From NCBI GenBank assembly GCA_012514535.1, contig JAAZAA010000192.1, positions 1 to 32,221 of the forward strand: a stretch of 32,221 bases of DNA. The letters run 5' to 3'. The notes under the pieces are model-generated. The model was given only the letters and a program-made list of their open reading frames with translations. It did not search any database and was not told where the DNA came from. The stretch is from Myxococcales bacterium. GTDB taxonomy: Bacteria > Myxococcota_A > Polyangia > Polyangiales > Polyangiaceae. Shown here piece by piece: positions 1 to 32,221 of this stretch; within the stretch, counting starts at the first letter, position 1, and every line of letters starts with the position of its first letter. A program made the position numbers and the translations under genes.

Positions 1-1553
<1,553 letters not shown>

Positions 1554-1711
1554 GTAGGATGCTGCAGGCTATCGGGCGGGACGATGTCTGACAACGTTCC
1601 TCCCGGTTGCCCCCAGTCGGCCTCGCCCTTCCGGCCATTCCACGCTCCGATTCGGCGCGGTGAGGCCTCGAGAACGGCGCGGTGGACGCGGGAGCGGTGC
1701 AGCTCGGCTCC

Positions 1712-1786
1712 GTTCGGCACGACGAGGTCCGGCACGACGAGGTCCGGCACGACGAGGTCCGGCACGACGAGGTCCGGCACGACGAG
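1712..1786. repeat. 15-bp tandem repeat, five copies, intergenic
   Basis: Five uninterrupted copies of the unit GTCCGGCACGACGAG; the first copy differs by one base (GTTCGG). It lies in the 256-bp gap between the start of the sigma-54 activator and the 3' end of the next minus-strand gene. The reverse complement of the unit, CTCGTCGTGCCGGAC, matches the unit of the 3061-3135 array at 11 of 15 bases when rotated to the same phase. All frames through it are open, which is a consequence of the repeat and is not evidence for a gene. Confidence 0.9.
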
Positions 1787-1809
1787 CGCGGCGGTGGGGC
1801 GCGAGTGGC

Positions 1810-3003
1810 TCAGTACAAGCGACCACTCATGCTCAGCCCCATTCCGCCGTGGAAAGCCATGGGCGCCAGGGACTCGAGCTCTCCCCAGCTCCCCAGGCGC
1901 GCGAGGCCCGTGAACTGGTCGTCCACGCCGGGCGCGCGAGCGCTCGAGGTCCCCTTACCCGCGCCGAAGACTGCGCCGGCAATCAAGCCGAGGGTCGTCG
2001 TCGTCCCGGTAAACACCAGCCCTCGCTTGACTGGCGGGCGGTCGTCACCGAGGTAAAATAGATAGATCGGGGCCGACACGGCGGCGCCGATGCCCGCGCC
2101 GATCCACATCATGCCCAGCTGATAGCCCGTCGGCACGGTGAGGGTGGACAACGCGCCGGCGGCGATGGCCCCCGCGTTCACGCCGATGAGCCCCCCGAGG
2201 GCCGCAGACTCGTTGGCCTCGTTGTAGGACTTGCTCGCCGAAGACACGCCGTATCCGAACATCGCCCCGATCGCGGAGCCCCAGAGGGTACCGCTCGAGA
2301 CCAACAAACCGCTCTCCGGTGGGGGCTCGAGGTAGTAGCCCGCGGCGTACCCTCCCACCGCACCGAGGGTCGAGCCGATGGCTGCCGCGCGGGTGAGCTG
2401 ACGATACCCCCAAGCGTCCGCGTCCGGCTGGGAAGCGTGCTGCAGGGCGACGATGCCCGCGCCGTTCGCGGTGCCGAGGATCATCCCGGCGGTGATCGCC
2501 ATGGGGAGACCGCGGTCCATGCGGGGGCGATCGAGGAAGTACACGCCGATGGGGGCGGACAGGCCGAGCACCGCCGGAGCGATCGCGTACAAGCCCGGGT
2601 CGTCGATGCGGAGCTCCGCGGAGAGCCAGAGGCCCAAGCCGACCCCGTAGAGCGCGGAGGTGCCGTACAGCGTGCCGATCTCCCAATCGTCGCGCTCACG
2701 CTGCACCCGCGCCGGCTGCGTGACGTAGGGGCTTTGGGGGTAGCCCGGCTGACCATAACCGGGTTGCCCGTAGCCTGGCTGAGCATATCCCGGCTGCCCG
2801 TAGCCTGGCTGACCGTAGCTCGGTTGCGCGGGACCGGGTTGGCCATACCCCGGTTGGCCATACCCGGGTTGGCCAGAGGGGGCCGGCTGCTGGGCGGGTG
2901 GTTGCCCGTAGGCTGGAGGTTGTTGAGCCTGCGCGGTGCCGGCGGACAGGGTTCCGACGGACAGGGAGATCAGGGAGCCAGCCAGCGCCAGTACGTTCTT
3001 CAC
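1810..3003 (-). CDS. Secreted/membrane protein with YGQPG repeat and glycine-rich hydrophobic segments
   Basis: A 397-aa protein of unknown function. Read from GTG 3003 it begins [10 protein letters not shown] and has a signal peptide ending near AGTAQA-QQ (about residue 26). A low-complexity Gln/Pro/Gly/Tyr region follows (28-95), then a body with several Gly/Ala-rich hydrophobic stretches separated by charged loops, e.g. [40 protein letters not shown] and [18 protein letters not shown]. These could be glycine-zipper helices or an outer-membrane barrel; I cannot tell which. The C-terminus is SGRLY. The frame stays open far upstream, but that stretch is antisense to gpsA. The GTG is chosen because the signal peptide starts there; TATAGT lies 12-17 bases before it and could be a -10 element. 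Location in the envelope is inferred. Confidence 0.75.
2737..2877 (-). repeat. Pentapeptide (YGQPG) coding repeat, 15-bp period
   Basis: Within the secreted protein, about residues 43-89 are built from near-identical five-residue units: YGQPG, with variants YAQPG and SYGQP. At DNA level this is a 15-bp period. Such Gln/Pro/Gly/Tyr arrays usually form flexible linkers after a signal peptide. The bases vary at wobble positions, so the array is older than the exact repeat at 1712-1786. Confidence 0.85.
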
Positions 3004-3060
3004 GGTGCGGCTACTATAGGCGTGGTCTCCGGTCCGGGTCCTCATCGAAGGGTGCGCTGG

Positions 3061-3135
3061 GGGCCGAGGTTCTCGGGGCGGCAGCTTTTGGGGCCGAAGC
3101 TCGTGGGGCCGAAGCTCGTGGGGCGGGTGCATGGG
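3061..3135. repeat. Degenerate 15-bp tandem repeat, about five copies, intergenic
   Basis: Units start at 3061, 3076, 3091, 3106 and 3121. The two central copies are identical (GGGCCGAAGCTCGTG) and the flanking ones are diverged. The array sits in the 221-bp gap between gpsA and the YGQPG protein, in their shared minus-strand upstream/downstream space. Read on the plus strand, one frame gives the pentapeptide series [20 protein letters not shown], which resembles a degenerate pentapeptide-repeat pattern, but no gene can be supported there. Confidence 0.8.
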
Positions 3136-3224
3136 GCGGGTCCGGGCGCGATGGTGACGGCTGACCCCGTGAGCAACGGCCACCGCGCCGCGCTCGTCAA
3201 TGGGGAGCTCGGTCCCTCGAGCCA

Positions 3225-4229
3225 TCAGTCCCACTCGGAGCGGGCGGGACGAGACAGCAACCCTCGTACGGCCTCGGCCGTGGGCTTGCCCCCGTAGAGC
3301 ACCGAGTAAACGGCCCCGGTGATCGGGAGATCGACCGCGTGGCGGCGCGCCAGCTCGTGAGCGCTGCGCGCCGTGACGTACCCCTCGGCGACCCCGGGCA
3401 ACTCCGCCAGTGCCTCCTCCAGCCCCTTCCCCGCTCCGAGCAGGAAGCCGAGGGTCCGGTTGCGGGACAGCTCCCCGGTGCAGGTGAGGATGAGATCGCC
3501 GAGCCCGGCCAGGCCCGCGAGGGTCAGCACCTGTCCCCCCTTCGCCACGGCGAGCCGGGCCATTTCCGCGATGCCGCGGGTGATCAGGGCGGCGCGGGTG
3601 TTGTGCCCGAACCCGAGTCCATCGCAGGCCCCTGCGGCGATGGCGATCACGTTCTTCAGAGCGCCCCCCACCTCCACCCCGATGGGATCGGCGTTGGTGT
3701 AGACCCGGAACCACTCGTTCGCGAGCAGCTGCTGGAGTTCGCGCGCGAGCTCCGCGTTGGTCGAGGCCGCGACCACGTTGGTCGGGACGCGCCGGGCCAC
3801 CTCCTTCGCGAAGCTCGGCCCGGAGACCACGGCGCTCCGCGTCTCGACGTCCTCGCCGAGCACGTCCGAGAGCACGTCGCTCATGAGCAGCAGGGTGCCG
3901 TCCTCGATCCCTTTGCTCGCGCAGACCCAGCGCGCCGCCGCACTCGCGTGGGGGCGCGCCCATTCGACGGTGGGACGGACCGCGTGGCTCGGCACCACCA
4001 CGACGATCCAGTCCGCTCCGGAGACCGCCTCGGCGTGGTCCGCCGTGGGGAGGAGGCGCTCGGGGAGGGGCGCGCCGGGCAAGAACTCGCGGTTCTCCCG
4101 GTGCTCCCGGAGGGCGCGGGCGTGCTCCTCCTGCCACGTCCACAGGGTGACCTGATGGCCGTTTTCCGCCAGGAGGCGTGCCAGGGCGGTTCCCCAGGCC
4201 CCTGCACCCAGTACTGAGACGCGACTCAC
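3225..4229 (-). CDS. gpsA: NAD(P)H-dependent glycerol-3-phosphate dehydrogenase
   Basis: Reduces dihydroxyacetone phosphate to sn-glycerol 3-phosphate, the entry to phospholipid synthesis, in the cytoplasm. The 334-aa protein has the usual length. The N-terminal Rossmann motif is GAGAWGTAL (residues 8-16). VVVVPSHAV follows at 76-84, then CASKG (103-107, Lys106), SGPSFAKEV (136-144) and the catalytic region [13 protein letters not shown] (188-200, Lys192). [16 protein letters not shown], a family signature, begins at 204. The start is GTG 4229, directly before the first beta strand; the frame is open upstream, but that part is antisense to the next gene. The plus-strand lipoprotein gene starts 87 bp away in the opposite direction. 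No operon partner is certain. Confidence 0.96.
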
Positions 4230-4316
4230 GGTCGTTAGCCTACCCTCGACGGGGACCGTGTCACGAGCGCCGTGGCCCCGCTGCGTCTGGGGCCTTTTCG
4301 GATATGCTCGCCGGCG

Positions 4317-5465
4317 ATGCCTCCCGCAGAGACCTCCCCCGAGCCACCCGGAGCCGCGCGCGCCCTGGAGCGCGCGCCGCGATCGAGGAGATCGCGCTCT
4401 CGAGTCCGCCGTGCGCTGTGGGGGGTCGCCCTGCTCGCCGCCAGCGCGGCGCTGCCGAGCTGCGCCAGCCGGGAACAGCTCGGTGGCTCCGCCGTCGGGA
4501 TCGTGGGTCAGGGGGTCGTCAACAATCCCGCCAACCGCACCCTCCGCTTCGACATCCTGCGCTTTGGCCTGGACCAGTTCTGTAAGGAAATGATGGAGCG
4601 GGGCGCCCCCCTCAAGCTGCACGACGATCAGCCGGTCATGGGGCGCTTCTTCGCGGAGGGGTGCCAGTCGCAGGTGTTCGACGAGGCGCAGCGCAACACC
4701 CTGGTGGTCCAGTTCAGCGGGCGGGGGTACGCGTGGACGAATCTCACGGGGCGCATCGGGTTCCGGACGCGGGCGCTCGTGGAGCTGTCCCCGGATTTCC
4801 GGCTCCACGACGACTCGATGTACGTCTACTTCCGCGCCCAGAAGGTGGACGCCAGCGACTTCGAGCTTCTGCTCACGGAGGCGACCGCCACCACCGCGGC
4901 GGCGCGGGCGAGCGGGGTGGACGCCAACCGCGTCGGGCGAGCGATCGTGGACGGGCAGCTACGCCGTGGGTTCACCGTCATCCGCTACGATCGGGACGGG
5001 CACATGGATTTCGAGCTCGGCCTGGTGCCTCCGGGGGAGCGCCCCTTCCGGCCCTACACGGTCGTGTCCTCCCCGAGGCGCACCGTCGACAACGGCCGCA
5101 CCGAGGTCTACCAGGAGCAGCAGGATTACGTCGGCCGCTTCCGCGTCGACGACTCGGGCCAGGCGCTCACCCTCACGATGAAGCTCGATGGAGCCGCCGC
5201 CGTGGACGTGGCGCTCCTGCACGCCCGCAACGTGAACCCGATGTTGGAGCGCTACCTGACCAGCCCGGGAGCGGCACCGCTCGGCGCCCACCCCGCGTTC
5301 GCCGCCCAGCTGACCTCCGCGGCGCCCCTCCGAGCGGAAATCCCCCTCCCCGAGGGGGAGTATTTCCTCCTCATCGACAATTCCTCCGCAGCAGGCGTCA
5401 CGGGGCCCGCGTCCGCTTCGGCGGCCAAGGTCGACTACCTCGTGCAGCTCGGCGACGCCCCGTGA
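4317..5465 (+). CDS. Lipoprotein of unknown function
   Basis: A 382-aa protein from ATG 4317. It has an Arg-rich N-terminus (residues 22-32), a hydrophobic segment (34-47) and a lipobox LPSC with the lipidated Cys at about 49, so it should be an exported lipoprotein. The mature part opens with a Gly/Val stretch followed by a mixed alpha/beta body with no motif I recognise. The C-terminal third (EIPLPEGEYFLLIDNSS) looks like a beta-sandwich of the kind that ends in a short acidic or Asn-rich loop. An ATG 45 bp upstream is possible but would put the signal peptide unusually far from the N-terminus. The signal peptidase I gene starts 74 bp downstream on the same strand, so the two may be co-transcribed. 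No function is proposed. Confidence 0.82.
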   Translation: MPPAETSPEPPGAARALERAPRSRRSRSRVRRALWGVALLAASAALPSCASREQLGGSAVGIVGQGVVNNPANRTLRFDILRFGLDQFCKEMMERGAPLKLHDDQPVMGRFFAEGCQSQVFDEAQRNTLVVQFSGRGYAWTNLTGRIGFRTRALVELSPDFRLHDDSMYVYFRAQKVDASDFELLLTEATATTAAARASGVDANRVGRAIVDGQLRRGFTVIRYDRDGHMDFELGLVPPGERPFRPYTVVSSPRRTVDNGRTEVYQEQQDYVGRFRVDDSGQALTLTMKLDGAAAVDVALLHARNVNPMLERYLTSPGAAPLGAHPAFAAQLTSAAPLRAEIPLPEGEYFLLIDNSSAAGVTGPASASAAKVDYLVQLGDAP

Positions 5466-5539
5466 GCTCTTGCTCCGCGGCGCCAACCCACCTTGCCGCC
5501 CCCATACCCGGCGACTAGGGTCCGTCCCGGACCAGTCTC

Positions 5540-6910
5540 GTGAACGCCAAACTCTACCGGTACGTCTTCTGGCCGCTGTGGTTCTTCGCCGTTCCCTTGG
5601 CTCTCGCGACGGCGACGGTCTGGGTCCTCGGCGCGGGTGAAGACGCCATTCCCAGCGGCGGGTTCGGTCGCTTCCGCTGGTTCGTCCAGGATCAGAAGGT
5701 CCCGGCCATCATCGTCTTCTTCACCCTCTACGAGATGGTGCTGTACCACTTCCGGCACTCGCTGCCGTGGGCGGACAGCATGGGGGTCGCCGGGCGCACC
5801 GGCCTGCCCGCGGATCTCCGCAGGGAGTACGAGCACGCGGGGCACCTCCTCGACGAGGCGCGCCGGATCCTGCGCAAACACAAGCAGGCGGTGCAGCGCG
5901 ACGTCCCCGCCAAGCACCGCGACGCCCTCGCCGAGGCTCTGGCGCGGCTGGAGGGGTCGCTGGCGGCAGAGCCCTTCGATCGCGCGGCCTTCGAGGAGGA
6001 CCATCAGCGGGCCGCCGAGCTCGTGGACAAGCACCTCGCCCGCTGGCAGCGGGGGGAGCTGCGGGAGTACACCGAATCGATCCTGATCGCGGTGGGCGTG
6101 GCCCTGTTGCTCCGGGCTTTCGTGATCGAGGCGTTCAAGATCCCCAGCGGCTCGATGCTGCCCACGCTGCAGATCCAGGACCACATCTTCGTCAACAAGT
6201 TCGCCTACGGCCCCAACATCCCCTTCACGAAGACGCGCCTCTTGCCCGACATGCCCCCGAAGCGGGGCGACGTGATCGTCTTCGAGTATCCGGATCCGAA
6301 CCCCCGGGCTCCGAAGCAGGACTTCATCAAGCGAGTCATCGCCTTGCCCGGGGACGTGCTCGAGGTGGAAGGCGGACACCCCATCATCAACGGTTGGAAG
6401 GTGCCCCGCTGCCGCGTCGGGAGCTACGAGTTCGACGAGGGGGAGCCCGGTTACGTGAAGCAAGGCGGCCTCTACGTGGAGTTCCTCGGGGACTACTCCT
6501 ACCTGACCTTGTTCGAGGACGAGCCCCCCGAAGAGGAGGAGGGGTTCAGCTCCCGCCGGGTCTTGCGCCAGGGCCCCTACCGCGTCGAGGAGGGGGAGGT
6601 CTGGGTCCTCGGAGACAACCGCAACAACAGCAGCGACTCCCGCGCCTGGCGTCAGGGTCGCGGCGCGGGCGTGCCCTTCGAGAACATCAAGGGGCGGGCT
6701 CTGTTCGTCTGGCTGTCCTTCAACAATCGCGGGGAGGACCTGCTGGGGGTCACCTGGGATCGTCTGTTCGTGGACGTGATGGGTAAGCCCCGCTTGCCGC
6801 GCGAGGCGGAAGAGTCGCTCGTTCAGGGCATCGATCGCTGCCTGGCCGAGCGGCCCGCCGACACGCACCCCCCCGACCCGAAGCCTCTCGAGCGCCGCGC
6901 CGAGCGTTGA
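5540..6910 (+). CDS. lepB: Signal peptidase I with long N-terminal extension
   Basis: Membrane-bound serine protease that removes signal peptides from exported proteins. At 456 aa it is longer than E. coli LepB (324 aa). Two hydrophobic segments near the N-terminus (about 9-31 and 53-70) are followed by a charged coiled-coil-like stretch (90-175). A third membrane segment (about 179-198) leads into the catalytic domain. Box B is PSGSMLPTL with nucleophile Ser205, box D is KRVIALPGD with general base Lys264, and box E is GDNRNNSSDSR from 358. An acidic insert (EDEPPEEEE, about 326-334) interrupts the catalytic domain before box E. The start is GTG 5540. The extension of about 170 residues before the catalytic serine is the unusual part; its role is unknown. 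Confidence 0.95.
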   Translation: MNAKLYRYVFWPLWFFAVPLALATATVWVLGAGEDAIPSGGFGRFRWFVQDQKVPAIIVFFTLYEMVLYHFRHSLPWADSMGVAGRTGLPADLRREYEHAGHLLDEARRILRKHKQAVQRDVPAKHRDALAEALARLEGSLAAEPFDRAAFEEDHQRAAELVDKHLARWQRGELREYTESILIAVGVALLLRAFVIEAFKIPSGSMLPTLQIQDHIFVNKFAYGPNIPFTKTRLLPDMPPKRGDVIVFEYPDPNPRAPKQDFIKRVIALPGDVLEVEGGHPIINGWKVPRCRVGSYEFDEGEPGYVKQGGLYVEFLGDYSYLTLFEDEPPEEEEGFSSRRVLRQGPYRVEEGEVWVLGDNRNNSSDSRAWRQGRGAGVPFENIKGRALFVWLSFNNRGEDLLGVTWDRLFVDVMGKPRLPREAEESLVQGIDRCLAERPADTHPPDPKPLERRAER

Positions 6911-6982
6911 CGGAGCGCCCTGCGCTGGGGTCGAGGGCTCCTGGGGGCACCGAGCTCCGCGGAAAGCCGGGTTTCACCAATC

Positions 6983-7033
6983 GAGCGAGCAATATGCCCA
7001 TGACGTGGGCTTCCTGGAGGGACATGCTCGCTC
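6983..7033. other. Nested inverted repeat between convergent genes
   Basis: GAGCGAGCA (6983-6991) pairs perfectly with TGCTCGCTC (7025-7033), and inside it GCCCA pairs with TGGGC around TGACG. It lies in the 196-bp gap between the 3' ends of lepB (+) and the small membrane-protein gene (-). That suits a bidirectional terminator or mRNA 3'-end structure, but there is no T-tract on either strand, so an intrinsic terminator is not proven. Confidence 0.55.
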
Positions 7034-7106
7034 ACCTACGCGGAGCGATCGTGCAGCCTTCCTGCAAGACTCCGCGACCGCCCGGATGCTCCCTCAACGC
7101 GGGCCC

Positions 7107-7463
7107 TCAACGCAGGACGATGTCGAGGCGCCGACGTTCCTTGCGGGCGGCGCTGGCCCGCACCAACGTGACGACGATCATCGCGAGCCAGGCGAGATCG
7201 ATGATCGCTCCGATGACGTGGACGAGGCTCGGAGGAAGCCCGGGGGCGACCAGCAAGAGGAAGCCGACGTCGAGCACGATCTTCAGGAAGCACGCGAGGC
7301 TCCCCGCGGAGTAGATCCCGCTCTCTCGTCGCCGCCACGCCTCGAAGGCGCCCGGGTCGACGTGGGGGTAGTCCTGCGCCTCCCGCCGGCTGGAGTCGAG
7401 CTTCCGGATCGTGAACAGGATGCCGAAAATGACGGCGAGCACGTCCAACACGTCGACAGCCAT
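7107..7463 (-). CDS. Small membrane protein, unknown function
   Basis: A 118-aa protein with three hydrophobic segments: residues about 5-18 (VLAVIFGILFTI), 53-75 (around LKIVLDVGFLLLVAPG) and 82-101 (IGAIIDLAWLAMIVVTLV). A charged Arg-rich loop follows the first segment and the C-terminus is basic (RKERRRLDIVLR). The alternation of long apolar helices with charged loops supports a real gene. ATG 7463 gives an N-terminus that leads straight into the first helix. It diverges from the PfkB kinase gene with only 28 bp between start codons, so the two promoters must overlap each other or the genes. I do not recognise the family. Confidence 0.72.
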   Translation of the reverse strand: MAVDVLDVLAVIFGILFTIRKLDSSRREAQDYPHVDPGAFEAWRRRESGIYSAGSLACFLKIVLDVGFLLLVAPGLPPSLVHVIGAIIDLAWLAMIVVTLVRASAARKERRRLDIVLR

Positions 7464-7491
7464 GGGGCCGCCGGCCTAGTACGCGGGGGTG

Positions 7492-8469
7492 ATGGCCGCA
7501 ACCTCGGGCACCGCGAAGCCCCGCGTCGTGAGCTGGGGTGAGCTGCTGTGGGACGTCTACCCCACGGAAGCCCGCCTCGGGGGTGCGAGCGCCAACCTCG
7601 CCTTCCACGCGGCGCAGCTCGGCTGCGAGAGCCTGCTGGTGAGCCGCGTCGGTCGCGACGAGCTGGGGGCGCGGGCTCTGGAGCTCCTCCGCAACGGAGG
7701 CGTCGACGTGTCCGGCGTCCAGCAGGACGACGACGTCCCCACGGGAGAGGTGCGGGTGGAGCTCGTCGACGGGGAGCCGCGCTTCGCCATCGGAGCCCCC
7801 GCTGCCTGGGATCGCATCCGACTCACGTCCGCGGTGGCCGCCCGCATCCGCCACGCGGACGCCCTCTGTTTCGGGACCTTGGCCCAGAGGACGCCCCTCG
7901 TGCGCGGCGAGCTGCTGAGCCTGCTCACGGAGCTCCGAGACGCAGAGCTCGCCGGAGAAGCGGAAGCGCCTCGAGACGCGAAAGCGTCCCGAGACAGGGA
8001 AATGGCCCGGAGCGACCGCGGCCCGCTGCGCGTCGTCGATCTCAACCTGCGCGCACCCTTCATCGACGCCGGCTTCGTCCTGGACGCGCTGGAACACGCC
8101 GAGGTGGTCAAGCTGAACGAGGCCGAGGTCGACGCCCTCCGTCACCTCGACGGCGCGCCCGCAGATCTTCGCGTCGCCCCCCTCCCCTGGCTCACCTCGC
8201 GAGTCCGGCTCGTGGCGGTGACCCGAGGCAGCCGCGGCGCGCTGCTCCTCACGGAGGACGAGCGCCTCGAGCACCCTGGTTTTCCCTCCACCGGAGCCGA
8301 CCCCGTGGGCGCCGGAGACGCCTTCACGGCCGTGCTCGCCCGGGAGCTGTGCCGCGGCACTCCGTTGGCCGTCGTCCTCGAGCGAGCGTGCCGCTACGCC
8401 GCCTGGGTGGCCTCGCGCCCCGGCGCCCAACCCCGCCCCGACGCCGCGCTACTCGCCGCGCTGGATTGA
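7492..8469 (+). CDS. PfkB-family carbohydrate kinase, fructokinase-like
   Basis: Cytoplasmic ATP-dependent sugar kinase of the ribokinase fold, 325 aa. It opens with the strand RVVSWGELLWDVYP (11-24) and the substrate-site motif GGASANLAFHAAQLG (30-44). LNEAEVDAL (208-216) is the conserved Asn-Glu segment. The family signature 2 is DPVGAGDAFTAVLA (270-283), with Asp276 as catalytic base and GAG as the anion hole. GELLWD and the Asn-Leu pattern resemble fructokinases, but the sugar cannot be fixed from sequence. A low-complexity, charged insert (about residues 148-178) built from an 18-bp repeat lies before the conserved VVDLNLRAPF strand. The start is read as ATG 7492, though GTG 7489 immediately before it is equally possible. 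Confidence 0.92.
   Translation: MAATSGTAKPRVVSWGELLWDVYPTEARLGGASANLAFHAAQLGCESLLVSRVGRDELGARALELLRNGGVDVSGVQQDDDVPTGEVRVELVDGEPRFAIGAPAAWDRIRLTSAVAARIRHADALCFGTLAQRTPLVRGELLSLLTELRDAELAGEAEAPRDAKASRDREMARSDRGPLRVVDLNLRAPFIDAGFVLDALEHAEVVKLNEAEVDALRHLDGAPADLRVAPLPWLTSRVRLVAVTRGSRGALLLTEDERLEHPGFPSTGADPVGAGDAFTAVLARELCRGTPLAVVLERACRYAAWVASRPGAQPRPDAALLAALD
7933..8004 (+). repeat. 18-bp in-frame repeat inside the PfkB kinase gene
   Basis: Four degenerate 18-bp units start at 7933, 7951, 7969 and 7987. The clearest similarity is between the units holding CGAGACGCGAAAGCG and CGAGACGCAGAG. They encode a charged six-residue pattern (AGEAEA, PRDAKA, SRDREM) that interrupts the kinase between a helix and the VVDLNLR strand. 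Confidence 0.6.
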
Positions 8470-8472
8470 TTC

Positions 8473-8517
8473 GAGTGGGGTCGACCTGAGCGGGGTCGAG
8501 CCGCGTGGGGCCGAGCT
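8473..8517. repeat. Degenerate 15-bp tandem repeat, three copies, intergenic
   Basis: Units start at 8473, 8488 and 8503 (GAGTGGGGTCGACCT and variants), immediately after the kinase stop codon and reaching almost to the end of the convergent EAL gene. The core GTGGGGCCGA is identical to the core of the 3061-3135 array. One plus frame reads VDLSG-VEPRG-AELPSG, a pentapeptide-repeat-like pattern without a supported gene. Confidence 0.7.
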
Positions 8518-8521
8518 GCCC

Positions 8522-9340
8522 TCAGGAGCCCGCGTTCATGGAGCAGGGGCGGCGGCTCCGCCGGGTCACGTAGGCGAGCCACCGATCGTCCCACGCGGGC
8601 GCCGCGGCGGGAAACGAGGGGCGCCCCATCAGGTAGCCCTGGCCCAGGGGCGCGCCGCAGGCGCGCACCGTACGGAGTTCCTCCACGGTCTCGATCCCCT
8701 CGGCGACGACCAGGGCGCCCAGCTCGGTGCACAGATCGATGACGTACTCGAGGTGCGCCGCCTTGAGCGGGTCCTTGTCCACGTCGCTCACGAGGGATCG
8801 ATCCAGCTTCACGACGTCGGGCTCGAGCTCCAGCACGCGGAAGAGATCCGAGTGCCCCACGCCGAAGTCGTCGACGACGAGGCGCGCGTTCATGCGCCCC
8901 TTGAGCTCGAGGAGCATCTGTCGAGTCACATCCATGTGCTCGAGCGCCGCGGCCTCGGTGATCTCCAGGTAGACCGCGCCGTCGTGGAAGCACATGGGGT
9001 CGTCGGGGCGCACCAGCCAGCGCTCCCCGAGCTCATGCGGATGCAAGTTGACGAATAACGTGCCCGCCGGGAAGCGAGAGAAGCAGACCTCGCGGATCAT
9101 GCGGCCGAGGCGCCCACAGAAGCGCTCCTCCTCCGCGCGCTCGAACAACGCGATGGGCGAGGGGAACTCCTCGCGACTGCACCGCGCCAGGGCCTCGTAG
9201 GCAAAGACCTGCCCCGTCGCGAGGTCCACGATTGGCTGAAAGACTACGTCGAGCTCTGCCAGGGAGAGGCTGCGCACGCTCGCCCGATCTCCCGCGGAGC
9301 GGAGCAGATCGGAGTAGGTCCACTTGAGGGGGGTCGGCAT
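8522..9340 (-). CDS. EAL-domain cyclic di-GMP phosphodiesterase
   Basis: Stand-alone EAL protein of 272 aa, predicted to hydrolyse c-di-GMP to pGpG. The signature residues are present: EAL with Glu49 (YEALAR), Asn98 (FVNLHP), Glu126 (YLEITE), Asp157-Asp158 (VVDDFGVGHS), Lys178 (VVKLDRS), Glu214 (VAEGIET) and Gln234 (GQGYLMG). Since the metal- and base-coordinating positions look intact, catalytic activity is likely. The loop 6 motif DDFGVGHSDL differs from the usual DDFGTGYSSL. No signal peptide, membrane helix or attached sensor domain is seen; the first about 25 residues are unassigned. ATG 9340 is chosen as the first start before the fold; no strong ribosome site precedes it. The target process is unknown. 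Confidence 0.93.
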   Translation of the reverse strand: MPTPLKWTYSDLLRSAGDRASVRSLSLAELDVVFQPIVDLATGQVFAYEALARCSREEFPSPIALFERAEEERFCGRLGRMIREVCFSRFPAGTLFVNLHPHELGERWLVRPDDPMCFHDGAVYLEITEAAALEHMDVTRQMLLELKGRMNARLVVDDFGVGHSDLFRVLELEPDVVKLDRSLVSDVDKDPLKAAHLEYVIDLCTELGALVVAEGIETVEELRTVRACGAPLGQGYLMGRPSFPAAAPAWDDRWLAYVTRRSRRPCSMNAGS

Positions 9341-9675
9341 GGTGGGGAAAGCCCGGCCGTATCGCGCTGTGCAACCGAGCAGGTCGTTCCGGCAGACTTC
9401 CCCATCATCATCGCCGACTCCGCTTCAGTAAAGAGTCGGCATAGTAATTTGTCCGATTACACCACAGCACATCGCCGCACAGGGTCGCATTGCTTTTTTG
9501 CCAACATTGGATTTCCCGGACAGCTGGAGTGCCGGCCGCCGCGCCCCGTGCGCCCCCCCGCTGTCGAGGGTGCGCTCCACATGGCGAACCCATCGGCGCG
9601 CTCGGCCCCTTCGAGGCGCCGGACGCTGCGTCGCGAGGCTGTCGCGAGGCAGACACGCCCACGGCGACGCGCGGC
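9341..9675. other. 335-bp intergenic region, AT-rich patch
   Basis: Gap between the M20 peptidase stop and the EAL start, both minus strand. It holds an AT-richer stretch at about 9420-9510, unusual for this window, including TAGTAATTTGTCC and a T6 run. That suggests the EAL promoter lies here, but no confident -35/-10 pair can be named. The rest (9510-9675) is ordinary GC-rich sequence with no supportable gene. Confidence 0.6.
9413..9440. promoter_or_regulatory. Perfect 8-bp inverted repeat upstream of the EAL gene
   Basis: GCCGACTC (9413-9420) and GAGTCGGC (9433-9440) flank a 12-base spacer, 73-100 bp before the EAL start codon. It lies at the edge of the AT-rich patch. It could be an operator or a 5'-leader hairpin; no T-tract follows, so it is not called a terminator. 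Confidence 0.45.
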
Positions 9676-11061
9676 TCAGCCCTGGGCGGGGAGCCGTGAG
9701 AGCTCGTCGAGGAGATAGACGTTGGCGAGGATCGCCTTGCGGAACACGCCGAGGTGGAGGGACTCGTCGGGGCCGTGGGCGCCCGTCTCCGGATCCATCA
9801 CCCCGTTGAGCAGGAGCGGCAGGTGCGCATAGCGCCGCCCGAACGACGCCACGAAGGGGATCGAGCCGCCGATGCCGATCTGCACCAGGGGCCTGCCCCA
9901 AGCCCGCTCATAGGCGCGATCCGCCGCCTCGAAGGCGGGCCCCTCGGGGGTGTACAGCCAGCTGTCCGCGCGGCCCGGGCGCTCCACGAGGGTCACCCTC
10001 ACTCCGCCGGGGGGATCGACGAGGAGCTCCGCTTCGAGCTGCGCTCGCATCTCGTCGTGGGTCATGCCCGGAGGCACGCGGATCGACAGGGTCGCAGAGG
10101 CCCGGCTCCGCAGCGCGTTCTTGTGCTCGTCGGGGCGCGGCAAGGTGGTCGACAGCACGGTGACCGCCGGCTGTCGCCAGAGCCACTCCGCCGCGGGCCG
10201 CCCCCGGAGCGGGAGCGGGTCCACCCCGTCGAGCAGGTGCGCGCCGCTCCGGATCACCTCGGGCGTGAGGGGGATGGCCTCCGCCGCCCGCCGCCAGCTC
10301 TCGGGCACTTCTCGGCGACCGAGGCGCATGCGGCCGTCCTCGTCCACCAGCCGCGCCAGCAGGCTCATGAGCGCGTTGCCCACGTCGGGCGCCATGTTGC
10401 CCCACAACCCCGAGTGCACGTCGGAGGACAGCGCTTCGCAGGTCAGCTCGACCTCGTAGAGGCCGCGCAAGGACGTCGTGAGCCCCGGGATCTCCGTCGA
10501 GGGGTTCTCGCAGTCGGTGAGCACCATCACGTCCGCCTCGAAGTCGCCCGGGAACGCGTCCATGAAGCGCTCCAGGTTGGGCGAGCCGATCTCTTCCTCC
10601 CCCTCGATGACGAGCTTCACGTGGACGGGCAGCTCGCCGGCCACCGCCAGCCACGCCCGGAAGCACGCGACGTGGGACACCCAGCCCCCCATGTCATCGG
10701 CAGCGCCCCGCGCATAGAGGCGCTCCCCCTTGCGCGTCGGCTCGTGGGGAGGCGTCGACCAGGCCTCGCCCCGCACCGGCTGAAGATCGAGGTGTCCGTA
10801 CACCAGGACCGTCGGGGCATCCTCCCGCGTGCAACGACGCTCGGCCGCGACGAGCGGCAGGGCCCCGGGCAGCTCCCTCACATGGGCGGTGAACCCCAAC
10901 GCCGCCAGCTCCGCGCGGATCTGCGCGGCCAGGCGCGCCACGTCGCCGTGGTGGGCGGGCTCGCAAGAGATCGCCGGGATCCTGAGGTAGCCGCAGAGCT
11001 CCTCGACGGTTGCCTCGAAACGTTCATCGGCCCACTGGGCCACCTGGTCGACCACGGACAT
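9676..11061 (-). CDS. M20-family metallopeptidase (dipeptidase-like)
   Basis: Zinc-dependent peptidase of the M20/CNDP dipeptidase-like group, 461 aa, a normal length. The metal-site motifs are GHLDLQPV (His90, Asp92), RGAADDMGG with bridging Asp122, the catalytic and metal Glu pair in EGEEEIGS (153-160), Asp183 in LTDCE and a late His in GAHGPDES near the C-terminus. The dimerisation lid lies between about 195 and 380. There is no signal peptide, so it should act in the cytoplasm on small peptides. Its start overlaps the 3' end of the sirtuin gene by 38 bp, which implies co-transcription and possibly coupled translation. Exact substrate (dipeptide, acyl-amino acid) cannot be told. Confidence 0.93.
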   Translation of the reverse strand: MSVVDQVAQWADERFEATVEELCGYLRIPAISCEPAHHGDVARLAAQIRAELAALGFTAHVRELPGALPLVAAERRCTREDAPTVLVYGHLDLQPVRGEAWSTPPHEPTRKGERLYARGAADDMGGWVSHVACFRAWLAVAGELPVHVKLVIEGEEEIGSPNLERFMDAFPGDFEADVMVLTDCENPSTEIPGLTTSLRGLYEVELTCEALSSDVHSGLWGNMAPDVGNALMSLLARLVDEDGRMRLGRREVPESWRRAAEAIPLTPEVIRSGAHLLDGVDPLPLRGRPAAEWLWRQPAVTVLSTTLPRPDEHKNALRSRASATLSIRVPPGMTHDEMRAQLEAELLVDPPGGVRVTLVERPGRADSWLYTPEGPAFEAADRAYERAWGRPLVQIGIGGSIPFVASFGRRYAHLPLLLNGVMDPETGAHGPDESLHLGVFRKAILANVYLLDELSRLPAQG

Positions 11062-11911
11062 GGCCCGACTCTACTCCAAGGGGCGTCCCTGCGCCCAAGG
11101 CCGTGACCGCGACGCTCAGCGCTTCGCCGATCTCCGCCTCGACCTTCAGGCTCGCCAGCGCGTCCCCGCGGGTCCGGCCGCGGTTGAGGATCGCGATGGG
11201 CATGCCCTGCCGCGCCGCCCGGTGAGCGAATCGGTAGCCGGAGAAGACCATCAGCGACGACCCCACGACCAGCAGCGCGTCGGAGTCATCGAGGGCGGCG
11301 TAGGCGCGCTCCACCCTCGGCTTCGGCACCGCTTCGCCGAAGAAGACCACACCGGGCTTGAGCACTCCGCCGCAGTCGGGACAGTCCGGCACGCGAAACG
11401 CCTCGTAGTGGGCGCCGTCCAGGTCCATGTCGCCGTCGGGGGCGACACGCCCGCTCAGCTCGAGGAACTCCGGGTTCAGGGTGGCGAGGGTTGCCTGGTG
11501 CTCCTCACGGGACGTGGTGAAATCGCAGCTCAGGCACACCACATCGTCGAGGCTCCCGTGCAGATCCAGCACGCGGCGACTGCCGGCGCGCTGGTGGAGC
11601 CCATCCACGTTCTGCGTCACCAGCAGCGAGACGCTCCCGCGCCGCTCGAGGGCCGCCAGAGCGTGGTGCGCCGCGTTGGGACGGGCCGCCCCCATGTGGC
11701 GCCAGCCATGCAGGCTGCGCGCCCAGTAACGCCGACGCACCCGGTCGCTGCTCACGAGCTCCTCGATGGTGATGGGCTGACGCCGCTTCCACGCTCCGTG
11801 CTCGTCGCGATAGTCGGGAATGCCGGAGGCGGTGCTGCACCCCGCGCCGGTCAGCACCAGGACGCGCCGATGGGACCCGAGGAAGGCGGCGAGATCGGCG
11901 AGGCTGCCCAT
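11024..11911 (-). CDS. NAD-dependent protein deacylase, Sir2 family (class II-like)
   Basis: Sirtuin of 295 aa that would remove acyl groups from lysines with NAD. Visible motifs are the NAD loop GAGCSTASGIPDYR (22-35), TQNVDGLHQRAG (99-110), catalytic His118 in DLHGS, a zinc site formed by CLSC (Cys126, Cys129) and CPDC (Cys177, Cys180), and KPGVVFFGE (185-193). The NAD loop GIPDYR and the roughly 45-residue spacing between cysteine pairs fit class II (SIRT4-like) sirtuins, whose members include deacetylases and lipoamidases. ATG 11911 is chosen because NAD-fold sequence starts about 15 residues later; the frame is open upstream but antisense-like. It follows ctaA by 46 bp and overlaps the M20 gene. 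Confidence 0.93.
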   Translation of the reverse strand: MGSLADLAAFLGSHRRVLVLTGAGCSTASGIPDYRDEHGAWKRRQPITIEELVSSDRVRRRYWARSLHGWRHMGAARPNAAHHALAALERRGSVSLLVTQNVDGLHQRAGSRRVLDLHGSLDDVVCLSCDFTTSREEHQATLATLNPEFLELSGRVAPDGDMDLDGAHYEAFRVPDCPDCGGVLKPGVVFFGEAVPKPRVERAYAALDDSDALLVVGSSLMVFSGYRFAHRAARQGMPIAILNRGRTRGDALASLKVEAEIGEALSVAVTALGAGTPLGVESGHVRGRPGGPVGR

Positions 11912-11957
11912 GTGCCGTTCTTCTTTGAGCCGTCCCCGAGGACCTGTCCAGAGCCCC

Positions 11958-12950
11958 TCAGCCGGAGCGCTGGAGGACGGCGAACCCGAGGCCGACCCAA
12001 CAGAGCCACAGGACGAGGGCCGCGCAGAGGTGGACGACCTGCATCCAGCCGGGGGCGGAGAGCCAGACGTTGAGCAGCCCCAGGGCGAGCTGACCATACA
12101 CGGTGATCGTGAGCGCGCGGGACCACCGCGCGGCTCCTCCCGCGCCCCCCTCCCTCGTGGAGAGGGAGCGCGCGGCCAGATCCGGACCGAGCCACAGCAA
12201 AAGTCCGCTCACGGCGATCGCCAAGAGCGGGTGAGCGCCCCGCAGGCGCTCGAGGAAATGGGCCCCGGCGCTCCCCACCTGGGACACCGTCTCGGTGACT
12301 CCGGCCGTCGCGGGGTACAGAGTGTCGCCCAAGGCCGTCACCGCGCCCGCGGCGGCGACGACCCCGATGCCCACCGTGCCCACGAGCAGCGGCTTGAGGG
12401 CCGCCGACTTCCAGTCGACGCGCGCCGTGGGACGACCCCCGAGCAGCGCCGCCCACGCCATCACTCCCGTGAGGGCCAGGGTGTTCACCAGGTGGAGCCC
12501 CATGATCACCGCGCGAGCGAAGGAGTCGTTGTCCCCCACGAGCCGCAGCAGCACGAGCGCCGCACCGATGAGGGCCTCGACCACCATGAGCACCACCGCC
12601 GCCATCGCGGCGCGACGCAGCGGGTGGGGGGCGGCCACACGCTTGAAGGAGACGAACGCGAGGACGAACACCACGAGCATGCTGAGGCCGGAGGTGATCC
12701 GGTGCGTCAGCTCGATCACCGTCTCGACGCTCTGAGGCAGGTGGACGACTTCACCCTGACAGGTGGGCCAGTGCTGCCCACAGCCCGCCCCCGACCCCGT
12801 GATCCGCACGACGGCACCGAACAGGATCACGAGGATCGTGTACGCGAGCCCCGCCAGCCAGAGCTCCCCGAGGCGTCCCGTCGTGGCCGGTCCGGGCGGG
12901 TCGGCTTCGATCGTCAGGGGTGTGTCGAGGGTACGTCCATCGCTGATCAC
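11958..12950 (-). CDS. ctaA: Heme A synthase (COX15/CtaA family)
   Basis: Integral membrane enzyme that oxidises the C8 methyl of heme O to give heme A for aa3-type oxidases. Read from GTG 12950 it is 330 aa with about eight membrane helices. The first helix (GELWLAGLAYTILVILFGAV) is followed by RITGSGAGCGQHWPTCQG, the conserved outer loop with its Cys pair. The first heme-ligand region is ELTHRITSGL. Further conserved His regions are GLHLVNTLALTG, RGAHPLLAIAV and VVHLCAALVLW. The frame is open upstream into the channel gene; GTG 12950 avoids overlap and leaves about 30 residues before the first helix. It lies 85 bp after the channel gene and 46 bp before the sirtuin. No oxidase subunit genes are in view. 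Confidence 0.93.
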   Translation of the reverse strand: MISDGRTLDTPLTIEADPPGPATTGRLGELWLAGLAYTILVILFGAVVRITGSGAGCGQHWPTCQGEVVHLPQSVETVIELTHRITSGLSMLVVFVLAFVSFKRVAAPHPLRRAAMAAVVLMVVEALIGAALVLLRLVGDNDSFARAVIMGLHLVNTLALTGVMAWAALLGGRPTARVDWKSAALKPLLVGTVGIGVVAAAGAVTALGDTLYPATAGVTETVSQVGSAGAHFLERLRGAHPLLAIAVSGLLLWLGPDLAARSLSTREGGAGGAARWSRALTITVYGQLALGLLNVWLSAPGWMQVVHLCAALVLWLCWVGLGFAVLQRSG

Positions 12951-13035
12951 GGCGAGACCGATGTGCCACGCTCGGGCGCTCGTGACCAGCGCCGGGCCGC
13001 GCCGGGATTCCAGTCGCCCCCAGGTGCCGCTCAGC

Positions 13036-14802
<1,767 letters not shown>

Positions 14803-14866
14803 GCGGCCCACCGGCTCAACGGCGCAAACCATCGTGCACGTGAGTCCCGCTGGTGTAGCCTCAGAC

Positions 14867-14875
14867 AAGGGAGGG
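14867..14875 (+). promoter_or_regulatory. Strong ribosome-binding site of the aldehyde dehydrogenase gene
   Basis: AAGGGAGGG ends four bases before ATG 14880 and fixes that start. The 77-bp gap 14803-14879 separates this gene from the divergent channel gene and must hold both promoters. Confidence 0.7.
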
Positions 14876-14879
14876 ACCC

Positions 14880-16244
14880 ATGGACATCATCGATCCGGCA
14901 ACCGGCGAGAGGCTCGAGCGACTCACCCCCGACGACGAGCAGGGGATCCGCGACAAGGCGCAACGGGCGCGCGCGGCTCTCCCCTCCTGGCGCGCCACGC
15001 CGCTCGCCGAGCGGACCGCGGTCGTCGGACGCTTCCGGTCGAGTGTCCAGGCGCACCTCGACGCGCTCGCCCAGACCCTCACGCGCGAGATGGGCAAGCC
15101 CCTGACCCAGAGCCGCGGGGAGCTGACCGCCCTGCTGAGTCGCATCGACTTCTTCCTCGAGCACACCCCGGAGGTGCTGGAAGCGCGCCTCGTCCACGAA
15201 GCGCCCGGTCTGCGGGAGCTCGTCACCCGTGAGCCCCTCGGGGTGGTGGCCTGTGTCTCTGCCTGGAATTACCCCTACTTCGTGGGCGGGAACGTGTACC
15301 TGCCCGCGCTGCTCACGGGGAACGTGGTGCTCTACAAGCCGTCGGAGTTCGCGACCCTGAGCGGCTTGCGGGTAGCGGAGCTCTGGCGCGAAGCAGGGCT
15401 GCCCGAGGGCGTCTTCCAGGCGGCGGTCGGCGGCGGAGACGTGGGCCGCCTGCTCCTCGACCAGTCCATCGACGGCGCCTTCTTCACGGGCTCGTTCGTG
15501 ACCGGTCGACGCATCGCCGCCCAGCTCGCGCCCCGCCTGGTTCCCCTCCAGCTCGAGCTCGGCGGCAAGGATCCCGCCTACGTCACCGAAGACGCCCCGG
15601 TCGAGCGCAGCGCCCAGGCCCTGGTGGAGGGGGCCTTCTACAACGCCGGGCAGAGCTGCTGCGCCGTCGAACGCATCTACGTCCGCAGGGAGCTCTTCGA
15701 CGATTTCGTGGAGCATTTCGTCGCGGAGACCCGCAAGCTGCGCCTCGGCGATCCTCTGGACGAAGCCACCACCCTGGGACCGCTGGCGCGCCGGGACGCC
15801 CAGATCGAGGTCTTGGAGGCGCAGATCCGCGACGCGACGCAGCAAGGCGCGCGCATCCTCACGGGCGGGCGGCGCGCCGAGCGTCCCGGATTCTTCTTCG
15901 AGCCCACCGTGCTCGTCGACGTGGACCACTCCATGGACGTGATGCGCGACGAGAGCTTCGGACCCGTGATCGGGATCCAGGCCGTCGACGACGACGACGA
16001 GGCCCTCGCTCTGATGGCGGACACCCCCTACGGCCTCACCGCCGCGGTGTACACGCCCGATCCGGACCGGGCGCGCGCCCTGCTCTCCGCGCTCCCGGTC
16101 GGCAGCGCGTACCACAACTGCTGCGATCGGGTGAGCCCGCGCTTGCCGTGGAGTGGACGCGGGCATTCGGGGCTCGGCTGCACCCTATCCATCGACGGCA
16201 TCCGCGCCATGACGGTGCCGAAAGCCTGGCACCTGCGGAGCTGA
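14880..16244 (+). CDS. NAD(P)-dependent aldehyde dehydrogenase
   Basis: ALDH-superfamily enzyme of 454 aa that oxidises an aldehyde to the acid in the cytoplasm. Key sites are Asn130 in SAWNYPYF, Lys153 in YKPSE (cofactor binding), GSFVTGRRIA (205-214), general base Glu226 in LELGGK and catalytic Cys260 in NAGQSCCAVERIYV, which is followed by a second Cys. ESFGPV lies towards the C-terminus. The ending (PRLPWSGRGHSGLG) resembles the succinate-semialdehyde/lactaldehyde type of ALDH, and the length fits that shorter group, but the substrate is not certain. The next plus-strand gene starts about 160 bp downstream, so an operon is unproven. Confidence 0.95.
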   Translation: MDIIDPATGERLERLTPDDEQGIRDKAQRARAALPSWRATPLAERTAVVGRFRSSVQAHLDALAQTLTREMGKPLTQSRGELTALLSRIDFFLEHTPEVLEARLVHEAPGLRELVTREPLGVVACVSAWNYPYFVGGNVYLPALLTGNVVLYKPSEFATLSGLRVAELWREAGLPEGVFQAAVGGGDVGRLLLDQSIDGAFFTGSFVTGRRIAAQLAPRLVPLQLELGGKDPAYVTEDAPVERSAQALVEGAFYNAGQSCCAVERIYVRRELFDDFVEHFVAETRKLRLGDPLDEATTLGPLARRDAQIEVLEAQIRDATQQGARILTGGRRAERPGFFFEPTVLVDVDHSMDVMRDESFGPVIGIQAVDDDDEALALMADTPYGLTAAVYTPDPDRARALLSALPVGSAYHNCCDRVSPRLPWSGRGHSGLGCTLSIDGIRAMTVPKAWHLRS

Positions 16245-16402
16245 GGTCCACAACGCTCGAGCGCGGCCCGGCGCCGAACCGTGGCCCCCTGATCGATGCG
16301 CTTGCCCTGCGCGAATTGCAGCGTCGAAGGCCCACCACGGGACTGGCTCATGGGCCAAACTCGCGGGAAGATGAGCTCACCCCCTTCTCTTCCTTCGGAC
16401 CC

Positions 16403-17644
16403 ATGATGCCTTTTCGCTCCTTTGCCCTCCTCTTCGCGCTCGTGGCCTGCGGAACCTCCGGCAATGGAGGGAGCGCCGGCCCCGGAAACCCCTGCCCCGA
16501 CGACTCCTGCGGAACCCCACCCGGCACGGGCGGTCAGCCAGCCCCCTCCACCGGAGGACGGGGAAACGACGACGCCACGGGGGGCGGCGCTCCCCTCCCC
16601 AGCGGTGGCAGCGGCGGTGGCGGCGGGACGCTCCATCCCGGCGACTGGAACGCCCACGTGATGGACGGCGCCCCGGATCGCCTCGACGCCGAGTACGCCG
16701 CGTGGCGCGCCGGCCACTTCCACGAGTGCCCGGACGGCAGCGCCTCCGTGCGCATGGGCCAGGATCGAGTCGTCTCGGAGGGCATCGGCTACGGCATGCT
16801 GATCACCGCGACCCTCGGTCCCCAGGAGGACTTCGACGCCCTCCACAAGTTCTACGAACAGGCCGCGAAGGGGAGCTCGGGCCTGATGAACTGGGAGTGT
16901 GGCGCCTGCGGAAGCTGCGGCGGAGGCGGACCAGCCACCGACGCGGATCTCGACGTGGCGATGGCGTTGGTGCAAGCGGACGCGCGCTGGGGCGGCTATG
17001 CGGACGCAGCCCTCGCCGTCATCCGGAACCTCCGGAAGCCGAGCGTCACCGAGCAGTGCGGCAGCTGGCTCGTGATGCGCCCAGGCGATCACTGGGGTGG
17101 CTGCTCGGACAACGGGCTCATCAATCCCTCCTACTGGGCGCCCGGATACTACCGGGTCTTCGCGGAGCGGGATCCCGAAGGCGCCGACCTCTGGAACACT
17201 CTGATCGACGACAGCTACGCGCTGCTCGAGGAGAGCCGTGGGCACCACCCGGACGGTCTCTTCCTGTGGCCGGATGCCATGACGTGGAACGGGGCGGGCT
17301 TCGATCCGGCCACGGGCTTCTCCTACAACGGCTACGACGCGTGCCGGGTCCCGTGGCGTCTGGCGACGGACTACGCCTGGACGGGGGACCCGCGAGCCAA
17401 GGCGCTGCTCGAGTGGACGAGCGCGCAGGTGGACTCCCGGGGGTTCGCCGGGATCAGCGGGGACGCCAACAGCGCCTTTTATGGCTCTCTGGCCCTCGGC
17501 AGCGTCGCCGTGAGCCAGGCGAAGGCGAACGAGCACTTCTCGGCCTGGATGAGCGCGGACATCGACGACGCCCCCTACTACCAGGGGACGCTCCGCGTCC
17601 TTTACCTGCTGATCGCGGCCGGGAAGTTCCCGTCGACGCTCTGA
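16403..17644 (+). CDS. Glycoside hydrolase family 8 lipoprotein (endoglucanase-type)
   Basis: Predicted secreted lipoprotein of 413 aa that would cut beta-1,4-glucans or related polymers. The signal peptide MMPFRSFALLFALVAC has lipobox LVAC with Cys16. A linker rich in Gly, Ser, Pro and Thr follows (about 17-76). The catalytic domain begins near WNAHVMDG. Its acid residue is Glu126 in VSEGIGYGM, the GH8 hallmark, and the second conserved acidic motif is ATDADLDVAMAL with Asp180 and Asp182. PYYQGTLRVLYLLI is a typical end. Between the two acidic motifs is a short cysteine insert with Cys166, Cys169 and Cys172 (ECGACGSCGGGG). The ATG pair at 16403/16406 is chosen for the signal peptide; longer upstream starts would bury it. 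No cellulose synthase genes are nearby, so a role in predation or degradation is only an inference. Confidence 0.92.
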   Translation: MMPFRSFALLFALVACGTSGNGGSAGPGNPCPDDSCGTPPGTGGQPAPSTGGRGNDDATGGGAPLPSGGSGGGGGTLHPGDWNAHVMDGAPDRLDAEYAAWRAGHFHECPDGSASVRMGQDRVVSEGIGYGMLITATLGPQEDFDALHKFYEQAAKGSSGLMNWECGACGSCGGGGPATDADLDVAMALVQADARWGGYADAALAVIRNLRKPSVTEQCGSWLVMRPGDHWGGCSDNGLINPSYWAPGYYRVFAERDPEGADLWNTLIDDSYALLEESRGHHPDGLFLWPDAMTWNGAGFDPATGFSYNGYDACRVPWRLATDYAWTGDPRAKALLEWTSAQVDSRGFAGISGDANSAFYGSLALGSVAVSQAKANEHFSAWMSADIDDAPYYQGTLRVLYLLIAAGKFPSTL

Positions 17645-17717
17645 GGCGTTCCTTCGCCCCGGAACTGATCTAGATTGCAGGAGGCCGGCCGCAGCCGGCT
17701 CTCTCGGAAAGAAAGTT

Positions 17718-18032
17718 ATGCAAATCCGACTCAATACGGACAACAACATCGAAGGTCGCGAGAAGCTCGCCGCGCACGTGGAGAAGGTCGTCAGCCACGC
17801 CCTGAGCCATTTCTCGCGCCGCATCACCCGCGTCGAGGTGCACCTCGGCGACGAGAACGGCGAGAAGACGAGCGCCGGCGACAAGCGCTGCATGATGGAA
17901 GCCCGCGTCGAAGGGCGCCCCCCGACGGCCGTCACCCACCACGCAGACAACGTCGACCAGGCCATCAGCGGCGCCGCGGACAAGCTGAAGCGAGCCCTCG
18001 AGCGCGAACTCGATCGCCTCGAAGCCCGCTGA
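17718..18032 (+). CDS. Ribosome hibernation-promoting factor, HPF/RaiA (YfiA) family
   Basis: Short 104-aa member of the HPF/RaiA family, which binds the 30S subunit near the decoding centre and silences ribosomes in starvation. The beta-alpha-beta-beta-beta-alpha fold can be followed: MQIRLNTDNNIEG, the helix KLAAHVEKVVSHALSHF, strands ITRVEVHLGDENG and KRCMMEARVEGRPPTAV, and a C-terminal helix (VDQAISGAADKLKRALEREL). There is no long C-terminal dimerisation domain, so it is the short type. GGAAAGAAAG lies directly upstream of ATG 17718 and supports this start. It begins 73 bp after the GH8 gene, but the products are unrelated, so its own promoter is likely. Confidence 0.9.
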   Translation: MQIRLNTDNNIEGREKLAAHVEKVVSHALSHFSRRITRVEVHLGDENGEKTSAGDKRCMMEARVEGRPPTAVTHHADNVDQAISGAADKLKRALERELDRLEAR

Positions 18033-18130
18033 TGGCTCCGAACGGGCTCCAAGGTTGAGCGAGATGTGAGCGCAGCGCGTGCCGCTCGGCGGCGAACCGC
18101 GACGGCACGCGACGCTCGAAGGGCGAAGGA

Positions 18131-18157
18131 GCGTTCACCAACCAGCGTTCACCAACC
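18131..18157. repeat. Two-copy 14-bp tandem repeat
   Basis: GCGTTCACCAACC occurs twice with a 14-base period, in the 175-bp gap between the HPF gene and the 3' end of the Uma2 gene. Unlike the other arrays in the window, its period is not a multiple of three. Confidence 0.6.
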
Positions 18158-18207
18158 TGAGAGCGCCGCTCGTGGCCCCGGCCGGAGACGCCGCCGCGCG
18201 ACCGACC

Positions 18208-18966
18208 TCACGATCCGCGCCGATGGTCTTCCCGCTGCGCCTCGAGGGCCGCCAGGCGTCGCTCCAGCTCGATACGGGCCTGCCGCTCCCGCTCTTTCTC
18301 GGCGCGCTCGAACTCCGCCTCGGTCTGCCAGCGATGGACCCCGGCGCGATCGTCCGCGATCTCGAGGAGCCGCCCGCAGGGCACGAGCCACGCGCCGAGG
18401 ACCTCGCAGAAGGCCGGCCGATCACCGAAGTGCACCCGCTCGAACAGCCCCGCCGGCACGCGTCTCCACACCTGCAGCGGGACCGGTCCGCCGAGGGAGC
18501 GTGGGCCCACGAGGAGTGGATCGAACACGACCAGCTCCTGTGTCCCCAAAGCCGCGTAGCGATCTTGGAGCTCCGTGTAGTCCTTGTGAGGGTGGTTCGC
18601 GCTCACGATCTCGAAGCAGAGAGGCGGGGGAACCTGACCCGGACGCCACGTGCACAGGCTCCCCAGGTCTTCCGCGTTCTCCGGCGGCGGCTCCAAGAGG
18701 CAGACGTCGGGATCGATCCCGATGTTCGGCGCCTCCTCGACCCAACGCACGGCGAGATTGCGAGCCACGCGGACGGTACGAGGGGTCCGTCGGCTCCAGG
18801 CCTCGAGGACCAGCTCCAGGTGGCGGGCGGCGGTGTTGTGAGGCACGGACTCGGGCACGGTTCCCTCCGGGAGAACCCATGTCGAGCGATACCTCTCCGT
18901 CAGATAGCGCACGCTGACCGCGACCGGATACTGCACGCTCTCCATTGTAGCTCGCATGGGCTGCAT
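18208..18966 (-). CDS. Uma2 (DUF820) family protein, putative PD-(D/E)XK fold
   Basis: A 252-aa protein of the Uma2 family, which has a restriction-endonuclease-like fold; most members have no known role and are often found in many copies in cyanobacteria and myxobacteria. The likely nuclease core is [13 protein letters not shown] followed by [17 protein letters not shown], then [18 protein letters not shown]. These give the Asp, Glu and Lys expected of the fold. The C-terminal about 50 residues are highly charged ([24 protein letters not shown]) and probably form a coiled coil. ATG 18966 is chosen because GAGGGG stands seven bases before it; starts at 18987 and 18945 are possible. No toxin-antitoxin or mobile partner is adjacent. 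Confidence 0.82.
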
Positions 18967-19055
18967 CGCAGCACCCCTCGTGAGCACGAAACGTGCCCAC
19001 CCTGGAGAGGTAGAGATTTCGAGAGTTTCGAGATCAGATCCTCGCGCTCGGGGGC

Positions 19056-19086
19056 TGGCCGCCAGGCACCGGTCACCTGGCGGCCA
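19056..19086. promoter_or_regulatory. Perfect 11-bp inverted repeat upstream of threonine aldolase
   Basis: TGGCCGCCAGG (19056-19066) and CCTGGCGGCCA (19076-19086) are exact complements around a nine-base spacer that itself holds the palindrome ACCGGT. It ends 42 bp before ATG 19129, in the 162-bp divergent gap with the Uma2 gene. There is no T-tract, so an operator or a leader hairpin is more likely than a terminator. Confidence 0.6.
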
Positions 19087-19128
19087 CGTCCCTTGCGCCT
19101 GCGGGTGGCCGGCTCATGCTCGACGCCC

Positions 19129-20163
19129 ATGTCGACCACCGCGCTCTTCGACCTCCGCTCCGACACCGTCACGCAGCCGACGGACGCCATGCGCGCCGCC
19201 ATGGCCGCCGCACCCGTCGGTGACGACGTCTACGGGGAAGATCCGAGCGTCCGGGCGCTCGAGGAGCGGGTCGCCGAGCTCGTCGGGAAGGAGGCGGCGC
19301 TCTTCGTGCCCAGCGGGACGCAAGCGAACCAGATCGCCCTGCTGTGTCATACGACGCGGGGGGACGAGGTGATCGTCGGTGAGGGCGCCCACTGCGCCTT
19401 CTACGAGTCGGGCGCCGCAGGGGCGTTGGCGGGCGTCCAGCTCGTGTGCGCGGGGCGCGGCGGCCTCTTCACCGCCGAGGACGCGGAGGCGCTGATCAAA
19501 CCCACCGATGATCACTGCCCGCAGACGCGCCTGATCGCCATCGAGAACACCCACAACCGCGCGGGGGGACGAGTGTTCCCCCAACAGGACGTGCTCGCCA
19601 TCGCGGCCCTGGCGCGCCGGCGCGGGCTCGCGCTCCACCTCGACGGCGCCCGGCTCTGGAACGCCGCCGTCGCCAGCGGCACGAGCGAGGCGACCCTGAG
19701 CGAAGCCTTCGACACGGTGAGCGTTTGTTTCTCCAAAGGGCTCGGGGCGCCCGTGGGGTCCGCGCTGTGTGGCCCCGCGCCCTTGATCCGGCGCGCGCGG
19801 CGCTGGCGCAAAATGCTCGGCGGCGGCATGCGACAGGCGGGCATCGTCGCCGCCGGAGCCCTCTACGCCCTCGAACATCACCGAGCGCGGCTCCCCCTGG
19901 ATCACGCGGCGGCTCGGAGCATCGCCACGGCGCTCGCCGACGTCCCTGGGGTGACGGTGCTCCCCGTCGAGACGAACATCGTGCTCATCGACGTGCCCGG
20001 CGTCCCCGCGGCGCGCGTCGTGGCCGCCGCCCGGGAGCACGGCGTGCTCATCGGCGCCTTCGGCCCGGAGCGAGTGCGAGCCGTGACCCACATGGGTCTG
20101 GACCCCGCGGCGCTCCCGGGGGTGACCCGCGCGCTCCAGCGAGCGCTCGGCGCGGCTCGCTGA
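19129..20163 (+). CDS. ltaE: Low-specificity L-threonine aldolase
   Basis: PLP enzyme of fold type I that cleaves L-threonine or L-allo-threonine to glycine and acetaldehyde. At 344 aa the length is typical. It begins with the family signature [12 protein letters not shown] (7-18), then GDDVYGEDP (31-39) and the PLP phosphate site [11 protein letters not shown] (61-71). His89 ([10 protein letters not shown]) stacks on the cofactor, HLDGAR holds Asp172, and [13 protein letters not shown] carries the Schiff-base Lys203. The frame is open for about 1 kb upstream, but that part is antisense to the Uma2 gene, and ATG 19129 gives the canonical N-terminus. It converges on the pilin gene, from which an intrinsic terminator separates it. 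Confidence 0.94.
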
Positions 20164-20200
20164 GCGGCGCCGGGGACTCGCCCGCGAGCCCACACACACA

Positions 20201-20236
20201 AAAAAAAAGAACGTCCCCCCGAAGGAGGACGTTCTC
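20201..20236 (-). terminator. Rho-independent terminator of the pilin gene
   Basis: On the minus strand, AGAACGTCC (20235-20227) pairs with GGACGTTCT (20216-20208) over a perfect 9-bp stem, followed at once by a run of T (A8 on the plus strand at 20201-20208). It lies 21 bp after the pilin stop codon. This is the only clear intrinsic terminator in the window and fits a highly expressed gene. Confidence 0.9.
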
Positions 20237-20256
20237 TGTGGCGTCAGGAGCGGGGC

Positions 20257-20907
<651 letters not shown>

Positions 20908-21018
20908 GGGGAGATCCTTTCCAGGTGAGGAGCTTCGGACGCGGGCTTCATGCCCAGGGAGTTCGCGTCGGATGTGAGCTGCCGTCTCTGCGAGCTCGTC
21001 TCCGACACCCATCCCTAA

Positions 21019-21034
21019 AGCAGGTCGCGTGCCA
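21019..21034 (-). promoter_or_regulatory. Sigma-54 (-24/-12) promoter of the pilin gene
   Basis: Minus strand reads TGGCACG-CGAC-CTGCT against the consensus TGGCACG-N4-TTGCW: one mismatch, with the invariant GG (21033-21032) and GC (21021-21020) at exactly the required ten-base spacing. Transcription should start near 21008, giving a leader of about 100 nt. Sigma-54 control of pilA through PilR is established in Myxococcus xanthus and Pseudomonas. Confidence 0.85.
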
Positions 21035-21146
21035 ACGTCGTCATGAGCAACGAGAAAGGTTCTCCCGTAGCCTTTCATGGCTCAAATCACCTGCTGGGGG
21101 CGATGTGACCGCGAGAGCGTGGATATCGCGGGAGGTGAGAGAGCGA

Positions 21147-21165
21147 GGTGACGAAAATTGTCACC
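21147..21165. promoter_or_regulatory. Palindrome, likely upstream activator site for the pilin promoter
   Basis: GGTGAC-GAAAATT-GTCACC is a perfect 6-bp dyad with a 7-base AT-rich spacer, centred about 124 bp upstream of the -24 element. Position and dyad symmetry suit binding of a dimeric sigma-54 activator such as a PilR-type protein, which is an inference. GAGGTGA also occurs just before it (21133-21139), suggesting a further half site. Confidence 0.6.
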
Positions 21166-21452
21166 CGCTGGGAAGCGCTGGACGAAACGCGTCAACTCGG
21201 TCCCACCAGGGGTCACTTCGGCCCACGAGTCGGACAGGGGCGCAGAGCTGACTCGGCGGCCGAGCGTCGCCCAGATCCCGCGCCCCGAACGGAACGATTA
21301 CTTATTCAAGAGAGAGACACCGGCGCATCGCCCCTCGCGGTGTCCACGTCGGAGCCCCATTCGCTCCGGTTCACGGCGTCTTCTTCGTCGCGCCAGGTAC
21401 GCGCTGCGCCTCCGCCGCGTACCCCGAGATGCTCCCTGCGCGCACCTCTGGG

Positions 21453-22196
21453 TCAGAGGTCCTCGAGGGACACCACCGCGGGGGCGCGTGTGGACGTTCC
21501 GGTTGCCTCGCGCTCGTCGCCGCCTCGTTCCCTCTGTCCTCCCGCGGGCGCCGCATCGACGGCGTCGGGCAGGTCTGCGAGGGAGATCACCTCGCCCGCC
21601 GGGCGAGGTGCCGTCGTGTCGGGCGGCGTGGGGCTCGTGCCGTCTCCTCGACGCTGATGTGCGCCCCGAGCGCCCATCTCGTCACCCGTCGCATCTGCGT
21701 CGCGCTCGGTGCTCGTTCGGGCGGCAGCGCTCGCAGGCTCGGCGGCCCTCTCCGCGGAGACCGCACCCGGGAATCGCGCGTCGACGGCGGCCTCGTGCGT
21801 CTCCCCGCTGGCGGCGAAGAACGCCACCGCGGTGCCAAATCCGAACGCCAGGGCGCTCGCCGTACCCCAGAACAAGACCCCCTGGACCTTCTTGCGCGCA
21901 CGACGGCGATCCGCCCGGCGGATCCCGGCGCGGATGTCCTCCACCTGCTGGCGATCCCGGATCACCAAGGTCGGCTCGATGACGCGCTTCTGGCGCGCGC
22001 CGCCCAGGGCCGGGAGCTCTGCCTGGGGCGCGATCACGACGGAGGGGCCGTCCGCCCCAGGATCCGTGGGGGCCACGGGGCGCGGCGCGCGGCTCACCTG
22101 ATGGACGACCTGACTCGTCGGCCCCAACAGCTCGACGCCGTCGTCCTCCTCCTCGAGAGGAGGCCAGCTGCTCGCGTGCGGCGAAGAGGTGGTCAT
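21453..22196 (-). CDS. Single-pass membrane protein of unknown function
   Basis: A 247-aa protein from ATG 22196. Residues about 1-90 are acidic to mixed and unstructured-looking, with the segment LEEEDDGVELLGP. A very basic stretch (DIRAGIRRADRRRARKKVQG, about 87-106) precedes one hydrophobic helix (VLFWGTASALAFGFGTAVAFFA, about 106-127). The remaining about 120 residues are Ala/Glu/Arg/Pro-rich low complexity. Positive-inside logic puts the N-terminal part in the cytoplasm and the tail outside. Two related short motifs stand in the tail: VISLADLPDA and, as the very C-terminus, VVSLEDL. The start precedes the basic helix with GGGAGA upstream. It diverges from the signalling operon at 22415. 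I do not recognise the family. Confidence 0.7.
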   Translation of the reverse strand: MTTSSPHASSWPPLEEEDDGVELLGPTSQVVHQVSRAPRPVAPTDPGADGPSVVIAPQAELPALGGARQKRVIEPTLVIRDRQQVEDIRAGIRRADRRRARKKVQGVLFWGTASALAFGFGTAVAFFAASGETHEAAVDARFPGAVSAERAAEPASAAARTSTERDADATGDEMGARGAHQRRGDGTSPTPPDTTAPRPAGEVISLADLPDAVDAAPAGGQRERGGDEREATGTSTRAPAVVSLEDL

Positions 22197-22414
22197 GGTC
22201 GGTCCCGATCTCCCGCAGGAACGCGCTGCGGAGGCGCGGAAGTATACCCCCATGGCCTCTCCCATGCCACTCGTGGGGCAGCCCGTCGACGCCTCTGCGG
22301 CGCGTGATTCGAGCCATCTGCGGTCCTCTGGCTCCCCAGACTCGCCGGTCGGCCCGCCGGATAACGACTGTTCCAGGAGACGCCCGACGGCCGGAAGGTG
22401 GTACCCTCTCCCAC

Positions 22415-24427
22415 GTGGGTGTGTCCCCCCTCCTCGTCGTCGATGACGACTCCGTCAGCCGCAGCGTCCTCGAGAGGACGCTGCGCGGCGCGGGACTCGA
22501 CTGCCATGTCGTCGATGGAGGCGCCGCCGCGCTCGCCTGGCTCGAGCGCAACACGCCGGGGCTGGTGCTCCTCGATCTCGTGATGCCGCCGCCGGACGGT
22601 TACGCCGTCCTCCGGTACATCCGCGCTCACCCGCGCCACGAGCAGGTCCCGGTCGTCGTCCTCACCGGGCTCGACTCGGAGGAGGAGATCGGGCGCATCT
22701 TCGACCTCGGCGCGGACGACTACGTCCACAAACCCTTTCGGGCCGTCGAGCTCATCGCGCGCGTGCGCATGCAGATGCGCCTGCGCAGCTACGTGGAGCG
22801 CCTCGATCGTCGCGAGCAGGATCGGAAGACGGTGCTGGAGCTCACCCAGACCCTCGCCTCCAGCCTCGACATGCACGACATCCTGTTCACCGTGGTGCAG
22901 CGGATGGCCGAGATCGTGCACGTGGATCGCTGCAGCATCGTGCTCGTGGGAGACAATCCCGCGACGGGCTTCGTCGTGGCCACCAGCGACGACGAGCAGG
23001 TCCGCGATCTGCCCATCGAGCTGCACAAATACCCCGAGATCCGCGAGGTGTTGGCCACCCGCCAGGCCCTCGTGATCCGCGACGTCGCGCACCACCCGCT
23101 GCTGGAGGCCGTCCGGCAGAACGAGCCTGGCCTCGATTTCACGTCCATGGGGTTGGTGCCGATCCTGCCCGAAGACGGAGCCCTCGGGGTGCTCTGCCTG
23201 CGCGGCCGTCACGCGGTCGAGTTCACCGAGTACGAGCTGTCCCTCGCGCACACCATCGCCAACGCGACGGGCATCGCCCTGCGCAACGCGCGCATCCTCC
23301 AGGACCTCAAGGACGAGACGAAGCAGGTGGCCGTGGCGCGGGTGGAGGCGGAGCGCCGAGTGCAGCTGTTCCAGCGCTACGCGGACTTCTTCGAGAGCGC
23401 CGCCGACGGGATGGTGGTCATCGATCGCAGCGGGCGGGTCCTGTTCGCGAACCCCCGGGCCCGAGAAATCACCGGACACAGCGAGACGCAGCTCATGGAG
23501 CTGTCCCTGACGGATCTGGTGACGCCGCGGCACCGCGGGCGCGCCGAGCGGCTGCTGCGCGGCTTCGCCGACGGCCTGTACCCGCGGGGAGTGGACGTGG
23601 AGCTGGCCACGCGGGACGGCGGCTTCCTCATCGTCAACGTGAGCTTCAGCAGCGTGCTGCACGAGGACGACGCGGTCCTGTTCACGTTTCGCGACGTCAC
23701 CAAGGAGCGCAACACCGCCGTCGAGCTGGAGCAGACCAAGGAGTTCTTGGAGCGCGTCATCGAGAGCTCCGTCGACGGCATCGTGTCCGCGGATCTGAAG
23801 GGACGCATCCTGCTCTTCAACCGCGCCGCCTCGCGCATCTTCGGCTACGAGCCGAGCGAGGTCCTCGGCACCATGAACGTCGAGCGCCTCTATCCGCCCG
23901 GCGTCGCGCGGGAGGTCATGCGGCGCATCCGCGATCCGCGCTTCACGGGTCCCGGCGTGCTCGAGGACTACCGGGTCGACATGCTCGCTCGCGGCGGAGA
24001 GCGCATCCAGGTCACCCTGTCGGCGTCCCTCGTGATGGACGGCAACCAGGCGGTCGGTAGCGTCGGCATCTTCACCGACATCCGCGAGCGGCTCGCCATG
24101 GAGGCCCGCCTCCACCAGGCCCAGGACGAGCTCCGCTCCCGGGAACGCCAGGCGCTGGTGGCGGAGCTCGCCGGCGCCGCCGCCCACGAGCTCAACCAGC
24201 CCCTCACCAGCGTCATCGGCTACGCGGAGCTGCTCCGCCGCCGGCTCGAGGACCCTGCGACGCGCCGCGGGCTCGACGTGATCATCGCGGAGAGCGAGCG
24301 CATGGCGGAGATCGTCCGCAAGGTGGGCCGCATCACCCACTACGAGACGAAGAGCTACGTCGGCAGCACCAAGATCGTCGATCTGGAGAGATCGAGCGCC
24401 CCCGAAGACCCGAAGGATCATCCGTGA
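22415..24427 (+). CDS. REC-GAF-PAS-PAS-HisKA signalling protein lacking an ATPase domain
   Basis: A 670-aa cytoplasmic protein read from GTG 22415. An N-terminal receiver domain (about 4-120) has the acidic pair DDD (10-12), phosphoacceptor Asp54 in LLDLVMPP, Thr84 and Lys106 in VHKPF. A GAF domain (about 140-295), two PAS domains (about 320-433 and 445-563) and a HisKA helix pair (about 573-640) follow, with phosphoacceptor His591 in AAAHELNQPLTSVIGY. After the second helix (MAEIVRKVGRITHY) the protein ends in about 27 residues containing KSYVGSTKIVDL. There is no N box, G1, F or G2 box, so it cannot autophosphorylate by itself. Its TGA overlaps the GTG of the next kinase by four bases. The start is uncertain: the upstream ATG at 22304 is also in frame, but GTG 22415 puts the receiver at the usual distance. 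Confidence 0.9.
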   Translation: MGVSPLLVVDDDSVSRSVLERTLRGAGLDCHVVDGGAAALAWLERNTPGLVLLDLVMPPPDGYAVLRYIRAHPRHEQVPVVVLTGLDSEEEIGRIFDLGADDYVHKPFRAVELIARVRMQMRLRSYVERLDRREQDRKTVLELTQTLASSLDMHDILFTVVQRMAEIVHVDRCSIVLVGDNPATGFVVATSDDEQVRDLPIELHKYPEIREVLATRQALVIRDVAHHPLLEAVRQNEPGLDFTSMGLVPILPEDGALGVLCLRGRHAVEFTEYELSLAHTIANATGIALRNARILQDLKDETKQVAVARVEAERRVQLFQRYADFFESAADGMVVIDRSGRVLFANPRAREITGHSETQLMELSLTDLVTPRHRGRAERLLRGFADGLYPRGVDVELATRDGGFLIVNVSFSSVLHEDDAVLFTFRDVTKERNTAVELEQTKEFLERVIESSVDGIVSADLKGRILLFNRAASRIFGYEPSEVLGTMNVERLYPPGVAREVMRRIRDPRFTGPGVLEDYRVDMLARGGERIQVTLSASLVMDGNQAVGSVGIFTDIRERLAMEARLHQAQDELRSRERQALVAELAGAAAHELNQPLTSVIGYAELLRRRLEDPATRRGLDVIIAESERMAEIVRKVGRITHYETKSYVGSTKIVDLERSSAPEDPKDHP

Positions 24428-25761
24428 CCATTCGCTCCTCCTCCCGACCGCCCCGCCCTCGGGCGCCCTTCGCCCACGGCGGCGCCGAGAGGTCCGCCGC
24501 TACGGAGGAGCCCTTCGCGTCACCGCCCAACTCCGGGACGATCCGCCGGGCCACGTTGCCCGAGTCCATCCTGCTCATGACCCTCGACGCGCCCCTGGAG
24601 CAAGGGCCCCGGGTCACGGCGCGATTCCTGGTGCGCGAGCTGAGCTCGCTCCTGCCGGGGCTCGCGGTCGGCCTCTGCCTGCGCACCTCCAGCCCGAGCG
24701 GGCACGCCGTCAGCCTCCCGTGGATCGAAGCGGACTACCCCGTCAGCGTCGCGGAGCCCGGAGCAGAGGCCCCCTTGCGGCTGTTCTCCTCTCTGGAGCC
24801 GGAGCTCGTGCTCGAAATCGACGGAGCGGGCTCCACGCTGCACCTCGCCCGCCGCGCCGTGCCCTCCACCGCGTCACCCACGGTGCGCGACGGATCACGT
24901 CCCGGCGCAGGGCCGCACCTCGACGCCTCCCTGCTCGGGTTCTCGACGGAGGAGCAGGAGGAGGCGTTCCTGCACCTGGCCACCCGCGCCATCCAGCGCT
25001 GCCTCGAGCTCAGCCAGCGGGAGAGCCGCCGCATGGAGGAGCAGGAGCGGCTGCGCGCGCGCGTGGCGCATTCGGACAAACTGGCGACGCTCGGGCAAAT
25101 CACCGCGGGGATCCTCCACGAGCTCAGCAACCCCCTCACCTCGATCGTCGCCTACACCGATCAGCTGCGCAGGCGCGTCCGGAGCCGCCGCGAAGCGGGC
25201 GAAGCCGCGGAGGACGAGCTGATGAAGCTCGACCGCATCGCGGAGTCCGCCGAGCGCATCGCCCGATTCTCGGAGGATCTGCTGAGCCACGCGCGGCCCA
25301 GCGGAGAGCCGATGGCGCGCGTCTCGCTCCTCGAGGTCGTGGAGAAGTCCATCACCTTCTGCGAACACGAGCTGGCGCGCCACGGGGTGCTCCTGGAGCG
25401 TGCCGTCGGAGACGCGACCCCGTTCGTGCGGGGCAGCTCCAGTCAGCTCGTGCAGGTCTTCGTCAACCTGATCACCAACGCGATCCACGCCGCGAGCGAG
25501 GGCGGGCGCGAGATCGTCGTGCACGCGCACAGTGAAGAAGGCTTCGGCGTGGTGCGCGTTTCGGACAATGGCCCGGGCGTGGCCCATGAGCACCTCGACC
25601 GGATCTTCGACCCGTTCTTCACCACGAAGCCCGAGGGTCAGGGCACCGGGCTCGGCCTGGCGATCGTCCAGGAGCTCGTGGTGCGCCACGGGGGCCTGAT
25701 CGAGGTCGAGAGCTCCCTCGGACGCGGTACCTCCTTCGTCGTGCGGCTGCCCATCGCCTGA
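24424..25761 (+). CDS. Sensor histidine kinase, HisKA-HATPase
   Basis: Complete cytoplasmic histidine kinase of 445 aa. The first about 190 residues hold an unassigned region, possibly a degenerate sensor domain (about 47-145). A charged helix (195-217) leads into HisKA with phosphoacceptor His232 in AGILHELSNPLTSIVAY. The ATPase domain has the N box QVFVNLITNAIHAA (344-357), G1 DNGPGV (381-386), F box FDPFFTTKP (395-403) and G2 GQGTGLGLAIV (405-415). No membrane helix is present. GTG 24424 overlaps the stop of the preceding REC/HisKA protein (GTGA), so the two should be made in step. The natural reading is that this kinase supplies the ATPase activity its neighbour lacks, either in a heterodimer or by phosphorylating its receiver; this is inference. 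Confidence 0.94.
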   Translation: MTIRSSSRPPRPRAPFAHGGAERSAATEEPFASPPNSGTIRRATLPESILLMTLDAPLEQGPRVTARFLVRELSSLLPGLAVGLCLRTSSPSGHAVSLPWIEADYPVSVAEPGAEAPLRLFSSLEPELVLEIDGAGSTLHLARRAVPSTASPTVRDGSRPGAGPHLDASLLGFSTEEQEEAFLHLATRAIQRCLELSQRESRRMEEQERLRARVAHSDKLATLGQITAGILHELSNPLTSIVAYTDQLRRRVRSRREAGEAAEDELMKLDRIAESAERIARFSEDLLSHARPSGEPMARVSLLEVVEKSITFCEHELARHGVLLERAVGDATPFVRGSSSQLVQVFVNLITNAIHAASEGGREIVVHAHSEEGFGVVRVSDNGPGVAHEHLDRIFDPFFTTKPEGQGTGLGLAIVQELVVRHGGLIEVESSLGRGTSFVVRLPIA

Positions 25762-25814
25762 GCCCCGGGCGGAGGCCAGGCGGATCATCGCCCTGACCCC
25801 GCCCCGACGCCGGC

Positions 25815-27044
25815 TCAGGGGAGGCCGAAGGGCATCGCCGGCACCTGCGGGCGCGCTTCGGGGAGTTCGACCAACGTCACCTGCAGATCCCGCTCCTTTT
25901 GGCCGCGGGCGACGCGCATCGTCACGGTGCGACCGACGCCCGCGAGGCTCGCCTGCCATCGCAACCGCTCGGGGCTGACCACTTCGTTGCCGTCGAAGGC
26001 GACGATGACGTCGTCGGGCTTGAGGCCTGCCCGCGCCGCCGGCCCCCCGGGCACCACGTGGCGCACGAGGGCTCCGCCCTGGCGGTTCAGGCCGAGCCGC
26101 TCGACGTCCTCGGGGCGCACCGACGACACGTGCACCCCGATCGCGCTGCGCTCGACGCGCCCCTTGGTGCGCAGCTGCGGCAGCAGCTCCTTGATCATGT
26201 TGATGGGGATCGCGAAGCCGATGCTGTTGGCTTGCTGGCGGATCGCGGTGTTCATCCCCACGACGTGACCCGTCAAATCGATGAGCGGGCCGCCCGAGTT
26301 GCCCGGGTTGATGCTCGCGTCCGTCTGGATGAAGTTGTAGTAGCCCGACGCGTCACCGGGCAGCTGCACGTCGTCGCGGGTTCGTCCCTTGGCCGAGACG
26401 ATGCCGGCCGACACCGTGTGCGCCAGCCCGAAGGGGTTGCCGATGGCGATCACCCAATCTCCGACGCGGGTCGCGTCGGAGTCGCCGAGGGGCACGAAGG
26501 GCAAGCCCCGCTCCTTCACGCGCAGCACCGCCACGTCCGTCGGGGGATCTTTGCCCACGATCTCCGCCCGGAGCTCGCGTCCGTTCGGGAACGCCACGTG
26601 GATGTCCCGCGCGCCGTCGATGACGTGGTTGTTCGTCAGGATGAAGCCGTCCGAATCAAAGACGAAGCCGGTACCCTGCCCTTCACCGACGATGCGCCGC
26701 GCCCGCGCCTGGATCGTCCGCACGAAGACCACCGCCGGATCCGCGCGCTCGGCGAGATCGGCGAAGCTCTGCGGCCGATCGCCGAGGGAAGGAGCTGGGA
26801 GAACCGGGGGAGCGGGGGGCGGAGGCGCGGGCTGATCCAGAACTCCCGGTTCGGGTGGCTGGTTTTGATTCCCCTCCGGACGCTCTTCGGAGTCGAGGGC
26901 CAGCCGATCACAAGCGGCGACGAAGAGCATCAGCAACGCCAGCGCGCTCGACGCCCAGCAGGGACGGGCCCAGTAAAAAGGAGCCCAGCGCGGCGTCGCC
27001 GACGAGCGCGCGACGCCGGACGTCGGAGGCGCGACGGAGCTCAC
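25815..27044 (-). CDS. HtrA/DegP-type serine protease with PDZ domain, predicted lipoprotein
   Basis: Envelope quality-control protease of 409 aa. From GTG 27044 there is a hydrophobic signal ending in the lipobox LFVAAC (Cys45), with Asp at +2, then a Pro-rich linker (about 57-86). The trypsin-like domain has His140 (TNNHVID), Asp170 (TDVAVLRV) and Ser250 (NPGNSGGPL), an intact triad. A single PDZ domain covers about 300-395 (GALVRHVVPGGPAARAGLKPDDVI). One PDZ makes it DegS-like in layout, while the length fits HtrA. The frame is open upstream, but that part overlaps the DUF1844 gene. It ends the five-gene operon, 16 bp after the DUF1844 stop. Lipid anchoring is inferred from the lipobox; a plain membrane anchor is the alternative. 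Confidence 0.93.
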   Translation of the reverse strand: MSSVAPPTSGVARSSATPRWAPFYWARPCWASSALALLMLFVAACDRLALDSEERPEGNQNQPPEPGVLDQPAPPPPAPPVLPAPSLGDRPQSFADLAERADPAVVFVRTIQARARRIVGEGQGTGFVFDSDGFILTNNHVIDGARDIHVAFPNGRELRAEIVGKDPPTDVAVLRVKERGLPFVPLGDSDATRVGDWVIAIGNPFGLAHTVSAGIVSAKGRTRDDVQLPGDASGYYNFIQTDASINPGNSGGPLIDLTGHVVGMNTAIRQQANSIGFAIPINMIKELLPQLRTKGRVERSAIGVHVSSVRPEDVERLGLNRQGGALVRHVVPGGPAARAGLKPDDVIVAFDGNEVVSPERLRWQASLAGVGRTVTMRVARGQKERDLQVTLVELPEARPQVPAMPFGLP

Positions 27045-27060
27045 CGCGAGCCGGGCGCCC

Positions 27061-27420
27061 TCACTTCGACTTCGAGGCCTTGGAGGTCTCCACGTAACCG
27101 AGCCGGAGCTCGTACAGGATTTGCTCGATGATGCGCTCCTCCTCACCGGTGAGGTTCCCTTTCGTCTTCTCCTGGAGGAGAGCCACCAGGTCGATCGTTT
27201 GTCGCGCCAGGGGCAGGTTCACCTCGGTCTGCCCGGTGACGGGATCGGGAGCGAGCCCGAGGTGCACCAGCGCGGAGTGATTCAGGGACAGCACGAAGGT
27301 GGCGAAGTCCACCGCCGGGAGCTCCTGCCCTCCCTCCGCGGCGGCGTCCTCGTTCCGCGCGGCCTCGAACGCGGCGGCGCTCTCCGCCGCGGGCTCCTTC
27401 CCCTCCCCCTCGGTGGTCAC
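27061..27420 (-). CDS. DUF1844 family protein
   Basis: A 119-aa protein with an acidic Ala/Glu-rich N-terminus (1-35) and the conserved DUF1844 core: VDFATFVLSLNHSALVHLG (37-55), NLPLARQTIDLVALLQEKTKGNLT (about 68-91) and a final helix EERIIEQILYELRLGYVE. Most of the core is amphipathic helix; no signal peptide or clear membrane helix is seen. The function of the family is unknown. It starts at GTG 27420, which overlaps the stop of the preceding 75-aa gene by four bases (GTGA), so translation is probably coupled. The position between a SlyD-type chaperone and an HtrA protease suggests a link to protein quality control, by context only. Confidence 0.88.
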   Translation of the reverse strand: MTTEGEGKEPAAESAAAFEAARNEDAAAEGGQELPAVDFATFVLSLNHSALVHLGLAPDPVTGQTEVNLPLARQTIDLVALLQEKTKGNLTGEEERIIEQILYELRLGYVETSKASKSK

Positions 27421-27644
27421 GGGAGCTCCGTCGACTTGGGCGCCGCCTCTTCGCCGGATTCGCTGGCCGCGCCGGGTTCCGCATCCGCGGGCGCGGGCAG
27501 TGAGACGGACACGGCGCTGGCCTCGCTCTCGACGTCTCGGAGACCCTCGAGGTAGCTCGCGAGCTCACTCTCCGTGAGCTGCTTCCGCTCGAGCATGCGT
27601 TCGCGGATACGGACGTCGTACTTGAAGAGTTCGTTAATGCTCAT
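27417..27644 (-). CDS. Small acidic protein of unknown function (75 aa)
   Basis: A 75-aa protein starting MSINELFKYDVRIRERML. The first 40 residues look helical and charged (ERKQLTESELASYLEGLRD); the rest is acidic, Ala/Pro/Ser-rich and probably disordered. GGAG seven bases before ATG 27644 supports this start. Its first codons overlap the end of the SlyD gene by 11 bp and its stop overlaps the DUF1844 start by four. Such double overlap argues strongly that it is a real member of the operon. I do not recognise a family. Confidence 0.82.
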   Translation of the reverse strand: MSINELFKYDVRIRERMLERKQLTESELASYLEGLRDVESEASAVSVSLPAPADAEPGAASESGEEAAPKSTELP

Positions 27645-28260
27645 CGCTGTCTCCAGGCTGGGTGGCGGGGGTGACACCCGCGGGGCTCCTCTCGTAGCCC
27701 CTGGTCCGCCCCCGAAGCAAGCGGTCGAGCGGAATCACGGGAGCCGCGACGGGCGTCCCGTTCGTCGTGCCGGCGGCGCTCTGGTCCTGGGCGGCCTCGA
27801 GTGCGGCGTCTGCGGCGGCGAGCTCCTCGCTGGTGGCCGGACGCACCTCGCTCACCGCGAACTCGACGCGGACCTCCTGGCCCGCCAAGGGGTGATTCAA
27901 GTCGAGGTGGACCGTGTCGGGACCGACGTCGAGGACCTTCAGGACGAGCACCGCTCCGGCGTCGTTCTCCGCCTCGAAGCGATCGCCTGGGGCGACCTCC
28001 GGCGGGAACTCCGCGCGATCCACCTCGAGGATGGCCTGGGGATCCCGCTCGCCGTAGGCGTCTCGCGGAGCCAAGGTCACGACCCCGCGATCTCCGGTGC
28101 CGAGCCCGTCGAGGGCTTGCTCCAGCGCGGGGAAGAGCTGCCCGCGCCCGAAGACGAAGCCGAGACGTTCGGCCTCGCTCACCGCCTCCCCCTCTCCGTC
28201 GAAGACGGTGAAATCCAAGGCCACGAAGGTGTCGGGCCCAACCTGATACTCACTGCTCAT
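27634..28260 (-). CDS. SlyD-type FKBP peptidyl-prolyl isomerase
   Basis: Two-domain FKBP of 208 aa that would catalyse prolyl isomerisation and act as a holdase. The isomerase half opens with VGPDTFVALDFTVFDGEGE, then LGFVFGRGQLFPALEQALDGLGTGDRGVVTLAPRDAYGERD (about 33-73), which is the SlyD pattern. The insert-in-flap chaperone domain follows (about 78-118) and the fold closes with DLNHPLAGQEVRVEFAVSEVRP (about 119-140). The last about 65 residues are a low-complexity tail with LDRLLRGRTRGYER; the His-rich metal-binding tail of E. coli SlyD is absent. ATG 28260 is clear. No signal peptide, so cytoplasmic. It is the second gene of the operon, 25 bp after the 85-aa gene. Confidence 0.93.
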   Translation of the reverse strand: MSSEYQVGPDTFVALDFTVFDGEGEAVSEAERLGFVFGRGQLFPALEQALDGLGTGDRGVVTLAPRDAYGERDPQAILEVDRAEFPPEVAPGDRFEAENDAGAVLVLKVLDVGPDTVHLDLNHPLAGQEVRVEFAVSEVRPATSEELAAADAALEAAQDQSAAGTTNGTPVAAPVIPLDRLLRGRTRGYERSPAGVTPATQPGDSDEH

Positions 28261-28285
28261 GGCAAAAAAACGGTCCGAGCGCGGC

Positions 28286-28543
28286 TCAACCGGCAGACGC
28301 CACCTGGCGACCGGAGATGGCCAGCACGGCGAGGAGCGCGATTTCGATTTCTTCTTGGGTGGGCGGCGTGGAGCGCGCCTGGATGCGTCGCTGTACGGCG
28401 CCGAGCTCCGCGCCGAACAGTCGGTACCGGTTCCGCTCCAGCTCCGTGGGTGCCTCGACGACCCAACGCGCGACGATGGCCCGAAGCTCGTCGAGGTCCT
28501 GGTCCATGAGGGGGGCCAAGTACTGGGCGAGGGGGTGCGCCAT
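28286..28543 (-). CDS. Small helical protein of unknown function (85 aa)
   Basis: An 85-aa, probably all-helical soluble protein: MAHPLAQYLAPLMDQDLDELRAIVARWV, then ELERNRYRLFGAELGAVQRRIQA and EEIEIALLAVLAISG. It is compact, charged and without signal peptide. It leads the operon (25 bp before the SlyD gene) and diverges from the FGE-fold lipoprotein gene, whose start is 95 bp away. The family is not recognised; reality of the gene is supported by its position and by the regular amphipathic pattern. Confidence 0.72.
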   Translation of the reverse strand: MAHPLAQYLAPLMDQDLDELRAIVARWVVEAPTELERNRYRLFGAELGAVQRRIQARSTPPTQEEIEIALLAVLAISGRQVASAG

Positions 28544-28638
28544 GGTCGAGCAAGCCTAGACCAGCCGGGGAACGGGCGCACGCTGCCCGGCCGGGGAAGC
28601 CCTTGCCCCGGGGCCCGGGAGCCAGGCAGGCTCCGGCC

Positions 28639-29811
28639 ATGCCCTGGAAGCGAGCGCCCTTTGGGCTGGCCCTGATCGCGCTCGTCGCCGCCTGTGGAGA
28701 GCGCGGCGGCACCGACACGGAGGAGCCGAGCGCCCCCGCCACCGTCCAAGCCGCGCGCCCCGCCACCGCTCCCCAGCTGGCGGCCGGTGAGACCTCCCAC
28801 ATCCCCGTCGGCTCCTTCCGCGCCGGCAGCCGCCCCGGCGACGAGGGGCGGCGCCCGGAGATCGAGCCCCGGGAGACCACCCTGCAGCTCGGGCCCTTCC
28901 GGATCGATCGGCTGCCCTATCCCAATGACCCGGCCGAGCCACCGCGCCTCGGCGTGAAGCGAGAGACCGCCGTGCGTCTCTGCGCCGAGCGGGGCGGCCG
29001 CCTGTGCACGGAGCTCGAGTGGGAGCGCGCCTGCAAGGGTCCCGAGAGCAGCACCTACCCCACGGGCCCGGAGTGGAACACCGCCTGCGAGGACAACCCC
29101 CGGACGTGCCCCAACGCCTTCGAGGTGCTCTCCATGGGCTCGCTCCTCGAGTGGACCTCGAGCGACGTCGTGCCGCCCCGCGGCGAGACGAAGCCCGCAG
29201 GCCCCGTCGTGCGTGGCGCTCCGGCGGGCGCGCCCGGGGTGGAGCGACGCTGCGCTCGGCGCGTCACCCTCGAGGAGGTCTCCCTCGAAGACGTCGGGTT
29301 CCGCTGCTGTTATGGCGCCCCCAACGGGCTGAAGCTCAAGGTGCCCACCCTGGGCCAAGCGGCCTTCGAGAAGGTCGCGCTCACCGCGGAGCAGGTGACG
29401 AAGCTCCTCGAGCTCGACCCCCGCACACAGCCCCTCGCCCAGGAAGTGGTGCTCTTCCGCGAGCCCGAGGCCGCGAACACGGTCGTGGCGCGCGGCCCCG
29501 GTGATCGCAAAGGCTTCCTCTTCACGGTGCAGGCCCTGCGCTGGAACCCGGCGCGGGGCGCCCACTTCCTCGTGGTCACGGCGCGCTCCGGCAAGAGCAC
29601 GTCCTTCGTCCTCGCCTACCACGTGGTGAACGACGAGGAGCACCGCCTCGCGGCCAGCTTCGTGATGCGCGACGAGCCGGGCCCGATCGCCCTCGCGTAC
29701 AGCGACTCGATCCGACCGCGCCTGCACTTCAGCAACTGCTGGGGATGCCCCGGCGAGACGGGGAAGCTCCTCTTCCGCGCCCCCGAGACCATCGCCATCT
29801 TCCAACCCTGA
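28639..29811 (+). CDS. Formylglycine-generating-enzyme-fold lipoprotein, probably non-catalytic
   Basis: A 390-aa lipoprotein: signal MPWKRAPFGLALIALVAAC with the lipidated Cys at about 19, then a low-complexity linker. The FGE/SUMF1-like domain runs from HIPVGSFRAGSRPGDE through LQLGPFRIDRLPY, AVRLCAERGGRLCTELEWERAC and MGSLLEWTSSDV to VGFRCCYG. In true FGEs the segment after the RGG motif has a Cys pair (CHxSYC); here the matching stretch, VVRGAPAGAPGVERRCARR, lacks it. The domain is thus likely a binding or structural module. The last about 160 residues (from about 230) are a separate, unrecognised domain with two Cys in SNCWGCPGE. ATG 28639 is chosen for the signal peptide. It converges on the minimal kinase gene, 14 bp away. 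Confidence 0.85.
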   Translation: MPWKRAPFGLALIALVAACGERGGTDTEEPSAPATVQAARPATAPQLAAGETSHIPVGSFRAGSRPGDEGRRPEIEPRETTLQLGPFRIDRLPYPNDPAEPPRLGVKRETAVRLCAERGGRLCTELEWERACKGPESSTYPTGPEWNTACEDNPRTCPNAFEVLSMGSLLEWTSSDVVPPRGETKPAGPVVRGAPAGAPGVERRCARRVTLEEVSLEDVGFRCCYGAPNGLKLKVPTLGQAAFEKVALTAEQVTKLLELDPRTQPLAQEVVLFREPEAANTVVARGPGDRKGFLFTVQALRWNPARGAHFLVVTARSGKSTSFVLAYHVVNDEEHRLAASFVMRDEPGPIALAYSDSIRPRLHFSNCWGCPGETGKLLFRAPETIAIFQP

Positions 29812-29825
29812 CCGGGGTCGCCGGA

Positions 29826-30530
29826 TCAGGCCCGCGGCGCCACGAGCTCGAACCAGTTGCCCGCGTTCGAGCTCCCTGCCCGCACCTGGGCGCCCGCCGC
29901 GTCCGCGCAAATCCGCGCGCAGAACAAGCCCAGCCCCGCGCTGTAGCGCCCCCCGCCGCGACGCTTCGCCCGGAGCTGCCCCGCCGCCGTGAACGCCCCC
30001 TCGAGCATGTCCGGTTCGAGGGGAGTCCCCGTGTCCGACACGATCACGACCACGTGCTCCGGTTGCTCGCGCGCTTCGAGCGTCACCTGGCTCCCCTGGG
30101 GAGCGTGCTGGATCGAGTTCTGTAGCAGCGCCCGCATCGCCCTCGTGAACATCTCGCGACCGACGATCACGTCGACGGCCCGGCTCGTGCACTCGCCCAC
30201 GCCGATCTCGACGCCGTGGCTCCTGGCGTGGGCTCGGCTGGCCTCCACCGCCTCCCCGAGCAGCACGGGGAGCGGAGCCGGGCGCCGCTCCTCCGTCGCC
30301 CGCCCCTGCAGGAAGCGCCCCAGCACCTCGACGCTGTCGACGATGCGCGCGAGCCCATCGCAGGAGAGCTTCAGATCGTCGAGGGACTCCCGCGCGGGCG
30401 CCGAACGGAGCTCGAGCTCCGCTTCGAGGAAGCTCACGTTGCTGTCCACGGCGGAGAGCGGGTTCCGCAGGTCGTGCGCGAGCAGTCGCAGCAGCTCTCC
30501 CACCTCCGCCGAAGCCAGACCGTCCGCCAC
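29826..30530 (-). CDS. Minimal histidine kinase (HisKA-HATPase only)
   Basis: A 234-aa cytoplasmic kinase with no sensor domain. HisKA starts almost at once: LLRLLAHDLRNPLSAVDSNVSFL with His19. The ATPase domain has an N box MRALLQNSIQHAP (about 131-143), G1 VSDTGTPL, and a G2-like GRYSAGLGLFCARICA. The G1 and G2 boxes are less canonical than in the kinase at 24424, but Asp, Asn and the Gly-Leu-Gly core are kept. GTG 30530 is preceded by AGGGGA. It starts 36 bp after the hydrolase gene, so it is probably the last gene of a three-gene run (ribbon-helix-helix, hydrolase, kinase). Its partner regulator is not in view. Confidence 0.88.
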   Translation of the reverse strand: MADGLASAEVGELLRLLAHDLRNPLSAVDSNVSFLEAELELRSAPARESLDDLKLSCDGLARIVDSVEVLGRFLQGRATEERRPAPLPVLLGEAVEASRAHARSHGVEIGVGECTSRAVDVIVGREMFTRAMRALLQNSIQHAPQGSQVTLEAREQPEHVVVIVSDTGTPLEPDMLEGAFTAAGQLRAKRRGGGRYSAGLGLFCARICADAAGAQVRAGSSNAGNWFELVAPRA

Positions 30531-30566
30531 GCTTCCCCTCTCTCGCCCCTCCGCGCCGCGCTGGGA

Positions 30567-31535
30567 TCACCCCAGCAGGCGGTGGTCCTCCAGGAACTCG
30601 ATGATCCGCTCGGCGATGAGCTGCGGGTGCTCGAGAGGGGCGACGTGCGTCGCGCCGGGCACCATGAACAGCTCACCCCGAGGCAAGGACTCAGCCATCG
30701 CCTCCGACAACGCGGGAGGCGTGAAGGTGTCGTTCTCGGCCCCGATGACCAGAGCGGGAACCTGCACGTTCTTCAGCAGGTCTTGGGCGGAGTGCTCCCC
30801 CGCGTGCGACAGCATCCGCAGGAAGAGCTCGAAGTCGAAATCCGCGACGTGACGGAAGTAGGGCTCCACGTCTTCGGGGCGCACCCGCCGATCGATGTCG
30901 CCCACCAGCTGGGCCAGGCGCACCGCCGTCTTGATCGGCATGCGTCCCCACACGGCGCGGACGAGCTTCGGGTGCTTGACGGCAAAGTCCATCAACCCTG
31001 GCAGCACGCTCGCGAGGATGTCGGACCCCTTGAAGGTGTGGGTCACCCTCCCGAAGCTGCCACAAACCAGCACCAACGCGCGCACGGCGTCCGGGCGCGC
31101 GCGATAGGCTTCGAGGGCCACCTGGGTGCCGAGGGAATGCCCCACCAACACGACGGGTGGCTCCCCGAGGTGCGCGCGCACGGCGTGTACGTCGCCGGCG
31201 AGGGCGGCCACGTCGATGCGCTCCCGATCCCGAGGAGCCTCGCTGCGTCCGTGACCGCGGTAGTTGAAGTGGGCGACGGCCATGCGCGTCGCCAGATCGT
31301 CCCACAGGTACTTGTAGATGAACCCGTCGCAGACCAGGCCGTCGCAGAGCAGCGCCGTAGGCGCTTCGACGGCCGCGACGGGATCGGAGCTGGGGCGCGC
31401 GAACGAGTCACGCTCGAGCCGGCGCCACCGGACGTAGAGCCGCGTACCATCCTCCGCCGTAGCGAAGGATTCGACGCTGGGGCGCGCTGCGTCGGGCGGT
31501 GGCCCGGCGTGACTCATCAAGGCACTCGTGCTCAC
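30567..31535 (-). CDS. Alpha/beta hydrolase
   Basis: A 322-aa hydrolase of the alpha/beta fold. The oxyanion strand is LCDGLVCDGFIY, the strand AVAHFNYRGHGRS (87-98) is typical, the nucleophile elbow is GHSLG with Ser134, the acid is Asp269 (GAENDTFTPP) and the base is His297 (PGATHVAPLEHP). A helical lid lies about 165-240. No signal peptide; cytoplasmic. The substrate is unknown: the fold covers esterases, lipases and dehalogenases. The start is read as GTG 31535, giving about 20 extra residues before the first strand; ATG 31517 is also possible. Confidence 0.9.
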   Translation of the reverse strand: MSTSALMSHAGPPPDAARPSVESFATAEDGTRLYVRWRRLERDSFARPSSDPVAAVEAPTALLCDGLVCDGFIYKYLWDDLATRMAVAHFNYRGHGRSEAPRDRERIDVAALAGDVHAVRAHLGEPPVVLVGHSLGTQVALEAYRARPDAVRALVLVCGSFGRVTHTFKGSDILASVLPGLMDFAVKHPKLVRAVWGRMPIKTAVRLAQLVGDIDRRVRPEDVEPYFRHVADFDFELFLRMLSHAGEHSAQDLLKNVQVPALVIGAENDTFTPPALSEAMAESLPRGELFMVPGATHVAPLEHPQLIAERIIEFLEDHRLLG

Positions 31536-31576
31536 GTGCTGGTCTCAACGACCAACTCCGAGTCCCACAACAGGGC

Positions 31577-31795
31577 TCACGTCCCTTCGGTCTCTTCGTC
31601 GTCCGCTACGTCGTTGACGCTGGGAATCTTCTTGATCTCCAGGCGAGCGAGCTTCCACGCGCGCTGAACGACCCAGGACAGGGACCGGTCCAGCCGCGCG
31701 GCCTCGTCCTTGATCTCCTGAAGCATGGTCTCGGGGAAATAAAGACTCTGCTTCCGCTTATCGCTCCCACTACGGGTCGTCGTCTCGTCGGCCAC
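31577..31795 (-). CDS. Small ribbon-helix-helix protein, TIGR04563-like
   Basis: A 72-aa protein with a disordered N-terminus, a strand KQSLYFP (15-21) and two helices, TMLQEIKDEAARLD and SLSWVVQRAWKLARLEIKK. This is the ribbon-helix-helix layout, and the wording (KRKQSLYFPETML, RSLSWVVQRAWKLAR, IPSVND) matches the small protein family I recall as TIGR04563 from myxobacteria. The C-terminus is acidic. It would bind DNA as a dimer, but no target is visible. GTG 31795 has AGAGG seven bases upstream. It lies 41 bp before the hydrolase gene and may head that run. Confidence 0.85.
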   Translation of the reverse strand: MADETTTRSGSDKRKQSLYFPETMLQEIKDEAARLDRSLSWVVQRAWKLARLEIKKIPSVNDVADDEETEGT

Positions 31796-32097
31796 GCACT
31801 AACCTCTCGATTGTGTGGCGCTGTCCGAAGGCAGCGCGCTTTTACGCTTTCAGTGCCACAGCCTATTGAATCGCTCCCGCGATAGCAATGGCCCCGTGAC
31901 CGAGCCGTGATGAGGCGCGGGGGCACCGCTACCGCTCAGCCCACATGGGCCGGTGGCCGGCGGAGACGCGGATCGCCGCCTTGCTTCGACGGACCTGACG
32001 GAGGCATATCTAAGTGGTGCCCCTCAGCGACTCCTCACGACGCCCCGGTGGATTTCGATGTGCTCGTGAAATCGCTGCCGGGACGGCGTGGACCTCG
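31796..32097. other. 302-bp divergent intergenic region
   Basis: Lies between the ribbon-helix-helix gene (-) and the exported-protein gene (+). It holds the small hairpin at 31818-31837 and an AT-richer patch at about 31838-31885. No gene is supportable; promoters of both flanking genes should be here. Confidence 0.6.
31818..31837. promoter_or_regulatory. Small hairpin upstream of the ribbon-helix-helix gene
   Basis: GCGCTG (31818-31823) pairs with CAGCGC (31832-31837) around an eight-base loop, 23-42 bp before GTG 31795. It could be the operator through which the ribbon-helix-helix protein controls itself, or simply a leader hairpin. Confidence 0.35.
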
Positions 32098-32221
32098 ATG
32101 AGGCTCGCCGCCGCGAGGGCGTCCACGGCGCTGCTGCTGGTGCTTTCGTTCGGGGCGGCGACCGCGGAGGCGAGGCAACCGGAAGGGCGCGCCGCTGGAT
32201 CGACCGCCGCTGGATCGACCG
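32098..32221 (+). CDS. Exported protein, 5' end only (cut by window edge)
   Basis: Forty-one codons are visible. They encode a signal peptide, MRLAAARASTALLLVLSFGAATAEA, with a positively charged start, a leucine-rich core and a likely cleavage after AEA. The mature protein begins RQPEGRAAGSTAAGST and is entering a short repeat. No lipobox Cys is seen within the visible part. ATG 32098 is the first start directly before the signal peptide. Function cannot be told. Confidence 0.7.
   Translation, partial: MRLAAARASTALLLVLSFGAATAEARQPEGRAAGSTAAGST
32191..32220 (+). repeat. 15-bp in-frame repeat at the right edge
   Basis: Two exact copies of GCCGCTGGATCGACC (32191-32205 and 32206-32220), running on past the window. 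They encode AAGST in the exported protein. The number of copies is unknown. Confidence 0.8.

Follow-up and report, generated by a model that had tools for sequence, protein, structure and literature searches.

The analysed window, a stretch of 32,221 nucleotides from a Myxococcales bacterium (contig JAAZAA010000192.1), carries two overlapping genes on the forward strand, here called P1 and P2 (Table 1). The domain composition that an earlier note had read in P1, i.e., a receiver, a GAF domain, two PAS domains and a HisKA domain with an intact His591 and no catalytic domain, agrees with the Pfam and NCBIfam matches, and His591 and Asp54 stand where they had been placed. A Pfam search with an E value limit of 1 gave no HATPase_c match in P1, and the protein does stop after HisKA, but its C-terminus lies 79 residues past His591 (33 beyond the last residue of the Pfam HisKA match), and not the 50–60 given in that note. 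Besides Asp54, the receiver contains Lys106 and the acidic pair. The GTGA overlap leads, as had been proposed, to a complete histidine kinase, with HisKA (His232) and HATPase_c (2.2e-28) bearing the N, G1, and G2 boxes.

Table 1. Features of the P1–P2 locus (positions in the window).
Feature	Position	Strand	Description
P1	22415..24427	+	670 aa; receiver-GAF-PAS-PAS-HisKA protein without an ATPase domain; GTG start at 22415
P1 receiver domain	22433..22768	+	Pfam PF00072 (Response_reg), 1.6e-25; residues 7-118; Asp54 codon 22574-22576
P1 GAF domain	22868..23281	+	Pfam PF01590, 1.3e-15; residues 152-289
P1 first PAS domain	23375..23698	+	Pfam PF00989; residues 321-428
P1 second PAS domain	23732..24112	+	NCBIfam TIGR00229; residues 440-566
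P1 HisKA domain	24164..24325	+	Pfam PF00512; residues 584-637; His591 codon 24185-24187, motif HELNQPL
P1 conserved C-terminal signature	24326..24394	+	residues 638-660, GRITHYETKSYVGSTKIVDLERS; lies shortly before the stop; mean pairwise identity 0.66 over 79 paired P1
GTGA overlap	24424..24427	+	P1 TGA 24425-24427, P2 GTG 24424
P2	24424..25761	+	complete histidine kinase, 445 aa; HisKA and HATPase_c
P2 N-terminal folded domain	24556..24849	+	residues 45-142; structure model; variable among relatives
P2 HisKA domain	25090..25296	+	Pfam PF00512, 1.5e-8; His232 codon 25117-25119, motif HELSNPL
P2 HATPase_c domain	25438..25755	+	Pfam PF02518, 2.2e-28; residues 339-444; N, G1, G2 motifs

The GTG of P2 is the sole start codon from -60 to +120 relative to the P1 stop. 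The N-terminal domain of P2 (residues 45-142) is without a Pfam match, and residues 45-200 display an identity of 0.24 among relatives; the P2 structure model resembles ordinary kinases in Foldseek (ZraS, HK853). The model of the P1 monomer, built on a shallow alignment of 13 sequences (pTM 0.30), contains the two HisKA helices, with residues 647-670 at a pLDDT below 50, and its Foldseek matches are PAS/GAF sensor proteins and kinases. The low confidence of this end would suit a docking peptide, but a monomer model on so shallow an alignment supports no conclusion. In the genome of the window, a HATPase_c comes within 400 bases, on the same strand, after 54 of the 56 HisKA (PF00512) stretches, the exceptions being P1 and the one at C118:35223. 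This, together with the retention of the ending in relatives, argues that the HisKA-only ending of P1 is not a matter of chance or error.

The equivalent of His591 is retained in all 113 distinct P1 proteins of Myxococcota, that of the window included. HATPase_c is present in three of them, each a fusion to a kinase, and of the remaining 110 proteins 109 stop at most 77 residues past the C-terminal signature, while the other one (L114) ends at a contig end. The HisKA-only ending is thus conserved in relatives, as the earlier note had expected. One set of 57 P1 genes includes a fusion (L119) and a gene ending at a contig end (L051). In the unfused relatives read, the signature sits at the protein end; it is carried by 53 of the 53 P1 proteins found in a search with the full-length protein, so it is not merely a product of selection by the signature itself. 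One clear P1-family match per genome was found in 73 of the 97 genomes sampled from the class of a Cystobacterineae genome, and the P1–P2 pair was found there as well. Since the Cystobacterineae are the suborder containing Myxococcaceae, a cultured carrier suitable for genetics and phosphotransfer should exist. The loss of an ATPase domain through a frameshift or a false stop, named in the earlier note as the case that would overturn its reading, was looked for in the form of an in-frame ATPase domain in relatives and rejected as virtually impossible: the three P1 proteins with HATPase_c are all fusions, and P1 and P2 joined together would carry two HisKA domains, as P2 has its own. Nothing speaks for such an artefact beyond the reliance on a single assembly. 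With the pair recurring in many myxobacterial genomes, the lack of an ATPase domain in P1 gives the impression of a long-standing, stable arrangement, not of a sequencing error.

Conservation of the gene pair in myxobacteria was borne out too. A kinase lies directly behind P1 or is fused to it in 82 of the 106 Myxococcota loci in which the contig permitted the comparison, whereas about 1.5% would be expected to have a HATPase gene on the same strand no more than 2.6 kb away (a rough estimate from the window's own genome); the other 24 have no kinase within 2.6 kb. A start codon is available at the same 4-base overlap in 38 of the 79 adjacent pairs. A P2 search of 59 genomes, the window's own included, gave a match at 1e-45 in 46 of them, one in each, and coordinate comparison located 44 of the 46 at the P1 gene. 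In eight P1-bearing genomes (G001, G002, G010, G023, G025, G029, G037, and G055), some represented by fragmentary assemblies, no such match was found among the candidates scored (up to 29 per genome); G001 and G002 belong to the same genus as the window. In view of these eight genomes and of the 24 loci devoid of an adjacent kinase, P1 is probably able to work without P2. Natural fusions occur in three families and are of two kinds, one joining a complete P1 to HisKA-HATPase (L119, and L184 and L185 of one genus), the other joining the P1 sensors to P2 with the HisKA of P1 missing (L294 and L295, from G047 and G052 of one genus). Fusions with both HisKA domains retain both histidines. Comparative evidence of this type supports the view that the P1 and P2 genes act as a unit.

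In neither protein is any part better conserved than the HisKA domain and the C-terminal signature of P1. Among the 79 paired P1 proteins the mean pairwise identity is 0.62 in HisKA and 0.66 in the signature and tail, as compared with 0.29 to 0.48 in the other P1 domains (the receiver being the lowest, 0.29) and with 0.52 in HisKA and 0.49 in HATPase of the respective P2 proteins. His591, Asn594, Gln595, and Pro596 are present in all 79 paired P1 proteins, and P2 keeps its own His in all 79 pairs. A Pfam receiver was found in at least 61 of the 113 P1 proteins, a lower bound as no more than 700 residues of each sequence were used and a contig end cuts off the start of four, and Asp54 is aligned to Asp in 51 of the 79 paired ones. 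At His+1, 109 of the 113 have Glu, and the other four Gln, Lys or Arg. The window's P1 has Glu at His+1 and Gln, not Thr or Asn, at His+4, while P2 retains the full motif. The HELNQPL motif is found in ordinary kinases too, such as FixL, so Gln at His+4 is in itself no proof of the loss of phosphatase. In CrdS of Myxococcus xanthus, as described in PMC3510030, Glu or Asp at His+1 is needed for the kinase and Thr or Asn at His+4 for the phosphatase activity, and the phosphatase activity of the N375Q variant was not measurable. If CrdS is a guide, P1 proteins without Glu at His+1 should not be phosphorylated. The combination found in P1 leads to the prediction, made by analogy, that P1 would be an acceptor and donor of phosphate but a poor phosphatase, the full motif being kept by P2.

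HisKA-only proteins and split kinases are already known, and general papers on them exist. In SMART, 1556 of 42417 HisKA proteins, or 3.66%, have no ATPase domain, according to PMC3591291. The CheA3/CheA4 split kinase of Rhodobacter sphaeroides, as presented in the same source, resembles P1/P2 in that a phosphoacceptor protein without a catalytic domain works with an ATPase-bearing partner; CheA4, however, is without a phosphorylatable domain, whereas P2 is complete, and the two Che proteins are of the CheA and not the HisKA class. P1 thus has the acceptor His and no catalytic domain expected of a split kinase, but its partner has a phosphoacceptor of its own, and as P2 is complete, the term 'divided kinase' used in the earlier note is loose. 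The archaeal REC-(PAS/GAF)n-HisKA proteins, such as AF_1472, portrayed in PMC5847659 share with P1 the kinds of domains, with the receiver at the start, HisKA at the end and no HATPase; P1 differs in being bacterial and in having a genetically linked kinase and the C-terminal signature, the archaeal proteins having been compared by their description only. P2CS has HisKA phosphotransfer proteins which, like P1, contain HisKA with its His and no HATPase, yet its wording in PMC2716373 stipulates no receiver and would leave out a P1 that has one. The survey of Myxococcaceae in PMC7694542 mentions probable incomplete kinases of the same make-up, there described as scarce and as varying greatly in number, in contrast to the P1 family with its one clear match in most of the sampled genomes.

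The preferred reading, given an even chance of being correct, is that P1 is a sensory subunit whose His591 is offered to the ATPase domain of P2, the two making up one two-subunit cytoplasmic kinase. P1 would hold the GAF, PAS, and PAS sensors, often with the receiver as an input, and the phosphoacceptor HisKA, while P2 would provide the sole ATPase domain. The P1–P2 complex would presumably form by docking of the P1 HisKA and C-terminal signature onto P2, whose ATPase domain would phosphorylate His591 of P1 and possibly also His232 of P2; from His591 the phosphate might then pass to a response regulator encoded elsewhere. The earlier note had proposed that P2 phosphorylates either the HisKA or the receiver of P1, and here His591 fits as the substrate, because it is invariant and lies in the best conserved region, while the case for the receiver is weakened. 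The reading is further favoured by the genes staying together and sometimes fusing, and by the confinement of the ATPase domain to fused P1 proteins. Against it stands the invariant His of P2, owing to which P2 autophosphorylation needs no P1, and also the four P1 proteins lacking Glu at His+1, the 24 P1 genes without a nearby kinase, the eight genomes without a P2 match and the situation outside Myxococcota: a HisKA-signature-stop protein is also found in genomes sampled around one of Desulfobacterales and one of Nitrospirae, and of the 17 loci there that could be assessed, just one has a kinase within 2.6 kb behind it.

The same observations can be arranged differently. P1 could be an allosteric sensory subunit which, in a mixed four-helix bundle with the HisKA of P2, toggles P2 between kinase and phosphatase without His591 ever being phosphorylated. 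The fusion of the P1 sensors to P2 without the P1 HisKA in one genus, which points more to docking than to a part in phosphate transfer, speaks for this, as do the completeness of P2, its invariant His and the occasional loss of Glu at His+1. There is also a precedent in RetS–GacS of Pseudomonas aeruginosa, where, as reported in PMC5992135, a kinase-like protein unable to autophosphorylate acts on a complete kinase by kinase–kinase contact and inhibits GacS autophosphorylation among other means. RetS, however, retains a degenerate HATPase and has two receivers in control (PMC5992135), whereas P1 has no HATPase match and the unfused relatives leave at most 77 residues after the signature. Moreover, the retention of His591 throughout the family, with Glu beside it nearly always, exceeds the needs of a pure docking helix, and both histidines persist in fusions with two HisKA domains, which makes the allosteric function rather unlikely. 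Another idea was that the end signature might derive from a former ATPase domain, as what is left of its first strand.

Transfer of phosphate from autophosphorylated His232 of P2 to Asp54 of the P1 receiver, acting as an input switch, is improbable. It would be in line with the intact receiver residues in the window and with the NmpU–NmpS system of M. xanthus, two kinases of one locus of which the second has an N-terminal input receiver phosphorylated by the first (PMC6211767); NmpS, however, has its own HisKA-CA and takes the phosphate on the receiver (PMC6211767, PMC11841059), the very domain that is poorly conserved in P1. The receiver as a conserved target across the family was rejected on account of that poor conservation (its incomplete occurrence, Asp54 aligned in 51 of 79 pairs, and the lowest identity within P1); its phosphorylation would be lineage-specific at most and may be an addition in the lineage of the window. 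Slightly less probable still is P1 as a stand-alone phosphotransfer or phosphatase module, fed by several kinases and serving a response regulator, with the link to P2 reflecting co-regulation only. Such a role is consistent with the 24 unaccompanied P1 genes, the single kinase behind the 17 loci outside Myxococcota and the P2CS assignment of HisKA proteins without HATPase or a receiver to phosphotransfer proteins (PMC2716373), but in 82 of 106 loci the kinase is next to P1 or fused to it, which together with the fusions in three families opposes this role, and Gln instead of Thr or Asn at His+4 argues against the phosphatase.

Returning to the two-subunit kinase, P1 is an ATPase-less HisKA protein with an obvious candidate partner, kept in many Myxococcota genomes and occurring in natural fusions, and the sequence features of both proteins predict the activity retained by each subunit. 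The archaeal two-component census (PMC5847659) states that, of the kind described there, no REC-PAS/GAF-HisKA protein has been studied and the partners are unknown. Among the matches listed in a search of open-licence full-text literature, not keyed to any M. xanthus locus tag, neither the P1–P2 pair nor the end signature is described. It is possible, though doubtful, that an undescribed and widespread class of kinase subunits is represented here, with a HisKA that has lost its ATPase domain for good, Gln at His+4 and a conserved end peptide for docking to the kinase that serves it, and that its myxobacterial form is an operon-fixed pair, a two-subunit sensor kinase that has a single ATPase domain but two histidines as acceptors, in which phosphorylation and dephosphorylation of the output would be split between the proteins. 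In a non-systematic look at the surroundings, no constant regulator gene was seen near the pair among the loci inspected. The neighbours of the pair vary, with larC located upstream in some loci and a MotA/ExbB-like gene downstream in two loci of Myxococcia.

P1, a 670-residue protein, and P2, the kinase encoded directly behind it, are read from the same strand and their genes overlap by the four bases GTGA (table). A gene and domain reading of the window upheld the coordinates and residue numbers that the earlier note had given for both, while the distance from His591, the HisKA histidine, to the end of P1, put there at 50-60 residues, is in fact 79. No HATPase_c domain is found in P1 by Pfam at an E-value of 1. 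The best named relatives of P1 (61-68% identity) come from records titled Polyangiaceae, Myxococcales or Polyangia bacterium, and the phylum is accordingly taken as Myxococcota. In the window's own genome (5.77 Mb, 442 contigs) a domain search returned 56 HisKA (PF00512) and 68 HATPase_c stretches, and 54 of the former are followed on the same strand by HATPase_c within 400 bases; the two exceptions are P1 and a stretch on contig 118.

Features of the window and of the loci compared
Feature	Location	Strand	Description
P1	window 22415-24427	+	Receiver, GAF, two PAS, HisKA with His591 in HELNQPL (Pfam)
P2	window 24424-25761	+	N-terminal domain without Pfam match, HisKA with His232, full HATPase_c (Pfam)
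Trypsin-PDZ protease	window 25818-27143	-	Adjoins P2
Very small kinase-like protein	window 29829-30530	-	234 aa; HisKA and HATPase_c only by Pfam, no sensor domain
Prepilin-like protein	window 20260-20907	-	N-methylation motif
FHA-GAF-sigma54 activator	window 3-1553	-	At window end
Other HisKA stretch without HATPase_c within 400 bases	contig 118, 35223-35411		Open frame of 285 aa
Single kinase, GAF-PAS-PAS (P1) and catalytic part (P2)	L294:2-2503; L295:3116-5767		Without P1 HisKA and signature
larC-like gene	L160:488-1861		Ni_insertion PF01969 confirmed
MotA/TolQ/ExbB proton channel gene	L290:8060-8857; L292:3544-4362		Downstream of P1-P2, two Myxococcia loci

The full-length P1 query has a match at 1e-60 in 53 of 59 relatives' genomes (own included) and the P2 query at 1e-45 in 46 of 59, each with one match per genome, and comparison of coordinates shows 44 of the 46 P2 matches to lie where the P1 gene is; the remaining two, in genomes G047 and G052, are sensor-P2 fusions. 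After HisKA, the P1 relatives carry a segment of the RKIGKITRYETKxYVGxxKILDLDKAS type (the signature, residues 638-660 of P1), then a variable tail and a stop. An alignment of HisKA and this segment from 43 sequences, used as a profile for a wider search, had matches at 1e-22 in 73 of 282 genomes sampled from the window's phylum; among 97 genomes of the class to which a Cystobacterineae genome belongs, 83 were matched at 1e-10. In the latter sample, 73 genomes, counted from the list, have a single match scoring 3e-28 or better, and below these lies a gap, ordinary kinases starting at about 1e-13. Part of the matches were read as loci, 40 new ones from the phylum sample and 20 from the Cystobacterineae-class sample, which with the 53 found by the full-length query makes 113 distinct P1 proteins. 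For the 60 chosen by the profile the conservation of HisKA and signature is partly built in; the signature is present in all 53 retrieved with the full-length protein.

His591 is retained in 113 of 113, and HATPase_c is found by Pfam in exactly the three that are fusions. The 110 unfused proteins, among them one ending at a contig end (L114), extend at most 77 residues beyond the signature, too short a stretch to hold a HATPase domain, which takes about 110 residues, so that the HisKA-only ending, which the earlier note had wished to see checked in other myxobacteria, recurs there. The same applies to the gene pair: a complete kinase lies directly behind P1 in 79 of 113 cases and is fused to it in three, against a chance level for an adjacent HATPase gene of 1.5% (a rough figure from HATPase gene density in the own genome); 24 P1 have no kinase within 2.6 kb, and in seven the sequence ends too soon for a verdict. 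A start codon lies in the same four-base overlap in 38 of the 79 adjacent pairs, at -1 in two, elsewhere between -60 and +30 in 37, and further off in two.

Fusions of P1 with P2 occur in three families, which speaks for a joint function of the two proteins. Locus L119 (genome G006) has a single 661-residue open frame with P1 PAS-PAS-HisKA and signature, followed by a second HisKA and HATPase; in L184 and L185, of one genus in a second family, frames of about 1145 residues have the P1 signature, behind it further sequence, and then HisKA and HATPase. The third kind (G047 and G052, one genus of a third family) is a single frame of 834-884 residues, which matches P1 from about residue 137 to 552-569 (GAF-PAS-PAS, 28-32% identity) and then P2 (up to 56% identity over HisKA-HATPase). 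The HisKA and signature of P1 are missing from it, which shows that this HisKA can be dispensed with where sensors and P2 form one chain.

Mean identity in pairwise comparisons across the 79 adjacent pairs is, in P1, 0.62 for HisKA and 0.66 for the signature, with 0.29 for the receiver, 0.41 for GAF, and 0.37 and 0.48 for the PAS domains; in P2 it is 0.24, 0.52, and 0.49 for the N-terminal part, HisKA, and HATPase. His591, Asn594, Gln595, Pro596, Tyr648, and Ile654 of P1, as well as the histidine and both N-box Asn of P2, are invariant in all pairs, and HATPase_c is recognised by Pfam in 78 of the 79 P2. The receiver is patchy: Asp occupies the position of Asp54, the receiver aspartate, in 51 of 79 paired P1, and Pfam detects the domain in at least 61 of 113 (43/68 and 18/45), a lower bound since unfused sequences were trimmed to the last 700 residues and four start at a contig end. 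The shared function would so reside more in HisKA and the end of P1 than in the receiver.

P1 and P2 very probably form a functional pair of some kind. P1 would be the sensory and phosphoacceptor subunit and P2 the ATPase-bearing subunit of one kinase; that P2 phosphorylates His591 is, in our estimate, an evenly balanced proposition. In a study of four HisKA kinases, CrdS of M. xanthus among them (PMC3510030), kinase activity depends on Glu at His+1 and phosphatase activity does not, whereas Thr/Asn at His+4 is required for phosphatase activity and dispensable for kinase activity; CrdS E372Q had no kinase activity, and N375Q no measurable phosphatase activity. Glu stands at His+1 in 109 of 113 P1, and all 113 have the NQPL box with its Gln at His+4, versus Glu/Asp at His+1 and Asn, Ser or Thr at His+4 in P2 of all 79 pairs. 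By analogy, P1 is predicted to be open to phosphorylation but weak as a phosphatase, and P2 to have both activities. The main alternative is that P1 controls P2 allosterically and His591 is not used. Against P1 as acceptor and P2 as its ATPase stand the 24 unpaired P1, the completeness of P2, the fused kinase in G047 and G052 that lacks the HisKA of P1, and the four P1 without Glu at His+1. In these four (L175, L177, and L181 of one family, and L287) the histidine is kept and Glu is replaced by Gln, Lys or Arg, which speaks against phosphorylation of P1 there; they still retain the partner kinase.

CheA3/CheA4 are split kinases, and 1556 of 42417 HisKA proteins are without HATPase (PMC3591291). 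P1-P2 resembles a split kinase, differing in that the partner P2 has its own phosphoacceptor, and the family is therefore a variant of the known type that does not match it fully. RetS-GacS, where a kinase-like protein unable to autophosphorylate acts on a kinase, is a studied case (PMC5992135). P2CS (PMC2716373) puts HisKA proteins that lack both HATPase and receiver among the phosphotransfer proteins, and an archaeal census lists REC-PAS/GAF-HisKA proteins without HATPase, none studied and with partners unknown according to it (PMC5847659). A Myxococcaceae survey (PMC7694542) reports HisKA phosphotransfer proteins to be few, with numbers that vary strongly, which does not fit a P1 gene that is single-copy in 73 of 97 sampled Cystobacterineae-class genomes; P1 may have been counted there under another heading, given its receiver-like domain. 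The pair is not mentioned in the sections consulted of a survey of myxobacterial systems (PMC4603909) and of the Nmp papers.

Outside Myxococcota, the profile matched at 1e-14 in 68 of 247 genomes around a Desulfobacterales genome and 13 of 118 around a Nitrospirae genome; in a small search at 1e-10, with other phyla sampled by single genomes, 13 of 18 had no match. Among the 50 best-scoring outside loci, 45 reach the signature, and all 45 stop 1 to 20 residues later with no in-frame HATPase domain; the five without it are four complete kinases and one (L202) broken by a stop. A same-strand HATPase domain lies within 2.6 kb behind P1 in one (L242) of 17 testable loci, those of 20 wider outside loci (one from a 'Deltaproteobacteria' record) having at least 2.6 kb there. 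The HisKA-only form with the signature ending is thus more widespread than the pairing, and it is only in Myxococcota that a complete kinase was often seen beside it.

Directly upstream of P1 a larC-like gene is present in seven of 98 loci scanned by motif (L160, L099, L115, L155, L161, L162, and L188, two families), a count made with short upstream flanks in many of the remaining loci; in L160 it is preceded by an AIR-carboxylase-like (LarB-like) gene. Besides the two proton channel genes in the table, a similar MotA/TolQ/ExbB-type gene was spotted by eye in L279, a locus without P2.
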